A DNA stretch of 64,000 nt from Falsiroseomonas tokyonensis (lineage in GTDB: Bacteria > Pseudomonadota > Alphaproteobacteria > Acetobacterales > Acetobacteraceae). This document shows, piece after piece, positions 1 through 64,000 of this stretch (its first letter is position 1; the number at the start of each line of letters is the position of its first letter). Both the position numbers and the translations under genes were made by a program. The notes under the pieces are model-generated. The model was given only the letters and a program-made list of their open reading frames with translations. It ran no database searches and was not told the origin of the DNA. The DNA lies in contig NZ_JAFNJS010000005.1 of assembly GCF_019024325.1 (NCBI RefSeq), forward strand, positions 1-64,000. The letters run 5' to 3'.

Positions 1-287
1 CAATCCACCTTCTTCGGCAGATCGACCGCGATCTCCACGGCGCCGTCCTGGAAGCGGACCGTGCCGGTGTCCTTGCCAGCAGCGGCACGGGCGCCGATGG
101 CGCGCTGCTCGTAACGGAGCGCGATCGCGGCCTCGATCCAGTCCTGCATGCGCTTGGCGGCGTCCAGCGCCTCTCGCGCATCGGTCTGCAGCAGCGCGAG
201 ATGCTCAGCGGGAAGCGCGATCACGTCGCTCACCGGCATGTGGCGCAGCGCGTCGAGGGTCGGGCGATTGGAGCGGAGCGCGTCCAT
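1..287 (-). CDS. conserved phage/ICE-type protein, 3' part outside the window
   Basis: About 95 residues are visible, starting at an ATG whose first bases overlap the TGA of the gene before it (TGATG), so translation is probably coupled. The protein is soluble and has an alanine-rich helical N-terminal half followed by a stretch reading GKDTGTVRFQDG...DLPKKVD. I recognise this type from alphaproteobacterial phage and integrative-element gene runs, where it has no known function; this is from memory and was not searched. The reading frame runs off the left edge of the window, so total length and C-terminal domain are unknown. Confidence 0.65.
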   Translation of the reverse strand, partial: MDALRSNRPTLDALRHMPVSDVIALPAEHLALLQTDAREALDAAKRMQDWIEAAIALRYEQRAIGARAAAGKDTGTVRFQDGAVEIAVDLPKKVD

Positions 288-634
288 CACGCGGCCTCCG
301 CGAGCAGCATCGGCAGGATGGTGGAGGCGGCGCGGCGCGGGCGGCGGCGTGCGACGAGGATGTAGGCGTAGTCCTCGTAGCCGTGGCGGCGCTGCACGAT
401 ATCGGCGAGGCCGAGCGCGGCCAGCTTCCACGCACGGGCCGCCAGGCGCTGCAGCGCGGTGCGCTCCTGCTCGGGCAGGCACTGCAACTGCGGGCAGACC
501 TGACGTGCGAGCGCGCCACGGTGGTAGGTGATGCTGTCGCCGGGGGCCGCGGCGCCCAGCCAGGTGCAGAGGGAAGCCTCGGTGAGAGGCGGCACCACTG
601 CGCGGATGTCGGTGATGTTGGTGTCCATGACCAT
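287..634 (-). CDS. conserved phage/ICE-type hypothetical protein
   Basis: A 115-residue soluble protein with a GDSITYHRG motif near residues 30-38 and a C-terminal segment VQRRHGYEDYAYILVARRRP. This layout is common in small proteins of phage and integrative-element early regions; no function is known to me. Two in-frame ATGs (634 and 628) can serve as the start. The sequence around them (TGAAACA...CGGTAATCATGG) recurs at 3566-3605 at the start of another gene, which favours the first ATG. It sits 27 bp after the sigma-like gene and is coupled to the next gene by TGATG, so all three probably form one transcript. Confidence 0.65.
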   Translation of the reverse strand: MVMDTNITDIRAVVPPLTEASLCTWLGAAAPGDSITYHRGALARQVCPQLQCLPEQERTALQRLAARAWKLAALGLADIVQRRHGYEDYAYILVARRRPRRAASTILPMLLAEAA

Positions 635-664
635 GATTACCGAGGCTGCGGTCATTCTGTTTCA
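625..664 (-). repeat. 40-nt start-region motif, copy A
   Basis: On the minus strand this segment starts with TGAAACA, whose TGA is the stop codon of the sigma-like gene, and ends with CGGTAATCATGGnnATGG, which contains the start codon of the next gene. Copy B lies on the plus strand at 3566-3605. By my alignment the two copies match at 31 of 40 positions, with TGAAACA and the 12-mer CGGTAATCATGG identical. It may be a shared promoter/start module, with TGAAAC as a -35-like element and TAAT as a -10-like element; that role is inference. Confidence 0.55.
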
Positions 665-1222
665 GGCCGCCGGAGCGATGCCGGCGGCGCACAGCCGCAA
701 CCGCATCTCGCGCACGCGCCGGAACGCCGTGGTGCGGGACAGGCCGGCGTGACGCGCCGGATCGACATCGCCACGCGCCAGGGCGGCGCAGAGAGGCGCA
801 TCCTCCTCCGTCAGCACGTCGGCGACCCGCTCGAGGTCCAGGCGGCGATTCACGTCAGCGAAGGCGTCGGTCTGCTGGCCCATCCACGCGCCGTAGCCGT
901 CCGCCTCCGACAGCACGGCGCCAACCGTGGCGCCGTCCGGCAGCGGATCATCGAGGGAGGTGGAGTGGTGGAGAGTCCGGTGCCGGTGAGTGCGGTGCGC
1001 CAGAAGGGCGGCATGATGCCGGAAGCAGGTGAGCGCGAAGGCGCCGAGGTCGCCCTGGTCCGGGTTGAAGCCGGGCAGGCGGGCGAGGAGATCGGTCAGA
1101 AGGTCCTGGGCGAAATCCTCGGCGTCATGCGCGGGCAACCCGAGGCGGCGGCACAAGCCGTGCGACATGCGCTCGGCCATGCGGTGCAGGGGTTCGAATT
1201 CAGCAAAGGTGAGCGAGGGCAT
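662..1222 (-). CDS. sigma-70 family (ECF-like) RNA polymerase sigma factor
   Basis: A 186-residue protein. Residues of about 25-75 resemble sigma region 2 (DAEDFAQDLLTDLLARL, then GAFALTCFRHHA). The C-terminal 40 residues contain a helix-turn-helix (LSRTTAFRRVREMRLRL) in the region 4 position. The linker is short, as in small ECF-type factors of mobile elements. I chose the ATG at 1222 because GGAG lies 7 nt upstream; a longer frame reaches 1279 but runs through a perfect inverted repeat. It is followed by two small phage/ICE-type genes and preceded by the winged-helix gene, so it may control expression of the element. Similarity is by eye only. Confidence 0.6.
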   Translation of the reverse strand: MPSLTFAEFEPLHRMAERMSHGLCRRLGLPAHDAEDFAQDLLTDLLARLPGFNPDQGDLGAFALTCFRHHAALLAHRTHRHRTLHHSTSLDDPLPDGATVGAVLSEADGYGAWMGQQTDAFADVNRRLDLERVADVLTEEDAPLCAALARGDVDPARHAGLSRTTAFRRVREMRLRLCAAGIAPAA

Positions 1223-1236
1223 GAGCGGCTCCGGCT

Positions 1237-1254
1237 GGCTGGTGATGACCAGCC
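1237..1254 (-). repeat. perfect inverted repeat in the sigma-gene leader
   Basis: GGCTGGT-GATG-ACCAGCC, with 7-bp arms and a 4-nt loop, lies 15 bp upstream of the chosen start of the sigma-like gene. It can form a hairpin in the leader RNA or be a protein site. Confidence 0.5.
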
Positions 1255-1272
1255 GAAACTGCCGGGGCAGCT

Positions 1273-1312
1273 TTCCCACAGGGGTGGGACAGGTGTGGGA
1301 AGAGTGTGGGAA
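1273..1312. promoter_or_regulatory. phased TGTGGGAA repeats, candidate operator
   Basis: The 107-bp gap between the winged-helix gene and the sigma-like gene holds TTCCCACA at 1273-1280 and, facing it, GTGTGGGAA at 1293-1301 and 1304-1312. The two direct copies are 11 bp apart, one helical turn, and a degenerate GGTGGGAC lies between. This arrangement fits a regulator site in the promoter of the sigma-like gene. The neighbouring winged-helix protein is an obvious candidate binder, but that is inference. Confidence 0.45.
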
Positions 1313-1329
1313 TGCCGCCCCGCAGGCGG

Positions 1330-2295
1330 CTACTCGTTGATCCAGACGGTGAGCGGCAGAAGGGTCAGCAGGTAGCCGTGCCCTGTGCGATTCTCGATCA
1401 GGCCTTCGACGGCGTCGGCGCCGAACGCTTTCTTCAGCAGACCCTGGAGTTCACTGACGAGCCCGCGCACGGCGGTGTCGGCTGTCCCAGGACTGAACAG
1501 CTCCTGGTGAAGATCATGCCTGGAAACGAGCGGTACCCCGCGGCGGTGCTGCCGAGCGAGGATCCGAAGTAGCTGGAAGGGCCGCGGCCGGAGGACTGCC
1601 TCGCGGCCATCGAAGCGGACGGTGCTGGTTGCCGGCGTCAGCACGAGCCGGTGCCTGCCGGCATTCCCATCGGGAAGCCTGGCGAGGTCGAACCCCAATG
1701 GAGGGTGATGCCCAACGGGCACGACAACCTCTTCCGCCGGCACGGCATGGATGCCCTGGCGAGCCAACTCGGCACGACGCACCTCGGGAAGCCGCGGGCC
1801 GATCAGAACGATAGGACCTTCGGCATCGACGGCGCGGAGCGCAGCCACGAGGCCTGGTAGCAGAATGCCAGCCCGGATCGGCGCCGCTGTCAGCACACGG
1901 CCATCTGTGAGGCGCCCCAGGCGCCAGAGACCTGGTGCCAGTTCCTCCGGCGGCCCTAGCCCAAGAGCGGCCGCCGTTTCGCTGACCATGGTTGCGATGG
2001 ACAGCGTGAAGGTTGCGAGGTCATCCCTCGTCAGGACCTCGTCCCGGCGGTTGTCAGCCGGGCAGGCCGCGAACGGCACGTCTCGGCGCCAGCGCACGTC
2101 ACGCTCATCGGCGCCGCAATCGCAGTCGTGACACGCCTTCCACCCGGTCAGCCGGTCGCCATGCACCAGCACGCCCAGGGCGAGCATGCGCTGAAATGCG
2201 GCATCGTCTTCAGCGGCGTGTTGCCGGCCGAACAGCACGGCCGGCTCACCCGCCTCACTCAGCTGCCAGAGCAGCTTCGTCAGACTGTCGTGCAT
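1330..2295 (-). CDS. zinc-cluster protein with C-terminal winged-helix (OmpR-type) domain
   Basis: 321 residues. The N-terminal part carries a cysteine cluster (C55, C58, C60 and C78, in CHDCDCG and FAACPADN) that could bind zinc. The middle is a non-catalytic-looking alpha/beta segment. Residues of about 225-315 (RPRPFQLLRILARQ...VRGLVSELQGLLKKAF...GHGYLL) fit a trans_reg_C winged helix: the FQLL start, recognition helix and final GxGY hairpin are all visible. No receiver domain is present. The gene starts 41 nt inside the end of the upstream 410-residue gene, so the two are co-expressed. It is probably a DNA-binding partner of that protein; the signal sensed is unknown. Confidence 0.55.
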   Translation of the reverse strand: MHDSLTKLLWQLSEAGEPAVLFGRQHAAEDDAAFQRMLALGVLVHGDRLTGWKACHDCDCGADERDVRWRRDVPFAACPADNRRDEVLTRDDLATFTLSIATMVSETAAALGLGPPEELAPGLWRLGRLTDGRVLTAAPIRAGILLPGLVAALRAVDAEGPIVLIGPRLPEVRRAELARQGIHAVPAEEVVVPVGHHPPLGFDLARLPDGNAGRHRLVLTPATSTVRFDGREAVLRPRPFQLLRILARQHRRGVPLVSRHDLHQELFSPGTADTAVRGLVSELQGLLKKAFGADAVEGLIENRTGHGYLLTLLPLTVWINE

Positions 2296-3487
2296 GGACC
2301 AGGTTGTTGAGTGCGAGGAGTGCCATCACCCGCTTCTTGTGGCGGCTGCGCTGGAAGCTGAGCGAATCGTCCGGCTTGATCTTGAAGGTGATGGTTGGCG
2401 CTCGACCGCCCTGCGTCTTGAGGACGGCCCGTGCGGTGATGTGACCCAGTCGCCAAGCATTGTCCCCGTAGATGATGTCCGTCCGGCTCTGATGCAGCAC
2501 CTTCAGGGCGCTGCCAGATGGGTCGCGGACGGTCAGCGAGAAGAGGGTCTTCTCTCGCCCGGTCTTGATGTTGGTGGTCACCCGGTTGGCCTGCGCTTCG
2601 ACAATCAGGATGCGATCGATCTCGTCGTCGTCGCCCTTCCGGAAGGCGAAGGCGCCGCCCGATCGCTCCAGCGGCTCGAGCGTGTAGAGGCGCTGTGCAT
2701 CCGCCGCCTTGAACAAGCCGGGTTGGCCCAGGATGTGGGTGGCGAAGGCTTCGGCCAGGTCACCACGGCGTTTCTTGGCGCAGCCCCAGACCGTGAGCCG
2801 GCCCGTGAGTTCGGCATAGGAGATCACCGCTGTGTCGATCTCCTGGAAACCGATCACGCTGTCCTTCTCGCCCTTGACCACCTCGGTCGATACCGGCGGC
2901 GCGCCGTGCCTGACCGCGATGCAGAGCTCGCCATCGTCCTCGTAGGGACGCACGCGGCAGTACTTGCCTCGCAGGTCGGCGGCGAAGAGCTCTCCCGCAG
3001 CGAGACGCAGAGCTTCCAGGGTGTCAGGGGTGACCTCCGGCGTCACGCCTTCCTCGCGGGCATTGAATTCCGACACGCTCGGCGGCGGCACGAAGACCGA
3101 GGTGTGCTCGGCTTCCGTGAAGACCTCCGGGTGATCGACGAAAGCAAGGAGGGCGATGTCCCGCGCCGTGGCCGTCGCGCGATCCGCCGGCTCCATGATG
3201 ACGATCTTCTGGCGCTCCGCCTCGTCCAGGATGAGCTGCATGCCCTGCGCGCTGTCGAGGCGGACGATCCGGTGCAAATCGTGGATCAGCGTCTCGGGGT
3301 AATCGTCGCGCGGCCCGAGAAGGAAATCTGAGATCTGTTTGCGGCCCTCCGTGGGGTTGGCCGCCAGGACGGAGAGATCCAGCTTCGGTAGCCCCTCCGC
3401 GTGCTTGGCCAGGAGACGGCCCAGGACTTCCCAGTTCACGGTCTTGAGGAACCGCTGGTTGGCGAACTTGGTGAAGTCCTTCTGCAC
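2255..3487 (-). CDS. conserved hypothetical protein, partner of the winged-helix gene
   Basis: 410 residues from a GTG at 3487, preceded by GGGCGG; an ATG at 3523 would add 12 residues. The N-terminus (KDFTKFANQRFLKTVNWEVL) is helical. The middle has a segment RDIALLAFVDHPEVF, and the C-terminal 150 residues are beta-rich and end in a basic RSRHKKRVMALLALN stretch. No catalytic motif, membrane segment or signal peptide is visible, and I do not recognise a characterised family. Its end overlaps the start of the winged-helix gene by 41 nt. Together with the sigma-like gene this forms a compact regulatory-looking run, transcribed away from the recombinase operon. Confidence 0.55.
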   Translation of the reverse strand: MQKDFTKFANQRFLKTVNWEVLGRLLAKHAEGLPKLDLSVLAANPTEGRKQISDFLLGPRDDYPETLIHDLHRIVRLDSAQGMQLILDEAERQKIVIMEPADRATATARDIALLAFVDHPEVFTEAEHTSVFVPPPSVSEFNAREEGVTPEVTPDTLEALRLAAGELFAADLRGKYCRVRPYEDDGELCIAVRHGAPPVSTEVVKGEKDSVIGFQEIDTAVISYAELTGRLTVWGCAKKRRGDLAEAFATHILGQPGLFKAADAQRLYTLEPLERSGGAFAFRKGDDDEIDRILIVEAQANRVTTNIKTGREKTLFSLTVRDPSGSALKVLHQSRTDIIYGDNAWRLGHITARAVLKTQGGRAPTITFKIKPDDSLSFQRSRHKKRVMALLALNNLVHARQSDEAALAAE

Positions 3488-3565
3488 GTGACCGCCCTGT
3501 AATGTGGAACGTATCAGGTACATGATTCGGCATACCGCTGTCGAATCTAATCTGCAGCGTGGCGG

Positions 3566-3605
3566 TGAAACACTCCGGCCGCGGCCCCGGTAATCATGGG
3601 GATGG
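3566..3605 (+). repeat. 40-nt start-region motif, copy B
   Basis: This is the counterpart of 625-664 in inverted orientation. It starts with TGAAACA and carries CGGTAATC directly before the ATG of the small gene at 3596. It lies in the 108-bp gap between the divergent 410-residue gene and the recombinase operon, so it is well placed to be that operon's promoter/start region. Confidence 0.55.
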
Positions 3606-3820
3606 CGCCCCCATCGCACCTCTCCGGCAACGCCCACCTGCCTCCGCACCTTCGGGAGGTCTGCTCGATCCTGGCCGCCGGTCTGGTGCGGCTGCGCAGC
3701 CGCGCTGCCGAGGATGATGGGCGGGATGAGGAGATAGCTCGGGGGGCGGGAGACGTTCGCCTACACTCCACCGCCAGGCAGCGCCTGCATGCGAACCCCA
3801 ACAGGAAGGGACTCGCATGA
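3596..3820 (+). CDS. small conserved protein of the DUF2924/recombinase operon
   Basis: 74 residues, soluble. The core HLREVCSILAAGLVRLRSRAAED followed by a polar tail ending in HANPNRKG is familiar to me from short genes placed just before DUF2924-recombinase pairs in alphaproteobacteria; this is from memory, unsearched. It starts at the ATG inside the 40-nt motif shared with 625-664. Its TGA overlaps the ATG of the DUF2924 gene (ATGA), as in the following genes, which supports it as a real first gene of a four-gene operon. Function unknown. Confidence 0.55.
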   Translation: MGMAPPSHLSGNAHLPPHLREVCSILAAGLVRLRSRAAEDDGRDEEIARGAGDVRLHSTARQRLHANPNRKGLA

Positions 3821-4314
3821 CCAGACGATTCACCGCCGCGCCCGCGCCGGCGCCCACCATCCCGAAGATCCCACCGACGCAGGTGCTGGGCCGGCTCGCC
3901 GCGCTGCAGGCGGCGCCGACTGCCACCCTGAAGCAGCAATGGCGGGAGTTGTTCGGCAAGGAGCCGCCGCCCTGGAATCGGGCCTATATCCAGAGCCGGC
4001 TAGCATATCGGATCCAGGAGCTCGCGTATGGCGGGCTGAAGCCCGAGACCGTCGACCGGCTCGTCGCACTGGGTGAGCAACTGGATGGCGGCAACGTCGT
4101 CCTGCGCCGAATCCGCGCCGACAGCCGCCCGCTGGCCGGCACGCGCCTCATCCGGGAATGGCAGGGCGTGCAGCACGTGGTCACCGTGCGCATCAACGAC
4201 TTCGAATTCGAGGGACGGCCGTATCAGTCGCTCTCGGCTATCGCGCGCCACATCACCGGCACGCGCTGGAATGGCTGGACGTTCTTCGGGCTGCGGGCGC
4301 GGGGTGAGACATGA
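3817..4314 (+). CDS. DUF2924 family protein
   Basis: 165 residues. The central part (LKQQWRELFGKEPPPWNRAYIQSRLAYRIQELAYGGL) and the C-terminal segment (TRLIREWQGVQHVVTV...FEGRPYQSLSAIARHITGTRWNGWTFFGL) match the DUF2924 pattern, whose end resembles a SAWADEE/RAMA-like DNA-associated fold. DUF2924 genes usually sit directly before a large serine recombinase, as here, with an ATGA overlap. The role is unknown; an accessory factor for recombination is a reasonable inference. An AGGAAGGG ribosome site lies just before the start. Confidence 0.8.
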   Translation: MTRRFTAAPAPAPTIPKIPPTQVLGRLAALQAAPTATLKQQWRELFGKEPPPWNRAYIQSRLAYRIQELAYGGLKPETVDRLVALGEQLDGGNVVLRRIRADSRPLAGTRLIREWQGVQHVVTVRINDFEFEGRPYQSLSAIARHITGTRWNGWTFFGLRARGET

Positions 4315-5663
4315 CCCGCCGCGCCCGCATCGAGCCGGCCATGCCGTCGACGACGAAGAAGTTGCGCTGCGCAGTCTACACCCGGAAGTCCACGGACGAG
4401 GGACTGGAGAAGGAGTTCAACACCCTCGACGCGCAGCGCGACGCCTGCGAGGCCTACATCGCCTCGCAGCGTGCCGAGGGTTGGGTGCTGGTCCGCGACC
4501 GCTACGACGATGGCGGCTTCTCGGGCGGCACGCTGGAGCGGCCGGCGCTGCAGCGCCTCCTGCGAGACATCCAGGCCGACCTGGTTGATGTCATCGTGGT
4601 CTACAAGATCGATCGGCTCAGCCGCTCGCTGATGGATTTCGCCAAGCTGGTAGAGGTGATGGACGCGCATGGCGTGACGTTCGTCTCGGTCACTCAGAGC
4701 TTCAACACGACGACCAGCATGGGTCGGTTGACGCTGAATATCCTGCTCAGCTTTGCGCAGTTCGAGCGCGAGGTCATTGGCGAGCGGATCCGCGACAAGT
4801 TCGCGGCGTCCCGCGCCCGCGGCATGTGGATGGGGGGCAAGGTGCCGCTCGGCTATGACGTCGTGGCCCGCAAGCTGGTGGTGAATGAAGACGAGGCGCC
4901 GCGGGTGCGCCGCGTGTTCGAACTCTTCGTCGAGACGGGATCGGGCATCGAGACGGTTTCCCGCCTGCGGGCGGAGGGTGCCACCAGCAAGGCGGGCCGG
5001 CCGCTGGACAAAGGCGATGTCTACAAGCTGCTGAACAACCGCACCTATGTCGGCGAGGCGGCGCACAAGGGGCAGGTCTATCCCGGCGAGCATCAGGGGA
5101 TCGTGCCGCGGGAGCTATGGGATCGGGCGCACGCTGTCCTCCAGGTCAGCCCGCGGGCGCGCGCCAACATGAACCGGGCGCAGACGCCGGCGCTGCTGAA
5201 GGGGCTGATCTTTGGGGTGGATGGCCGGGCGCTGTCGCCCACCCACGCGCGCAAGAACGGTCGGCTCTACCGATACTACGTGGCGCAGCGCGTGCTGAAG
5301 GGCGACGCCGCCGGTGACGACAGCATCGTGCGCCGGGTGTCCGCGGCGGAGATCGAGGCGGCGGTGGTGGACCAGGTGCGAGCGCTGCTGAGGCAGCCGG
5401 AAATCGTGGTCGGCACGTGGCGGGCGGCCCGCAGGGAGGCGCCGGACCTGACCGAGGCCGAGACGCAGGATGCGCTGCATCGGCTCGACCCGCTGTGGGA
5501 ACACCTGTTCCCTGCAGAGCAGGCACGGATCGTGCGGTCGCTGGTGGAGCGCGTGGTGGTGGGCCCGGCAGGCGCCGACATTCGGCTGCGGCTGGACGGG
5601 CTTGGCGGGCTTGTCCGTGACCTCGGCGGCATCGCGCCATCCGCCTTGAAGGCAGCGGCATGA
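4311..5663 (+). CDS. large serine recombinase (resolvase/invertase N-terminus, zinc-ribbon type)
   Basis: 450 residues. The N-terminal resolvase domain shows the nucleophile in YTRKS (S27 from the first ATG), the DGGFSGGTLERPALQRLLRDI segment and VYKIDRLSRS, all typical of serine recombinases. Residues of about 170-270 form the recombinase DNA-binding domain (VPLGYDV...ETVSRLRAEG...KGDVYKLLNNRTYVGEAAHKG). The classic zinc-ribbon cysteines are missing in the C-terminal part, which is shorter than in phiC31-type enzymes. It probably moves or once moved the island at the left of the window; no matching att pair was found for it. The operon is coupled at both ends by ATGA. Confidence 0.9.
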   Translation: MTRRARIEPAMPSTTKKLRCAVYTRKSTDEGLEKEFNTLDAQRDACEAYIASQRAEGWVLVRDRYDDGGFSGGTLERPALQRLLRDIQADLVDVIVVYKIDRLSRSLMDFAKLVEVMDAHGVTFVSVTQSFNTTTSMGRLTLNILLSFAQFEREVIGERIRDKFAASRARGMWMGGKVPLGYDVVARKLVVNEDEAPRVRRVFELFVETGSGIETVSRLRAEGATSKAGRPLDKGDVYKLLNNRTYVGEAAHKGQVYPGEHQGIVPRELWDRAHAVLQVSPRARANMNRAQTPALLKGLIFGVDGRALSPTHARKNGRLYRYYVAQRVLKGDAAGDDSIVRRVSAAEIEAAVVDQVRALLRQPEIVVGTWRAARREAPDLTEAETQDALHRLDPLWEHLFPAEQARIVRSLVERVVVGPAGADIRLRLDGLGGLVRDLGGIAPSALKAAA

Positions 5664-6052
5664 CCGCCGCCACCAGCATTACCGTCCGGGTGCCTTTGGC
5701 GATCCGCCACCGGCCAGGGCGGAAGACCGTTGTGACGCCGATGACCGATGGCGTGGCGCCTGTTACGACGCGCGCCGACCCCACGCTAGTGAAGGCACTG
5801 GCCAGGGGGTTCCGGTACCAGCGGATGCTGGACGAGGGGCGCTACGCGTCCATCACCGAGATGGCGGAGGCCGAGAAGGTTGACCGCGGCTATATCGGAC
5901 GGCTTCTGCAACTGACGCTTCTCGCGCCGGAGCTCATCGAGCTGGCCCTGAACGGCGGACCAGACCCCATCGATCCTTCGATGATCGGGACGAAAATTCC
6001 GCTCGACTGGAATTCCCAACGCGCTGGACGAAAGGCGCCTCGCGCCAAATAG
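5660..6052 (+). CDS. small helix-turn-helix protein downstream of the recombinase
   Basis: 130 residues. The segment LARGFRYQRMLDEGRYASITEMAEAEKVDRGYIGRLLQLTLLAPELIELAL (residues ~48-98) reads as a ParB/KorB-like helix-turn-helix. The last residues are basic. It starts with an ATGA overlap after the recombinase, and proteins of this kind are common third partners of DUF2924-recombinase pairs. It may act as a recombination directionality or DNA-binding accessory factor; that is inference. Confidence 0.65.
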   Translation: MTAATSITVRVPLAIRHRPGRKTVVTPMTDGVAPVTTRADPTLVKALARGFRYQRMLDEGRYASITEMAEAEKVDRGYIGRLLQLTLLAPELIELALNGGPDPIDPSMIGTKIPLDWNSQRAGRKAPRAK

Positions 6053-6147
6053 CGGAACGCCACGGCTTCCGGGGTTAACGCTGCTTTCCACCCCTGAACT
6101 CGATCCCGCCAGCAACACTTGCCAGCCGGGAGAACTGCCGGCTATGT

Positions 6148-6173
6148 TATGTGACATACGGCATGTGACATAG
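6148..6173. promoter_or_regulatory. tandem palindromic sites upstream of the methyltransferase operon
   Basis: Two copies of ATGTGACATA lie at 6149-6158 and 6163-6172, 14 bp apart. Each is itself a palindrome: TATGT-G-ACATA in the first, ATGT-G-ACAT in the second. They end 11 bp before the first start codon of the regulator-methyltransferase operon. The arrangement is that of an autoregulatory operator, and the small protein directly downstream is the likely binder. Confidence 0.55.
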
Positions 6174-6183
6174 GACCAGTGTG

Positions 6184-6384
6184 ATGCCCAAGGGCGCCTC
6201 AGGAAGAGTAGTGATCGAGGCGGGGGCTGACCTCAAGCGCCGCCTGTACGGCGTTCTTGAACGGGAAGGCCTCACGCTCAAAGACTGGTTTGTGCGAGCC
6301 GCCGAAGATCACATTGACGAACATCAGCAGCCGAGGCTCCTGCCCACAGAAAAGACCGCATCCAAGGACAGCCGCAAGCCATGA
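6184..6384 (+). CDS. small ribbon-helix-helix/antitoxin-like protein
   Basis: 66 residues from the ATG at 6184; a GTG directly before it would add one residue. The segment GRVVIEAGADLKRRLYGVLEREGLTLKDWFVRAAEDHIDEH has the strand-helix-helix spacing of small Arc/CopG-like DNA binders. Its stop overlaps the ATG of the methyltransferase gene (ATGA). Upstream lie two tandem palindromes. A controller that represses its own operon is the simplest reading, similar in logic to C-proteins of restriction-modification systems but of another fold. Confidence 0.55.
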   Translation: MPKGASGRVVIEAGADLKRRLYGVLEREGLTLKDWFVRAAEDHIDEHQQPRLLPTEKTASKDSRKP

Positions 6385-8024
6385 ACTTTATGCGGAACGA
6401 GACAGCGGAGAAGCTCCGCGGGGGATATTACACCCCCACTGACCTTGCATTATTCCTCACTCGCTGGGTGATGAAGCGAGAGCCAAAGACAATTTTGGAA
6501 CCAAGCTGTGGCGATGGGGTTTTCCTTGAGGCCTTAAGCTTAGCCGGCGCGGGAGCCGCGCAAATAACCGCACTCGAACTTGATGCAGTCGAAGCTGCGA
6601 AGGCTACCAATCGCGCGCGCGACTTAGCCGTAGAGGCAGAAGTTCTAAGCACGGATTTCCTCGGCTGGGCGCTTACCGAGCTCCGGGACGGGGGAAAGCG
6701 GTTTGACGCTGTAGTCGGCAATCCGCCATTCGTGCGATATCAGTATCTGCCCCCGGCGTTCCAGAGCTTGTCGGAGGAGATTTTCGCGAAATTTCGCTGC
6801 CGTTTCACCAAGCATACGAACGCGTGGGTGCCTTTCATCCTTGCGTCGATGGCCCTCCTAAAGCCAGGCGGACGACTGGCAATGGTCGTCCCTGCTGAAA
6901 TCATACACGTACTGCATGCGCAGTCGCTGCGCACGTTTCTTGGTGAGGTCTGCAGCCGGATAGTAATAGTCGATCCGGAGGAGATCTGGTTCGAAGATAC
7001 TCTGCAGGGCGCTGTTCTTCTCATGGCCGAGAAGAAGTTGAATTCGAGTGACTTGTCGCAAGGGCTCGGCTTGGTTCCAGTGCGAGGGCGAAGCTTTCTG
7101 AACGAAGATCCCGAAGCTCTTTTTGATCGCCCGATTCCCATTAATGGTCGGACTGTCGAAGCTAAGTGGACAAGGGCCTTTCTAGACATCGAAGTGCGAC
7201 GCCTTCTCGACAAGGTGGAGGCGCTTCCGTCCGTGCGGCGCTTTGCTGATATCGCAGACGTCGACGTCGGGATTGTCACCGGCGCAAACAAATTCTTTCT
7301 GGTGAACGATGATGATGTGAAGCGCTTCGGTCTAGAACCGTGGGCTCACCCAATGTTTGGGCGAAGCGAGCATTGTCCTGGTGTAATCTATGACAAAAAG
7401 CAGCATAAAGCGAACGGTAAGGCCGGCCTCCCTTCCAACTTCCTCTGGTTTCCAAATGATGAGGCTGGGCGAGATCCTAAGGTTGCTGCCTACGTAAAGC
7501 TTGGTGAGTCCCAACAGCTAAACACGCGATACAAGTGCAGAATTCGTAAGCCGTGGTACACAGTACCATCAGTATATTCGAGCGAAATAGGAATGCTCAA
7601 GAGATCTCATGACGCTCCACGGCTTATACTTAATAAGGCGGGGGCGTACACAACCGACACTGCGTACAGGATCAAATCCCTTTTGTTGCCTGCTGAGGAG
7701 TTGGTTGGTTCATTTATGAACCCGCTTACTGCCCTCAGTGCTGAACTTGAGGGCAGGACATACGGAGGTGGTGTACTCGAATTGGTCCCTTCGGAAATAG
7801 AGCGGCTGCTTATTCCTGTTCCGGCTTTAGGGCAGGTAGACGTAAATGAGCTCGACCGTGCGGTTCGCAACTCGTCCATGGACGCGGTCTTGTTGGGGTA
7901 CGGGACAAGGGTACTCAAGCACGTCGGCTTGTCAGATTCTGAATGCGGCATGCTGGGTGATGCGTGGAGTAAGCTCAGGAACCGGCGACAGCGCATTCAG
8001 AGCGAAGTGGCAGATGAAACTTAG
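6381..8024 (+). CDS. Eco57I-like N6-adenine DNA methyltransferase
   Basis: 547 residues. An N-terminal RGGYYTPTDLALFLTRWV segment is followed by the SAM-binding motif I ILEPSCGDGVFLEAL (residues ~38-52) and catalytic motif IV NPPFVRYQY (N114-P-P-F), the hallmark of adenine N6 methylases. The remaining ~350 residues would contain the target-recognition part (for example VDVGIVTGANKFFLVN and the YGGGVLELVPSEIERLLIPVP segment typical of Eco57I/TaqI-type C-termini). No endonuclease domain is fused. Base composition is clearly lower in GC than the neighbours, suggesting transfer. The gene ends in a 4-bp convergent overlap with the PLD nuclease gene. Confidence 0.85.
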   Translation: MNFMRNETAEKLRGGYYTPTDLALFLTRWVMKREPKTILEPSCGDGVFLEALSLAGAGAAQITALELDAVEAAKATNRARDLAVEAEVLSTDFLGWALTELRDGGKRFDAVVGNPPFVRYQYLPPAFQSLSEEIFAKFRCRFTKHTNAWVPFILASMALLKPGGRLAMVVPAEIIHVLHAQSLRTFLGEVCSRIVIVDPEEIWFEDTLQGAVLLMAEKKLNSSDLSQGLGLVPVRGRSFLNEDPEALFDRPIPINGRTVEAKWTRAFLDIEVRRLLDKVEALPSVRRFADIADVDVGIVTGANKFFLVNDDDVKRFGLEPWAHPMFGRSEHCPGVIYDKKQHKANGKAGLPSNFLWFPNDEAGRDPKVAAYVKLGESQQLNTRYKCRIRKPWYTVPSVYSSEIGMLKRSHDAPRLILNKAGAYTTDTAYRIKSLLLPAEELVGSFMNPLTALSAELEGRTYGGGVLELVPSEIERLLIPVPALGQVDVNELDRAVRNSSMDAVLLGYGTRVLKHVGLSDSECGMLGDAWSKLRNRRQRIQSEVADET

Positions 8025-9259
8025 TCAATCGAAATGACATATGGAGCACCTGGTGCGGCGGGAGCGTAAAGACGCAACTCGCGCCCCACGAGGCTTGCAT
8101 CGTTGATCAATGGAAGCGCTGCTCCCCAATGGAGGCCTGTGGTATAGTTCCCTTGTCCAGCTTCCCATGCGGCTTTATGGCTAAGCATCAGATCGAAGGT
8201 GCCAACAATAACGCCCGCGATTGTTAAGGTGAATTGGGCTTGGGCCGTTTCTTTACCGCTTGAGGTTGCCCACTTCAAACTTCCGAACACAATTTTGCGG
8301 AAATAGGTCGTCTGATCGATAACAGCACCGGCAACCTCGAATTTAGCTTGGGTTAACCTGAGGACGCCGGTAGCGTTCCCACTCGCGCCGGGAAACTGAA
8401 GGTCGCTCTTCGGCAGGTTTGGCTTTGACCAGACTTCCGCGCCAAACATCACCGGGAACGCAACGGGGGTACCAAGCGGGGACGCCTTCACTTTAGCCGT
8501 CCCAGACTTGGCGGCCGCTCCCGTCTTGCTCGGCGCGGGTTTCGGTGGCTTCGGCATTGCCGGGAGGCCGATAGCTGGGACCGTGTTACCTGGCACTGCG
8601 CCGGAAGCGGCCATGCCCACGGGACTGTTAAACTTCGGAGAGGTTTCGTCTTCGAGCAGGCCAGCGTTGAATATAGCATCAGCCTGAGATGCAGATGCGA
8701 TTTTGTAGCAATTCTTGGGATGCGCAGTCAGCATGCCATCCAGTGAGTTCGTGAGATCATCGATAAATGACAGATCACCAGGATCTTTCAGGTCCAAGGA
8801 GATATGAGCACTGGTTTCGATGTTATAACCAAGACCGCCATAGGTAAGATTGGCACTGCCCAAAATGACGGTAGCAGTCTTCAGGTGCCGCACTGCATAG
8901 AACTTGGGGTGGAATATACGGCGCTGAGATCCAGTATCAACGGCGTATACCGACGCGCCCAGATCGATGAGTGCCTTTACTCCCTGAAGCGTGCTGGCGC
9001 CGTTTCTGATACCAATAAAGCATCGACAAATCCCTGCATGCGGGGCCAACGCAGCCGAGATCGTGCGCACGCCTTGGCTGTGAACGTACGCCGAAGAGAT
9101 GGTCACCGCTGTCGGCGTCTTCGCCGCCAAGAGCTTACCTACCTCAGTCGCGTGGAAAACACCGCCGAGAACCGGCTGAAAGATCACCCGAGCTTTGGCC
9201 ACGGTGTACTCCAAAAGCCTGAGGGTAGAGGTTAGAGCTTCGATTCGTATATGGTCCAA
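8021..9259 (-). CDS. PLD-superfamily nuclease, likely restriction endonuclease
   Basis: About 412 residues from the TTG at 9259; the frame stays open to a TTG at 9394, so the start is uncertain. The phospholipase-D signature is visible once: HPKFY (H117 in this numbering) followed by VILGSANLTYGGLGYNIETS. A single HxK per chain means the active site would form by dimerisation, as in BfiI and NgoFVII-type enzymes. A Pro/Ala/Lys-rich linker (about residues 230-265) precedes a beta-rich C-terminal domain that may read DNA. The gene is tail to tail with the adenine methyltransferase and shares its low GC, so the pair probably forms a restriction-modification system. Confidence 0.7.
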   Translation of the reverse strand: MDHIRIEALTSTLRLLEYTVAKARVIFQPVLGGVFHATEVGKLLAAKTPTAVTISSAYVHSQGVRTISAALAPHAGICRCFIGIRNGASTLQGVKALIDLGASVYAVDTGSQRRIFHPKFYAVRHLKTATVILGSANLTYGGLGYNIETSAHISLDLKDPGDLSFIDDLTNSLDGMLTAHPKNCYKIASASQADAIFNAGLLEDETSPKFNSPVGMAASGAVPGNTVPAIGLPAMPKPPKPAPSKTGAAAKSGTAKVKASPLGTPVAFPVMFGAEVWSKPNLPKSDLQFPGASGNATGVLRLTQAKFEVAGAVIDQTTYFRKIVFGSLKWATSSGKETAQAQFTLTIAGVIVGTFDLMLSHKAAWEAGQGNYTTGLHWGAALPLINDASLVGRELRLYAPAAPGAPYVISID

Positions 9260-9418
9260 CGCAGCAAGATAGATCGTCCGAGATGAGGGGCGGCGGCAGG
9301 ACCCCACCGAAGGCGCGCTATCAACTGCCGCTTGCCCAACCCCAACCGCGGCCTTGCGGAAGCTTCCGCCGATTGCGGTGTGCCTTCGAGTCAAGGCGCA
9401 TGGAGGCGGAGAGGCAGC

Positions 9419-10846
9419 TCAACGCCGCAGCGCCTCGACCCCAAGCTCCCGCCACAGCCAGCCGAAATCATAGCTGGCCGTCGGGTCGCCAGAATTCTGC
9501 CGCCCTGAATGGTTCTCCAGCGTCTTGAGCCAGGCCACCACCGCCGCGCGCCCCTTTGCGGTCTTGGCCGCCGCCCGCGGAGTCTTGCCGCCGAGTGCTG
9601 GGATCGGTTCGTCCAGCACACGGTGGTAATGGGCGTCGAGCCCCTGATGGACCACTTCGCGCTCCTGTTCTGGCGACAGGCCCGTGGGCGCGGGCGGAGG
9701 GCGCTCGGTCGCCAGCATCTGGTCCAGATCGGTGCGCTCGGTGAGCGGCGCCCGCACCAGGTCCGCCAGCACCGGCTCCAGCATGGCCCGGCCACGCTCG
9801 GCGCGCGCCGGCGAATTGACGGCGAGTGACAGGCGGCGGCCTTTGAGCTCCACGGTGCCGAGCACGAGCGATCCATCATCCATGGTCGTGATGAGTGTTT
9901 GCCCGGTCGCCCGACGCGGAACTGTCTGCGCCTTCGCCCCCGGCTCGGCCAGCCAGTTCCAGAAGCCGGCGTTTTCCTGCCGCAGGGCTGGGATGGTGGC
10001 CAGCGCCGCGCGCAGCCTCGGCGCGGTGACACCGGCGAGAAGAGGGAAGTGCAACGTCGTGAATTCCAGCGGATCGCCATCGGTGTTCAGCAATTCCGGC
10101 CGGTCCGTGCGCTCGGCCGACTTCAGTGCGGCGTCCAGCCAGAGGTTGGTCACCAGAAAGGCGCCCAGGCCCAACAACATGTCAGGCGTGAGAATGCCGG
10201 CTAGCCGCTCCGCATCCGCCTCAATGCCGAGCTCGCGCGCGACCACGGCCACGTCACGGGGCGCCTGGTTGCGGACGCGGCCCAGCGAGGCCAGCAGCGC
10301 CTCACTGGTGTCGCGGTCGAGGGCCAGGAGCGTGCCGCTGATCACGGCACGGTCGCGTAGGGGGATGATGCGTGTGGCGATGCGGTCCCAGGGCCGCAGT
10401 CCCTGAGAGCCGCTCTTCTCCCAGACGCGGACCGGCTCGCCGCCGCGGACCAGGTCGCGCAGCAGCATGGATTCGCCTGGCACGAGCCCGCTCACCTCGT
10501 AAAGGCTGATGACCGAACGGCGCAGCCCAGCGATGTACTCGCGGGTTGAGACGCTGTCCTTCTACCCACGGCGACGGAGGTAGTCATCGGCGATGTTCCG
10601 GCCATCGGGCAGGTCGGTCGCGAGCAGATCCTCGAAGGCCGCGCCGAAGAGGTTGGAGGCGGCATACTCGCCGAGCGTGTCGCCAATGTCCTCCGACGCA
10701 ATGCCGGCGCCAGCGCAGGCCTTCGCGCTATGGCGCTCGATCAGCGTCGCCAGTGCACCGCGCCATTCCTCGCGCCGCGCCCAGGCGATCAGTCCAGAGA
10801 TGTCATGCGGCAGGGGCAGGGTGCGGCCTTGTGCTTGGGATGACCG
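9419..10846 (-). pseudogene. broken gene for a conserved protein with a SecC/antitoxin-like C-terminus
   Basis: A continuous frame is readable from just after a TAG at 10849-10847 down to the stop at 9419, but it is interrupted by an in-frame TAG at 10564-10562 (RRRG-stop-KDSVSTREYIAG). The codon was plausibly TGG. The upstream part (ISGLIAWARREEWRGALATLIERH...LGEYAASNLFGAAFEDLLA) has no clear start codon, so the 5' end is also lost. The 3' 358 residues remain open from an ATG at 10495 and contain ALGGKTPRAAAKTAKGRAAVVAWLKTLE, a motif I associate with C-termini of SEC-C-motif or MbcA/ParS-type proteins. A shortened protein could still be made; function unknown. Confidence 0.7.
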
Positions 10847-11162
10847 CTATGCTTCCCCGGCCCGCGTCTTGTCGCAATACCGTGGGTGGAGAGCGCTGTT
10901 TTGCGGTCCCAGACTCGACCGGTAGCCGGTCGCGATGCGTAACCGGCCGGTGTGTCTCGGCGAAGATTTGCCCCGATTTCAGTGACTTGAAGCTTGTAGA
11001 CTAAATCGCCCAAGTCCCGAGCTTCGGAGAGAGAATTGCCTCAGGAGCGACGCAAACGCCGGTCGTTGCGTTCTCCAACCCTCAAGCCACCGCGGCAAAA
11101 CCCCAGGAAACCTGCGGTTCACGGCGCTAATCGGGAAGTGCAAATGTGAGGTTGGAAAACCG
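10847..11162. other. intergenic stretch with no gene seen
   Basis: No convincing coding frame, RNA gene or repeat was seen between the 5' remnant of the pseudogene and the left attachment site. It probably represents decayed sequence at the edge of the first island. Confidence 0.4.
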
Positions 11163-11211
11163 ACTGGAGCGGGCGAAGGGATTCGAACCCTCGACCCCAA
11201 CCTTGGCAAGG
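11163..11211 (-). repeat. attL: 49-bp copy of the tRNA-Gly 3' part
   Basis: This segment is identical over 49 bp to 22534-22582, which is the anticodon-to-CCA part of the tRNA-Gly gene. The match breaks at both sides (G/A before, G/T after). It lacks the 5' half of the tRNA and cannot be a functional tRNA gene. With the integrase beside the other copy, this is the left attachment site of the ~11.4-kb element. Confidence 0.93.
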
Positions 11212-11270
11212 GTGTAATACCCAAGCGTTTTCAGCGGCTTAAGTAGTCACAGGCTAGCAAAACTTGGCAC

Positions 11271-11289
11271 GCGAACCATAGGGGTTCGC
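11271..11289. repeat. inverted repeat near the left end of the element
   Basis: GCGAACC-ATAGG-GGTTCGC, perfect 7-bp arms and a 5-nt loop, lies 60 bp inside attL and directly before the first gene. It could be an integrase arm site or an operator for the primase operon. Confidence 0.4.
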
Positions 11290-11294
11290 AGACC

Positions 11295-11528
11295 ATGCGT
11301 GTTAGTTGCGTTCTACACCATCCCGATGGCGACCGCCAGAATCTGGCGTGCCATCCCGAACAGTTCACGCAGATCGGCGAGGCCGCACCGGTCGCGTCCC
11401 TCCGCGAGCTGCTGACCCTGGCCGGCGAGGCCCGGCGCCGCGGCGATGTGGCTGCGGCTGACCTGCTGGAATGGGATGCCCTGCGGCTGCTGCGGGCGAC
11501 CATGACGGAGGCCGGCGCCCATGGCTGA
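11295..11528 (+). CDS. small protein leading the primase operon
   Basis: 77 residues. It has two cysteine/histidine pairs near the N-terminus (C5, H8 and C19, H20) and a helical C-terminal half (LRELLTLAGEARRRGDVAAADLLEWDALRLLRATM). The gene overlaps the primase start by 8 nt, so it is expressed with it. I do not recognise a family. A replication accessory role is suggested only by position. Confidence 0.55.
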   Translation: MRVSCVLHHPDGDRQNLACHPEQFTQIGEAAPVASLRELLTLAGEARRRGDVAAADLLEWDALRLLRATMTEAGAHG

Positions 11529-13827
11529 CGGCACCATCGGCCCCATCGACTTCGGCAGCCGCGGCGACGACATCGACTTCAAGGCGCTGATGGAGCCGGT
11601 GGCGCTGCGGCTACTCGGCCCGATCAACAAGGCACTGACCCGCCCGGGCAACCTGCGGTTCGGCACCCACGGCAGCGTGTCAGTCTGCACGGCCGGGGAG
11701 AGCGCCGGCACCTGGTTCGACCACGAAGCCGGCCAAGGTGGTGGCGTGCTGGATCTGGTGCGGCGCGAGACCGGGCTGGCCGATGGTGCGGCGGCGGATT
11801 GGCTGCGGCAGGAGATCGACGGCGCTGCGACCCCTCCGCGCCCCGTGCGGCACCCCTTCGGCATCGGCGCTACTGCCGCTCCAGCAGCTGCGCCTGCGCC
11901 CGCCAGCGAGGCCCCCAAGGCGTACGGCCGCATAGTCGCAACCTATCCCTACCGCGCCGCGAACGGCGCCCTGCTGTTCCAGGTTGTGCGGTTCGACCCG
12001 AAGGACTTCCGGCAGCGCCGGCCGGATGGCGCGGGCGGCTGGATATGGAAGGTCAAGGGCATGGAGCTGGTGCCCTACCGGCTCCCGGAGCTGATGGCGG
12101 CACCAGCCGATGCGCCCGTGTTCATCGTGGAGGGCGAGAAGGACGTGGACACCCTCCGCGGCATCGGCCTGGTGGCGACCTGCAACCCGGTCGGCGCCGG
12201 GAAATGGAAAGCCTCCTACTCGACCTGGTTGAGCGGTCGCGCCGTGGTGATCCTGCCGGACAATGACGAAGCCGGCGCGGCGCACGCCGCCAGCGTCGCC
12301 GGCATGGTGGCGAAGGCTGCGGCATCGGTCCGCATCGTCCACCTGCCGGACCTGCCGCCGAAGGGCGACGTTTCGGATTGGCTGGCGGCAGGCGGGACGG
12401 CCCAGGCGCTGTTGCAGATGGTGGCCGAGGCGGAACCCTATGTGCCGCCAGCGCGCCCGGCGCGAGCCGAGCCGACGACGGCGGACCTGCAGGATTGCGA
12501 GCTGACCGAAGATGGCGTGGGCTTGGCCTTCACCAAGCGGCACGGCGACGCGCTCAGGTTCTGCCACGACACCGGCGGGTGGTATGTATGGACCGGCACC
12601 CACTGGAAGCAGAACCGCGACAAGATCGCGTTCTCATGGGCGCGGACCCTCACGCGAGAGCTGAACCGTAACGCCGACTTTAAGGGCAAGGCGATCACCG
12701 GCAAGGCCGCGTTCGCCGCAGCGGTGGAGCGGTACGCGCAGGCTGACAGGGCCTTCGCGGTGACGGCGGAAATCTGGGACCGCGACCTCCATTACCTCGG
12801 CACGCCGGGCGGCACGGTGGACCTGCGGACGGGCCAGATGCGCCCGGCCGATCGACAGGACCATATCACCAAGGTGACGGCGGCGGCGCCGACCGAGACG
12901 GCAGACTGTCCGACCTGGTTGGCGTTCCTGGACCAGGCGACGGCCGGTGACGCGGAGCTGGTCCGGTTCCTCCAGCAATGGGCAGGCTACAGCCTGAGCG
13001 GCAGCACGCGAGAACACGCCCTGCTGTTCATCTACGGGCCCGGCGGCAACGGCAAATCCGTGTTCCTGAACACGGTGGCCGGCATCATGGGTGATTACTG
13101 CCGCAGCGCGCCGATGGACACCTTCACGGCCTCGCCGGGCGACAAACATCCTACGGACCTCGCCATGCTGCGCGGCGCCCGTCTGGTGACGGCGACCGAG
13201 ACGGAAGAAGGCCGCGCATGGGCAGAGGCCCGCATCAAGCAGATGACCGGCGGCGATCCAGTTACGGCCCGCTTCATGCGGCAGGACTTCTTTACCTATA
13301 CGCCGCAATTCAAACTGACCATCGCCGGCAACCATAAGCCCGCGCTGAAGAACGTGGATGATGCGGCGCGGCGCCGGTTCAACATCGTGCCCTTCCTGCA
13401 CAAGCCGGAGCGACCGGACCACCAGCTTGAGCGGAAGTTGCGGGGCGAGTGGCCTGGCATCCTGCGATGGATGATTGAGGGTTGTCTCGACTGGCAGCGT
13501 CACGGGCTGGTGCGTCCGAAGATCGTCACCGATGCGACGGCGGAATACTTCGAGGCGCAGGACACCATCGGGCGCTGGCTGGCCGAGCGGTGCATCCTGG
13601 CTCCGCATCTGGAGGTGAAGCCCGGCCTGCTGCTGAAAGACATGCAGGAATGGGCGCAGGCGAACGGCGAGCCGTCCAGCGATAACCGCAAGCTGCGCGG
13701 CGTTCTGGAGAAGACACCCGGCTGCCAATACGTCACCCGCAAGGGCAGCCAATACGTGCGCGGTATCGGCCTGCATCCGCCGCAGCGGGGTGGAGGGGTG
13801 GAGGGTGGTGGAGGGTGGAACCCATGA
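11521..13827 (+). CDS. P4-type DNA primase-helicase
   Basis: 768 residues. After an N-terminal segment that resembles a CHC2-like/DUF3987-type region without obvious zinc cysteines, a Toprim domain shows IVEGEKD (E204, E206, D208) and PDNDEAG (~residue 246). A linker leads to the D5_N/P4 region and a superfamily-3 helicase with Walker A GPGGNGKS (from residue 506), an acidic VTATETEEG segment (~560) and the arginine-rich AARRRFNIVPF. Such proteins prime and unwind at their own origin in P4-like satellites and small phages. The C-terminal tail is Gly-rich because it is encoded by the left arm of a large inverted repeat. The stop overlaps the next ATG. Confidence 0.92.
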   Translation: MADGTIGPIDFGSRGDDIDFKALMEPVALRLLGPINKALTRPGNLRFGTHGSVSVCTAGESAGTWFDHEAGQGGGVLDLVRRETGLADGAAADWLRQEIDGAATPPRPVRHPFGIGATAAPAAAPAPASEAPKAYGRIVATYPYRAANGALLFQVVRFDPKDFRQRRPDGAGGWIWKVKGMELVPYRLPELMAAPADAPVFIVEGEKDVDTLRGIGLVATCNPVGAGKWKASYSTWLSGRAVVILPDNDEAGAAHAASVAGMVAKAAASVRIVHLPDLPPKGDVSDWLAAGGTAQALLQMVAEAEPYVPPARPARAEPTTADLQDCELTEDGVGLAFTKRHGDALRFCHDTGGWYVWTGTHWKQNRDKIAFSWARTLTRELNRNADFKGKAITGKAAFAAAVERYAQADRAFAVTAEIWDRDLHYLGTPGGTVDLRTGQMRPADRQDHITKVTAAAPTETADCPTWLAFLDQATAGDAELVRFLQQWAGYSLSGSTREHALLFIYGPGGNGKSVFLNTVAGIMGDYCRSAPMDTFTASPGDKHPTDLAMLRGARLVTATETEEGRAWAEARIKQMTGGDPVTARFMRQDFFTYTPQFKLTIAGNHKPALKNVDDAARRRFNIVPFLHKPERPDHQLERKLRGEWPGILRWMIEGCLDWQRHGLVRPKIVTDATAEYFEAQDTIGRWLAERCILAPHLEVKPGLLLKDMQEWAQANGEPSSDNRKLRGVLEKTPGCQYVTRKGSQYVRGIGLHPPQRGGGVEGGGGWNP

Positions 13828-13899
13828 TCGGCCACGTGCGCGCGCGTGTGGAGATGGAACGGGAAAACCCTCCACCACCCTCCACCCCCTCCACCCCGC
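13785..13899. repeat. large G-rich inverted repeat, candidate replication origin
   Basis: The left arm (13785-13816) is built from repeats of GGTGGAGGG. The right arm (13867-13899) is its reverse complement and differs by one extra G. A 50-nt loop separates them. The left arm codes for the primase C-terminus and the right arm lies in the next small gene. P4-type primases bind short iterated repeats at the origin, so an origin next to their gene is plausible. Alternatively it is a strong RNA hairpin or a G-quadruplex element. Confidence 0.55.
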
Positions 13900-13949
13900 A
13901 GACGATGGCGGAGCGGCTGGCTCAGGATGTGCGGAGGGCGGCGGCATGA
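13824..13949 (+). CDS. very small coupled gene spanning the inverted repeat
   Basis: 41 residues, from an ATG overlapping the primase stop (ATGA) to a TGA overlapping the next ATG (ATGA). The sequence has a basic-acidic start (MIGHVRARVEMERE), a Pro/Ser/Thr middle coded by the repeat arm, and a helical end (AERLAQDVRRAAA). Coupling on both sides is the main support; it may be translated only to carry ribosomes through the repeat. Confidence 0.4.
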   Translation: MIGHVRARVEMERENPPPPSTPSTPQTMAERLAQDVRRAAA

Positions 13950-14233
13950 TCCCTAAGCAATTCCGGTCACTGGTCCGCACCGAGCAGGACCTGCAGGCCA
14001 AGGAGGCGGCGGCACTGCGCGAGGTTGAGAGGGCGTGTGACGGCCTGCGCCGTCTCCCGCACCTGGCTCTGCACGCTGCCGAATATCACGGGAGGCAAGA
14101 GGCGCTGCAGCGCAGGCTCAACACTGCACTGCGCGACTTGGCCGAGACGATCACGCACCGGCTTGAGGTCAGGGCGGAGATAGAGACCGAGCCGCTGCAC
14201 TCCGTCGCCACCCAGCCCGGGACACGGCACTGA
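13946..14233 (+). CDS. small helical protein after the primase
   Basis: 95 residues, almost wholly helical and highly charged (VRTEQDLQAKEAAALREVERACDGL...ALQRRLNTALRDLAETITHRLEVRAEIE), consistent with a coiled coil. The start ATG overlaps the preceding stop (ATGA). No family recognised. As the last gene of the primase operon it may assist replication or its control. A 150-bp non-coding gap follows. Confidence 0.5.
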   Translation: MIPKQFRSLVRTEQDLQAKEAAALREVERACDGLRRLPHLALHAAEYHGRQEALQRRLNTALRDLAETITHRLEVRAEIETEPLHSVATQPGTRH

Positions 14234-14383
14234 CCGACATAGGCAAAGACTGTGGGAAGGGCCGAAAAGGTAGGTTCTTCCTGGGTTTGGCGGCCCGCAG
14301 AGGTTCGGGCGGCATCGCAAATCCAGGCGCAGAGGGTTTTCAAGGTAGCATCATCGTTTCCACCGATCGAAAGGGCTTAGACA

Positions 14384-14806
14384 ATGGCTTCACTCAATGA
14401 TGAGATCCCCGCCGGGGCGACTGCCGGCCAGATGGCGCGAATCCTCGGCATCACTGAGCGCGTCGTCGCGGGCAGAAAGGCGGATGGCCGCCTGCCGGTG
14501 CTGCCGGGCGGCCGGGTGGATCTTCACCGCCTGGTCCGGCTTGGCGCGGCGGCTGCGGCAGAACAGCGCGCAGGCTCGGCACCGGCTGGTGCGAAGCCGC
14601 CGCCCGCCGAGGCTTTCGACGCCGGTATGCGTGCCGCCGCTGCAACCACCGCGCATCTGGTGCTGGCGGCGATCACCAGCCCGGAGCATGGCGAGGATGC
14701 CGGCACGGCGGCGGCGCGGGCGCTGGCGACGGCGCTGGACATGCTGGGTGTGCCGCCTGGCGAGGGCCCTCCGCCGGCCCGGCTGGCGGTGCCGGACATT
14801 AATTAA
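14384..14806 (+). CDS. helix-turn-helix protein resembling small terminase/Nu1
   Basis: 140 residues. The N-terminal 55 residues (ATAGQMARILGITERVVAGRKADGRLPVLPGGRVDLHRLVRL) have the winged-helix layout of lambda Nu1-like small terminase subunits: a short HTH, a 'G-x-L-P' wing and a start of a helix. The rest is Ala-rich and helical (TTAHLVLAAITSPEHGEDAGTAAARALATALDML), which would suit oligomerisation. No large terminase is present in the element. If Nu1-like, it could redirect a helper's packaging machinery to the satellite; a plain regulator remains possible. Confidence 0.45.
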   Translation: MASLNDEIPAGATAGQMARILGITERVVAGRKADGRLPVLPGGRVDLHRLVRLGAAAAAEQRAGSAPAGAKPPPAEAFDAGMRAAAATTAHLVLAAITSPEHGEDAGTAAARALATALDMLGVPPGEGPPPARLAVPDIN

Positions 14807-14888
14807 CCCCGCGAAAATCCCTGTCGCTAGGTCAATTACGCGGGCTGAATCGCTGCGGCAGTGCCAACGCCGGAGGAACCTAGTTCTG

Positions 14889-15287
14889 TCATTTGCCTCG
14901 GCGGCTGGCCCGCCGTGGAGCTGCCTCATAGACGGGCGGTGTCCAAGCGGGCCTTGTGCGGGCCGCTGCGATGTCGGCATTAACCTCGCGTTCAAACAAC
15001 CGAACCGCTGCCCATTGGCCAGCTGCCTTCACGGCATCGAGCAACACCTCGCCGGTCACCGGAGTGGAAGAAAACTCTCGCACCGCGCGGTCCCCGGCAG
15101 CGCCGTCACCTGCATGCTTGCCAATGAGTGCCAAGCCGGCTTCACGGTAGGCGGCCGCCATCAATACCGCCAGTTCTGGTGATCCGTCTCCCGGCTGGCT
15201 CTGCTGCATCTGGGTGGCTTCGCCAGATAGCCGCGCCTTGATCCGCTCCCGGTGCCGCCGCTGCCTATCCGCGTTGCTGAGTGCCAT
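14889..15287 (-). CDS. small phage-type protein with basic N-terminus
   Basis: 132 residues. The N-terminus MALSNADRQRRHRERIKARLSG is strongly basic and recurs, to my recollection, in small alphaproteobacterial phage and plasmid proteins. The middle and end are helical (ELAVLMAAAYREAGLALIG, LDAVKAAGQWAAVRLFEREVNADI). Two perfect 12-bp palindromes lie 16-53 bp upstream of the start, so the gene is regulated; the protein may itself bind them through its basic region. It is transcribed opposite to the structural genes, together with or parallel to the repressor. Confidence 0.5.
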   Translation of the reverse strand: MALSNADRQRRHRERIKARLSGEATQMQQSQPGDGSPELAVLMAAAYREAGLALIGKHAGDGAAGDRAVREFSSTPVTGEVLLDAVKAAGQWAAVRLFEREVNADIAAARTRPAWTPPVYEAAPRRASRRGK

Positions 15288-15302
15288 CTTCCTGTCTCCC
15301 GC

Positions 15303-15340
15303 CGTTACGTAACGAATATGGGGCGGCCCGTTACGTAACG
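15303..15340. promoter_or_regulatory. two 12-bp palindromes, candidate operators
   Basis: CGTTACGTAACG occurs at 15303-15314 and again at 15329-15340, 26 bp apart, in the 68-bp gap between the repressor stop and the start of the minus-strand gene at 15287. Both copies are perfect palindromes. They differ from the GGCACA-N3-TGTGCC operators at 15584-15642, so a second regulator is implied. Confidence 0.65.
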
Positions 15341-15355
15341 CAAGCGGCAGGTGGT

Positions 15356-15616
15356 CTAGCCCTTCCTCAACCGCACGCCGGGCCCGCCGCCGTTTTCCGC
15401 GATGAAATCGACGCCGGCCGCTTCAAGCGCGGTCCGGATCGCGGCCAGGGTGCGGCGCTGCGGCTGGCCCTGGTCAGCCTCAAGCCTGGCGATTGTGCGG
15501 CGCGGGACGCTGCTGCGGCCGGCTAGATCATCCTGCGACCATCCGAGCAATGCCCGGCCCGCGCGGACCTGTGAGGCAGTAATGGCGCAATCTGTGCCAT
15601 TTGGGCTTGCGTTCAT
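15356..15616 (-). CDS. XRE-family (Cro/CI-type) repressor
   Basis: 86 residues: a single helix-turn-helix domain, ITASQVRAGRALLGWSQDDLAGRSSVPRRTIARLEADQGQPQRRTLAAIRTALEAAGVDF, then a short tail. There is no C-terminal peptidase or oligomerisation domain, so it is not LexA/CI-like in SOS cleavage. The start at 15616 was preferred because operator palindromes overlap and precede it; the frame stays open far upstream but antisense to another gene. It probably represses its own promoter and the divergent genes from 15725, setting the quiescent state of the element. Confidence 0.85.
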   Translation of the reverse strand: MNASPNGTDCAITASQVRAGRALLGWSQDDLAGRSSVPRRTIARLEADQGQPQRRTLAAIRTALEAAGVDFIAENGGGPGVRLRKG

Positions 15617-15642
15617 TTGGGGATGGTGGCACAGATTGTGCC
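15584..15642. promoter_or_regulatory. paired repressor operators between divergent genes
   Basis: GGCACA-GAT-TGTGCC at 15628-15642 is a perfect palindrome 11 bp upstream of the repressor start. A second, one-mismatch copy GGCGCA-ATC-TGTGCC lies at 15584-15598 inside the first repressor codons. Their centres are 44 bp apart, about four helical turns, which would allow cooperative binding on one DNA face. Confidence 0.7.
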
Positions 15643-15724
15643 GTTCCGCAAGGAACCGGCCGGACGCGGAAGGTGGATCTTCCCCGCCCGGCCTAACCGC
15701 AACCCGATGCAGGAGCACCGGTTC

Positions 15725-16219
15725 ATGGCTGACCAATCCAATACCACCCCCGGCACCCCGAGAAGAAGACTCGCCCGCGCCGCTGCCGTCTCTCTGGCCG
15801 TGGCGGCGCTTCCGACCGGCGCCACCCCGGCGCAGCCGCCCGCGACCCTGCTGCGCGTGCTGGCAAACCCGGCCCGGCCGGTGGAGCCTTTGAGCTTCGA
15901 CGGCGGCGCCGATGCCGAGCTGGTGCGGCGCCTCGGCGCCTATGTGGAGGCGGCCCGCACCTACAACACCGCGCCTCCCGACGCCTTCGATGGTGACGAT
16001 GATCCGCTCTGGCAGGCCCTGGTGGCGGCCCGCACCGATGCCGAGGCCATTGCGCCGCAGACGCTGGCCGGCATCGTGGCGAAGGCCGTCACGTCGGTGG
16101 CACTGGCGATGCAGGAGCCGGATGGTGACAGCGGATGGGGTGACGGCCCGGCCGGCGAGATTGCCCATGCGCTCGTCCTGGACGTGCTGCGTCTCTATGG
16201 CCCGGCGAGCGAGGCATGA
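15725..16219 (+). CDS. hypothetical protein divergent from the repressor
   Basis: 164 residues. AGGAG lies 9 nt before the chosen ATG. The N-terminus (RRRLARAAAVSLAVAALPTGATPA) looks like a twin-arginine or Sec signal, which would be unusual in a satellite; it may equally be a helix. The rest is acidic and helical (ELVRRLGAYVEAARTYN, TLAGIVAKAVTSVALAMQE). No family recognised. As the first gene under the operators it is a candidate early gene for induction or helper interference. The stop overlaps the following ATG. Confidence 0.5.
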   Translation: MADQSNTTPGTPRRRLARAAAVSLAVAALPTGATPAQPPATLLRVLANPARPVEPLSFDGGADAELVRRLGAYVEAARTYNTAPPDAFDGDDDPLWQALVAARTDAEAIAPQTLAGIVAKAVTSVALAMQEPDGDSGWGDGPAGEIAHALVLDVLRLYGPASEA

Positions 16220-16461
16220 GCGCCGTGGTGATCCCATTCCCCAAGGTGCTGCGCCGGTTGGAGGTCACATGGCCCGCCCAGCCAGCGCACCCCGCGCTTG
16301 AGGCGCTGGCGGGCCTCCCTCCCGACATGCGCCTGGTTGCCGCCTTCGCCTACCTGGCAGGCGTCAGCCGCCGCCCCTTCGCCTGTCCGCCGCTGCCGTG
16401 GGGCGGCGGGCCCAAGCCGCCCAAGCCGCCGCGCAAGCCGAAGCCGAGGCCGGCGACATGA
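16216..16461 (+). CDS. small protein with proline-lysine-rich tail
   Basis: 81 residues. A helical core (LEALAGLPPDMRLVAAFAYLAGV) is followed by a tail of repeated KPP/KPK units (GGGPKPPKPPRKPKPRP). It is coupled to the preceding gene by ATGA. Nothing identifies its function; basic Pro-rich tails often bind nucleic acid or partner domains. Confidence 0.45.
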   Translation: MSAVVIPFPKVLRRLEVTWPAQPAHPALEALAGLPPDMRLVAAFAYLAGVSRRPFACPPLPWGGGPKPPKPPRKPKPRPAT

Positions 16462-16543
16462 TCGAGGATGAAGCCATTATCGCGGCCCCCGCCGCGCCAG
16501 CTGCAACCTGCAGGTAGAGGTTCGATCCGTCGCGCATAACCAA

Positions 16544-16574
16544 CCCGGCCGGGGAAACCCGCGCCGGGCTTTGC
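16544..16574 (+). terminator. weak hairpin with short T run
   Basis: CCCGGC at 16544-16549 pairs with GCCGGG at 16563-16568, followed by CTTT. It could end the 15725-16461 transcript just before the next promoter. The T run is short. Confidence 0.3.
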
Positions 16575-16594
16575 GCTGGTTGCAAATGAAGGTG

Positions 16595-16623
16595 TTGACT
16601 ACGCGGTAAAAAGGAGATATATC
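16595..16623 (+). promoter_or_regulatory. sigma-70-type promoter of the capsid operon
   Basis: TTGACT at 16595-16600, a 17-bp spacer and TATATC at 16618-16623 give a near-consensus promoter. A GAGGAG ribosome site and the ATG at 16650 follow within 30 bp. An imperfect GGAGA/TCTCC inverted repeat overlaps the -10 region and could be an operator. Confidence 0.6.
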
Positions 16624-16649
16624 CCTTCTCCAGATGAGGAGTGCCCTCT

Positions 16650-17291
16650 ATGTCGCCCAGCTTCGACCTGACCAGCTATCTCTCGCGCCAGAAGTTCGAC
16701 ACCGCCGAGACGGCGGACGCCGCTGGCGTGTCCGTCGCGCGGCTGGCGGACTGGATCAAGCGCGGTGTCTTCGCGCCTCTGACCGAAGCCAAGCCTGGCA
16801 CCGGCCGCGGCCGGCAGTTCCTGCTCGCGGACATCTATCGTCTTTCCGTGATCGGTGCCTTGACCGACCCGGACGGTGTTTTCTCCATGCCGGCCTCCCG
16901 CGCAGTGGCCCTGACCGACGATGCGTTCGGCCTCGACCCCGAAAGCTGGTGCGGCAACCTCGACATGTTCGCCGAGTGCCGCGCTGCGCTGTTGTCCGGG
17001 TTCCTTCCGACCGAGCTGATCAGCCGCGACCGCAAGACCCCTATCTGGTTAATCGGCAGCGTGATCGACGTGATCGTGCCCAAGCCGCGCCGCCGGCTGC
17101 GGGGCGAGTTGGGAGTCTTCACGGAAAACGGGCTGCCGAATCCTCTTGGCCGAGCAAGGTCCTTTGTGACGGTTGAAGTCACGCCCCTGTTCGCGGCAGC
17201 AGATCGTCGCCTGTTCCACGCGAAGGGCCTGGCCGAGTTCTTCCCGGATCTGGCGAAGGCAATGAGCGTCGATGAGGACGCCGAGGCATGA
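16650..17291 (+). CDS. helix-turn-helix (MerR/AlpA-like) protein leading the capsid operon
   Basis: 213 residues. The N-terminal part (FDTAETADAAGVSVARLADWIKRGVF) has the MerR/AlpA-type helix-turn-helix pattern, and TGRGRQFLLADIYRLSVIGAL continues that domain. The remaining ~140 residues have no motif I know. The start ATG has GAGGAG 9 nt upstream; a GTG at 16641 is possible but overlaps that site. It sits directly behind a strong promoter and overlaps the protease-capsid gene (ATGA). It could activate the morphogenesis genes or act in packaging. Confidence 0.6.
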   Translation: MSPSFDLTSYLSRQKFDTAETADAAGVSVARLADWIKRGVFAPLTEAKPGTGRGRQFLLADIYRLSVIGALTDPDGVFSMPASRAVALTDDAFGLDPESWCGNLDMFAECRAALLSGFLPTELISRDRKTPIWLIGSVIDVIVPKPRRRLRGELGVFTENGLPNPLGRARSFVTVEVTPLFAAADRRLFHAKGLAEFFPDLAKAMSVDEDAEA

Positions 17292-19129
17292 TGCCGGCGG
17301 CACACCGAATTGACGGCCCGATCACGGCTGCCACGCCGGCCGAATTGGCTGCCTTCCTGAAAAGGGCAGGCCGCGCCGCTGTGCAGATCACCGTCAACAG
17401 CCCGGGCGGCAATGCGATGGCCGGAACCGCCTGTTACCAGCAGCTGCGAAGCTACCGCGGCGCGGTCACCGTCGTGGTTGAAGGCGTCGCCGCCTCTGCC
17501 GCATCACTGATCGCCATGGCGGGCCGGCCGATCCAGATGCACGCCGGTTCCTTCCTGATGATCCACGAGGCGCACAGCGTCTCCGAAGGGCCAGCACGAG
17601 AGATGCGAGAGCATGCTGCCATACTTGAGAGGGTCAGCGCCGTCTATCTCAAGGCCTACGCGGAGCGTTCTGGAAAGCCTGAGCGCGAAATCGCCGACAT
17701 GATGGCGAACGAAACCTGGATGACGGCGGAGGAAGCGGTGCAGGCGGGCTTCGCCGACGCGATCCTCGAACCGCTGCGCGCAGCGGCCTCCATCAACCTC
17801 AACGCCTTCGAATATCGCAACACCCCGGCGGCGCTCTGCGCGGCGGGCGGACAGGAGATCGTCATGGATACGCAGATGCAGAACGAACAGCTTATCGAGG
17901 CCGCGACGCGGCAGGAGATCACCGCCGTCGCGCGGCAGGCCGGGTTGGGCCTCGCCTGGATTGACGAGCAGGCCGGGCAGGCGGTCAGCATCGGCGATGC
18001 CCGCGCCGCGGCGCTGGACGCCATCGCGGCGCGCTCCGCTGCCGCAGTCCGCCCCTCCAGCGTTGTCATCGTCCGCGACGAAGGCGACACGCTCCAGGCG
18101 GCGACCACGGATTACGTCGCCTCCCGCATCCTGGGCCGAGCCCCAAACGGCCCGGCCGCCTCCCTGCGCGGGCATACCCTCGCGGACGTGGCGGCGATGG
18201 TGCTGGAAGGCCGCGGGCAGCGTATCGGCCGGGGAGTTTCGGCGGAACAGATCTTCGCCAAGCTCACCACGTCCGACCTGCCGAACCTCCTGACAAGCGG
18301 CGCGTCGCGGGCCATGGCCGAGCTTTACCCCACCGTCCGGACGCAGCTGGTCGAGTTGGCGCAGGTCCGCAACATGCCGGACTTCCGGCCGACGACGCTG
18401 ATCCGGCTGGCACAACACACGCCGCTGGACGAGGTTGCGGAACACGGGGAAGTCCCGTTCGCCTATCCAATGGAGAACGGGGAGCAGATCAAGCTTGCCA
18501 CCTACGCCAACCGCTTCGCGGTCACCCGCCAGGCCCTGGTAAATGACGATTTGAATGGCCTTCAGGAGTGGATGGCAGCGAATGCGCAGGGCGCAGCAGC
18601 CCGTGAGCGGTTGCTGGTGTCGGGCCTGCTGACCGCCGGCAGCGGCGTTGGTCCGACACTGAGCGACGGTAACCCCTGGTTCCACAGCAGCCGCGGCAAC
18701 ATCGCGACGGCCGCGGCGCCGAGCGTTACCAGCTTGGCGCAGGCCGTGTCTCTGATGCGGTCCCTGAAGGACGGAAAGGGCAACACGGTGTTCGCCCTGG
18801 AACCCTACGCCATCGTGGTTTCCCCGGCGCTGGAGTTCGTGGCGCGGCAGTTGGTCGCGTCGATCTCGACCACGACCACCCGGGACGAAATCCAGCCCTA
18901 CAGCCTCTCAGTGATCGTGGAGCCGGCGCTCACCGGGAACAGGTGGTGGCTGGCACCGCGCCCCGCGACGCGGCGCTGCATCACCATGGGCTACCTCGGC
19001 GGGATGCAGTCGCCGACGGTCGAAACCTTCGAGGCGCAGGAAATCCTGGGCGTCACGCTCCGCGTCCACTTCGATGTGGCGGCGGCGGTGCAGGACCCGA
19101 TCGGCTGGGTCACCAACGCCGGCGCCTGA
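17288..19129 (+). CDS. ClpP-type prohead protease fused to major capsid protein
   Basis: 613 residues. Residues ~1-165 form a ClpP-like serine protease: NSPGGNAMAG, nucleophile in EGVAASAAS (S70), FLMIHEA (H93) and TWMTAEEAVQAGFADAI. After a junction near residues 170-195 the rest reads as a Mu-like HK97-fold major capsid protein, with a helical delta-like segment (MQNEQLIEAATRQEI) and a shell domain (DLPNLLTSGASRAMAELYP...YANRFAVTRQALVNDDL...VSPALEFVARQLVASI). Fusions of this kind are known in prophages; the protease would cut itself off during head maturation. No portal or scaffold gene lies nearby. Confidence 0.88.
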   Translation: MMPAAHRIDGPITAATPAELAAFLKRAGRAAVQITVNSPGGNAMAGTACYQQLRSYRGAVTVVVEGVAASAASLIAMAGRPIQMHAGSFLMIHEAHSVSEGPAREMREHAAILERVSAVYLKAYAERSGKPEREIADMMANETWMTAEEAVQAGFADAILEPLRAAASINLNAFEYRNTPAALCAAGGQEIVMDTQMQNEQLIEAATRQEITAVARQAGLGLAWIDEQAGQAVSIGDARAAALDAIAARSAAAVRPSSVVIVRDEGDTLQAATTDYVASRILGRAPNGPAASLRGHTLADVAAMVLEGRGQRIGRGVSAEQIFAKLTTSDLPNLLTSGASRAMAELYPTVRTQLVELAQVRNMPDFRPTTLIRLAQHTPLDEVAEHGEVPFAYPMENGEQIKLATYANRFAVTRQALVNDDLNGLQEWMAANAQGAAARERLLVSGLLTAGSGVGPTLSDGNPWFHSSRGNIATAAAPSVTSLAQAVSLMRSLKDGKGNTVFALEPYAIVVSPALEFVARQLVASISTTTTRDEIQPYSLSVIVEPALTGNRWWLAPRPATRRCITMGYLGGMQSPTVETFEAQEILGVTLRVHFDVAAAVQDPIGWVTNAGA

Positions 19130-19255
19130 TGCAGTCCGCTGTGAGGGCAGCGATAGCCGGGCGTTCCATACCGGCACCCTCGGGACAAGACGGCGAGTGT
19201 CCCCAAAAACCCCGTCAGTCTGCGGCCCAACCTTCGGCGGGCGCGGCAGGCAACA

Positions 19256-19297
19256 GAAGGCGGCCCGACTCACGGATGCACTGAGCGGGCCGCCTTC
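19256..19297 (+). terminator. long GC hairpin between capsid and tape measure genes
   Basis: GAAGGCGGCCCG (19256-19267) pairs perfectly with CGGGCCGCCTTC (19286-19297), with an extra CTCA/TGAG stem inside. No clear T run follows. It lies 29 bp before the tape measure start and may reduce read-through after the abundant capsid message. The preceding ~120 bp are non-coding. Confidence 0.5.
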
Positions 19298-19326
19298 CCT
19301 AACCAAACAGGAAAGACACGCGCGCG

Positions 19327-20934
19327 ATGAGCGGTTCCGCCAACAACCTTCCGGTCCGGATCACGGTCGACGGCGTGCCGCAGGCCGAGGCGGCGTTTAA
19401 CAGCGTGGCGGCGACCGGCGAGCGCGCGATGCAGCGTATTTCGCAGGGCGCGAACCAGTCTCAGGCGTCCACGCGCGGCTTCAACGATGTCGTGCAACAG
19501 GGCGGCTTTCAGCTTCAGGACTTCGCCGTCCAGGTCCAGGGCGGCACCTCAGCACTGACGGCGCTTTCGCAACAAGGGTCGCAGTTCCTCGGCATCTTCG
19601 GCCCGGCCGGTGCCGTGGCTGGTGCGGTTCTTACCGTTGGCCTCCTGGCGGCGAAGTTCTTGGAGCTGGGAACCGCGACCGAGACGGCGACCGAGGCGGA
19701 AAAGAAGCTGCAGGACGCGATCACGGCAAGCAGCGAAATCTATGAGGATGCGACGGCCAAGGCGGATCGCCTGGCGCGGGCGCGTCTCTCTGCGGCGCAA
19801 GCCGGCATCGAGGAACGCATAACCGCCGAGCGTGATAGCCTGCGCGCTCTAAACTCTGCTGCGGCAGACATGGAAGATCGGCGGGCGTTTGCCACCGGCC
19901 GCGTAGGCGGTGGCGGCACGAACGACAATCCCGTAGTCCGAGCTGAGCGGGAGAGGATCGCTCAACAGGCGGAGCAGATAAGCGCACGCATTGCTGCGCT
20001 GGAATTGGAGCGCACGCGGCTTGCTGCAATCGGCAGCGGCAACGGCGAGCAATTCGGACCGCCAGCACCGTCTGGCCGCGACTCTGGCGCCTCTCGCGCC
20101 ACCGCCCGCGTGCCGGCTGCCGGGCTTGATGTCCGGGCCGCGGTGGCTCGCACCGTGGACGAAGCCACCGCGGCTTACGACCGATACAACCAAGTCCTGA
20201 ACCTCAACCAAGCCGGACTTTCCGGCGCCGCCTCCGCTCTATCGGCATACGAGGCGAGCATGACGACGCTGAACAACGCCCTGGCGGCTGGCGTCATCAC
20301 TGAGCAGCAATTCGCGGCCGATGTGGAGTCGAGCACCACGGCGCTCGCGGTGCAGATGGAGGCGATCGAACAGCGGACGCAACAAGCGGACCGAAGCGCG
20401 GTGCAGTTCGGTCTTGTCTTTAGCAGCGCGCTTGAAGGCGCGATCACCCGCGGCGAAGACGCCAGCCAAGTGTTGCAGGCACTCGGCGAAGACCTGGCGA
20501 AGCTGATCCTGCGCTTCACGATCATGGAGCCGTTGGCCCGATCTGTGGCAGGGCTTTTCAGCGGTGGCGGAGGCGGCGGCGGCGGCGGAGGTATCCTCTC
20601 GACCATTGCGAGCGTGGCCACGACTTGGATTACCGGCGGGGTTGCGGGCACGAGAGCGAACGGCGGCCCGGTCATGGGCGGATCCAGCTACCTAGTGGGT
20701 GAGCGCGGTCCCGAAATCGTCAATTTCGCGGCGAGCGGGGTGGTGACGCCGAACCACGCGATTGGTGGACCCACGTTCGCGCCAACGTATCAGATTGACG
20801 CACGGGGCGCAGATGCATCCGTGGCGCCGATGCTTGAAGCGAAGATGCGGGCCATCGCGGCGCAGTCTCTCGCACAGTTCACGGACAGCATCCGCCGCGG
20901 CGGACCTGGCGCAAAGCTGGTGGGGGCACGATGA
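19327..20934 (+). CDS. phage tail tape measure protein, short
   Basis: 535 residues. The N-terminal part (FNSVAATGERAMQRISQGA) and a hydrophobic GIFGPAGAVAGAVLTVGLLAAKFL segment (~residues 88-112) are followed by long coiled-coil helices. A Gly tract (~residues 415-425) and the C-terminal signature GGPVMGGSSYLVGERGPEIVNFAASGVV are typical of lambda-family tape measures. At roughly 1.5 angstrom per residue it would specify a tail of only about 80 nm. No tail tube, chaperone or tip genes accompany it, which is odd. Its stop overlaps the next ATG. Confidence 0.8.
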   Translation: MSGSANNLPVRITVDGVPQAEAAFNSVAATGERAMQRISQGANQSQASTRGFNDVVQQGGFQLQDFAVQVQGGTSALTALSQQGSQFLGIFGPAGAVAGAVLTVGLLAAKFLELGTATETATEAEKKLQDAITASSEIYEDATAKADRLARARLSAAQAGIEERITAERDSLRALNSAAADMEDRRAFATGRVGGGGTNDNPVVRAERERIAQQAEQISARIAALELERTRLAAIGSGNGEQFGPPAPSGRDSGASRATARVPAAGLDVRAAVARTVDEATAAYDRYNQVLNLNQAGLSGAASALSAYEASMTTLNNALAAGVITEQQFAADVESSTTALAVQMEAIEQRTQQADRSAVQFGLVFSSALEGAITRGEDASQVLQALGEDLAKLILRFTIMEPLARSVAGLFSGGGGGGGGGGILSTIASVATTWITGGVAGTRANGGPVMGGSSYLVGERGPEIVNFAASGVVTPNHAIGGPTFAPTYQIDARGADASVAPMLEAKMRAIAAQSLAQFTDSIRRGGPGAKLVGAR

Positions 20935-21188
20935 CCAAGAGGCCGGACCAGCATCTGCACGACGCGGAGGCGGCGCTGGAGGCGCTGCAGCATCGCGTGC
21001 TTGAGGCCCTGACCATCGGCATAACCGAACGCATGGACGCCCGCGCGGCCGGCGATGCTGCGCAGGATGCGAAATTGACGAAAGGCATAGACGCGGTGCT
21101 GGCGACGCTGGTCGCCAGTATTGAGCAGCGGGTGGTGCTGCGCCGCAGGATGCCGGCCCGTCACGCTGCATCAAAGGCCCGCAATTGA
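20931..21188 (+). CDS. small helical protein after the tape measure
   Basis: 85 residues, helical and charged (HLHDAEAALEALQHRVLEALTIGITERMDARAAGD...GIDAVLATLVASIEQRVVLRRRM). It is coupled by ATGA to the tape measure gene and its TGA overlaps the TTG start of the excisionase-like gene. No family recognised. Confidence 0.5.
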   Translation: MTKRPDQHLHDAEAALEALQHRVLEALTIGITERMDARAAGDAAQDAKLTKGIDAVLATLVASIEQRVVLRRRMPARHAASKARN

Positions 21189-21679
21189 AGATCGCCGTTC
21201 CCTTGCCTGAATTGCTGACCGAGGCTGAAGCCGCAAAACGGCTTGGCGTCTCGGCGGCAACCATGCAGCGGGAGCGGAAGCGCCGTCGTATCCGCCATGT
21301 CATCATCGGCGGCAGGCCGCGCTACACGGCCGATCACCTGGCCGAATATCTGACCGCACAGGAGGTTGCGCCGTGCCGCGAAGCCGACACCAGCACCCCG
21401 GCCAGATCGCCGGCTATTGGCTTAGCCAGCGGCCGAACAGCGGGCAGTGGTGCCGGACCTGGTACGATACTGACACTCGACAGACTCGCAGAGCATCGCT
21501 CGGCGTTGACGATTTTGCAGCCGCAGAAATCGCGCTTGCCGAGTGGATCACCAAGAACGTCGCCACCATCCGCGCCGAGCCCCGCGACATCACGCTCGCC
21601 CGCGTGTTCGTCCGATATCAGGAGCGGCACGGCCAGCACCTGGTCGGCGCCGGATCGCAGCGGATCAGCCTTGCCATGA
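21185..21679 (+). CDS. excisionase-like DNA-binding protein
   Basis: 164 residues from a TTG start that overlaps the preceding stop (TTGA). Residues 8-60 (LPELLTEAEAAKRLGVSAATMQRERKRRRIRHVIIGGRPRYTADHLAEYLTAQE) are a clear HTH_17/excisionase winged helix. The frame then stays open for 307 nt inside the integrase gene and codes a low-complexity Ser/Pro/Arg tail, so only the first ~65 residues look functional. Xis next to Int at the attachment site fits control of excision. Confidence 0.75.
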   Translation: MKIAVPLPELLTEAEAAKRLGVSAATMQRERKRRRIRHVIIGGRPRYTADHLAEYLTAQEVAPCREADTSTPARSPAIGLASGRTAGSGAGPGTILTLDRLAEHRSALTILQPQKSRLPSGSPRTSPPSAPSPATSRSPACSSDIRSGTASTWSAPDRSGSALP

Positions 21680-22599
21680 TGCTGCGCCATCTGCCGGAAG
21701 GGATCACCGTCGGCGAATTGACCCTCGACGCGCAGAACGTCGCGGTGCGGGCCATGCAGGCGGCCGGCTACGGCAACGGAACGATCAAGCGGGCGCTAGG
21801 CGCGGCGAAGGCGGCCGTGAATTGGGCCTGGAACAACGGCGAGCTGGAGCGGCCGGTGCCGTTCCTGAAGGTGCCGGAAGGGCAGGGCCGCGAGCGGGTG
21901 CTTTCGGTGGAGGAGCTGGCCCGGCTCTGGTCCGAGGACATGCCGGACCACGTGCGCGTGTTCCTCGCGCTGCTGATCGGGACGGCGGCGCGGCCGGAGG
22001 CGGCGCTACAGCTTACCCGGTTCCAGTGCGACCTGGAGCGCGGGACAATCAACCTGAACCCGCCCGGCCGGGTGCAGACGAAGAAGCGCCGGCCGGTTCT
22101 GCCGATGGCCCACTGGCTCCGATCCTGGATCGAGGCGGCGGAGGGGCACCTGGTCGCCTACAGGGGCAAGCCGGTGCAGAAGATCGCCGGCGCCTTCCAG
22201 ACCCTCCGGGATGCGGCCGGCTTCGGGCCGGACGTGACGGCCTACACAGTGCGGCATACCGTCGCCACCGAGATGATGGCGCGGGGCGTGCCGGAGCTGG
22301 AGATTGCCTTCATCATGGGGCACCGGATGCCCAACAGCCGGACGACAGGGAGATACCTGCATGTAGCGCCCGAACGCCTAGCCAGCGCCCGCAAGGCCCT
22401 GGATGACCTCGCAAACGACATCGGCCGCCTTGCCGGGCGGCCGATGGTACCAGTCCATTCCGATATCCAGCGTGCTAGTTGCGTGCCAGTGACGAAGCTA
22501 CAGGGTTGCCGCCCGATAGCTAAGCCTTTGAAAACTGGAGCGGGCGAAGGGATTCGAACCCTCGACCCCAACCTTGGCAAGGTTGTGCTCTACCCCTGA
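21373..22599 (+). CDS. tyrosine recombinase, integrase of the element
   Basis: 408 residues from a GTG. Residues ~60-170 are an SAM-like core-binding domain. The catalytic domain shows arginine I in GTAARPEAAL, the box YTVRHTVATEMM (the usual first histidine of HxxR is Y) and the tyrosine in GHRMPNSRTTGRYLHV. The 3' end runs through the 49-bp att core and into the tRNA-Gly gene, giving a tail GEGIRTLDPNLGKVVLYP. On the excised circle the tail would read NLGKGVIPKRFQRLK. It integrates the element at tRNA-Gly. Confidence 0.93.
   Translation: MPRSRHQHPGQIAGYWLSQRPNSGQWCRTWYDTDTRQTRRASLGVDDFAAAEIALAEWITKNVATIRAEPRDITLARVFVRYQERHGQHLVGAGSQRISLAMMLRHLPEGITVGELTLDAQNVAVRAMQAAGYGNGTIKRALGAAKAAVNWAWNNGELERPVPFLKVPEGQGRERVLSVEELARLWSEDMPDHVRVFLALLIGTAARPEAALQLTRFQCDLERGTINLNPPGRVQTKKRRPVLPMAHWLRSWIEAAEGHLVAYRGKPVQKIAGAFQTLRDAAGFGPDVTAYTVRHTVATEMMARGVPELEIAFIMGHRMPNSRTTGRYLHVAPERLASARKALDDLANDIGRLAGRPMVPVHSDIQRASCVPVTKLQGCRPIAKPLKTGAGEGIRTLDPNLGKVVLYP
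22534..22582 (-). repeat. attR: 49-bp core within tRNA-Gly
   Basis: Identical to 11163-11211. It covers the tRNA from the anticodon arm to the encoded CCA and also codes integrase residues 388-403. The full tRNA is restored on this side. Confidence 0.93.
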
Positions 22600-22610
22600 G
22601 CTACGCCCGC
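22536..22610 (-). tRNA. tRNA-Gly (anticodon GCC) with encoded CCA
   Basis: The minus strand folds as a cloverleaf: a 7-bp acceptor stem (GCGGGCG with CGCCCGC), D-arm GCTC/GAGC, a 5-bp anticodon stem (CAACC with GGTTG) around TTGCCAA with anticodon GCC, and a T-arm with TTCGAAT. Discriminator T and CCA are encoded. It is the integration site of the element at 11163-22582. Confidence 0.95.
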
Positions 22611-22910
22611 GCTCCAACGACGGGAGCGCTTCCTACCATGCCGAACCGGGATTGCAACCCACCCCCCGCAGCTAATTTGCGGCAGGGTCCCCGGACCCCA
22701 CCGGTGGCTGCAACAGCCGGCCCTGTGTCACCGCCAGGAGGCTCTCTCGCCATCTGCGGGTGCTGCATGGCGGCGCGCTGAAACCGCGCGGCCATTGCTG
22801 GTGGCACAGCCAGGACGGCGCGACACTCTCGCGCCCCGGGCCGCATGGCTGACGGGATGATGACCGGCCGGCGGCTTGTCCGGCGGGGCCACCATCGCAA
22901 CATCCGGCGC
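22611..22910. other. upstream region of tRNA-Gly and DUF533 gene
   Basis: No gene seen. On the minus strand TTGCAA (22652-22657), a 16-bp spacer and TAGGAA (22630-22635) could be the tRNA promoter, starting about 13 nt before the tRNA. The remainder is featureless GC-rich sequence. Confidence 0.35.
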
Positions 22911-23714
22911 ATGATCGACGCCAAATCGCTCCTCGACCGCTTCCTCGGCACCCCAACCGCGCAGCCGCCCGCCCCGGGCCGGCCCACCGCACAGCCGCCC
23001 TCGGCCTGGACCAATCCGGGCGGGACCTCCGGCGGCGGGCTGGCCGATATGGCGCGCCAGGCGCTCCAGCGCGCCGGCGGAAGCGGGGGCGGCGGCCTCG
23101 GCAATCTCGGCGGCTTCGCGGGCGGGGCCGCGGCGGGCGGGCTGCTCGGCATGCTGCTCGGCGGCAAGGGCAAGCGGCGCGGCGGCGGCGGGCTGCTGAG
23201 CCATGGCGGCGCCGCGGTGCTCGGCGCGTTGGCGCATCGTGCCTGGCAGAACTGGCAGGCCGGCCAGGCCCCGGCCACAGCGCCCGTCGCCACCCCCCAG
23301 GACGCCGCTTCGGTGGAGCCCCGCTTCCTGCCCGGCGCTACCCCGGCTGCGGGCGGCGAGGCCTTCGAACTCGCCCTGATCCGCGCCATGATCGGCGCCG
23401 CCCGCGCCGATGGGCATATCGACGCCGAGGAGCGTGCCCGCATCTTTGCGCATGTCGAGAAAGCCGGGCTGGATGCGGAGGCCAAGGCCTTCGTCTTCGA
23501 CGCGCTGGACTCGCCCATCGGCGTCAGCGAGGTCGCGGCCGCGGCGCAGACCCAGGAACAGGCGAGCGAGATCTACCTTGTCTCCCGCCTCGCCATGGAC
23601 CCCGACCACCCGGCGGAACGCGCCTATCTGGAAGCCCTGGCGCACCGCCTGAAGCTGCCCGCCGGGCTGGTGCAGCACCTGGACCGCCAGGCCGATGCCG
23701 CCCCCGCGGCATGA
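22911..23714 (+). CDS. DUF533 (YebE-type) inner-membrane protein
   Basis: 267 residues. The N-terminus MIDAKSLLDRFLG, a Gly-rich central region with a short hydrophobic segment (GGFAGGAAAGGLLGMLLGG), a second HGGAAVLGALAHRAWQNWQ segment, and a C-terminal TerB-like helical domain (ELALIRAMIGAARADGHIDAEERARIF...YLVSRLAMDPDHPAERAYLEALA) match DUF533 proteins such as YebE. Function is unknown. The ATG at 22911 fits the family's N-terminus better than upstream ATGs. The stop overlaps the start of the next gene. Confidence 0.85.
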   Translation: MIDAKSLLDRFLGTPTAQPPAPGRPTAQPPSAWTNPGGTSGGGLADMARQALQRAGGSGGGGLGNLGGFAGGAAAGGLLGMLLGGKGKRRGGGGLLSHGGAAVLGALAHRAWQNWQAGQAPATAPVATPQDAASVEPRFLPGATPAAGGEAFELALIRAMIGAARADGHIDAEERARIFAHVEKAGLDAEAKAFVFDALDSPIGVSEVAAAAQTQEQASEIYLVSRLAMDPDHPAERAYLEALAHRLKLPAGLVQHLDRQADAAPAA

Positions 23715-24778
23715 GGATCACCTTCGTCGAGACCCGCCTGCACCGCGGCGACTTCATCTATGGCGCCGGCCCGACCTCGGCCGGCGGAAATCTCCGCCTG
23801 ACGCGGATGGACACGCTGCTGGTGCGGGTCGAGACCGACATCGGCCTGCATGGCTGGGGCGAGGGCTTCGGCTTCGCCCTGGCGCAGACCACGCAGGATG
23901 CGGTGGACCGGCTGATCGGGCCCGCCTGCCTCGGCCAGGACGCGCGGGACATCGCCGGAATCGGCCGCATGCTGGCGCGGCGCTTCCACAACTATGGCCG
24001 CAACGGGCCGGTGGGCTTCGGGCTGTCCGCGATCGACATCGCGCTGTGGGACATCGCCGGCAAGGCGGCCGGGGTTCCGCTGCATGTGCTGCTTGGCAAT
24101 GGGCGGCGGGACGCCGTGCCCGCCTATGCCAGCCTGCTGCGCTACGGCGTGGCGGCGGATGTGGCGCGCAATACGGCGGAGGCGGTGCGCCGCGGCTACC
24201 GCGAGATCAAGCTGCATGAGGTGGACCTCGCCTGCATCCAGGCCGCGCGGGCCGAGGCCGGCGCGCTGCCGCTGATGCTCGACATCAACTGCGCCTGGGA
24301 CGGGCTGCCCGCCGCGCGCGATTTCTGCGCCGCGGTGCGCGGGATGAACATCGGCTGGGTCGAGGAACCCCTATGGCCGCCCGAGGATTTCGCCGGCTTG
24401 GCCGCGCTGCGCCAGGACGCCGTGGTGCCGATTTCGGCCGGCGAGAACCTCGGCGGCGTCGAGGATTTTGGCCGGCTTTTCGCCGCCGGCGCGGTGGATG
24501 TGGCGCAGCCGAGTGCCACCAAGCATGGCGGCGTCTCCGGCCTGCTGGCCGTTGCGGCGCTGGCGCAGCGCGCCGGAGTGCGTGTGGTGCCGCATTCCCC
24601 CTATTTCGGCCCGGGCCTGCTGGCGACGCTGCAGGTGCTGGCGGCAATGGAGCAGGCGGCCCCGCTCGAAATCTATTTTGCGGATCTCGCCACGCCGCTC
24701 TACCCCGCGCTGCGGCCCGTGAACGGCATGGTCGCGGTGCCGCACGGGCCAGGCCTGGGACTGGAGCCCAGCCTCTAG
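23711..24778 (+). CDS. enolase-superfamily (mandelate racemase/muconate lactonizing) enzyme
   Basis: 355 residues. N-terminal capping domain, then a barrel with the KxH base pair (K167, H169 in EIKLHEV), metal ligands D191, E218 and E245 (MLDIN, WVEEP, SAGEN) and H295 in VPHSPYFGPG. This set fits the mandelate racemase-like subgroup: proton abstraction next to a carboxylate, giving racemisation or sugar-acid dehydration. The substrate cannot be told from sequence. It overlaps the DUF533 gene by ATGA and ends tail to tail, with a 4-bp overlap, with the phosphonate-type transporter operon. Confidence 0.85.
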   Translation: MRITFVETRLHRGDFIYGAGPTSAGGNLRLTRMDTLLVRVETDIGLHGWGEGFGFALAQTTQDAVDRLIGPACLGQDARDIAGIGRMLARRFHNYGRNGPVGFGLSAIDIALWDIAGKAAGVPLHVLLGNGRRDAVPAYASLLRYGVAADVARNTAEAVRRGYREIKLHEVDLACIQAARAEAGALPLMLDINCAWDGLPAARDFCAAVRGMNIGWVEEPLWPPEDFAGLAALRQDAVVPISAGENLGGVEDFGRLFAAGAVDVAQPSATKHGGVSGLLAVAALAQRAGVRVVPHSPYFGPGLLATLQVLAAMEQAAPLEIYFADLATPLYPALRPVNGMVAVPHGPGLGLEPSL

Positions 24779-25593
24779 ATCACCGCGTGCCGCACCCGTG
24801 CCGACAGCCATTCGCTGACCAGGACGGTCGCCAGGATCAGCACGAAGATCGTCGTCACCTGCGGCCAGGCGAGCACATTGATGCTGGCCTGCATCTGCAT
24901 CCCGATGCCGCCGGCCCCCACCAGGCCCAGCACCGTCGCCTCCCGGATATTGATGTCCCAGCGGAACACGCTGATGCCGGCGAAGGCGGGCATCACCTGC
25001 GGCACGATGGCCCAGCCCAACACCTGGGGGCGGCTGGCGCCGGTGGCGGTCACTGCCTCCACCTGCGTCGAATCGATCTCCTCGATCGCCTCATACAGCA
25101 GCTTGGCGATGAAGCCGATGCTGCGCAGCGCGATGGCCAGGATGCCGGCCAGCATGCCGGGGCCGAGGATGATCACCAGGATCAGCGCCCAGATCAGCGA
25201 ATTGATCGACCGGCTGGCGACGATGACAAACAGCACAACGGGCCGCACCAGCAGCCGGCTCGGCGTGGTGTTGTGCGCGGCCAGGAAGGCCAGCGGCACG
25301 CCGATCAGGATGGCCAGCGCCGTGCCGATGGTCGCGATATTGATGGTATCCAGCAGCGGCTTCCACAGCTGGCTGGCATAGGACCAGCGCGGCGGGAACA
25401 TGCGCGCCACCAGGTCCGCGCCCTGGGTCGGCGCGTCCCAGACAAAGGCCCAGATGGTGCGGTCCGAGATGAACTGGAAGCAGGCGACGGTCAGCGCCAC
25501 GGCACCGAGCCAGCCGGCCCAGACCAGAAGGTCGGCCTTAGGCGTGCGGCGGCGCCAGTCCGGCGTGCCATCCGCGCGGGTCAGCAGCGCCAT
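24775..25593 (-). CDS. phnE: phosphonate/phosphite ABC transporter permease, second copy
   Basis: 272 residues. About six membrane segments are visible, and the binding-protein-dependent transport signature EAVTATGASRPQVLGWAIVPQVMP lies at about residues 170-195. The C-terminal [24 protein letters not shown] is typical of PhnE. It is the last gene of a four-gene operon (binding protein, ATPase, two permeases), directly after the first permease. Two different permease genes imply a heterodimeric channel. Confidence 0.9.
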   Translation of the reverse strand: MALLTRADGTPDWRRRTPKADLLVWAGWLGAVALTVACFQFISDRTIWAFVWDAPTQGADLVARMFPPRWSYASQLWKPLLDTINIATIGTALAILIGVPLAFLAAHNTTPSRLLVRPVVLFVIVASRSINSLIWALILVIILGPGMLAGILAIALRSIGFIAKLLYEAIEEIDSTQVEAVTATGASRPQVLGWAIVPQVMPAFAGISVFRWDINIREATVLGLVGAGGIGMQMQASINVLAWPQVTTIFVLILATVLVSEWLSARVRHAVI

Positions 25594-26412
25594 CTACTGC
25601 ACCTTCCGCCGGATGAAGCCGCTGGCATATTCGCAGGCCAGCACGATGACGATGATGACGATCAGCACCGCCGCCGCCGTGTCGAATTCATAGCGGTCGA
25701 AGCTGGTGTTCAGCGTGTCGCCGATGCCGCCGGCGCCGACTAGGCCCAGCACCGCGCTCTCCCGGAAATTGATGTCGAGGCGGTAGGCGGACAGCCCGAT
25801 CAGCCGCGGCCGCACCTGCGGCAGCACGCCCCAGGCCAGCAGTTGGAACCAGGAGGATCCGGTGGCGCGCACCGCCTCCGCCTGGCTGGCCTGGATATCC
25901 TCAATATCCTCCGCGATCAGCTTGGCCATGAAGCCGATGGTGGCGAAGGCCAGCGTCAGCGTGCCGGCCAGCGGGCCGAAGCCCAGCATGGCGACGAAGA
26001 CGATAGCGATGATGATCTCCTGGAAGGTGCGGCTGATGGCGATGATGCCGCGGCAGAAAAGGTACACCGGCAGCGGTGCCAGGTTGCGCGCCGCCCCCAG
26101 CGCCACCGGGATGGACAGCAGGATGCCGAGGCCGGTGGCGACCACCGTCATCGTCAGGCTCTCCAGCAGCCCTTCCAGGATGTCGCTGCGCTTGGTGATG
26201 AAATCGGGCGGGAAGAAGCCGCCGAGGAAGCGCCCGGCACGCTCCACGCCTTCCGCCGCGCGCGTCCAGTTCACCTCGATGGTGGAGACGGCGAGCAGCG
26301 CATAGGCGAGCGCGCCGAGATAGACGGCGTAGCGCAGCCAGGGCGTCGCGATCAGCGGCGGCGGGCGCCAGGCGCGCGCGGCGGCGGCGGCGTCGAAGGT
26401 GGTGGCGCTCAT
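25594..26412 (-). CDS. phnE: phosphonate/phosphite ABC transporter permease, first copy
   Basis: 272 residues with the same architecture as its neighbour: hydrophobic segments, coupling signature [25 protein letters not shown] and end region [28 protein letters not shown]. It overlaps the ATPase stop by 4 bp and abuts the second permease with no gap. It forms the inner-membrane pore with that protein. Confidence 0.9.
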
Positions 26413-27209
26413 AGCGCCGCCTCGGCGGCCTCGTCCTCTTCCTCGGCAGGCCGGATGGTCTGGGACCAGTCCTCCTCGCCATAGATATCGGTCAGCGCCT
26501 CGGCGCGCAGCTCCTCGGCCGGGCCGTCGAAGACGATGCGGCCGGCGCGAAGGCCGACGATACGGCGGGCGAATTGCTGGGCCAGCGCCACGTCATGGAT
26601 GTTGATGATGGCGGCCAGCCCGCGCTCGGCACAGAGCTCCACGATCAGCCGCATGATCTGCCGGCTGGTCTTGGGATCGAGGCTGGCCGTGGGCTCATCC
26701 ACCAGCAGCAGCTTGGGGTCCTGCATCAGCGCCCGCACGATGCCGACGCGCTGCCGCTGCCCGCCGGACAGCGCATCCGCGCGCTTGTCCGCCATATGCG
26801 CCAGGCCGACGCGGTCCAGCAGCCGAAAGGCCTCTTCGACATCCTTCCGCGGAAAGCGGCGGAACCAGCTGGCCCAGAAGCCGACATAGCCGAGCCGGCC
26901 GGAGAGCACATTCTCCATCACCGTCAGCCGCTCGACCAGCGCATATTCCTGGAAGATCATCCCCATCCGCCGCCGGGCCCGGCGCAGTGCGGCGGAGCCC
27001 AGCGCGGTCAGCTCCACGCCATCCAGCTGCACCCGTCCCGCACTGGGTTCCACCAGCCGGTTCACGCAGCGGATCAGCGTGGACTTGCCGGCGCCCGAGG
27101 GGCCGATCAGCGCCATCACCTGTCCGGCGGGAACCTGCAGGTCGACCTTGTCGAGCGCGAGGTCACCGGTCGGATAGCGCTTGGTCAGCCCCTCGATCGT
27201 CAGCAGCAC
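26409..27209 (-). CDS. phnC: phosphonate/phosphite ABC transporter ATPase
   Basis: 266 residues. Walker [10 protein letters not shown] (~residues 36-44), Q-loop FQEYALV, signature [15 protein letters not shown], Walker [13 protein letters not shown] and switch histidine (INIHDVALA) are all present. The Q-loop region with VLSGRLG matches PhnC. It energises the two PhnE permeases. No C-P lyase or phosphonatase gene lies in the window, so the imported compound (phosphonate, phosphite or other) is unknown. Confidence 0.92.
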
Positions 27210-27221
27210 GTCGTGAAATCC

Positions 27222-28220
27222 TCAGCGGCAGGCGTAGGAGACCTCCATCGCGGCGTCGATCTGGCGGATCACTTCCCAATGCTCGCGATAGGTGATCGGC
27301 ATGAACTTCTCCTGCGGCGGCTCGCTCTTCTGGAATTCCGCCAGCAGCGCGGTGCCTTCCCAGTTGAAGTCGAAGAAGGCGTTGCGGATGCGCTCGGCCA
27401 GGGCCGGGTTCAGGTTGTGCGCATGGCCGTAGCCGGTGGTGGGGAAGGTCTGGCTGCGGAAGATGCTGCGGATCTGCTCCGGCCGCACCACGTTGCGCGC
27501 CACCATGCGGGTCAGCACGGAATTGGCGATGGCGCCGGCATCGTAGTCGCGATTGGCGACACCAAGGATGGAATTGTCGTGCCGGCCGGAGAAGGCGGCG
27601 GTGAAGTCGCGGCCCGCGCGCATGTTGAACTGGCTGGCCAGCAGGGCGGAGGGCGCCTTGAAGCCGGAATTGGAGGTCTCGGAGGTGAAGGCGATGGTGC
27701 GGCCGCGCAGGTCCTCGATCCGCTGCGCGGTGGAGGATGCCGGGACGATGATCTCCATCTCATAGCCGAAGGCGTTGTTGCGACTGGCCATCATGGCGAA
27801 GGGCACGAAGCCGGCGCAGTTCACCGCCAGCGGGTTCGACCCCGTGTTGAAGCCCGCGATATGCAGGCGGCCGGCGCGCATCGCCTCGATCTGCGCCGCA
27901 TTGGACTGCACGGCGAAGAACTGCACGCGCTTGCCGGTGGCCCGCGCCAGGTGATCCATGAAGGGCTGCCAGACGGCGCGATAGACCGCCGGATCCTCGA
28001 CCGGCGTATAGGCGAAGATCAGGGTCGAGGGATCGGCCAGGTCGCGCGGATTGGTCGGCGCATCGGCCACCAGGTCCCCGTCGCGGTCGCAATAGCGGGC
28101 ATCGAGCGTGCCGCGCGGGCAATCCTGCGCCGCGGCAGGCCGGGGCAGCGCGGCGGCCCCCAGCAGGCCAAGGGCGAGGGTGGTGGCCGGCAAACCCAAG
28201 GCAAAGAGGCGGCGCAACAT
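27222..28220 (-). CDS. phnD: periplasmic phosphonate/phosphite-type binding protein
   Basis: 332 residues. A signal peptide (LFALGLPATTLALGLLGAAALPRPAAA) precedes a periplasmic type-2 binding fold with FAYTPVEDP, NCAGFVPF and SETSNSGF, the anion-binding loop region of the PhnD/PtxB group. A short cysteine-containing insert (CPRGTLDARYCDRDGD) near the mature N-terminus could form a disulfide. It is the first gene of the transporter operon; the 206 bp upstream, shared with the divergent permease gene, hold its promoter. Confidence 0.9.
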   Translation of the reverse strand: MLRRLFALGLPATTLALGLLGAAALPRPAAAQDCPRGTLDARYCDRDGDLVADAPTNPRDLADPSTLIFAYTPVEDPAVYRAVWQPFMDHLARATGKRVQFFAVQSNAAQIEAMRAGRLHIAGFNTGSNPLAVNCAGFVPFAMMASRNNAFGYEMEIIVPASSTAQRIEDLRGRTIAFTSETSNSGFKAPSALLASQFNMRAGRDFTAAFSGRHDNSILGVANRDYDAGAIANSVLTRMVARNVVRPEQIRSIFRSQTFPTTGYGHAHNLNPALAERIRNAFFDFNWEGTALLAEFQKSEPPQEKFMPITYREHWEVIRQIDAAMEVSYACR

Positions 28221-28426
28221 TCGGGTCTCTCCCTGCGGTCCTAGAGCGGCTGCCTTCTATGGGACGGTCCGCGGCACTTCCATTTCAGAATTGTGAAGTT
28301 TGCCGGCCTCGTCCCGCCATCGCAAGGCCATTCGAAGCCACCCGCCCGGTCCGCTGCCACCGATCGTGATGCAACCAGGCCGCCCTCCGCCCGCTTCCCC
28401 GGCATCTTCTGGAGACATGAGTCGTG

Positions 28427-29521
28427 ATGGATCGGGGCGAAGCCGACGGAGCGGGACAAGGCCGGGCGGAGGTCGCCTTTCTGCGTCGCGTGCTGATCGT
28501 GGCGGCGGTGGTGGTGCTGGCGCTGCTGCTCTGGCAGGTGCGCGACGCGCTGCTGCTGACCTTCGGCGGCGTGGTGGTGGCCGCGCTGCTTCTGGCGGCG
28601 GCGGAGCCGGTGGAGCGGCATCTCGGCCTGTCGCGCAGCTGGTCGCTGCTGCTGGTTGGCCTGCTGATCGGCGGTGGGCTGGCGCTGGCCGGCATGCTGG
28701 TGGGCAGCGAGGTGACGGCGCAAATCGGCCAGCTCTGGGGCCGCCTGCCGGATGCGGTGCGCGCATTGGAGGAACGCTTCGGCGTGGCGATCCCGGCGCT
28801 GCAGGGCGGCGGGCAGGAGGGGGCGGAGGGCGGCGGCCTGGATACCTCGCTGCTGGGCACGCTGGCGGGCCATGCGGCGACGGCGGGCAGCATGGTGGTG
28901 AATGCGGCCTCGGCCCTGGTGCTCGCCGTGGTCGGCGGCTTCTTCCTCGCCTCCAGCCCCGACCTCTACCGCCGCGGCGTGGTGAAGCTGCTGCCGCGCG
29001 AGCAGCATGCGCGGGCGGATGAGGCGCTGGTGGCCTCCGGCAAGGCGCTGCGGCTGTGGCTCGCCGCGCAGCTGGTTTCCATGGCGATCGTGGGCACCCT
29101 GGCCGGGCTCGGCAGCTGGCTGGTGGGCCTGCCTTCGCCGCTGGCCCTCGGCCTCTTCGCGGGGCTGGCCGGCTTCGTGCCGCTGATCGGTGCGGTGGTC
29201 GGCGCCCTGCCGGCGCTGCTGCTGGCGCTGTCCGAGGGCGGCAATGCCTTCCTCTGGACCGGGCTGCTGTTCCTCGCCATCCAGCAGCTGGAATCCAACA
29301 TGATCATGCCGCTGGTGGAGAAGCACATGGTCAGCATGCCGCCGGCGCTGATGCTCTTCGCGGTGGTGGCGGTCGGCCTGCTGTTCGGACTGCCGGGCGT
29401 GCTGCTGGCGGCGCCGATCACCGTGGTGGTCTTCGTGCTGGTGAAGAAGCTCTATGTGCGGGAGACGCTGGGCCAGCCGACGGAGGTGCCGGGCGAGAAG
29501 GAGGCAGGCGGAGCCTCCTGA
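28427..29521 (+). CDS. AI-2E/PerM family membrane permease
   Basis: 364 residues. An N-terminal hydrophobic pair, the LPDAVRALEERFG amphipathic region, and a C-terminal block with GLAGFVPLIGAVVGALPALLLAL and QQLESNMIMPLVEKHMVSMPPALML are characteristic of the AI-2E transporter (PerM) family. Members export small molecules or protons/sodium; the AI-2 link is weak. Start taken at ATG 28427; a GTG immediately before is equivalent. It stands alone, divergent from the phn operon. Confidence 0.87.
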   Translation: MDRGEADGAGQGRAEVAFLRRVLIVAAVVVLALLLWQVRDALLLTFGGVVVAALLLAAAEPVERHLGLSRSWSLLLVGLLIGGGLALAGMLVGSEVTAQIGQLWGRLPDAVRALEERFGVAIPALQGGGQEGAEGGGLDTSLLGTLAGHAATAGSMVVNAASALVLAVVGGFFLASSPDLYRRGVVKLLPREQHARADEALVASGKALRLWLAAQLVSMAIVGTLAGLGSWLVGLPSPLALGLFAGLAGFVPLIGAVVGALPALLLALSEGGNAFLWTGLLFLAIQQLESNMIMPLVEKHMVSMPPALMLFAVVAVGLLFGLPGVLLAAPITVVVFVLVKKLYVRETLGQPTEVPGEKEAGGAS

Positions 29522-29634
29522 CCCATCGGGGCCTGCTTGCCAGCAACCCTGGCGCCGACCGGTCGTTAGCTCATGGTCGGGGGCGGGCAACGCCTCCTCC
29601 GGCGGTAGCAACACCAGACCGGAAGGAACGCACA

Positions 29635-29811
29635 ATGGACAAGGACCGCATCGAGGGTGCCGGCAAGCAGGCCAAGGGCGCCATCAAGGAAGGCATCGGC
29701 AAGGCCACGGGCGATACGTCCATGCAGGTCGAGGGCAAGGCCGATAAGGCCGAGGGCAAGGTGCAGAACGCCGTCGGCGGCGCCAAGGACAAGGTCCGCG
29801 AGGGCAGCTGA
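29635..29811 (+). CDS. CsbD-family stress protein
   Basis: 58 residues, highly charged, with the repeated pattern KDRIEGAGKQAKGAIKEGIGKATGD...GKADKAEGKVQNAVGGAKDKVRE that defines CsbD/YjbJ proteins. These are abundant small stress-induced proteins of unknown mechanism. A GGAAGGA ribosome site precedes the ATG by 7 nt. It is followed by a long hairpin. Confidence 0.93.
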   Translation: MDKDRIEGAGKQAKGAIKEGIGKATGDTSMQVEGKADKAEGKVQNAVGGAKDKVREGS

Positions 29812-29842
29812 GCCCCGCCACACCCCACCCGCGACGATCCGC

Positions 29843-29872
29843 GCGCCGGCAGCCCATCCGGGCTGCCGGCGC
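29843..29872 (+). terminator. perfect 13-bp GC hairpin after the CsbD gene
   Basis: GCGCCGGCAGCCC (29843-29855) and GGGCTGCCGGCGC (29860-29872) form a perfect stem with a 4-nt loop 31 bp after the CsbD stop. No T run follows, so it may act as a terminator or an RNA-stabilising end. Confidence 0.55.
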
Positions 29873-29901
29873 TAGGCCTGCTTGAAACACAGGAGTTTCA
29901 G

Positions 29902-30798
29902 ATGCCCCAGCACGATACCCCTTCGCGCGCCCGTTCCGGGCTGCTGGCGACGACCGCGGTCGCGCTGGCGCTGGCTTTTGTCGGCGGCGCCCATGTCGGT
30001 GGCGCCCAGGCGCAGGTGACGCCTGCCGATCCGCGCCCGGCCGCGCAATCCAATCCAGACCTGCCGCGCGCCCTGCCGAATGATCTGCAGCAGGCGGAGG
30101 AGGAGCTGCGCGTCGCGCATCAGCAGATGGGCACGGCGCAGGATGCCATTTCCCCGCAGGCCCTGCAGCGCGCGCGCTTGGCGCTTGAAGGCGTCGCCCG
30201 CATCATCGACCAGCAGCAGCCGGGCCGCCTGACGGAAGGTGCGACCCAGGCACTGCAGCAGCGCGTGGACCAGGCGCGCCGCCGCCTGGCCGCGGAGAAC
30301 CCGGATGCGCTGCAGGCGCGGCTTGCGATCGACGAGGTGCTGGCCGCGCTGCCGCCGGTGCGCGCGGCCATGCGCCAGGGCATGCCTGGCACGCCGGAGA
30401 CCGGTGCCAATGCCCGCACAGCCCCGGCGAGCTCGGGCGGCGGCGCCAGTGCGGCGGCGGCCAGATCCTCGAACGGCGTGGATCTCGCGCGCGTATCTGA
30501 ACTCGTCGGCACCGATGTGGTTGGCACCGATGGGCGTGATGCGGGCGAGGTGGAGAACCTGCTGATCGACAGCGGCGGCCAGGTGCGCGCCGCAGTGGTG
30601 GAATGGGGCGGCGTCTTCGGCCTGGGTGCGCGCCGCGCGGTGGTGCCGATCGACCGGCTGATGCTCGGTGCGCCCGGCGAGCGTGTGCGCATGGAGCTGA
30701 CGCGGCAGGAGCTGGAAGGCCTGCCGCGCTACGAGGCCAATCGCCTGGCGGATTACGGCAGCCGGGAAGGCTGGGGCGTGCTGCGCACCTATCGCTGA
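29902..30798 (+). CDS. exported PRC-barrel domain protein
   Basis: 298 residues. A signal peptide (LLATTAVALALAFVGGAHVGGAQA) leads to a helical, Gln-rich central region (~50-160) and a C-terminal PRC-barrel (VSELVGTDVVGTDGRDAGEVENLLIDSGGQVRAAVVEWGGVFGLGARRAVVPIDRLML). Such periplasmic PRC proteins are frequent near stress genes in alphaproteobacteria; the ligand is unknown. A ribosome site AGGAG lies shortly before the ATG. Its place after CsbD suggests a shared stress context. Confidence 0.8.
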   Translation: MPQHDTPSRARSGLLATTAVALALAFVGGAHVGGAQAQVTPADPRPAAQSNPDLPRALPNDLQQAEEELRVAHQQMGTAQDAISPQALQRARLALEGVARIIDQQQPGRLTEGATQALQQRVDQARRRLAAENPDALQARLAIDEVLAALPPVRAAMRQGMPGTPETGANARTAPASSGGGASAAAARSSNGVDLARVSELVGTDVVGTDGRDAGEVENLLIDSGGQVRAAVVEWGGVFGLGARRAVVPIDRLMLGAPGERVRMELTRQELEGLPRYEANRLADYGSREGWGVLRTYR

Positions 30799-30906
30799 TC
30801 GGCGCAACCAGGGGCGGCCCGGCGCGCTGATCCTGCCTGACGCATCCGCGTCGGGGCCTGCCGCAACCGGCGGGAAGCGGCGGCCTGCGCGCGATACCGC
30901 AGCGCG

Positions 30907-32760
30907 TCAGGTCCGCTCCAGCTCGTCAGGCGCGCCCTGGCCGAGCGCGGCCGCCGCCTCTTCGTTCAGCGCGCGGCCGCCTCGAATCGGTGTCGTGAGG
31001 GGCGCCGGCTCAGGCGTGGTCGTGTTGCCGCGGAAGAGCGTCTTGCCCGCCTCGATGCCGCCCGTGATCTGCATGTCGAGCCGCAAGCCGTCGCGGCGGC
31101 GGACGTCGCCCATCGTCTCGGCGGCCTCCTCCTCCGGCACGCCGAGGCCGGTCAGCACCGCCTTTCCGAAAGCGATGGCGGATTCGAAGGTCTCGCGGAT
31201 CTGGTAGTCCACCCCGGCCTCGACCAGGCGGAGGACGTGGCCGCGGTCGAAGGCACGCACGTAGAGCTTGGCCAGCGGGAACTCCGCCTTGCAGAGTTCG
31301 ACGATGCGGTCTGCCACCTCCGGCTTGTCGACGCAGACCAGGATCGCCTCGGCCTCGCCGGCCCCCGAGGCGCGGAGCACGTCGAGCCGGGTGCCGTCGC
31401 CGTAATAGACCTTGAAGCCGAAGGTGGCGGCGGCCTTAATCATCTCGACGTCGGTCTCGATCAGGGAGACGTCGATGCGGTGCGCCAGCAGCGGTTGGCT
31501 GACCACCTGCGCGAAGCGGCCGAAGCCGATGACGAGGACCCGCCCCCTCAGCCCCTGCGCCTGCTCGATCCCGTCGAGCGAAACCTCCTCGCGCGGCATC
31601 AGCCGATCGGCGGCGATCACGACGAGCGGCGTCAGCGCCATGGAGAGGATCACGATCGCGGTCATCGCGGCCGAGATCGTGGCGTCGAACACGCCGGCGG
31701 CGAGTGCGGCGCCGTAGAGGACGAAGGCGAACTCGCCGCCCTGGGCGAAGGTCGTCGCGCGATGGATGGCCTCGCGATTCTCCGCGCCGAAAAGGCGCGC
31801 CACGCCGTAGATCCCGGCGGCCTTCACCACCATGAAGGCGAGCACGCCCCCCAGTACCAGCGGCCAAGCGCCCCAGACGACGTTGAGGTTGAGCGACATG
31901 CCGACGCTCAGGAAGAACAGCCCCAGCAGGATGCCGCGGAAGGGCTCGATATCGGCCTCGAGCTGGTGCCGGAAAGTCGATTCCGAGAGCAGGACGCCGG
32001 CGAGGAAGGCGCCCATCGCCATGGACAGGCCGCCCCATTGCATGAAGAGCGCGGCGCCGAGCACCACGAGCAGCGCGGCCGCCGTCATCACCTCCCGCGC
32101 GCCCGATTTGGCGAGCAGGCGGAACATGGGGTCGAGCAGCCAGCGCCCGGCCGCGACCACGGCGCCGATCGCGGCGAGGCCGAGCAGGACCGGGAGCCAG
32201 GCCGGCCGCCCGTCATCCGCGACCGTGCCGGTGAAGGAGGCCAGAAGTGCCACCAGCGCCAGCAGCGGCACGATGGCGAGGTCCTCAAGCAGCAGGATGG
32301 AGACGCTGCGCTGCCCGGCGGGCGTCGCCGTCTCCCCACGCTCGTCCATCATCTGCATGATGACCGCGGTGGAGGAGAGCACGAAGCCGAAGGCCGCGAT
32401 GACGGCTACCGGCAGGGGCAGGCCGAGCATCATGCCGACCCCTGTTAGCAGGGCCGCGCAGGTCAGCACCTGCGCCGCACCAAGGCCGAAGATGGCGCCG
32501 CGCAACGCCCAGAGCTTGGCGGGCCGCATCTCCAGGCCGATCAGGAAGAGGAAGAGCACCACGCCGAGTTCGGCGATGTGCAGCGCCGCCTCCGGGTCCG
32601 AGAGCACGCCGAGGCCGAAGGGGCCGACCGCGACGCCGGCCGTCAGATAGCCGAGCACCGAGCCCAGCCCTGCCTTGCGAAACAGCGGCACCGCCGCGAC
32701 GCCCGCCGCCAGGAGTGCTACCGCCGGTCCCAACGCTACACCGCCCGCCTCTGCCGCCAT
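30907..32760 (-). CDS. CPA2-family cation/proton antiporter (KefB/KefC type)
   Basis: 617 residues. Residues ~1-385 hold about 12 membrane segments with the Na/H exchanger pattern (VLFLFLIGLEMRP, FGFVLSSTAVIMQMM, LLLEDLAIVPLLAL, FAQGGEFAFVLYGA). Residues ~405-525 form a TrkA-N/RCK domain (VLVIGFGRFAQVVSQPLL, IETDVEMI, VYYGDGTRLDVL). This is the build of potassium-efflux antiporters KefB/KefC; glutathione control cannot be judged. A ~70-residue tail follows. Monocistronic. Confidence 0.9.
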   Translation of the reverse strand: MAAEAGGVALGPAVALLAAGVAAVPLFRKAGLGSVLGYLTAGVAVGPFGLGVLSDPEAALHIAELGVVLFLFLIGLEMRPAKLWALRGAIFGLGAAQVLTCAALLTGVGMMLGLPLPVAVIAAFGFVLSSTAVIMQMMDERGETATPAGQRSVSILLLEDLAIVPLLALVALLASFTGTVADDGRPAWLPVLLGLAAIGAVVAAGRWLLDPMFRLLAKSGAREVMTAAALLVVLGAALFMQWGGLSMAMGAFLAGVLLSESTFRHQLEADIEPFRGILLGLFFLSVGMSLNLNVVWGAWPLVLGGVLAFMVVKAAGIYGVARLFGAENREAIHRATTFAQGGEFAFVLYGAALAAGVFDATISAAMTAIVILSMALTPLVVIAADRLMPREEVSLDGIEQAQGLRGRVLVIGFGRFAQVVSQPLLAHRIDVSLIETDVEMIKAAATFGFKVYYGDGTRLDVLRASGAGEAEAILVCVDKPEVADRIVELCKAEFPLAKLYVRAFDRGHVLRLVEAGVDYQIRETFESAIAFGKAVLTGLGVPEEEAAETMGDVRRRDGLRLDMQITGGIEAGKTLFRGNTTTPEPAPLTTPIRGGRALNEEAAAALGQGAPDELERT

Positions 32761-32908
32761 GGAATGCCTCGCTGTTTGTGCCTGTTGGGCAGCGAACGAA
32801 CCGAGGCCTGCTTAACCCAGAACCACCTGCGATGCAGCAATATGCGTCCCGTTGTCTCCGGAGGTTCATCCTGGAACTGTCGGCCACGCCGGACGGGTGC
32901 GCGGTCGG

Positions 32909-33724
32909 TCAGCGGTGCCGAGGATCGCCTGATTCGCCCCGAGGCCGCGCCGCGCGGCGCAGGATGACCCAGGCGGGCGCATGGTCGCTCGCCCCCTCGG
33001 CGCCGCGCACGTCTCGGTCCACGCCCGCCTGCTTCAGCCGCGGGGCGAGGTGTGGGCTCAGCAGGATATGGTCCAGCCGCAGCCCCCCATCGCGCGCCCA
33101 GCGGTCCCGCTTGTAGTCCCAGAAGGTGTAGAGACGGGCGTCGGGATGCAGGCTGCGCAGCGCATCGGTCCAGCCCTGCGCCAGCAGCGCCGCATAGGCC
33201 GCGCGCACCTCCGGCTGCAGCAGCGCGTCCTTCGTCCAGGATTTCGTGGGATAGATGTCGTCATCGGTCGGCACCACGTTGAAGTCGCCCGCCAGCACGG
33301 CCGGCACGCCAGCCTGCAGCAGGCCCGCCGCATGCGCGTTCAGCCGCTGGAACCAGGCGAGCTTGGCGTCGAATTTCGGCCCCGGCTGTGGATTGCCGTT
33401 GGGCAGGTAGAGGCAGCCGATCAGCACGCCCTTCACCGCGGCCTCGATATAGCGCGCGGCCTTGTCGCCATCGTCGCCGGGCAGGCTGCGGCGGGTGCAG
33501 ATGGGCGCCGCGCCGCGCGCCAGGATCGCCACGCCGTTCCAGCTCCGCTCGCCCTGCCAGACGGAATGGTAGCCGGCCTCGCGCAGCGCCTTGGCCGGAA
33601 ACTGCGCCTGCGCCGCCTTCAGTTCCTGCAGGCAGACCACATCCGGCGCAGCCTCGGCCAGCCAGGCCAGAAGATTGGGCAGGCGGCGGTTGACGTTGTT
33701 GATGTTGAAGGTCGCGATCTTCAT
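32909..33724 (-). CDS. xth: exodeoxyribonuclease III (AP endonuclease)
   Basis: 271 residues. The endonuclease/exonuclease/phosphatase fold is clear: FNINNVNRRL, CLQELK (metal-binding Glu), WNGVAIL, GDFNVVPTDDDIY, YTFWDY, RLDHILLSP and the catalytic GASDHAPAWV at the end. It repairs abasic sites and trims 3' ends. The ~20-residue Arg-rich tail after the last motif is an extension. It lies divergent from topoisomerase IB. Confidence 0.92.
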   Translation of the reverse strand: MKIATFNINNVNRRLPNLLAWLAEAAPDVVCLQELKAAQAQFPAKALREAGYHSVWQGERSWNGVAILARGAAPICTRRSLPGDDGDKAARYIEAAVKGVLIGCLYLPNGNPQPGPKFDAKLAWFQRLNAHAAGLLQAGVPAVLAGDFNVVPTDDDIYPTKSWTKDALLQPEVRAAYAALLAQGWTDALRSLHPDARLYTFWDYKRDRWARDGGLRLDHILLSPHLAPRLKQAGVDRDVRGAEGASDHAPAWVILRRAARPRGESGDPRHR

Positions 33725-33829
33725 GCCGAGGCAACGCGGCGCGCCGCTTTTCGTGCCCGCCGGCCCTGCAACCGCCCGCAGCGCCGCGGGTTAGGCGCTG
33801 CATCGCTCGGGGGAGGAGGCCCAGCGCCC

Positions 33830-34924
33830 ATGCCCCTGGATGGCGAAGACGAGGCTGTCGCCCCGATCATCGACCCGCGCGAGGCCGCGGAAGAGGCCGG
33901 CCTGCGCTATGTCTCCGACGAGACCCCCGGAATCACCCGCCGCCGCGCCGGCAAGGGCTTTTCCTATCGCCTGCCGAAGGGCGGCGCGCTGAAGGACACC
34001 GCGACGCTCGGCCGCATCCGGTCGCTGGCGGTGCCGCCGGCCTGGACCCAGGTATGGATCTGCCCCAGCGCCAATGGCCATATCCAGGCCACGGGGCGCG
34101 ACCAGAAGGGCCGCAAGCAGTACCGCTACCATGCGCGATGGCGGGAGGTGCGGGACGCCGCGAAGTACGACCGCATGGTGGACTTCGCCCGGGCGCTGCC
34201 GGCACTGCGCGCACGCGTCGATGCCGATATGCGACGCCCCGGCCTGGCGCGGGAGAAGGTGCTGGCCACGGTGGTGCATCTGCTGGAGACCACGCTGATC
34301 CGCGTCGGCAATGACGACTACGCGAAGCAGAACCAGAGCTACGGCCTGACCACGCTGGAGAGCCGCCATGTCGCCGTCACCGGCAGCGAACTACGCTTCG
34401 CCTTCACGGGGAAAAGCGGCAAGAGCTGGAACCTGCGGATCAGCGACCGCCGCGTGGCGCGCATCGTCCGCGCCTGCCAGGACCTGCCGGGGCAGGAGCT
34501 GTTCCAGTATCGCGATGCGGATGGCGCGCTGCACGATGTCAGCTCCTCCGACGTCAACGACTATCTGCGGGAGATTTCGGGGCGCGAGGTGACGGCGAAG
34601 GATTTTCGGACATGGGCCGGCACGGTGCTGGCCGCGCTGGCCCTGAAGGAGTACGAGCGCGTCGACAGCCAGGCCGCCGCCAAGCGCAATGTGCGCCAGG
34701 CGATCGAGCGGGTGGCGGCGCGGCTCGGCAATACGCCGACCATCTGCCGCAAATGCTACGTCCACCCCACCATCCTTGACAGCTACCTGGGCGGCACCCT
34801 GGCGCTGGAGGTGGAGGCAGAGGCCAAGGCCGAGCTGCGGGAGGGCATCGACAGCCTGCGACCGGAGGAAGCCGCCGTGCTGGCCCTGCTGCTCGGCCCG
34901 CTGCGCGAGATGGCGGAGGCCTAG
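33830..34924 (+). CDS. DNA topoisomerase IB
   Basis: 364 residues from an ATG preceded by GGAGGAGG. The poxvirus-like type IB signatures are visible: VPPAWTQVWICPSANGHIQATGRDQKGRKQYRYH (N-terminal DNA clamp), LIRVGNDDYAKQNQSYGLTTL, FTGKSGK, KDFRTWAGTVLA and the nucleophilic Tyr in CRKCYVHP (Y310). It relaxes supercoils without ATP. Such eukaryote-like enzymes are scattered in bacteria. It converges, with a 4-bp overlap, with the DUF1501 gene. Confidence 0.93.
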   Translation: MPLDGEDEAVAPIIDPREAAEEAGLRYVSDETPGITRRRAGKGFSYRLPKGGALKDTATLGRIRSLAVPPAWTQVWICPSANGHIQATGRDQKGRKQYRYHARWREVRDAAKYDRMVDFARALPALRARVDADMRRPGLAREKVLATVVHLLETTLIRVGNDDYAKQNQSYGLTTLESRHVAVTGSELRFAFTGKSGKSWNLRISDRRVARIVRACQDLPGQELFQYRDADGALHDVSSSDVNDYLREISGREVTAKDFRTWAGTVLAALALKEYERVDSQAAAKRNVRQAIERVAARLGNTPTICRKCYVHPTILDSYLGGTLALEVEAEAKAELREGIDSLRPEEAAVLALLLGPLREMAEA

Positions 34925-36138
34925 GCGCGCAGCAGCCCGCCTTCCGCCGCCACATCCTCGCTGCCCGGGAAGGCGGCGGCGACCGCGCCCTCCGACAGGC
35001 GCAGATGGTCGCGCAACAGGGCCTTGGCCAGCGCGCGCAGGTCGCGTGTCGGCTGCAGGTCGCGGTTCTCGAACAGGTTGTCCCGCTTCAGCCCGGGCCA
35101 GTTGGCCAGCACGCGGCCGCCGCGCACGGCGCCACCGGCGAGGAAGGCGGCGCCGCCGGTGCCGTGGTCCGTGCCAAGATTGCCATTGGCGCGCGCCGTG
35201 CGCCCGAATTCGGTGATGGCGAGCACGGCGGTGCGGGACCAGGCCTCGCCCAGCTGGTCGCGCAGCGCCGCGATGCCGCGATCGAGCTGCACCAGAACGG
35301 GATCGATGCGCTGCGCCTGCCCCGCATGGGTGTCCCAGCCGCCGAGCTCCAGCGCCGCCACGCGCGGCCCATCCGGCCGCGCCAGCATCCGCCCGGCCGC
35401 CGCCGCCAGCCGCGTGAAGCCGCCCTGGTTGGCGGGGATGGCCGCGCCCATGGCCAGCGCGCCCATGGCATAGCCACGGCCGCGCATCCCCTCCAACACC
35501 GTGGGGCCGAGCACCGCATCCTCATGCAGCAGTTCCGCCATCCTCGCATAGAGGTCGGGCTCTGGTCGCGTCGGGCGCGGCGGCGCCCACATGCCGACCG
35601 GCGCCTCGCCGCGCATCAGCAGTGGCAGGTCGAGGCCGAGGGCGAGCCCCGTGCGCGCGGGCTGGCCGGCCGATTCCGGAATATGCGTGAGCGCGCGGTT
35701 CAGCCAGCCGGATTCCAGCCGCTGCAGCCCGCCGCCCTCCATCAGGTCCTGGCCATCGAAATGGCTGCGCGTGCGATAGGGGCCGGCCACCGCATGCACC
35801 GGCAGCAGCTCGCCCTGCGCATACATCCCGTGCAGCGCCACCAGCTTCGGATGCAGCCCGAACTGCCCGCCGAGGTCGAGCACGCCGCCCTCCTGCCCCG
35901 GATCCTTCAGCGCCAGCTCGCCGCGCAGCGCGGCATAGTCGGCATCGCCATAGGGCACCACGGCATGCAGCCCATCCATGGCGCCGCGCAGCAGGATGAC
36001 GACCAGGCGCCGGTCCATGATCTGCGCGGCGGGCGCGACGTCGGCGACGGCCAACCGCGCGGGGCCGGCGGCGGCGAGCGCGGTCAGGCCCAGCAGGAAG
36101 CTGCGGCGGCCGAGGCGGGGCAGATGGTTCGCGTTCAT
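34921..36138 (-). CDS. DUF1501 family exported protein
   Basis: 405 residues. A twin-arginine signal (RLGRRSFLLGLTALAAAGPARLAVA) is followed by the sulfatase-like alkaline phosphatase fold of DUF1501: RRLVVILLRGAMDGLHAVVPYGD, FDGQDLMEGGG, and near the end ELGGWDTHAGQ, AITEFGRTARANGNLGTDHGTGGAAFLAGG. Function is unknown; DUF1501 and DUF1800 genes nearly always occur together, as here (4-bp overlap). Probably periplasmic. Confidence 0.9.
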   Translation of the reverse strand: MNANHLPRLGRRSFLLGLTALAAAGPARLAVADVAPAAQIMDRRLVVILLRGAMDGLHAVVPYGDADYAALRGELALKDPGQEGGVLDLGGQFGLHPKLVALHGMYAQGELLPVHAVAGPYRTRSHFDGQDLMEGGGLQRLESGWLNRALTHIPESAGQPARTGLALGLDLPLLMRGEAPVGMWAPPRPTRPEPDLYARMAELLHEDAVLGPTVLEGMRGRGYAMGALAMGAAIPANQGGFTRLAAAAGRMLARPDGPRVAALELGGWDTHAGQAQRIDPVLVQLDRGIAALRDQLGEAWSRTAVLAITEFGRTARANGNLGTDHGTGGAAFLAGGAVRGGRVLANWPGLKRDNLFENRDLQPTRDLRALAKALLRDHLRLSEGAVAAAFPGSEDVAAEGGLLRA

Positions 36139-37442
36139 CGGCGTTGCATCTCCGGGCTGGCGAAGACGAGGGTGATGGCGTCCCGCGCACTGCCGGCACG
36201 GCGCAGCGCCGTGCGGGTTTCCTCCCGCGCCAGCGGGCCGATCGCGGTTTCCAGCACCTGGCGCGGGTCCAGCCGTGCGAAGCGGCCGGCGGTCTCATGG
36301 GCGATGTCGAGGCGCTGCATCATCGGCTCCGGCGCCGCCCAGCCGCTGGCGGTGTCGGGCCAGCCATTCGGCTGCGGCGCGTTCCACAGCGGCTGGCCCA
36401 GCGCGTTCAGCGCCCCGAGCACGGGCGCGGGATCGGTGCCGCCGGCGGCGCGGTGCAGCGCCACCACGTAGTCCAGCGGCGCGCGCAGCTTGGTCAGCGG
36501 CGGGCCCCAGGCCTCCGGCAGCCGCACCAGCGCGCGGGCGGCCTCGCCCAGGTCGCCCTGCGTGTCGCGCAGCACGGATTCGATGCGCGCCACCGTCTCC
36601 GGCTTCGGCGCATCAGCCACGAAATGCCGCACCAGCCGCGTCGCCAGGAAGCGATGCGTGGCGGGATGCGCGGCCAGGTCGCGCAGCGCGGCCTCATAGG
36701 CCTCCGGCCCCTCGGCATAGCGCTTGCCGAGCAGCGTCTTCTCGCCCGGCTCGTGATTGCCGGGGCGGAAGACCGTGGCGAAGGGCGGGCGCATCCGCTC
36801 CACCCCCCAACCTGTCATGATCCGCGCGAATTCCGTGACATCGGCCTGCGTGTAGCCGCCGGCCGGGGAGACGGTGTGCAGTTCCAGAATCTCGCGCGCC
36901 AGATTCTCGTTCAGCCCGCGGCCGCTGCGTCTGCCAAAATTGCTGTTCGGGCCGACCGAGGCGACCTGGTCCAGGTAGTAGAGCATGGCCGGCGACTTCG
37001 ACGCCGCAAGCAGCATGTCCACGAAGCGGCCCATCACATGGGGCCGGATCACCTCGCGCAGAAATCCCGGGAAGCCGGTGGTCACGCCGAAGCCGCCGCG
37101 CTCTGCGACCGTGAAATGGTTCAGCCAGAAATTGGTCAGCCGGTCGTGGAAGGGCGCCGTGCTGGTCAGCAGGTGCCGCATCCAGGCCTGCTGCTCGGCG
37201 CGGAACAGCTGCGTCGGCACGCTGGCCTGGCCCGGTGGCGGCGGGCTCGCGTCATGCGCGATCCAGGCGGTGTAGCCTTCCTCCAGCGAGGCGGGCGCGT
37301 CGCGCCCCTCGGGCGGCGCCAGGGCCGGGCCGGGGCCGCGGGTCTGCTGGTCGAGCCAGGCCACCGGATCATCCGGCAGCGGGGCGTCGGGGCGCGGACC
37401 GGTTCCGAAGCGGACCGCCGCGATCTGGGGGCGTGTGTCCAT
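36135..37442 (-). CDS. DUF1800 family protein
   Basis: 435 residues from the ATG at 37442. Typical DUF1800 blocks appear: RFGTGPRPDAP at the start, LTNFWLNHFTV, LYYLDQVASVGPNSNFGRRSGRGLNENLAREILELHTV, YTQADVTEFARIMTGWGV, HPATHRFLATRLVRHFVAD and W-x-P-PNGWPDTASGW. The partner DUF1501 gene follows directly. The pair is of unknown function, possibly extracellular or periplasmic. A longer frame upstream lacks family similarity. Confidence 0.9.
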   Translation of the reverse strand: MDTRPQIAAVRFGTGPRPDAPLPDDPVAWLDQQTRGPGPALAPPEGRDAPASLEEGYTAWIAHDASPPPPGQASVPTQLFRAEQQAWMRHLLTSTAPFHDRLTNFWLNHFTVAERGGFGVTTGFPGFLREVIRPHVMGRFVDMLLAASKSPAMLYYLDQVASVGPNSNFGRRSGRGLNENLAREILELHTVSPAGGYTQADVTEFARIMTGWGVERMRPPFATVFRPGNHEPGEKTLLGKRYAEGPEAYEAALRDLAAHPATHRFLATRLVRHFVADAPKPETVARIESVLRDTQGDLGEAARALVRLPEAWGPPLTKLRAPLDYVVALHRAAGGTDPAPVLGALNALGQPLWNAPQPNGWPDTASGWAAPEPMMQRLDIAHETAGRFARLDPRQVLETAIGPLAREETRTALRRAGSARDAITLVFASPEMQRR

Positions 37443-37563
37443 GTGGTCAGTGAAGGGTCGAATTGTGGCTGAATCGGCGCAGCGCGGTTTACGCTTACGT
37501 GAGGGTTTCCGAACCGCCCGCCGCGCTTCATCCTGGCCCCGCTGCATCAGGGGAGCCCCGCGC

Positions 37564-38166
37564 ATGACCACCGCCCATCGCCTCGCCATCTGGCTGCCCG
37601 CGCTGCTGCTGGCGGGTCCCGCGGCGGCGCATCACCCGATGGGCGGGGAGGTGCCGAGCACCGCCTGGCATGGCTTGGCCTCCGGCCTCGCGCATCCCGT
37701 CATCGGCCCGGACCACCTGGCCTTCCTGCTGGCGGCGGGGCTGGTGGCGGGGCTGGCGCGCTGGGGCGCGCTGCGGCCGCTGTCCTTCGTGCTGGGCTCG
37801 CTGGTGGGGGTCGTCGCAGCCTGGCTCGGCGCCTGGCTGCCGGCGGTGGAATGGCTGGTGGCGGCGACGCTGCTGATGGCCGGCGTGCTGCTGATCGCAG
37901 GACCCGTCCGGTCGGCGGGCTGGGCGGCGCTGCTGCCGGTCGCGGGCCTGCTGCATGGCCAGGCCTATGCGAAGGCGATGATCGGCGCGGAGGCGACGCC
38001 GGTGCTCGCCTATCTGCTGGGCCTCGCCCTGGTGCAGGCGCTCATCGTGCTGGCGGTGGCCGCGCTGGTGCGGCGGACGGCGGAACTGCCCCGGGCGATG
38101 GTCGCGCGCTTCGCGGGCTGCGCCCTGCTGGCGGTCGGCCTGCTGGGCCTTTTCGCCCAGGCCTGA
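37564..38166 (+). CDS. hupE: HupE/UreJ family membrane protein (metal transport)
   Basis: 200 residues. A signal-like first segment ends in AHHPMGG, then AHPVIGPDHLAFLLAAGLVAG gives the histidine motif of the HupE/UreJ family, followed by about five more membrane segments and LLHGQAYAKAMIGAE. Family members move nickel or cobalt. No hydrogenase or urease gene lies in the window, so the metal role is open. Divergent from DUF1800. Confidence 0.87.
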   Translation: MTTAHRLAIWLPALLLAGPAAAHHPMGGEVPSTAWHGLASGLAHPVIGPDHLAFLLAAGLVAGLARWGALRPLSFVLGSLVGVVAAWLGAWLPAVEWLVAATLLMAGVLLIAGPVRSAGWAALLPVAGLLHGQAYAKAMIGAEATPVLAYLLGLALVQALIVLAVAALVRRTAELPRAMVARFAGCALLAVGLLGLFAQA

Positions 38167-38376
38167 GCGGTGGCCCTCCGCGCCCGCCGGCCGAGGCGGT
38201 GCGGAACCGGCGGCCCGTCCTTGCGCTGAGTGCATGGCATCCAGGCCCCGTTCGATGCGGATGGGAACGCCCGCCTCCCGCGCGGAGAGCGCGGCGTGCG
38301 GCCGCCGCGCCCTGGCCCTGCCACTGGCACCCCGCCCGCCGGACCCCGGTCCGGCCGTGGCAAGCTGAGGACTTCC

Positions 38377-38973
38377 ATGATCCGCATCCTGGCTTCGACA
38401 ACCGCGCTCGCGCTCCTCGCCCTGCCTGCCATGGCGCAGCCGACGAATATGCAGCCGACGCGCGATGTCAGCGTCACCTATCGGATGAATTCACCGCCCG
38501 GTGCGGGCGGCGGCGCGGCCGCGCCGCAGGAATTGCGGATGGCCTTCTCCGCCAGCACGGGGCGCCAGCGCGTCGATCCGCCGGGCGGCATGGGCTGGAT
38601 GCTGATCGACCGGCGCGCCAATACGGCGGTGATGGTGATGGATGCGCAGCGCGCCATCATGGCCATGCCGCCCGCGACGGTGGCCGCGATGACCCAGGGC
38701 GTGCCGGCCGGCGCCAGCTTCACGCGCCAGGGCACGGCGACCGTCGCAGGCACGACCTGCACCGAATGGAACATGACCGCCCCGCAGGGCAGCGGCACCT
38801 CCTGCATCACCGAGGATGGTGTGCTGCTGCGCGCCAGCGCGACGCCCCCGGGCGGCACAGCCACCATGGTGATGGAGGCCACGCAGGTCACCTATGGTCC
38901 GGTGGATGCGGCGCGGCTGACCGTGCCGGAGGGCTATAGCACCATGCAGATGCCCACCGCCCCGTCCCGCTGA
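38377..38973 (+). CDS. exported hypothetical protein (DUF4412-like)
   Basis: 198 residues. A short signal peptide (MIRILASTTALALLALPAMA) precedes a Met-rich, beta-rich domain (VSVTYRMNSP, MGWMLIDRRANTAVMVMDAQRAIMAM, CTEWNMTAPQGSGTSCITEDGVLLRA). The layout, with a tracked 'material' strand and a Cys pair, resembles DUF4412 periplasmic proteins. A role is not known. Confidence 0.65.
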   Translation: MIRILASTTALALLALPAMAQPTNMQPTRDVSVTYRMNSPPGAGGGAAAPQELRMAFSASTGRQRVDPPGGMGWMLIDRRANTAVMVMDAQRAIMAMPPATVAAMTQGVPAGASFTRQGTATVAGTTCTEWNMTAPQGSGTSCITEDGVLLRASATPPGGTATMVMEATQVTYGPVDAARLTVPEGYSTMQMPTAPSR

Positions 38974-39030
38974 GCGCCGGGGCAGGGGTGCCCGGGCATC
39001 CCTGCCTCGCCCTTTCCTGGGCGGCCAGCC

Positions 39031-39294
39031 TCAGCCGCCGCTCATCGCCGTCATCACCAGCAGCTCCGCCCCCGGGCGCAGCGGCGTGGTGAGGTTGGCC
39101 AGCTCGCCATCGACGAAGACCTTCAGGTGGCGGCGGATGGCTGGCGTGGAATCGCAGATCCGGTCGCGCATGCCGGGCCAGCGCTGGTCCAGCGCCGCGA
39201 TCGCCTGCGCCACGCTGGCCGCATCCATCTCCACCTGCCGCGGCGCGCCAGGAAACAGGCGCACCAGGGAGGCCGGCAGAAGCACCTGCACCAT
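39031..39294 (-). CDS. MoaD/ThiS-like ubiquitin-fold protein
   Basis: 87 residues. It begins with a beta-hairpin (VQVLLPASLVRLF), has a central helix (SVAQAIAALDQRWPGMRDRI), then FVDGELANLTTPLRPGAELLVMTAMSGG, ending in the diglycine expected of sulfur-carrier MoaD/ThiS proteins. No moaE, thiG or activating enzyme is nearby. It overlaps nothing but lies 3 bp after the beta-propeller gene, so the two are co-transcribed. Confidence 0.85.
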   Translation of the reverse strand: MVQVLLPASLVRLFPGAPRQVEMDAASVAQAIAALDQRWPGMRDRICDSTPAIRRHLKVFVDGELANLTTPLRPGAELLVMTAMSGG

Positions 39295-39297
39295 CTC

Positions 39298-40380
39298 TCA
39301 GCCGTCCAGCACCAGGGTCTCGACCGAGGAGATGGTCGGCAGGTGCCGCGCGATGCAGCGCCAGCTCTCGCCCTCATCCGCGCTGGCATAGAGCTCCCCG
39401 CCGCTGGTGCCGAAATAGACGCCGGCGCGGTCCAGGCTGTCGGTCGCCATGGCCTGGCGCAGCACGCCGAAATAGGCGTCCTGCTGCGGCAGCCCTTCGC
39501 GCAGCGCCTGCCAGGTCGCGCCGCCATCGCGCGTGCGCCAGACGGCGGCGCGCGCCTCCGGCACGAAGCGCCCGGCCTGGTCGCCGTTCAGCGGAAGCAG
39601 GAACAGCGTGGCGGGGTCGCGCGGATGGGTCGCGGCGGGAAAGCCGAAGGAGGAGGGCAGGCCCTGCTCAATGCTGGTCCAGCTGCGGCCGCCATCCTCG
39701 CTGCGATACATGCCGCAATGGTTCTGCTGATACAGCAGGTCCGGCTGTCCCGGCGCCATCACCAGGCAATGCACGCATTGGCCGTGTTCCGGATAGCGCT
39801 GGTCCTCCGGCGCGTAATCCTGCCGCGTGCCGCGATTGCGCGGCGCCCAGCTTTCGCCGCCATCCGCCGTATGGAACACGCCGCCGGTGGAGATCGCCAC
39901 CCAGAATTGCTGCGGGTCCTGCGGATGCGGCAGCAGCCCGTGCAGGATCAGCCCGCCGCCACCAGGCTGCCATTCGGGGCGAGAGGGATGGTCGCGCAGC
40001 CCCTTCAGATGCGCAAAGCTCTGGCCGCCATCCTCGCTGCGGAACAGCCCGGCGGGCTCGACGCCCGCATGCAGCACGCCATGCGCGGCGGCCAGGCTCC
40101 ACACCGCCTTGATCGGCGTCTCGCCAGGTTCGTAGGCCAGGCCCTGGCTGGAATGGGTCCAGCTTTCGCCCAGGTCGTCGGAGCGCCAGACGGCCGGCCC
40201 GAACCATTCATTGCCGCCGCCGGCGAAGATGCGCCGCGTGGCCGGGTCCGCGATGACGTGATGGATCGGCCAGGTGTCGCAGAAGGGCCCGCGCAGCGTC
40301 CACTCGGCGCGGGTGGAATCCGATTCCAGGATGAAGGCGCCCTTCTTGGTGCCGACCAGCAGCAGGATGCGTCGCGCCAT
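39298..40380 (-). CDS. BNR/sialidase-like beta-propeller protein
   Basis: 360 residues with at least five Asp-box motifs (S-x-D-x-G-x-[ST]-W forms: RSDDLGESWTH, RSEDGGQSFAHL, HTADGGESWAPR, RSEDGGRSWTS, RTRDGGATWQAL, ASADEGESWRC), i.e. a photosystem stability factor/VPS10-like propeller. There is no signal peptide and no sialidase catalytic set. These proteins often pair with a small MoaD-like gene, as here. Function unknown. Confidence 0.85.
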   Translation of the reverse strand: MARRILLLVGTKKGAFILESDSTRAEWTLRGPFCDTWPIHHVIADPATRRIFAGGGNEWFGPAVWRSDDLGESWTHSSQGLAYEPGETPIKAVWSLAAAHGVLHAGVEPAGLFRSEDGGQSFAHLKGLRDHPSRPEWQPGGGGLILHGLLPHPQDPQQFWVAISTGGVFHTADGGESWAPRNRGTRQDYAPEDQRYPEHGQCVHCLVMAPGQPDLLYQQNHCGMYRSEDGGRSWTSIEQGLPSSFGFPAATHPRDPATLFLLPLNGDQAGRFVPEARAAVWRTRDGGATWQALREGLPQQDAYFGVLRQAMATDSLDRAGVYFGTSGGELYASADEGESWRCIARHLPTISSVETLVLDG

Positions 40381-40383
40381 GAC

Positions 40384-40869
40384 TCACCCCACCCGCCGGT
40401 AGCGCGCCGACATCACCTGCTGCCACTGGCCATCGGCATCCTGCATGCGCGAGGTCAGGCTGCGCGTGTCGTCGTCCAGCATCTCGATGATGTCGTGGTA
40501 CAGCGCGACGCGGCCAGGCGAGGACATGTCCGGCCCCTCCGCCTCCAGCGTCAGCACGCGGCCGGCGGCATCAAGCTTGCCGGTGTAGAGCCACATCATG
40601 GTCATCATGGAGCCGATGAAGCTGCCGACGAAGTGGCCCTTCTCGGGATCGTAGCCCAGCGTCATCACGGTGCGGCCAGTGCCGCCATCCGGCATCTCGC
40701 CGGTGCCCTCGCCGATCATCCAGACATCGCCGAGCAGGCGCACCGTCTCCCGCCCCCGCATGGTGACGGGGGGCTGTTCCGAGCCCATCACGCATTGCGC
40801 CTCGCTGGTCCAATCGCCTGCCAGGCGCTGCAGCCAGCGGTGTTCCGGGGTCGGGGTCACGTCCATCAT
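40384..40869 (-). CDS. DUF1579 family protein
   Basis: 161 residues. The pattern EHRWLQRLAGDWTSEAQC at the start, ETVRLLGDVWMIGEGTG, MTLGYDPEKGHFVGSFIGSMM and MLDDDTRSLTSRMQD are typical of DUF1579, a lipocalin-like barrel. It overlaps the SRPBCC gene by 4 bp and belongs to the ArsR-led operon. Function unknown; ArsR/SRPBCC/DUF1579 combinations are common in bacteria. Confidence 0.87.
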   Translation of the reverse strand: MMDVTPTPEHRWLQRLAGDWTSEAQCVMGSEQPPVTMRGRETVRLLGDVWMIGEGTGEMPDGGTGRTVMTLGYDPEKGHFVGSFIGSMMTMMWLYTGKLDAAGRVLTLEAEGPDMSSPGRVALYHDIIEMLDDDTRSLTSRMQDADGQWQQVMSARYRRVG

Positions 40870-41312
40870 CGGGCTTCCTCCATTTCGTTCAAGGCGATCA
40901 GGCGTTCGAAGGATTCCGTCCAGCCGCGGCGGTGGCGCGTGGCGGTGTCGGAATCCGCGAAGCGGTCATGGGTGAGGGTGACCTCGGTATCCGCCTCCAG
41001 CGGACGGAAGCGCACGGTGACGCGGCTTTCGCGTTCCGGCGTGCTGGCCCAGGCCCAGGTGAAGACGATGCGCTGCTCCGGCTCCAACTCAAGGTAGCGG
41101 CCGCCCACCTCGTGGCGCGCGCCATTGTCCTCCACCAGCTCGATCCGGAAGTGGCCGCCGAGGCGGGCATCGACCTCGGCATGCGCCACGCGCGTGTGGT
41201 GCGGGCCGAACCACTGGGCCAGCATCTCGGCCCGGGTCCAGGCGGCGAAGACGCGCGCGGGTGGCGCCTTGATGCGGCGCACCAGGGTCAGGCTCGGGAT
41301 GGTCGTGGTCAT
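40866..41312 (-). CDS. SRPBCC (AHSA1-type) protein
   Basis: 148 residues from the ATG at 41312. It reads LVRRIKAPPARVFAAWTRAEMLAQWFGP...GRYLELEPEQRIVFTWAW...TEVTLTHDRF...HRRGWTESFERL, the classic AHSA1/START-like hydrophobic-pocket fold. Such proteins bind lipophilic ligands. Start overlaps the ArsR stop; stop overlaps the DUF1579 start. Confidence 0.88.
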   Translation of the reverse strand: MTTTIPSLTLVRRIKAPPARVFAAWTRAEMLAQWFGPHHTRVAHAEVDARLGGHFRIELVEDNGARHEVGGRYLELEPEQRIVFTWAWASTPERESRVTVRFRPLEADTEVTLTHDRFADSDTATRHRRGWTESFERLIALNEMEEAR

Positions 41313-41647
41313 GGCATCCGCTCCACGGCGGCGGCCAGTCGGTCGAGGCTTTCGGTCCAGAAGCGCTGGTAGCGGGCGAGCCATCCCATCGCATCCTCCA
41401 TCGGTGCCGCCGTCAGCCGGCAGGCCACGGTGCGTCCGGTTTTCTGGCGCGCGATCAGGCCGGCGCCTTCCAGCACGTCCAGGTGCTTCATCACCGCAGG
41501 CAGCGACATGGCCATGGGCCGGGCCAATTCGCTGACGGAGAGGCCGTCCTCCGCATCCAGCCGCTGCAGCAGGGCGCGGCGGGTGGGGTCCGAGAGGGCG
41601 GCGAAGATGCGGTCGAGATCGGGCTGGGCGCTGATTTGCTTAACCAT
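41309..41647 (-). CDS. ArsR-family transcriptional repressor
   Basis: 112 residues. The winged helix is clear: RIFAALSDPTRRALLQRLDAEDGLSVSELARPMAMSLPAVMKHLDVLEGAGLIARQKTGRTVACRL. Metal-binding cysteines of ArsR/SmtB (ELCVCD) are absent, so it responds to something else, as usual for ArsR genes paired with SRPBCC proteins. A perfect inverted repeat overlaps the start codon and is probably its own operator. An alternative ATG lies 12 nt upstream. Confidence 0.9.
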   Translation of the reverse strand: MVKQISAQPDLDRIFAALSDPTRRALLQRLDAEDGLSVSELARPMAMSLPAVMKHLDVLEGAGLIARQKTGRTVACRLTAAPMEDAMGWLARYQRFWTESLDRLAAAVERMP

Positions 41648-41657
41648 GGAGTTAAGC
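41638..41657. promoter_or_regulatory. palindromic operator overlapping the ArsR start codon
   Basis: GCTTAAC-N6-GTTAAGC is a perfect inverted repeat whose spacer contains the ArsR ATG. It is AT-rich against a GC-rich background. Autoregulation of the ArsR-SRPBCC-DUF1579 operon is the likely purpose. Confidence 0.65.
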
Positions 41658-41737
41658 ATAGGGGTGCCGCGCCGCGCTGGCAAGCTGGACGCCATCACGG
41701 CCGCGGGATGAACATCCGCGCAAAGGGAGAAACGCCG

Positions 41738-42562
41738 ATGGTCGAGAATCCGGTGCGCGCCAGGCTGCTGCGGGGGGAGGCCGCCTTCGGCGTGATGGCC
41801 TTCGAATTCTTCACCCCCGGCCTGGCGCCGACGCTGGCCGCGGCGGGGGCCGAATTCGTGCTGCTGGACATGGAGCATTCGGGCCTGGGGATCGAGGGCG
41901 TGAAGGCGCAATGCGCCTTCGCCCGTGCCGCCGGCATCGTGCCCATGGTGCGCATCCCGGCGCCCCAGGCCGCGCTGGTGCCGCCCATCCTGGATGCCGG
42001 GGCGCTCGGCATCATGATGCCGCTGGTCGAAAGTGCCGACCAGGCCCGCGCCCTGGTCGCCGCCTGCCGCTACCGGCCGGAGGGGCATCGCGGCCTGGCC
42101 TTCTCCCTCGCGCATGACCACTATGCCGGCGGCGACCCGGCGGCGAAGATGGCGACGGCCAATGCGGCGGTGCTGACCATCGCGCTGGTCGAAAGCGCGG
42201 TCGGCGTGGCGGCGGCGGCGGAGATCGCGGCCGTGCCGGGGCTCGACATGCTCTGGCTCGGCCATTTCGACTTGTCGGACAGCCTCGGCATCCCCGGCGG
42301 CTTCGCCGATCCGCGCTACCTCGCGGCGGCGGCGGCGCTGCGCCAGGCGGCCCTGGCGGCGGGCAAGCCGCTCGGCTGGGTGGCGGGCGACGGCGCGGAG
42401 GCCGCCGCCGCGCTGCGCGCCGGCTTCCGCTGCCTCTGCATCGGGCATGAGGTGGTGGTGCTGCGCCAGGCCCTGGCCGGCGCCTTCGCCACCGCCCGCG
42501 CCGCGAGGCCGGGCAAGGAAAGCCCGGGCACGGAAAGCCCGAGCATGGGCGGACTGCCCTGA
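41738..42562 (+). CDS. HpcH/HpaI family aldolase
   Basis: 274 residues from the ATG at 41738, with GGGAGA before it. The class II pyruvate aldolase blocks are present: FGVMAFEFFTPGLAP, FVLLDMEHSGLG, PMVRIP (catalytic Arg), ILDAGALGIMMPLVESADQA, ALVESAVGVAAA and DMLWLGHFDLSDSLG. It cleaves or forms 4-hydroxy-2-oxoacids. The last ~20 residues are a Ser/Gly/Pro tail. It ends 1 bp before the convergent tonB gene. Confidence 0.87.
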   Translation: MVENPVRARLLRGEAAFGVMAFEFFTPGLAPTLAAAGAEFVLLDMEHSGLGIEGVKAQCAFARAAGIVPMVRIPAPQAALVPPILDAGALGIMMPLVESADQARALVAACRYRPEGHRGLAFSLAHDHYAGGDPAAKMATANAAVLTIALVESAVGVAAAAEIAAVPGLDMLWLGHFDLSDSLGIPGGFADPRYLAAAAALRQAALAAGKPLGWVAGDGAEAAAALRAGFRCLCIGHEVVVLRQALAGAFATARAARPGKESPGTESPSMGGLP

Positions 42563-42563
42563 C

Positions 42564-43766
42564 CTACCGGATGGTGAAGCCGATCGGCGCCAGCACGATG
42601 GCCTGCGCATCCGGGAAATCGGCCGGCAGGCGGGGCAGGGGGGAGACGCGGCGCAGGAGCGCCAGGGCCTCATGGTCCAGCAGGGCGGAGCCGGTGCCGC
42701 GCACCAGCTGGGTGGACTGCACCGTGCCGTCGCGGGCGATGACGAAGCGCAGCGTCGCCGTGCCCTCGATGCCCTGTTCGCGGGCGGAGGGCGGGTAGCG
42801 CAGATTGCGCTGCAGGATGCGCACCAGCGCCGCGGCATAGGCGGCCGGCAGTTGCCGGGCGCCGGATCCCTCGCCGGGGCTGGGGCCGGCGCTGCCCTGG
42901 CCGCCGGCGGCGGGGCCGGGGGAGGCAGGGCCCGGGGCGGCGGGGCCGGGCGCCGCCTCCGCCGCCTGGCCGGCGCCCTGGCTGCCACCCTGGGCCACCG
43001 CGGCTTGGCGGGGGGCGGGCGCGGCGCGGCGCGGCGCGGGGGCGGGGCGCGGGGCGGGCCGCGCCTGCTGCACGGGCTCGGGCGGGGCCGGGGGCGGCGG
43101 CAGGGGCAGCGGCTCCGCCGTGGCGGTCAGGGTCTCGGGCGGCGCGGCCTGCACCATGGGCTCCGGCGCGGGCGGTGGCGGGGGTGGCAGGCTGGCGGCC
43201 AGGCTGGCCAGCGCCTCGGCCGGCGGGGGCGTCGCCGCCACCGGCTCCGGGACGGGGACGGGCAGGCTGGGCGCCGCGCTGGCCTGCAGCGGCGGGGGCG
43301 GCGGCGGCTGCACGGGCTCGGGCGGCGGCGTCGGCGCGGCGGGCACCTGGTTCGGCGGCGGCGGGGCGCGCTGCAGCTCTGGTGGGGGCTGACTGGCGGC
43401 CACAGGGGGCGGCGTCTCGGACGCGGCCAGCATCTCCGCCGGCTGGAGGGCCTCGGCCAGGGCCTCGGCGGGGGCGCTGCTGGCGGCCAGATCCTCCGGC
43501 TGCACCTCGGTGATGGCGCCGCCACCGCCGGCCATGCCGCCGGTCAGCCCCACCTGCATGCCGCCGCCGCCGCCCGCCAACATCGGCGGCGCGGCCGGGC
43601 GCATCAGCACCGCCGCCAGGCCGAGATGCAGCGCCAGCGCCACGCCCCAGGCGGCGGGATGCGCGCCGCGCGGCTCGCGCAGCGGTTCAGCGGCCGCGAA
43701 GGACATCTGGCCAGCCGCCATTGTGGCGCGTGCCGGCGCCGCGAGGAGATGCGGGGACTGGTCCAT
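42564..43766 (-). CDS. tonB: TonB energy-transducing protein
   Basis: 400 residues. One membrane segment near residues 38-56 (AAWGVALALHLGLAAVLM), a very long Pro/Ala/Glu-rich spacer (~60-310), and a C-terminal TonB domain (AAALVRILQRNLRYPPSAREQGIEGTATLRFVIARDGTVQSTQLVRGTG...LDHEALALLRRVSPLP). The spacer is long for TonB and could span a thick periplasm. Last gene of an ExbB-ExbD-TonB operon. Confidence 0.88.
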   Translation of the reverse strand: MDQSPHLLAAPARATMAAGQMSFAAAEPLREPRGAHPAAWGVALALHLGLAAVLMRPAAPPMLAGGGGGMQVGLTGGMAGGGGAITEVQPEDLAASSAPAEALAEALQPAEMLAASETPPPVAASQPPPELQRAPPPPNQVPAAPTPPPEPVQPPPPPPLQASAAPSLPVPVPEPVAATPPPAEALASLAASLPPPPPPAPEPMVQAAPPETLTATAEPLPLPPPPAPPEPVQQARPAPRPAPAPRRAAPAPRQAAVAQGGSQGAGQAAEAAPGPAAPGPASPGPAAGGQGSAGPSPGEGSGARQLPAAYAAALVRILQRNLRYPPSAREQGIEGTATLRFVIARDGTVQSTQLVRGTGSALLDHEALALLRRVSPLPRLPADFPDAQAIVLAPIGFTIR

Positions 43767-43772
43767 GGCGGG

Positions 43773-44198
43773 TCAGGGCGCCGCCTCGCCGATCAGCGAG
43801 GCGCGGCCGAAGCCGGCCGCCGCCATCGCCGCCAGCACGCGCATCACCTCGCCATAGGACTGGCTGCGATCGGCGCGCAGGAAGACCGGGCGGTCCGGCG
43901 CGGCGGCGGCCATCGGCTGCAGCGTCGCCACCAGCGCGGCGGGATTGGCCTCGGCCTCCTCGATGAAGATGCGGCCCTGGCGGTCCAGCGTCACCACCAG
44001 CGGCTGCGTCACCTGCGGGACCGGCGCCTGGGCCGCGCGCGGCAGGTCCACCGGCACGCCGGCCATCATCATCGGCGCCGCCACCATGAAGACGATCAGC
44101 AGCACCAGCATGACATCGACGAAGGGCGTGACATTGATCTCGGAGAGCACGCCCTCCTCGCCGTCATCGCCGCCATCCTCGAGATTGGCGAAGGCCAT
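43773..44198 (-). CDS. exbD: ExbD/TolR biopolymer transport protein
   Basis: 141 residues: a single membrane helix after [26 protein letters not shown], carrying the conserved Asp (PFVDV) for proton flow, then a periplasmic domain ending in [16 protein letters not shown]. Overlaps the ExbB stop by 1 bp. Confidence 0.93.
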
Positions 44199-44857
44199 TA
44201 TTCGGCGGCCACGCGGGCGCGGCCGGTGCCGGCCAGGCCGAGCCGTCGGGCCAGGCGTTCCGCCGCGCCATTCGCCGCGCCACGCGCCTCGCCCAGCATG
44301 GCGGACAGCCGGTTGAAGGCGAGCGCCGCCGGGATCGCCGCGACCAGGCCGAGGGCGGTGGCGAACAGCGCCTCCGCGATGCCCGGCGCCACGGCCGAAA
44401 GGCTGGTATTGCCGCTGCGGGCGATGGCGGTGAAGGCGTTCATGATGCCCCAGACCGTGCCGAACAGCCCGATGAAGGGGGCGGTGGAGGCGATGCTGGC
44501 CAGCACCGGCAGGCCGTGCCGGGCGCGCGCCGTGCGCTCCACCACCGCCAGCCGGGCGGCGCTGGCGATATGGCGGCGGCGCTCGCCGGCGGGCTCCCCC
44601 GCCACCTCCCGCGCCGCATGTTCGGCGGCGACCAGCACCTCGGCCCAGGCATTGTCATGGCTGGGCGGCGAGCCATCCTCGGCGAAGCGGCGCAGGGCGC
44701 GGGCATCGCGGGCCAGGCGCCGGAAGCGCAGCGCGCGGTCCAGCGCCAGCGCCCAGACGCCGATGGAGGCGAGCACCAGCATCAGCATCACGGACCGCAC
44801 CACCCAGTCGGCGGCGAGGAAGAGGCCGAGCGGCGAGAGATCGTGCGCGGTTTCCAT
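44198..44857 (-). CDS. exbB: ExbB/TolQ biopolymer transport protein
   Basis: 219 residues with three membrane segments (near 20-40, 120-145 and 160-185). The MotA/ExbB signature ([31 protein letters not shown]...[27 protein letters not shown]) is intact. It forms the proton channel with ExbD and drives TonB. Confidence 0.93.
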
Positions 44858-44869
44858 GGCGTGTATTCC

Positions 44870-45322
44870 CTAGAGGCCGAAGCGCACGCCGGCGCGGCTG
44901 GATGGCCGCAGGCGGTCGGCGCAATCCGCCACATCGGCGCCGCCGATGCGGCAGGCCAGCACCTCGTTCACCAGCAGGCGGCTGATGCGGTCGCAGGGCA
45001 GGCCGGCGAGGTCGAAAAGCCGGACGGCGGTGCGGCCGGCGCCGATCGGCGCCAGCTCCACCGCGGCGCGGCGGGCGATCTGGCCATCGCCGCCGAAGAC
45101 CACGAGATCCAGCCGCAGCGCCGCGATGGCGGCGGCGCCGGGCGCATCATTCTCCACCATCATCCAGATGCGGCAGCCCTCATTGGGGGCGGCGACCGGC
45201 TCCAGCCGGTTCAGCTCCAGCGGCAGGGCAGGCGGGGGGGCCGGCTGCGCCGCGGCCGGCAGGGCCGGCAGCAGCGCCGCGAGGACCAGGGCGCGCCGCG
45301 CGAGGGCTGATGCGAGAGACAT
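44870..45322 (-). CDS. exported hypothetical protein leading the tonB operon
   Basis: 150 residues. A signal peptide (ALARRALVLAALLPALPAAAQ) is followed by a beta-rich domain with CRIWMMVENDAPGAAAIAALRLDLVVFGGDGQIARRAAVELAPIGAGRTAVRLFDLAGLPCDRISRLLVNEVLACRI and four cysteines. Similar first genes precede exbBD in related bacteria, to my memory. Role unknown; likely periplasmic and iron-regulated. Confidence 0.65.
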   Translation of the reverse strand: MSLASALARRALVLAALLPALPAAAQPAPPPALPLELNRLEPVAAPNEGCRIWMMVENDAPGAAAIAALRLDLVVFGGDGQIARRAAVELAPIGAGRTAVRLFDLAGLPCDRISRLLVNEVLACRIGGADVADCADRLRPSSRAGVRFGL

Positions 45323-45360
45323 GAATCCAGTTCCTCAATCCGCCCCCTGCATCGCACATA

Positions 45361-45375
45361 TGAGAATGACTCGCA
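45361..45375. promoter_or_regulatory. Fur/Irr-like site in front of the tonB operon
   Basis: TGAGAATGACTCGCA is an imperfect dyad (TGnGA-N5-TCnCA) in an AT-richer stretch between the divergent tonB operon and the gene at 45440. It resembles Fur-type boxes and suits iron control of TonB-ExbBD. Confidence 0.4.
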
Positions 45376-45439
45376 ATCACACTTCCCCGATCGCCGCCGA
45401 CGGACCATGCTGGCGCGCCCACCCGAGGAGACGCGCCGC

Positions 45440-45886
45440 ATGTCCGAGGCCTTCCGCGAAACCCACCTGCCGGGGCTGGCGCCGCCGGAATCCCTGGTGG
45501 TCGCGGCGCTCCGCGCCTGGATGGCGCCACGGCCCCGCGCCGCCGGCCCGCAGCCGGACTGGCAGCGGATGCTGGCCCTGGCCGGGGTGCAGCCGGCCGG
45601 GGCGCTGGGCTTCGGGCTGCTGATGTCCGTCCTGCGGCGCGGCGCGGTGCGCCCGCTGGATGTGCGGCCCTGCGGCGGGCCGGGGCTGGGCCGGGACGAG
45701 TCGGTGCTGCTCGACCTGGTGGCGGCGCTGCAGCGCGGCGATTGCCTCTCGGCCATCGGCGGCCTGTCCGAATGGCTGGCGCCGGGCGACCTGCGCCCCG
45801 CGCTGCGCGGCGCCGAGATTTTCGCCCGCCACACCGCGGCGGCCGGCCTGCATCTTGTGGAGGAAGGCGCCTGCGTCCTGCATTGA
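45440..45886 (+). CDS. hypothetical protein divergent from the tonB operon
   Basis: 148 residues, soluble and Ala/Leu-rich (ESLVVAALRAWMAP, WQRMLALAGVQPAGALGFGLLMSVL, LLDLVAALQRGDCLSAIGGLSEWLAPGDLRPALRGAEIFARHTAAAGLHL). Two cysteines lie in the second half (RPCGGPGLG and GDCLS). No family recognised. Sharing a Fur-like regulatory region with tonB suggests iron-dependent expression. Confidence 0.55.
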   Translation: MSEAFRETHLPGLAPPESLVVAALRAWMAPRPRAAGPQPDWQRMLALAGVQPAGALGFGLLMSVLRRGAVRPLDVRPCGGPGLGRDESVLLDLVAALQRGDCLSAIGGLSEWLAPGDLRPALRGAEIFARHTAAAGLHLVEEGACVLH

Positions 45887-45964
45887 CGCCTGCCGTCTGG
45901 CCGGGCTTGCGCGCAGCCGCTAAAAGCGCCGGCCGAGCATCGCAAGCCAGGACGCGCCAAGACC

Positions 45965-47821
45965 ATGCCGCAATACCGCAGCCGCACCACCACCCATGGC
46001 CGCAACATGGCCGGCGCGCGGGGCCTCTGGCGCGCCACCGGCATGAAGGATGGCGACTTCGGCAAGCCGATCATCGCGGTGGTCAACAGCTTCACCCAGT
46101 TCGTCCCCGGCCATGTCCACCTGAAGGACCTCGGCCAGATGGTGGCGCGGGAGATTGAGGCGGCGGGCGGCGTCGCCAAGGAATTCAACACCATCGCGGT
46201 GGATGACGGCATCGCCATGGGGCATGACGGCATGCTCTACAGCCTGCCGTCGCGCGACCTGATCGCCGATAGCGTGGAATACATGGTCAATGCGCATTGC
46301 GCGGATGCCATGGTCTGCATCTCCAACTGCGACAAGATCACGCCGGGCATGCTGATGGCGACGATGCGCCTCAATATCCCGACCATCTTCGTCTCCGGCG
46401 GCCCGATGGAGGCCGGCAAGGTGGTGCATCGCGGCCAGAAGCGCAGCGTCGACCTGATCGACGCCATGATCGCGGCCGCCGATTCCAGCGTGACGGATGA
46501 GGAAGTGGCGGTCATCGAGCGGTCCGCCTGCCCGACCTGCGGGTCCTGCTCCGGCATGTTCACCGCCAATTCGATGAACTGCCTGACCGAGGCGCTGGGC
46601 CTGGCACTGCCCGGCAATGGCACGGTGGTGGCGACCCATGCCGACCGCAAGCGCCTGTTCCTGGAGGCCGGGCGGCGCATCGTCGAGATCACCCGCCGGC
46701 ACTATGAGACCGAGGATTTCGCCGTTCTGCCGCGCAACATCGCCACCCGCACCGCCTTCGAGAATGCGATGACGCTGGACATCGCCATGGGCGGGTCGAC
46801 GAACACGGTGCTGCACCTGCTGGCCGCGGCGCATGAGGGCGGCGTGGACTTCACCATGACCGATATCGACCGCCTGTCCCGCCGCGTGCCGGTGCTGTGC
46901 AAGGTGGCCCCCTCCGTCGCCAATGTGCATGTCGAGGACGTCCACCGCGCCGGCGGCATCTTTGGGATCCTCGGCGAGCTCGACCGCGCCGGGTTGATCG
47001 ATACCTCGGTCAGCCGGGTGGATGCGCCGACGCTCGCCGAGGGCCTGCAGCAATGGGATGTGACGCGGACCGCCGATGACGGCGTGCTCGAGTTCTTTAA
47101 GGCCGCGCCGGGCGGCGTGCCGACCCAGGTGGCCTTTAGCCAGGCCGAACGCTGGGAGAGCCTCGACCTGGACCGCGCCAAGGGCGTGATCCGCGCGCGC
47201 GAAAATGCCTTCTCCGCCGATGGCGGCCTGGCCGTGCTGGCCGGCAATATCGCGGTGGATGGCTGCATCGTGAAGACGGCCGGCGTCGATGCCTCCATCC
47301 TCACCTTCACCGGCCCGGCCAAGGTCTTTGAAAGCCAGGACGCCGCGGTGGAGGGCATCCTGGGCGGCAAGGTGGTGGCAGGGGACGTGGTGGTGGTGCG
47401 GTATGAGGGGCCGCGCGGCGGGCCGGGCATGCAGGAGATGCTGTATCCGACCAGCTACCTGAAGTCGAAGGGCCTCGGGAAGGTATGCGCCCTGGTCACC
47501 GATGGGCGCTTCTCCGGCGGCTCCTCCGGCCTGTCCATCGGCCATCTCTCGCCGGAAGCCGCCGAGGGCGGCCCGATCGGGCTGGTGGAGGATGGCGATA
47601 TCATCGAGATCGACATCCCCAACCGCAGCATCCAGCTGAAGGTGTCCGAGGATGTGCTGGCGCAGCGTCGCGCCGCGATGGAGGCCAAGGGCGAGGCCGC
47701 CTGGCAGCCCGCCAGCCCGCGCAAGCGCCAGGTTTCCACTGCGCTGCGTGCCTATGCCGCCATGGCGACCAGCGCCGCCCGCGGCGCGGTGCGCGACCTG
47801 GGCGCGCTGAAGCGGCGCTGA
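45965..47821 (+). CDS. ilvD: dihydroxy-acid dehydratase
   Basis: 618 residues, the usual length. Fe-S cysteines are at C122 ([11 protein letters not shown]) and C195 ([11 protein letters not shown]); [12 protein letters not shown] and the C-terminal [28 protein letters not shown] blocks are intact. It makes 2-oxoacids in isoleucine and valine synthesis. The start fits [13 protein letters not shown] spacing. Monocistronic. Confidence 0.97.
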
Positions 47822-47852
47822 GTCGGGAGAGGAAAGGGGAGACTGCGCCGGC

Positions 47853-47936
47853 GATCCGTCCCTGCGGACGGATCTGCTGCGCAAGGGGCTATCGGCCGCG
47901 CAGGCCGGGATCCGTTCCGACAGGGCGTCGGAACGG
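47853..47936. terminator. two hairpins between ilvD and the convergent small gene
   Basis: GATCCGTCC-CTGC-GGACGGATC (47853-47874) and CCGTTCCGAC-AGGGC-GTCGGAACGG (47912-47936) are both perfect stems in a 120-bp gap between convergent genes, consistent with a bidirectional end. No T runs are present. Confidence 0.5.
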
Positions 47937-47944
47937 CGCGGAAG

Positions 47945-48151
47945 TCAGGCGAGGATGCCCTGCCGCATCTGGCTTTCGCGGATGATCCGCTCATGCCCGT
48001 CGCGGGCATTCTTCACCCGGTATTCGCGGTCCAGCGCATCATTGGGAAGCTGCCGCACGACGGTGTAGGTGCCGGAGGGGGCAGAGCCGTCGAAGCGGCC
48101 CGGCACGAATTCAATGCGCTGGCCGACGATGTAGCGGTGCTGCGGAGGCAT
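47945..48151 (-). CDS. small conserved hypothetical protein
   Basis: 68 residues from the ATG at 48151 (MPPQHRYIVGQRIEFV). Beta-rich, SH3-like: YIVGQRIEFVPGRFDGSAPSGTYTVVRQLPNDALDREYRVKNARDGHERIIRESQM. Similar short proteins are widespread in alphaproteobacteria without known role. Confidence 0.7.
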   Translation of the reverse strand: MPPQHRYIVGQRIEFVPGRFDGSAPSGTYTVVRQLPNDALDREYRVKNARDGHERIIRESQMRQGILA

Positions 48152-48239
48152 GCGGCGATCCTCACGGGACGGGGGCATGCCCTGGCGGAAGGCGCCAGGG
48201 CAGGACGATCAGGCAGCCCGCGCGCCCTGCGTCCTTGGT

Positions 48240-48395
48240 TCAGCCGATCCGGTCCAGCACGATGCGGCGGATTTCCTCGCGCGTGAGGCTGGAAATCACA
48301 GGGCCGGCACTGGCTTGGTTGGCCGGCTGGTTTTGGGTGATGGACCCGTTGGAATGGAGGAGACGGGTCGAGGCTCGGTCGTAGGAAGTCTGCAC
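48240..48395 (-). CDS. very small protein, possible gene
   Basis: 51 residues from a GTG preceded by AAAGGA at 5 nt. The sequence VQTSYDRASTRLLHSNGSITQN...GPVISSLTREEIRRIVLDRIG is well structured and its end (SLTREEIRRIVLD) recurs in small alphaproteobacterial proteins, from memory. Codon bias is consistent with coding. No other gene occupies 48152-48606. Confidence 0.45.
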   Translation of the reverse strand: MQTSYDRASTRLLHSNGSITQNQPANQASAGPVISSLTREEIRRIVLDRIG

Positions 48396-48606
48396 TTGGT
48401 CCTTTGGGCAGTCCCCGATGGCGATGCCACCGTGCTGCGGATGATGAGGCTATCGCGTGACGCGCCAGGGTTGCGTCAGGCGGTCGGTGCCACCCCGCGG
48501 GGCGGCGGTGGAATGGCGGAAGCGGCGGGCGCCGAAGCTCCCGCCCTTTCACCGCGTGTCGTCCGGGGCAGCCCTGGGCCACCCCGTCCGCTTCAGTCCT
48601 GCTTGA

Positions 48607-48813
48607 TCAGGCCTGCTTCAGGTTGCCGGCAGAGACCTTGCCCTGCTGGCCATGCTGCAGCTCGTACTGCAGCTTGTCGCCCTCGCGCGGCTCCTGCAGG
48701 CCCGAACGCTGCACGTCGGAGATGTGCAGGAACACGTCCTTGGAGCCGTCCTCAGGCTGGATGAAGCCATAGCCCTTGGTCGCGTTGAACCACTTGACGG
48801 TGCCGATCGGCAT
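48607..48813 (-). CDS. cspA: cold-shock domain protein
   Basis: 68 residues: one S1-like cold-shock domain with RNP1 KGYGFIQ and RNP2 DVFLHIS, starting MPIGTVKWFNATKGYGF. It binds single-stranded RNA/DNA. A promoter-like pair about 140 bp upstream implies a long leader, as usual for csp genes. Confidence 0.95.
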   Translation of the reverse strand: MPIGTVKWFNATKGYGFIQPEDGSKDVFLHISDVQRSGLQEPREGDKLQYELQHGQQGKVSAGNLKQA

Positions 48814-48951
48814 GGATGAGATCCGCTTCGTAAACAGAAAGACCGCCTTGCAACATCGCAGGGCGGATCAGACTTAACGGGAAACGGACAGCAGGCTCGG
48901 CGCTCGATCGGAGCAAAGAGAGCAGGCCGAACCGAACAAGGCTGACGCGAG

Positions 48952-48982
48952 CTTATATGCGCCCGGGATGGCCAAACTGCAA
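48952..48982 (-). promoter_or_regulatory. promoter-like elements upstream of the cold-shock gene
   Basis: On the minus strand TTGCAG (48982-48977) and TATAAG (48957-48952) are separated by 19 bp. Transcription would begin near 48945 and give a leader of about 130 nt. The 324-bp gap 48814-49137 holds nothing else that I can support. Confidence 0.35.
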
Positions 48983-49137
48983 CCTGAATCGCGGTCGCCC
49001 TCGATTAACCTCGCATTCGTCGCGATTGGCGCGGCTTTCCACGACGATAAGGTTTATTTTGCGGCCGAACCGGCGACATCAAGGCGCCACCCCGCGGCAC
49101 AAGCGAAGCAGCTGACTGGACACACCCTTCATGACGG

Positions 49138-50406
49138 ATGGCCATGACCGCCGATGACGCCGCGCCGCGGCTTAGCCTGCCGCCCGGGCCGCGCTTCGCG
49201 GCCGTCGGCGCCGAATTCGTGCGGGGCGCCGGGGCCGCAGGGGGGATCGAGGCCCGGCTGGCGGATCGCCTGGCGCTGATCGCGGAGGAAGTGCTGGCCG
49301 CCAGCCCCCCGGGCGCCGGCCCGGTCAGCCTGGCGCTGCACGACCGGCGGCATGCGGTGCGGCTGGAACTCGGCTTCCCGACCGCGGATCTCGACCTCGC
49401 GGGGCTCGACCAGGCGCGGATGCGGGATCCGGAGGATGATGCCGTCGGCCTCTACCTGGCCGCCCGCCTGGCGGACCAGCTGACCACCGAACCGGTGGGG
49501 CGCAGCGGCCTGCTGCTCGGCTTCAACCTGGCGCGCGGCTATGCCCCGCGCAGCCTGGATCCGCCGCCGCCCGGCCTCGGCCCGCTGGCCGGCGCGCCGG
49601 TGGACCCGGACGATGCGACTCTGGCCCTGCTGGTGGATTGGGCGGAGGCCGAGGGCCTGGGCGGCGCCGGCTTCCGCATCGCGCCGCGCGTGCTGGACCA
49701 GCGCGCGGCGGGCGAGCTTTTCGCCCGCGTGGCGCTGGATGCGCGGCGCCGGCCGATCGGCGGCCTGCTCTGGCAACCCTTCGGCCGCCGCATGATGGCG
49801 CTTTCCGGCCCCGCTCTGCTGCTGCCGCCGGGCCCGGCGTGCGAGGCCTTGGCGATCGCGCTGCTGGATGCCGCGCTCGGCGCGCTGGCGCGCGGCAGCA
49901 TCCAGGGCCTGGTGGTGCTGGACGCGGCGCCGGACATGCCGCGTGATGCCTTCGAGGTGGTGGGCCACCTGCCTGATGCCGCGGGCACCCCGCAGCCGGT
50001 GCTGTTCCGCGCGCTGGAGGAAGACCCGGGCGGCATCGCCTGGGTGCCGCCGCTGCTGCGCGACTGGGTGACGCGCAGCGTGCGCCGGCTGGGCCTAGGC
50101 CGGGACCTCGGCGAACCGCCGCCCCCGGGGCGCGCCACCGGCGCTGTCATGGCGGCAGAGACGGATCGTGCCGCCGGGCGCGTCACGCTGCGGCCGCTGC
50201 TGGCAGCGGGCGATGCGGCCGCGGTCGCCGCGGGCAATGTGGCGCTGTTCCGCGGCCAGGGTTTCGGGCAGTTCCGCGCGGTGCTCGACCTCGGCCAGCC
50301 GGGGCATGCGGCCTTCGCGGAGGGGCTGGTGCAGGCGGGCCTCGCCCCCGCGGCGCTGATCCCCGATGCGGCGGGCGACCTGCTGCTGCTGGCCGCCCTG
50401 GAATGA
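49138..50406 (+). CDS. hypothetical protein with degenerate GHKL-ATPase-like N-terminus
   Basis: 422 residues. Residues ~10-135 (RLADRLALIAEEVLAASPPGAGPVSLALHDRRHAVRLELGFP...DDAVGLYLAARLADQLTTEPVGRSGLLLGFNLAR) follow the RsbW-like GHKL kinase pattern, but ATP-lid glycines are poorly kept. The rest is Gly/Ala/Pro-rich and may be two acyltransferase-like halves. Translationally coupled (ATGA) to the aminotransferase gene. A second ATG lies at 49144. Function unknown. Confidence 0.5.
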   Translation: MAMTADDAAPRLSLPPGPRFAAVGAEFVRGAGAAGGIEARLADRLALIAEEVLAASPPGAGPVSLALHDRRHAVRLELGFPTADLDLAGLDQARMRDPEDDAVGLYLAARLADQLTTEPVGRSGLLLGFNLARGYAPRSLDPPPPGLGPLAGAPVDPDDATLALLVDWAEAEGLGGAGFRIAPRVLDQRAAGELFARVALDARRRPIGGLLWQPFGRRMMALSGPALLLPPGPACEALAIALLDAALGALARGSIQGLVVLDAAPDMPRDAFEVVGHLPDAAGTPQPVLFRALEEDPGGIAWVPPLLRDWVTRSVRRLGLGRDLGEPPPPGRATGAVMAAETDRAAGRVTLRPLLAAGDAAAVAAGNVALFRGQGFGQFRAVLDLGQPGHAAFAEGLVQAGLAPAALIPDAAGDLLLLAALE

Positions 50407-51515
50407 GCGGCTTCGATCTGGAGCGGCTGGTGCCGGCGCATGTCGCCAGCTTCCAGGCCTATGTGCCCGCGCCGCCGGACGACGTGCTGCTGCGCCGCTT
50501 CGGCGTGACGCATCTGCACCGACTGCACAACAACGAGAACCCGCTGGGCCCGCCGCCCGCGGCGCGGGAGGTGCTGGCCCGCTGGGACCCGGCGCAGGCC
50601 GCGATCTACCCGCAGGGTGATGGTTGGCACCTGCGGCGCGCCATCGCCGCGCAATTCGGCCTGGAGGCGGAGCAGGTGATCCTCGGCAATGGCGCCAATG
50701 AGGTGATCGGCTTCGTCATAAAGGCCTTCTGCGAGGCCGGCTGCAACATCGTCACCGCCGACCGCACCTTCGCCGTCTATGAATGGCTGGCGAGTTTCTC
50801 GGGCATCGAGCCGCGGTTGGCGCCGCTGCGCGCGGATGGCTTCGACGAGGCGGCGCTGCTGCGCGCGATCGATGCGCAAACGCGCGTGATCTTCCTCTGC
50901 AATCCGAACAACCCCACCGGCAGCTGGTGGGACCATGCGCGGCTGGAACGCTTCCTGGAAGCCGTGGATGGCCGCGCCATCGTGGTGGCGGACGAGGCCT
51001 ATGCCGAATATGCCGAGGCGCCGGGCTTCCCCGACAGCTTCGCCCTGATGGCGCGCCACCCGAACCTGGTGGTCTTCCGCACCTTCTCCAAGCTCTGGGG
51101 CCTGGCGGGGCTGCGCATTGGCTGGATGGCGGCCGCCCCGGCCGTGGCGGCGACGGTCCGCAAGATCAGCATCAGCTACAGCGTCAATCTGCTGGCGCTG
51201 GAAGCGGCGCGGGCATCGGTCTGGGACACGGCGCATCTGGCCGCGACGCGCGACCATGTGCGCCAGGGCCGCGCCGGACTGGCCGCGCTGGCGGCGCGGC
51301 TGGGCCTTCCGCTGCTCGACGGCATCGGCAATTTCGCGATGCTGCGCCTGCCCATGCCCGATACGGTGGCGCATCGCCGCCTGATGGCGCGCGGCGTCAT
51401 GGCGCGCGCCATGACCAGCTTCCGCTATCCCGGCTGGCTGCGCGTCTCCTTCGGCAGCGCCCCCGCCATGGCCGCCTTCGCCGAGGCGCTGGAGGCGGTG
51501 CTGGCCGAGGTCTGA
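50403..51515 (+). CDS. histidinol-phosphate aminotransferase-like enzyme
   Basis: 370 residues. PLP fold type I: HNNENPLGPP, GNGANEVIGFVIKAF, NPNNPTGSWW, VVADEAYAEYAE and the PLP lysine in TFSKLWGLAGLRIGW. Closest in style to HisC. Its pairing with an unknown gene rather than his genes suggests another substrate. It is followed by a small gene. Confidence 0.82.
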   Translation: MSGFDLERLVPAHVASFQAYVPAPPDDVLLRRFGVTHLHRLHNNENPLGPPPAAREVLARWDPAQAAIYPQGDGWHLRRAIAAQFGLEAEQVILGNGANEVIGFVIKAFCEAGCNIVTADRTFAVYEWLASFSGIEPRLAPLRADGFDEAALLRAIDAQTRVIFLCNPNNPTGSWWDHARLERFLEAVDGRAIVVADEAYAEYAEAPGFPDSFALMARHPNLVVFRTFSKLWGLAGLRIGWMAAAPAVAATVRKISISYSVNLLALEAARASVWDTAHLAATRDHVRQGRAGLAALAARLGLPLLDGIGNFAMLRLPMPDTVAHRRLMARGVMARAMTSFRYPGWLRVSFGSAPAMAAFAEALEAVLAEV

Positions 51516-51587
51516 TCCGCCTGCGGCATTTGATTTGCCGCCCCGCCGCCCATGGGGGATGACGGCCGCAGCACCGAGGAGACGCCC

Positions 51588-51872
51588 ATGCCCGCACGCG
51601 AAGACCTGCCCGAATCCGGCTGGCTGCCAGTGGCCGCGCTGGATGACCTGGAGCAGAAGCGGGAGAAGGCGAGCCGGGAGGCGGCGGAGCGCCTGGTTGC
51701 GATGCCGCCGCGCGCCCGGGTGCTGGAACTGATGCGCCGGACCGCCGGCAAGGCGGGGGAGGAGAAGCTGCGCCCCGCCGACCTGCGTGAGATCCTCGCC
51801 AGCTTCGCCGGCGAGGAACTGCCGGAGGAGGCGGCGCTGGCCGAGATGTTCCCCGATCTGCTCGGGGAATAG
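51588..51872 (+). CDS. small acidic hypothetical protein
   Basis: 94 residues from the ATG at 51588 with GAGGAG upstream. Helical and charged (ALDDLEQKREKASREAAERLVAM, ARVLELMRRTAGKAGEEKLRPADLREILASFAGEELPEEAALAEMF). No family recognised. It ends 6 bp from the convergent aminotransferase gene. Confidence 0.6.
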   Translation: MPAREDLPESGWLPVAALDDLEQKREKASREAAERLVAMPPRARVLELMRRTAGKAGEEKLRPADLREILASFAGEELPEEAALAEMFPDLLGE

Positions 51873-51878
51873 CGCGCC

Positions 51879-53084
51879 TCAGCGCAGCCCTTCGCAGAAG
51901 CGGCGGATGCGAGCGCAGGCATCCTCCAGCTGCGCATCGGCGGCGGCGAAGCTGATGCGGAAATGGCCGGGGAACATGAAGGCGGTGCCGTTCACCGTGG
52001 CCACGCCCTGTTCCGTCAGCAGCGCGAAGACGAAGTCCCAGTCATTGGTGATCTTCGTCCCTGCCTCCGTGGTCATCCCGATGCAGGCGGTCATGTCCGG
52101 AAAGGCATAGAAGGCGCCTTCCGGCAGGTGGCAGCGCAGATGCGGCGTGGCGTTGAGGGAGGCGACCACGCGGTTGCGCCGCGCCTCATAGACCTGGCGC
52201 ATCGCCTCCGTCGCATCCTGCGGGCCTTCCAGCGCGGCAACGGCCGCGGCCTGGGCGATGGAGCAGGTATTGGAGGTGGATTGCCCCTGCAGCTTGTCCA
52301 TCGCCTTGATCAGATGCCGCGGCGCGCCGCCGAAGCCGATGCGCCAGCCGGTCATGGCGTAGGATTTGGAGCAGCCGTTCATGGTCAGCGTGCGCTCGCG
52401 CAGACGCGGCTCCACCTGCGCGAAGGTGGTGAAGCGGCGGCCGTCGAAGACCAGCTTTTCGTAGATATCGTCGGTGAGGATGTGGACCTGCGGATGCCGC
52501 AGCAACACGTCGCATAACCCGCGCAGTTCCTCCGCGCTGTAGGTCGCGCCGGTCGGGTTCGACGGCGTGTTCACGATCAGCCACTTCGTCTTCGGCGTGA
52601 TCGCTGCCTCGAGCTGCTCCGGCGTCAGCTTGAAGCCCTGGTTGGGACCACAGGGCAGCAGCACGGGCGTACCATCCGCCAGGCCCACGATATCCGGATA
52701 GGACACCCAGCAGGGGGTGGGGATGATCACCTCGTCCCCGGCATTGATGGTGGCGATCAGCGCGTCGTAGATCACCTGCTTGCCGCCAGTACCCACCAGG
52801 ATCTCGTCCGGCGCATAGTCCAGCCCGTTGTCGCGCTGGAATTTCGCGGCCACCGCGCGGCGCAAGGCGAGGGTGCCAGAGATATCGGTGTAGCGGGTCT
52901 GGTTGTTGCGGATGGCGGCGATCGCCGCCTCCTTGATGTGCTCGGGCGTGTCGAAATCCGGCTCGCCGGAGGAGATGGCGAGCACATCCTTGCCCTCCGC
53001 CTTCAGCGCCTGGGCGCGCTGGCGCATGGCCGTGGTCTGGGAAGGGGAGATGCGGTTCAGCCGGTCCGCGATGACGTCACTCAT
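51879..53084 (-). CDS. aatA: aspartate aminotransferase (PLP, class I)
   Basis: 401 residues. ISSGEPDFDTPEHI, RYTDISGTLALRRAVA, VNTPSNPTGATYS, ILTDDIYEKLVF and the PLP lysine in NGCSKSYAMTGWRIGFG are the Ib-type aspartate/prephenate aminotransferase hallmarks, with R in HFRISFA binding the substrate carboxylate. Moves amino groups between aspartate and 2-oxoglutarate. Upstream lie two Bug receptor genes on the same strand. Confidence 0.92.
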   Translation of the reverse strand: MSDVIADRLNRISPSQTTAMRQRAQALKAEGKDVLAISSGEPDFDTPEHIKEAAIAAIRNNQTRYTDISGTLALRRAVAAKFQRDNGLDYAPDEILVGTGGKQVIYDALIATINAGDEVIIPTPCWVSYPDIVGLADGTPVLLPCGPNQGFKLTPEQLEAAITPKTKWLIVNTPSNPTGATYSAEELRGLCDVLLRHPQVHILTDDIYEKLVFDGRRFTTFAQVEPRLRERTLTMNGCSKSYAMTGWRIGFGGAPRHLIKAMDKLQGQSTSNTCSIAQAAAVAALEGPQDATEAMRQVYEARRNRVVASLNATPHLRCHLPEGAFYAFPDMTACIGMTTEAGTKITNDWDFVFALLTEQGVATVNGTAFMFPGHFRISFAAADAQLEDACARIRRFCEGLR

Positions 53085-53093
53085 GTCGATTCC

Positions 53094-54080
53094 TCAGCGC
53101 GCCAGGTTCAGCCGGGCGCGAACAACGATGTCCTTGAATTTGCCGAACTCGCCCGCGATGAAGGCGCCGGTGGTCTCGGGCGTGCTGTCGCTGACCGCGT
53201 CGATGCCGGCAGTGGCAAGGCGTGCCTTCACCTCGTCCATCGCCAGCACGCGGTTGGCCGCCGCGTTCAGCCGCGCGACGATGGCGGGCGGCATGCCCTT
53301 CGGGCCGAGCATGACGTTCCAGGTGGAGGCCTCGAATCCCGCGAGCCCCGCTTCCTGCATGGTCGGCACATCGGGCAAGAGGGGGTGCCGCGCGACGCTG
53401 CCCATGCCGATGATGCGGAACAGCCCGTCCCGCGCCGCCGCGGCCAGCGAGCCCAGCGGTTCCCAGCCGTATTGCACCTCGCCTTTGGTCAGCGCCTCCA
53501 CCAGCGGTGCGCCGCCGCGATAGGGCACATGCTCGGCCTGCAGCCCGCCGGCCGAGAGGTTCATCAGCTCGCCCGCCAAGTGCCCCACGCTGCCCGATCC
53601 GGAACTGCCCCAGCTCGCGCGGCCCGGATTGGCGCGCAGCCAGGCGATCAGCGCCTGCGGGTCGCGATGCGGCGAATCCTTCGGCACCGCCAGCGCGATC
53701 GGCGCGCGGCCCAGGATGGCGATGGCGGAGAAATCCGCGATGGGATCATAGGGCGTGGTGTCCGGCTGCAGCGCCGGCACCGTGCCGTGGGTGGAGGGCG
53801 TGCCGAGCAGGATGGCATGGCCATCCGCCGACGCGCGCTTCACGAAATCGCTGCCAATGACGCCGCCGGCGCCGGCGCGGTTTTCCACCACGATGCGCGC
53901 GCCGGCGCCGATCACCGGCGCCATCCGATCCGCCACGAGCCGCGCCAGCAGGTCTGCCGACCCGCCGGCGGGGAAGGGGATGGTGAAGCTGATCACGCGA
54001 TCCGGCCAGGCGGGCTGTGCGCGCGCGGTCGCGAAGGGCGCCGCGCTCAGCGCGGCCAGGGCAAGGCGGCGTGTCAGCAT
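53094..54080 (-). CDS. Bug-family tripartite tricarboxylate transporter receptor
   Basis: 328 residues from the ATG at 54080. A signal (RRLALAALSAAPFATARAQ) precedes the Bug fold: WPDRVISFTIPFPAGGSADLLARLVADRM, VENRAGAGGVIGSDFV, SGSGSVGHLAGELMN, HVPYRGGAPLVEALTKGEVQYGW and DVPTMQEAGL. Periplasmic solute receptor; no TctA/TctB channel genes are nearby. It follows a second Bug gene and the Hyu genes. Confidence 0.9.
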   Translation of the reverse strand: MLTRRLALAALSAAPFATARAQPAWPDRVISFTIPFPAGGSADLLARLVADRMAPVIGAGARIVVENRAGAGGVIGSDFVKRASADGHAILLGTPSTHGTVPALQPDTTPYDPIADFSAIAILGRAPIALAVPKDSPHRDPQALIAWLRANPGRASWGSSGSGSVGHLAGELMNLSAGGLQAEHVPYRGGAPLVEALTKGEVQYGWEPLGSLAAAARDGLFRIIGMGSVARHPLLPDVPTMQEAGLAGFEASTWNVMLGPKGMPPAIVARLNAAANRVLAMDEVKARLATAGIDAVSDSTPETTGAFIAGEFGKFKDIVVRARLNLAR

Positions 54081-54094
54081 TTCACGAAAATCCT

Positions 54095-55063
54095 TCAGAT
54101 GGTGATGTTCTGGCTGCGGATGATCTCGCCCCATTTGGCGAGCTCCTCCGTCCAATAGGTGTCGAGCTCCGCCGGGCTGCTGCCGATGATCTCCACCGCC
54201 ATCGTCGTCAGCCTTTCCTTCGTCGCAGGATCCTGCAGCGCCTTCTGCAAGGCGGCCGAAAGCCGCGTCACGATCGGCGCCGGCGTGCCTGCGGGCAGCA
54301 GCATGATGACATCGGTGGAGGAGGCAAAGCCGGGCACGCCGGATTCCGCCAGCGTCGGGATGTCATTGGCGAATGCCGAACGCCGCGCCGTGGAAACGCC
54401 GAGCAGCTTGAGCTGGCCACTGGCGCGGAAGGGCAGGCAGGTGACCATATCGACGAAGGACATGGCGACTTCGCCTGCCAGCAGGCCCTGCACGGAAGGG
54501 CCGCCGCCGCGATAGGGCACATGCAGCAGCCGCGTGCCGGACTTCGCCTGGAACAGCTCCGCCGCCAGGTGGCTGCTGGCGCCGATGCCGGCGGAGGAAT
54601 AGGTCACCTCGCCCGGCTTGCCCTTCGCATAGGCGACGAATTCCGCAAGGCTGTTCACCGGCACGGAAGGATGCACGCACAGCACCTGCGCACTACGCGC
54701 CACCAGGCTGACGCCGGTGAAGGCGGCGCGGTTGTCGTAGGGCAGGTTGCGGATCAGATGCGGCGCAATGGCATAGGTGCTGTTGGTGCCCAGCAGGAAG
54801 GTGTAGCCATCCGGCCGCGACCGCGCGACATGGCCATGGCCCAGCGTGCCGGATGCGCCGCCGCGATTGTCCACCACCACGGGCTGGCCGAGATCCGCCG
54901 CCATGGCCTGCGCGATGACGCGCCCCATGACATCGGTGGAGCCGCCCGCGGCCCAGGGGATCACCAGCGTGATCGGGCGGTTGGGGAAGACCTCCTGCGC
55001 CGAGGCTGATCGCAGCGCAGGCAATGCCAGGCCGGCGGCCAGCAGGGTACGACGTGTCGCCAT
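54095..55063 (-). CDS. Bug-family tripartite tricarboxylate transporter receptor
   Basis: 322 residues from the ATG at 55063. Signal (TLLAAGLALPALRSASAQ), then FPNRPITLVIPWAAGGSTDVMGRVIAQAM, VDNRGGASGTLGHGHVARSRPDGYT, SSAGIGASSHLAAELFQ, HVPYRGGGPSVQGLLAGEVAM. A second receptor of the same family as its neighbour, only moderately similar to it. Probably binds a substrate or product of the Hyu enzymes; inference. Confidence 0.9.
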   Translation of the reverse strand: MATRRTLLAAGLALPALRSASAQEVFPNRPITLVIPWAAGGSTDVMGRVIAQAMAADLGQPVVVDNRGGASGTLGHGHVARSRPDGYTFLLGTNSTYAIAPHLIRNLPYDNRAAFTGVSLVARSAQVLCVHPSVPVNSLAEFVAYAKGKPGEVTYSSAGIGASSHLAAELFQAKSGTRLLHVPYRGGGPSVQGLLAGEVAMSFVDMVTCLPFRASGQLKLLGVSTARRSAFANDIPTLAESGVPGFASSTDVIMLLPAGTPAPIVTRLSAALQKALQDPATKERLTTMAVEIIGSSPAELDTYWTEELAKWGEIIRSQNITI

Positions 55064-55178
55064 GGTCCATCTCCTATTCGCCGTCGTCATGCGACGGGGG
55101 TGGTGCCGCGATGCTTGCGCATCTCCCTGTTTTGGCGCCGCGCTTCTTGTGGCGCGGCGTTGTGGAGTATGAGCCCGG

Positions 55179-57281
55179 TCAGGGCAGTTCGACGACCAGA
55201 TTCCGGAAGCGATCCACCGAGACTTTCGCATCCGGTCCGATGACGCAGGTGGATTCGCGTTCCTCCACCAGCGCGGGGCCGGTGAAGCTTGCGCCGGGGG
55301 CCAGGGCATAGCGGTCATAGACGTGGCAGGGGCGCCAGCCGAGGCCCTCGAACAGCACCTCCCGCACCCCGCGCGCGGCCTTCGCGGCATCGGTGAAGCT
55401 CTCGGTCGCGGTATTGGCCACCTCGGCGAGCTGAATGTCGCGCCCCGGCGCAAGGCAGGCGACGCGCCAGGACAGCGCCTCGATCGGCAGGTCGGTCAGC
55501 GCGCGGCCGAAGCGTTCGCGATAGCTTTCGAAGAAGTTTTCCCGGATGGCGGGCAGGTCCGCCGCGCTCAGCTTCATCGAAGGCAGCCTCACGGGAATCT
55601 CGAATCCCTGGCCGACATGGCGCATATCGGCGGCGGCCACGGCCGTGATCTGGTTCGGATCGGCGCCGGTCTCTAGCAGCAGCGCGCGTCCTTCCGCCTC
55701 CATCTGCGCCAGCAGCCCGTTCACATGCGCCCAGTCCAGCCGTTCCAGCCGGCCGACATGGCTGCGCACCAGATCGGTGGCGGGCGGCGCGACGAGGAAT
55801 CCGAGCGCCGAGGCGACGCCGGCCCCCAGCGGCACCAGCATGCGCTTCATCTTCAGCAGGCGTGCGAGATCGTAGGAATGCACCGGCCCGGCGCCACCGA
55901 AGGCGATCAGCGTGTAGCGACGCGGATCGCGCCCCTTCTCCGCCAGATGCATGCGCGTGGCGGCCGCCATCGTCTCATCCACGATACGGCGGATGCCGAG
56001 GGCGGCCATGTCGCGCTCCACGCCCAGCTTCTTCGCGATGCCGGTCTCGATCGCGCGCTGCACCGCATTCGGGTCCAGCGCCATCTCCCCGCCCAGGAAG
56101 TACTTTGGGTCCAGCCGTCCAAGCACCAGGTCCCCGTCGGTGACGGTTGGCTCCGTGCCGCCGCGGCCGTAGCAGATCGGCCCCGGCTTGGCGCCCGCGC
56201 TGCGCGGCCCGACCTTCATCAGGCCGGATGCCTCGTCGACGCGGGAGATGGAGCCGCCGCCGGCGCCGATCTCGATCATGTCGACGACCGTCACCTTCAG
56301 CGGCAGGCCCGAACCCTTCTGGAAGCGCCGCACGCGCCCCGCCTCGAAATCGAACTTCCGGTCCGGCGCCGCATTCTCCACCAGGCACATTTTTGCGGTG
56401 GTGCCGCCCATGTCGAAGGACACGACATGCATCTCGCCGGTGAGGCGCGCGAGGAAGGAGGCGGCCATGGCCCCCGCCGCCGGGCCGGACTCGATCAGCC
56501 GGATCGGGAATTCCTTCGCATCCCGCACCGCCGCGATGCCGCCGCCCGAAAGCATGACATGCAGCCGCCCGACGAAGCCGAGCGCGGCCAAATCCGCCTC
56601 CAGCTTGTCCAGATAGCGGCGCATCAGCGGCTGCACATAGGCATTGGCGCAGGCGGTGCTGGTGCGCTCGAATTCACGGATCTCCGGCGCGACGCGGGAG
56701 GACAGCGACAGCGGCAGGTCCGGATACATCTCCGCCACGATGGCGCCGGCGCGCACCTCGTGCTGGTCGGCGTGATAGGCATGCATGAAGGCGATGGCCA
56801 GCGCCTCGATCTTCTCGACCTCGACCAGCTGCTTCACTGCATCGCGCACCGCCTGCTCGTCCAGCGGCAGCAGCGTCGCGCCATGCACGTCGATGCGTTC
56901 CGGAATCTCCAGGCGCCGATGCCGCGGCACCAGGGTGGGCGGCGCTTCCAGATACAGGTCATACAGGTCGTAGCGCGTCTCGCGGCCGATCTCGATGACG
57001 TCGCGGAAGCCGGCGGTGGTCAGCAGGCCGACGGTGGCGCCGGTGCGCTCGATGATGGTGTTGGTCACCAGCGTGGTGCCGTGGACGATGCTGTGCAGGT
57101 CGGCGGGCTTCAGCCCCGTCTCCTCCAGCAGCCGCATGGTGCCGGCGATAATCGCCTCGCTGGGATCGTCCGGCGTGGTCAGCCGCTTGCCGGTCGCGAC
57201 CAGCTTGCGGACCGGATCATGCAGCACGAAATCCGTGAAGGTGCCGCCGACGTCGACGCCAATGCGCGCAGTCCCGCTCAT
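55179..57281 (-). CDS. hyuA: hydantoinase/5-oxoprolinase subunit A
   Basis: 700 residues. GVDVGGTFTDFVL, HGTTLVTNTIIERTGA, RVAPEIREFERTSTACANAYV, SFDMGGTTAK, GAGGGSISRVDEASGLMKVGPRSAGAKPGPICYGRGG and FGGAGPVHSYDLARLL are the ATP-dependent hydantoinase A signatures. Acts with subunit B to open hydantoin or oxoproline-like rings. Overlaps subunit B by 4 bp. Confidence 0.94.
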   Translation of the reverse strand: MSGTARIGVDVGGTFTDFVLHDPVRKLVATGKRLTTPDDPSEAIIAGTMRLLEETGLKPADLHSIVHGTTLVTNTIIERTGATVGLLTTAGFRDVIEIGRETRYDLYDLYLEAPPTLVPRHRRLEIPERIDVHGATLLPLDEQAVRDAVKQLVEVEKIEALAIAFMHAYHADQHEVRAGAIVAEMYPDLPLSLSSRVAPEIREFERTSTACANAYVQPLMRRYLDKLEADLAALGFVGRLHVMLSGGGIAAVRDAKEFPIRLIESGPAAGAMAASFLARLTGEMHVVSFDMGGTTAKMCLVENAAPDRKFDFEAGRVRRFQKGSGLPLKVTVVDMIEIGAGGGSISRVDEASGLMKVGPRSAGAKPGPICYGRGGTEPTVTDGDLVLGRLDPKYFLGGEMALDPNAVQRAIETGIAKKLGVERDMAALGIRRIVDETMAAATRMHLAEKGRDPRRYTLIAFGGAGPVHSYDLARLLKMKRMLVPLGAGVASALGFLVAPPATDLVRSHVGRLERLDWAHVNGLLAQMEAEGRALLLETGADPNQITAVAAADMRHVGQGFEIPVRLPSMKLSAADLPAIRENFFESYRERFGRALTDLPIEALSWRVACLAPGRDIQLAEVANTATESFTDAAKAARGVREVLFEGLGWRPCHVYDRYALAPGASFTGPALVEERESTCVIGPDAKVSVDRFRNLVVELP

Positions 57282-58921
57282 GCCTTCACCCCGTAGTCAC
57301 GCATGGCCGCCTCTTCGGTGATGTAGCCGTCGCGGATATCCGCGCGCACGGCGTCAGGGTCCCGCTGCTTCGGATCGCCGAAGCCGCCGCCACCCGGATA
57401 GAGCAAGGTCACGCGCCGCCCGGTCTCCACACTGGTGCGCGATTTCGGATGCGGCCTGGTGCCGTCATCGATGGCGATCACCGCAGGCGCGCCCGGCCCG
57501 CCGCCGAGCAGGCCCTCGGCCGGATGGTCGCGGCGGTCGGACAGCAGCGAGAGCCGCACCGCGGCCGGCGTGCGTACCTCGATCTCCGCCTCCTGCCCCA
57601 GCCCGCCGCGGAAGCGTCCGGCCCCGCCGGAATCCGCGCGCAGTTGCTTCCGCCAGACCAGCAAAGGCGCAACGCTTTCATAGGCCTCGATGGAGCCGGC
57701 GCCGACATTGGTCGGGAAGGCCGTGGTCGGCAGGCCGTCGCGATGCGGGCTCGCGCCCATGCCGCCGCTCGCGAAAAGAACCTGCGAGAAGCGGTCGCCA
57801 TTCTGGTCCATGCCGCTGAACAGCGCGCGCATCGTCGGCGCGCCACCGCATTCCGCCAGCACCTTGTCCGGCAGAACATCCGCCAGCGCCTTGTAGATCG
57901 CGCCCGCCAGCAGATGCCCCGTCAGCTGCCGCGCGCTGCAGGGCGCGGGGAAGCGCGGATTGAGGATCGAACCCTCCGGCGCCGCGACGGTGATCGCCTG
58001 GTAGCTGCCCTCGTTGCGCGGCGTGAAGGGATCCAGCGCGCATTTCACAGGATAGACCGAATAGGCATGGGTGTAGTTCAGCACGCAGTTGATGCCGCGA
58101 TCGATCTGCGGCGAGGTGCCGGCGAAATCGATATGCATCGTCTCGCCCGTCACCGTCACGGCGCAGACGATGCGCGTGACCATGTCGTCAAAACCGTCGG
58201 CCTCGATGGTGGCGTTGTAGGTGCCGTCCGGCACCTGCGCGATGGCGCGGCGCATCGCCTGGTCGGCACGAATCTGCAAAGCCTCAGACAGGCCCTGCAG
58301 GTCCTCGAGGCCGGTATCCTCCAGGAATTCGGCCAGGCGGCGCACCGCCACCTCATTCGCCACCACCTGCGCTTCCAGGTCGCCCATCACGGGGCCGGGG
58401 ATGCGCACATTGGCGGAGAGCAGCTCCACCAGATCCTCGTTGCGCTGCCCCGCACGGAACAGGCGCGAGGGCGGGATGCGGATGCCTTCCTCGAAGAGCT
58501 CGCGGCAATCCGCGGACCACAGCGCGCCGCCGACATCCGGCGAATGCGCGATGGACCCCGCGAAGCCCACGATCTTGCCCTTGTGGAAGATCGGCGAGAC
58601 CGCGGTGAAGTCCGGCAGGTGGCCCGTGGCGAGGAACGGATCGTTGGTGATCACGCAATCGCCCGGCTGCCAGGTCTCGATCGGAAAGCGCGCCAGAAAG
58701 TGCTTCGTCGTCTTCGGCAGGATGCAGGAGAAGGAGGCGATGCCGCCGGTATTTTCCGAGATGGAGTCGCCCTTCGCGTCCATCAGCACCGTCGCGAAAT
58801 CGTTGGACTCGCGGACGATGGTGGAGAAGGCGGTGCGCAGCAGGCCCGTCGCCGCCTCATCGGCGATGGAGATCAGCCGGCTCCAGTAGACCTCCAGGGT
58901 GATCGGATCGAAGGACTCCAA
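57278..58921 (-). CDS. hyuB: hydantoinase/5-oxoprolinase subunit B
   Basis: 547 residues. The start FDPITLEVYWSRLISIADEAATGLLRTAFSTIVRESNDFATVLMD and the blocks GDCVITNDPFLATGHLPDFT, HSPDVGG, IHIDFAGTSPQIDRGINCV and GGLGQEAEIEV belong to hydantoinase B. First gene of the Hyu/Bug run, divergent from the LysR gene. Confidence 0.94.
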   Translation of the reverse strand: MESFDPITLEVYWSRLISIADEAATGLLRTAFSTIVRESNDFATVLMDAKGDSISENTGGIASFSCILPKTTKHFLARFPIETWQPGDCVITNDPFLATGHLPDFTAVSPIFHKGKIVGFAGSIAHSPDVGGALWSADCRELFEEGIRIPPSRLFRAGQRNEDLVELLSANVRIPGPVMGDLEAQVVANEVAVRRLAEFLEDTGLEDLQGLSEALQIRADQAMRRAIAQVPDGTYNATIEADGFDDMVTRIVCAVTVTGETMHIDFAGTSPQIDRGINCVLNYTHAYSVYPVKCALDPFTPRNEGSYQAITVAAPEGSILNPRFPAPCSARQLTGHLLAGAIYKALADVLPDKVLAECGGAPTMRALFSGMDQNGDRFSQVLFASGGMGASPHRDGLPTTAFPTNVGAGSIEAYESVAPLLVWRKQLRADSGGAGRFRGGLGQEAEIEVRTPAAVRLSLLSDRRDHPAEGLLGGGPGAPAVIAIDDGTRPHPKSRTSVETGRRVTLLYPGGGGFGDPKQRDPDAVRADIRDGYITEEAAMRDYGVKA

Positions 58922-59015
58922 GGGACACGCCTTTCCCGCTCTTGCGACGGAAACGCTAGGCGCGGCGTAACAACTCGTCCAATATCAAACGCATCTGTAT
59001 TGAGAGGGGCAAGAT

Positions 59016-59903
59016 ATGGAAATGCGGCATCTGCGCTACTTTGTCGCGGTGGCCGAGGAGCTGCATTTCACCCGAGCCGCGCGCCGCCTCGGCATGGCGC
59101 AGCCGCCACTGAGCCAGCAGATCCAGCAGCTGGAGGCGGAACTCGCCACGCCGCTGTTCGAACGCGGCACCCGCCGCGTGGCGCTGACGGAGGCCGGCCG
59201 CATGCTGCTGCCGGAGGCCCGTGCCACGCTGGAACAGGCCGCCCGCGCGGTCCTGGTGGCGCGGCGCGCCGGGCGGGGGGAGATCGGCGAGCTGCGCATC
59301 GGCCTCTTCGCCTCTGCCCCGCTGCTGCCGGTCTTCACCGAGGCCGTGCTGGGCTTCCGGCGCCGCCTGCCGGATGTGCATCTGGCGCTGCAGGAAAGCC
59401 CGACGCTGGAACAGGTGGATGCGCTGCGCCGCGGCGCGCTGGATGCCGGCTTCCTGCGCTGCCCCTCCGCCGCCGACATCCCCGGTGACGTCGCGGCGGT
59501 GGAGCTGCTGCGGGAGCGGCTGGTCGCGATGATGCGGGAGGATCACCCGCTGGCGCGCGACCAGGGGCCCCTACCGATCGCGGCCCTGGCCGAGCAAAAA
59601 CTGATCTTCTTCGCGCGCTCCGTAGGCACCACGCTGCATGCGCAATTCGAGGCGCTGTGCCGCGCCGCCGGCTTCACGCCCGACATCACCCAGACAGCCC
59701 GGGAAAATTCGACGCTGATCGGCCTGGTCGCCGCCGGCTTCGGCATCGCGGTGATGCCGGCCTCGCTGGCGCAGATCCGCGTGGCGGAGGTGACGCATCG
59801 GGAGCTGGCGGAGCCGGGTGCCACCACCAGCATCTGGCTCGCCACGCCGCGCGGCCGGACCTCCGCCCTGGCGCGCGTCCTGCTGGACTGCGCCGGGGCG
59901 TGA
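59016..59903 (+). CDS. LysR-family transcriptional regulator
   Basis: 295 residues. HTH domain MRHLRYFVAVAEELHFTRAARRLGMAQPPLSQQIQQLEAELATPLFERG, then a periplasmic-binding-like effector domain (IGELRIGLFASAPLLPVF onward). It is divergent from hyuB with a 94-bp gap and is the likely activator of the Hyu/Bug genes. The nearest subgroup by the HTH is the BenM/CatM-like one. Confidence 0.92.
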   Translation: MEMRHLRYFVAVAEELHFTRAARRLGMAQPPLSQQIQQLEAELATPLFERGTRRVALTEAGRMLLPEARATLEQAARAVLVARRAGRGEIGELRIGLFASAPLLPVFTEAVLGFRRRLPDVHLALQESPTLEQVDALRRGALDAGFLRCPSAADIPGDVAAVELLRERLVAMMREDHPLARDQGPLPIAALAEQKLIFFARSVGTTLHAQFEALCRAAGFTPDITQTARENSTLIGLVAAGFGIAVMPASLAQIRVAEVTHRELAEPGATTSIWLATPRGRTSALARVLLDCAGA

Positions 59904-59909
59904 GGGGTC

Positions 59910-61196
59910 TCAGGCCGCCTGCGCGGCCTGGCGTGCCGCCAGCTTCTCTTCCTCGGTCCAGACCTTCCGCTCGCGCTTCTGCTGCGGCTTGATCTCCTTC
60001 ACCGGTCCGCCGCCCAGCACGGGCGGGGGCTGCGTCGAAAGGCGCGCGGCTTCCGAATGCCAGGGGTGATCGCCCTGCACCTCCAGCGCGCGGCCGATCT
60101 CGCGCTCCACCTCGCGCAGCCAGGCGCGCTGTTCGGCATCGCAGAGCGTGATGGCGATGCCGCTGCGCCCGGCGCGGCCGGTGCGGCCGATGCGGTGGAC
60201 GTAGCTTTCCGGCAGGCTCGGCACGTCGTGGTTGAAGACATGCGTGACGGTGTCGACGTCGATGCCGCGCGCCGCGATGTCGGTGGCCACCAGCACCTGC
60301 GCGGACCCGGCCCGAAAGGCCTCCAGCGCACGTTCCCGCTGGCCCTGGGACCGGTTGCCGTGCAGCGCCTCGGCCGTGATGCCGGCCTCGGTGATGAAGG
60401 CACACACCTCGTTGGCGATGGTCTTCTGCAGGGTGAAGACCACGGCCTGGCCGATGCCCGGCGCCTGCAGCAGCGCCAGCAGGGCCGCGCGCTTGTCGGC
60501 GGCCTCGACAAACATCACGGATTGCGCGATCCGGTCGACGGTGGTGGAGGGCGGCGCGATCTGCACCGTCTCGGGCTTGCGCAGCAGGCTCTCGGCCAGT
60601 GCCGCGATGGCCTTGGGCATGGTGGCGGAGAAGAGCAGCGTGTGCCGGTCCTGCGGCAGCGTCGCCACGATGCGCTCGATCGGCTTCGCGAAGCCCATGT
60701 CGAGCATCTGGTCGGCCTCGTCCAGCACCAGTGCCTCCAGCTGCGAGAGGTCGCAATGGCCCTGCTCGATCAGGTCCAGCAGGCGGCCCGGCGCGGCCAC
60801 GATGATGTCGACGCCGGCCTTCAGCGCATTCACCTGGTGGAAGGGGCTGACGCCGCCGAAGATCGTCGTCACCCGCAGCGGCAGGTGGCGGCCGAAACTG
60901 GCAAAGCCGTCGGCGATCTGGGAGACCAGCTCGCGCGTCGGCGCCAGCACCAGCACGCGGGCGCCGCCGGTGGGCGCCGGGCGCGGCGTGGCGGCCAGGC
61001 GATGCAGCAGCGGCAGGGCGAAGGCGGCCGTCTTGCCGGTGCCGGTCTGCGCCATGCCCAGCAGGTCGCGCCCTTCCAGAAGCAGCGGGATGGAGCGCGC
61101 CTGGATAGGGGTGGGGGTGGCGTAGCCCTCCTCGGCCAGCGCGCACAGCAGGGCGGGCGCGAGGGACAGGTCGGCGAAGGTCATGGACATGGTCAC
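59910..61196 (-). CDS. rhlE: DEAD-box RNA helicase (RhlE-type)
   Basis: 428 residues. Q-motif PTPIQARSIP, AQTGTGKTAAFALPLL, PTRELVSQI, VLDEADQMLDMGF, FSATMP, ATDIAARGIDVDTVTHVFNHDVP and HRIGRTGRAGRSG are all intact. The C-terminal basic tail is short. Several start ATGs lie within the first five codons. Converges with the LysR gene. Confidence 0.93.
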   Translation of the reverse strand: MTMSMTFADLSLAPALLCALAEEGYATPTPIQARSIPLLLEGRDLLGMAQTGTGKTAAFALPLLHRLAATPRPAPTGGARVLVLAPTRELVSQIADGFASFGRHLPLRVTTIFGGVSPFHQVNALKAGVDIIVAAPGRLLDLIEQGHCDLSQLEALVLDEADQMLDMGFAKPIERIVATLPQDRHTLLFSATMPKAIAALAESLLRKPETVQIAPPSTTVDRIAQSVMFVEAADKRAALLALLQAPGIGQAVVFTLQKTIANEVCAFITEAGITAEALHGNRSQGQRERALEAFRAGSAQVLVATDIAARGIDVDTVTHVFNHDVPSLPESYVHRIGRTGRAGRSGIAITLCDAEQRAWLREVEREIGRALEVQGDHPWHSEAARLSTQPPPVLGGGPVKEIKPQQKRERKVWTEEEKLAARQAAQAA

Positions 61197-61306
61197 GCGG
61201 CGCCTCCGGCGCTCGATAAGGCTGCGCCGATTGAGGCTTTGCGGGTTTGGGAAGCCGGGGCTTTACGGGCGATGCTGCACTGCGTCAATCTGCAGGCCGG
61301 CGCGCC

Positions 61307-61519
61307 TCAGCCCTTCGGGGCCGCCAGGACATGCGCCACGATGGCATTGGCATGGCCGTGGCCCATGCCGTGCTCGGTCTTCAGCATGGCCACCAGCTCC
61401 ATGTGCCTGGCCGGCAGGCGCTGGCGCACCAGCTCCTGCCAATGCGCGATGGGCTTGCCATAGGTCTTCTCGATCGAGGGGAAGTAGGAGGCTGGCCCCT
61501 TGGTCGGTTCAGTGGCCAC
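61307..61519 (-). CDS. DUF4287 family protein
   Basis: 70 residues: SYFPSIEKTYGKPIAHWQELVRQRLPARHMELVAMLKTEHGMGHGHANAIVAHVLA is the DUF4287 core. It lies 10 bp after gyrB, likely on the same transcript. Function unknown. Confidence 0.88.
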   Translation of the reverse strand: MATEPTKGPASYFPSIEKTYGKPIAHWQELVRQRLPARHMELVAMLKTEHGMGHGHANAIVAHVLAAPKG

Positions 61520-61529
61520 GGCGCATGCC

Positions 61530-64000
<2,471 letters not shown>

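Follow-up and report, generated by a model that had tools for sequence, protein, structure and literature searches.

The window, by which we mean the whole 64,000-nt stretch of DNA analysed here, carries an 11.4-kb element integrated in a tRNA-Gly gene. Its ends are marked by a repeat that is identical over exactly 49 bp, as the earlier note on this sequence had described, and that occurs in only two copies in the window. The features of the element are as follows; a simple in-house caller supplied the gene starts, and many of the names in the gene list were given by eye.

11163..11211, unstranded: attL, 49-bp perfect repeat of the tRNA-Gly 3' end
11295..11528, plus strand: 77-aa ORF, no Pfam or PHROG family; the in-house caller picked an antisense ORF here
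11521..13827, plus strand: P4/D5-type primase-helicase, 768 aa (Pfam D5_N 1.2e-31, phrog_6088 4e-148)
13788..13895, unstranded: candidate replication origin, inverted arms of GGTGGAG iterons (putative function)
13946..14233, plus strand: 95-aa hypothetical ORF (Pfam scan only)
14384..14806, plus strand: Nu1-like HTH protein, 140 aa, possible small terminase subunit (weak; phrog_57 4e-5)
14889..15287, minus strand: 132-aa ORF (phrog_10506 at 0.03 only)
15362..15616, minus strand: XRE-family repressor (Pfam HTH_3 9e-8)
15725..16219, plus strand: 164-aa protein, N-terminus Tat-like (named, and start codon chosen, by eye)
16216..16461, plus strand: 81-aa ORF, ATGA-coupled (from the ORF list)
16650..17291, plus strand: MerR-like HTH protein (Pfam MerR_1 2.7e-5), directly upstream of the head gene
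17288..19129, plus strand: ClpP-type head protease fused to major capsid protein, 613 aa (Pfam CLP_protease 8e-28 and Phage_capsid_4 2e-34; phrog_133 5e-109)
19327..20934, plus strand: tail tape measure protein (TMP), 535 aa (phrog_1538 6e-25, phrog_10574 2e-14)
20931..21188, plus strand: 85-aa hypothetical ORF (Pfam and PHROG scanned)
21185..21679, plus strand: excisionase-like HTH ORF, 164 aa (Pfam HTH_17 2.5e-9 at residues 10-59)
21373..22599, plus strand: tyrosine integrase, 408 aa (Pfam Phage_integrase 7e-12)
22534..22582, unstranded: attR, inside the intact tRNA-Gly
22536..22610, minus strand: tRNA-Gly(gcc), intact

Profile searches recovered the integrase, P4-type primase-helicase, XRE repressor, ClpP-capsid fusion and tape measure that had been named from the letters. 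The fusion carries both Pfam domains in a single ORF and shows a ClpP fold in a predicted structure model; the Pfam match of the TMP (0.007) lies under the gathering score. The excisionase stands as far as its HTH_17 domain, while the true 3' end of that ORF is uncertain because it overlaps the integrase start by 307 nt. PHROGs were scanned for 10 of the 15 genes, and the 95-aa ORF, repressor, excisionase, integrase and a 41-aa ORF (13824-13946, overlapping the iterons and left off the list above) were scanned against Pfam only. The Nu1-like protein, the MerR-like gene and the inverted iterons were absent from the earlier note. The iterons, with 22-nt perfect arms (13795-13816 and 13867-13888) after the primase gene, are a probable replication origin. 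The MerR-like gene overlaps the capsid start, and in relatives the small genes at this position are poorly conserved. Genes resembling the Tat-like protein by look were seen in related elements G124 and G236 and in resident prophage C58; a longer 200-aa form of that protein (15617-16216) has no Pfam or PHROG family.

Predicted genes take up 90.8% of the element, the gaps between them reaching 197 nt at most. Pfam, PHROG and profile searches found no large terminase (TerL), portal, connector, decoration or tail-shaft gene in the element, no lysis gene appeared in its Pfam/PHROG lists, and profiles for TerL, portal, gpW, gpD, gp10 and a phrog_290-type tail protein had no match in its six frames, in line with the earlier claim that large terminase and portal are absent. 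The last of these profiles, initially labelled tail tube, corresponds to phrog_290, annotated as 'minor tail protein'. The gene set of a complete prophage (terminase, portal, tail, lysis) is thus not found here. The profiles were built from lambda-type relatives, several of them among the elements scored, so that their positives are positive by construction (L113, L115 and L116 are independent of the TerL profile). They were silent at L161, where PHROGs find a portal, and their negatives therefore leave other portal families possible. For the window, the decisive point is the lack of coding space.

Two genomes of the same genus (L218/G857 and L223/G195) contain the att 49-mer once, with the remainder of the tRNA continuing from it without a break, and the left flank of the window element adjoins att there over 350 bp at 89% (L218) and about 171 bp at 82% (L223). 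On this layout, both are unoccupied att sites. Beyond the tRNA the right flank gave no alignment to either genome, so the two are not established as the same locus as the window. The final 171 bp of this flank recur at three places with no tRNA following (L217/G859, L219/G436 and L222, the last in the element's own genome), and in G859 1.74 kb of left flank match at 97%, with neither att nor tRNA present. None of the right-flank-bearing genomes fetched (G447, G231 and G195) has a tRNA at that place. No strict before-and-after site was found, G857 and G195 being unoccupied att sites with the left flank only. The lack of one weighs slightly against the satellite reading favoured below and slightly for a reduced prophage.

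The element is one of several with a similarly reduced layout. Family scans, which sampled 299, 395, 385 and 347 genomes and scored the best few candidates in each, together with IMG/VR contigs, gave five others with a primase/replication module, a lone protease-capsid gene and an integrase, in which no terminase or portal was found (G005, G236 and G124 from genomes, L224 and L225 from IMG/VR). For the three genomic elements this absence refers to gene lists and six-frame profiles, with seven of their proteins scanned against PHROGs. Four of the five have known ends or share the integrase type. G005, a short element in tRNA-Phe with an 18-bp att, holds the nearest capsid relative found (70% identity); pieces of unrelated genes on the opposite strand lie inside it too, which points to some decay in that element. 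G236 and G124 lie in tRNA-Ala with 19-bp att. The window and G005 capsids differ with dN 0.24 and dS 0.96 (dN/dS ~0.25), and by this measure the capsid is under purifying selection. TMPs occur in three of the six elements with different best-matching PHROG families (phrog_8125 at 2e-34 in G124 and phrog_1533 at 4e-47 in L225, beside the phrog_1538 of the window), although the G124 and L225 proteins are not wholly unrelated, because several lower-ranked families are common to both. L224 encodes a good Nu1-type small terminase (TerS; phrog_57 5e-20), and the genes behind it include none recognised as a terminase; G005 and G236 yielded no TerS. The tRNA gene used by the window element is occupied in another genome by G205/L088, a head-complete element without a tail (cf-PICI-like), which shares att, integrase (70%) and primase (62%, 437 aa) with the window element. 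The window's Nu1-like protein, 38% identical to its G124 homologue, matches phrog_57 over residues 11-87, the HTH part only, versus 2e-28 in L088.

The genome of the window also contains prophages with TerL, portal, capsid and tail genes (C6, C7 and C58), for which a search had been suggested; prophages of this genome are broken across contigs. The window TMP matches TMPs of resident prophages and had one marginal match in IMG/VR. No close relative turned up in the phage collection, where all 1,368 matching records fell below 60% identity, and a single-protein query against genome contigs gave two distant matches only. On a capsid tree of 32 rows, which has open, long branches and unsure placement of G236, G124 and G143, the window capsid sits on a long isolated branch; a resident prophage as its source was rejected on this tree and on ~30% identity. 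Recent DNA transfer from a resident prophage was likewise set aside, the only shared stretch being 444 bp at 71% in the TMP. HK97-type capsids (L158-L162, L167, L170) were left out of the tree, and 8 of 35 capsid-flank regions were omitted: L104, L117, L120 and L126 as C6-type (73-95% to C6), L102 and L105 with a capsid ORF split into two, L125 truncated at the edge of its contig, and L124, which extends G408 and was not annotated.

We favour, at a probability of about 0.68, the reading that this is an integrated helper-dependent satellite of a capsid-only type, which would make its own shell and tail ruler and borrow terminase, portal and tail. That it builds capsids and borrows the rest, as the earlier note put it, is something we infer from the genes. 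Upon induction of, or infection by, a helper siphophage, the element would excise and replicate itself, and its protease-capsid would form a shell around the helper portal. Helper terminase, perhaps guided by the Nu1-like protein, could then pack satellite DNA into this shell, and helper tail parts may polymerise on the satellite TMP to give chimeric tails, as PLEs show experimentally. Every packaging step is proposed from gene content. Under this assembly scheme the satellite would own both the head- and the tail-size-setting proteins and borrow the rest. The ~30% identity to resident prophage capsids and the long isolated branch are points against an assured fit to a helper portal. Further points against the reading are the weak TerS match in the window, the restriction of TMPs to three of the six elements, the similar ClpP-capsids (30-35%) of full prophages and the sign of decay in G005.

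Capsid and TMP might instead be decoys that poison the assembly of rival phages, the element itself travelling in helper particles or being moved otherwise. Satellites do block helper assembly, with Tai blocking tail assembly (in the available part of PMC11364771) and Rta targeting the ICP1 TMP (in that of PMC12987554), and a shell without portal or terminase cannot work alone. However, the fused head protease has been kept and TerS-like genes co-occur, a better fit to assembly than to poisoning, and satellite virions incorporate the PLE TMP (PMC12987554, same excerpt). We consider interference improbable.

A decaying prophage, once a complete phage that lost most of its structural genes, was the alternative named at the outset, and it is already disfavoured; we rate it lower than the decoys. 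The ClpP-capsid fusion as such is ordinary: at ~30-36% identity it is present in full prophages of related genomes (L089/G408, 30%; L096/G379, 35%) as well as in reduced element G236, and in IMG/VR a portal or TerL profile lies nearby in 62 of 71 fusion loci, drawn from the best 80 of 521 matches. These occurrences, and the likeness of the TMP to resident ones, would suit a prophage origin. Yet the reduced layout recurs in the five other elements, the main ORFs are intact, the capsid is under purifying selection and not close to resident prophage capsids, and the integrase/primase/att backbone is common to tail-less satellites. The pattern said to speak against a satellite, relatives only in full prophages and random deletions or frameshifts in this copy, was not observed, since the G005 capsid sits in a reduced tRNA-integrated element and the main ORFs here are unbroken. 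The satellite reading is better supported than a reduced prophage. Least likely is an eroded cf-PICI-like element with a disused capsid, packaged wholly in helper capsids: the head-complete element does share integrase, att and primase, but the window capsid is not nested among the capsids of head-complete elements (deep branching is weak), it is under purifying selection, and several lineages retain the capsid gene alone.

Satellites have so far been sorted into capsid stealers and makers of whole heads. If the satellite reading is true, an element that makes only the shell would demonstrate that such a shell can fit a portal of foreign origin, and would carry the control of tail assembly by satellites beyond PLEs. 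More tentatively, such elements could form a 'two-ruler' class that encodes only shell and tape measure and docks them onto helper terminase, portal and tail. Head modules of capsid alone would then mark an intermediate between capsid-stealing PICIs and head-complete cf-PICIs. Since the same integrase/att backbone bears either a complete head or a lone capsid, it allows a direct comparison of how capsid acquisition evolved.

P4 has a primase-helicase and a tyrosine integrase in a tRNA gene, and the window element likewise combines a D5/P4-type primase-helicase with a tyrosine integrase in a tRNA gene. Capsid-size redirection genes of P4-like satellites are of the Sid/Psu/Delta type, and such names are absent from the element's Pfam/PHROG lists. 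P4 is not known to make a major capsid protein, whereas the window element encodes one. According to the available part of PMC10690885, P4 changes the size of the helper capsid through the scaffold Sid, and cf-PICIs carry genes for portal, connectors, TerL and TerS. The element resembles cf-PICIs in being integrated and tail-less with its own capsid and head protease, but its possible TerS is a weak match, and it lies outside the published definition because portal, TerL and head-tail connectors (gpW and gp10 profiles, with small ORFs of no assigned function left over) were not found.

PLEs, V. cholerae satellites of ICP1, also carry a TMP without a whole tail, a likeness of gene content. In the excerpt of PMC12987554, the PLE TMP was shown experimentally to be incorporated into chimeric tails, PLE11 virions contain ICP1-encoded capsid proteins, and putative tmp genes are given for sampled cf-PICIs (legend of Extended Data Fig. 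10; Nature 2026). The same paper reports a change of about 10 nm for a TMP difference of 95 aa; on that scale, the 535-aa TMP would be predicted to yield tails some 20-30 nm shorter than those of a 718-aa helper TMP. The window element differs in having its own capsid gene; PLEs also encode a tail chaperone, while none was recognised among its genes, which include small ORFs without assigned function. A lone satellite TMP, part of the gene set that had seemed unfamiliar, therefore already has precedent in that excerpt, and a head module of capsid alone seems to be new, as far as limited searches of the literature reach. Mulch and Flayer, Streptomyces phage satellites, resemble the window element in carrying encapsidation genes; as described in the excerpt of PMC10690885, they possess terminase, portal, scaffold and adapter and miss key replication genes, the opposite division of labour from that of the window element.

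The best-supported reading of the 11.4-kb element is that it is a phage satellite, as the earlier note proposed; six elements share a lone protease-capsid gene, and the backbone is common with head-complete elements. The perfect 49-bp att repeats reported at tRNA-Gly are identical, with no further copy inside the window, and the right one lies inside an intact tRNA-Gly(gcc). Measured between the starts of attL and attR, the element is 11,371 bp long. Pfam and PHROG scans also bore out the primase-helicase, XRE repressor, ClpP-capsid fusion, tape measure protein (TMP) and integrase, and identified a MerR-like protein. The main genes are:

11521..13827, + strand, primase-helicase
17288..19129, + strand, ClpP-capsid fusion (613 aa; ClpP-type protease and Phage_capsid_4 capsid)
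19327..20934, + strand, TMP (535 aa)
21373..22599, + strand, tyrosine integrase

In addition, a 140-aa HTH protein 3' of the primase weakly matched a small terminase (TerS) family (phrog_57, 4e-5). Genes fill 90.8% of the element and leave no stretch longer than 197 nt between them, so an overlooked terminase or portal would have to lie on the strand opposite well-supported genes. Modelled with AlphaFold2 (mean pLDDT 71.9), the fusion matched ClpP structures (E about 4e-10) as well as 7mh2 (311 columns; query-length TM 0.32), an engineered nanocage which we take to be an encapsulin with an HK97 fold. S70 and H93, presumably the serine and histidine of the ClpP motif, are invariant in three ClpP-type capsids, and H93 also in a 17-row alignment. 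Satellites (window 15725-16219; L040 10762-11142; L097 6868-7305) and a prophage resident in the window's genome (G000:C58 148629-149066) each encode a small protein judged by eye to have a twin-arginine, Tat-like N-terminus.

Unoccupied att sites are present in the genus: G857 (L218) and G195 (L223), both of that genus, each have a single 49-mer running straight into the remaining tRNA, and the window's left flank adjoins att there over 350 bp and about 171 bp, respectively. However, no strict before/after locus turned up among the genus genomes searched, because the right flank past the tRNA did not align to L218 or L223 and the left flank's final 171 bp recurs without the tRNA in G859, G436 and the element's own genome. 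Across 15 genus genomes (own included), the right flank had matches in 11 and the left flank in 8. Window 10992-11170, comprising the left-flank end and the first 8 bp of att, is repeated in L217 (G859), L219 (G436) and L222 (C23 of the own genome) with different sequence after it, which would suit the terminus of a separate repeated element; the G859 match to the left flank extends over 1.74 kb at 97%.

Apart from the window's element, five elements carry a lone protease-capsid gene, with no large terminase or portal found in them.

Capsid-only relatives (L224 and L225 are IMG/VR contigs)
G005:C13 (L038/L039): tRNA-Phe, 18-bp repeats; integrase, small HTH gene, ClpP-capsid (70% identical to the window's), small ORF, MerR-like gene (by eye), D5 primase
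G236:C1 (L040): tRNA-Ala, 19-bp repeats; Toprim and RepA-type replication genes, small gene in the MerR position, ClpP-capsid (36% identical to the window's), xis, integrase
G124:C7 (L097): same tRNA-Ala repeat as G236; primase (76% identical over 445 aa), Nu1-like protein (phrog_57, 0.003), TMP (509 aa; phrog_8125, 2e-34), protease-capsid (protease of another type), xis, integrase
L224: primase, TerS (phrog_57, 5e-20), ClpP-capsid (58% to G236's), integrase (64% identical to the window's); cut by the contig end
L225: primase, TMP (663 aa; phrog_1533, 4e-47), ClpP-capsid, integrase

Three of the six also encode a TMP, each with a different best-matching family; those of G124 and L225 have lower-ranked families in common. 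Among the best 80 of 521 IMG/VR matches, 71 loci had at least 2.4 kb upstream of the match, and 62 of these had a portal or large terminase (TerL) profile match; of the remaining nine, L224 and L225 alone had a capsid-profile match. Within the G005 element, opposite-strand fragments at L038 16960-18267 resemble, by eye, a glycosyltransferase and an S78 head protease and look like a mosaic insertion or decay. A seventh capsid-bearing candidate, the 10,690-bp contig L095 (G143:C9), holds ParA-like, primase-like, protease-capsid and HTH-like genes; no integrase was recognized on it, its ends do not overlap, and it is possibly plasmid-like.

Eleven fetched regions (L087, L088, L090-L094, L112-L114, L116) encode TerL, portal and protease-capsid, PHROG-confirmed for L088 only, with no tail genes recognized in their gene lists. 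All 11 stretches include a tRNA, and an integrase was recognized in eight (L087, L088, L090-L094 and L114; L093 via a DNA match); L113 and L116 look partly broken. L115 has, in addition, a TMP of 857 aa and a small head-tail-like gene. L088 sits in tRNA-Gly and has the window's att sequence, and its integrase (70% identical), primase (62% over 437 aa) and left-end DNA (79% over 154 bp) resemble the window's. The likeness in att, integrase and primase therefore indicates an integrative backbone common to head-complete and capsid-only elements. Related satellites in G388 (L161 4800-16000 and L162 3000-14000) have portal, protease and capsid genes of HK97 type, which PHROG scans confirmed in L161 only; no terminase was recognized in their gene lists, and they are possibly a further partial head set.

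On a tree of 32 capsid domains, the labels capsid-only, head-complete and prophage clustered, needing 3 changes where shuffling gave a mean of 13.9; none of 200 shuffles gave so few. The window and G005 capsids group together with support on a long stem, deep branches being poorly settled; a simple Nei-Gojobori count, made in a GC-rich genome, gives dN 0.24 and dS 0.96 between them over 610 codons.

At window 13788-13895, 3' of the primase, two inverted arms of GGTGGAG iterons enclose some 50 nt of loop. In 18 of 22 D5 primase loci tested (exceptions: L114, L165, L166 and L169), the top-scoring inverted repeat close to the primase stop outscored all 30 dinucleotide shuffles. Arm sequences vary between elements while complementarity is kept, and the arrays are a candidate origin class, the variation being as expected for primase-specific iterons. 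Alternatively, the arms may be an RNA hairpin.

By sequence, further prophages on contigs C6, C7 and C58 of the same genome are possible helpers of the satellite. C6 encodes TerL (phrog_15, 7e-252), portal (phrog_21, 6e-78), protease-capsid (phrog_4523, 4e-156), a minor tail protein and a J-type tail fibre protein (phrog_31, 2e-68); the closely similar C7 has a 718-aa TMP (phrog_3336, 6e-55); and C58 encodes portal (3e-84), capsid (phrog_29, 2e-26) and a 1,042-aa TMP (phrog_167, 9e-7; phrog_1538, 1e-6). The window's TMP looks mosaic because it matches separately the C58 TMP (42% over residues 37-442) and C6-type TMPs (43% over the last 200 residues). A review describes a strain with 17 prophages, none of which mobilized its cf-PICI, a capsid-forming satellite (PMC11389934).

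Published descriptions give cf-PICIs a capsid, protease, portal, connectors and terminases (PMC10690885), and putative tmp genes are mapped in a sampling of them (PMC12987554). Among the titles and abstract openings listed in a search confined to open-licence PMC papers, none described a satellite with a capsid gene but without portal or terminase. Judging from its anatomy and the biology of PLE, the Vibrio cholerae satellites of ICP1, the element would supply its own shell and tail ruler and borrow motor, portal and tail. PLEs give rise to chimeric tails, about 10 nm shorter, in which their own TMP takes the place of the phage's (PMC12987554). Another element in the same genome (G000:C23, about 473400-491700; L198/L199) has primase genes, an integrase, an XRE repressor (59% to the window's over 73 aa) and a tail-side set of a 540-aa TMP (phrog_8125, 1.5e-30), baseplate hub (phrog_177, 1e-107) and small tail protein, with no head shell or portal gene recognized in its gene list; its TMP and hub recall the TMP-plus-hub set of PLE.
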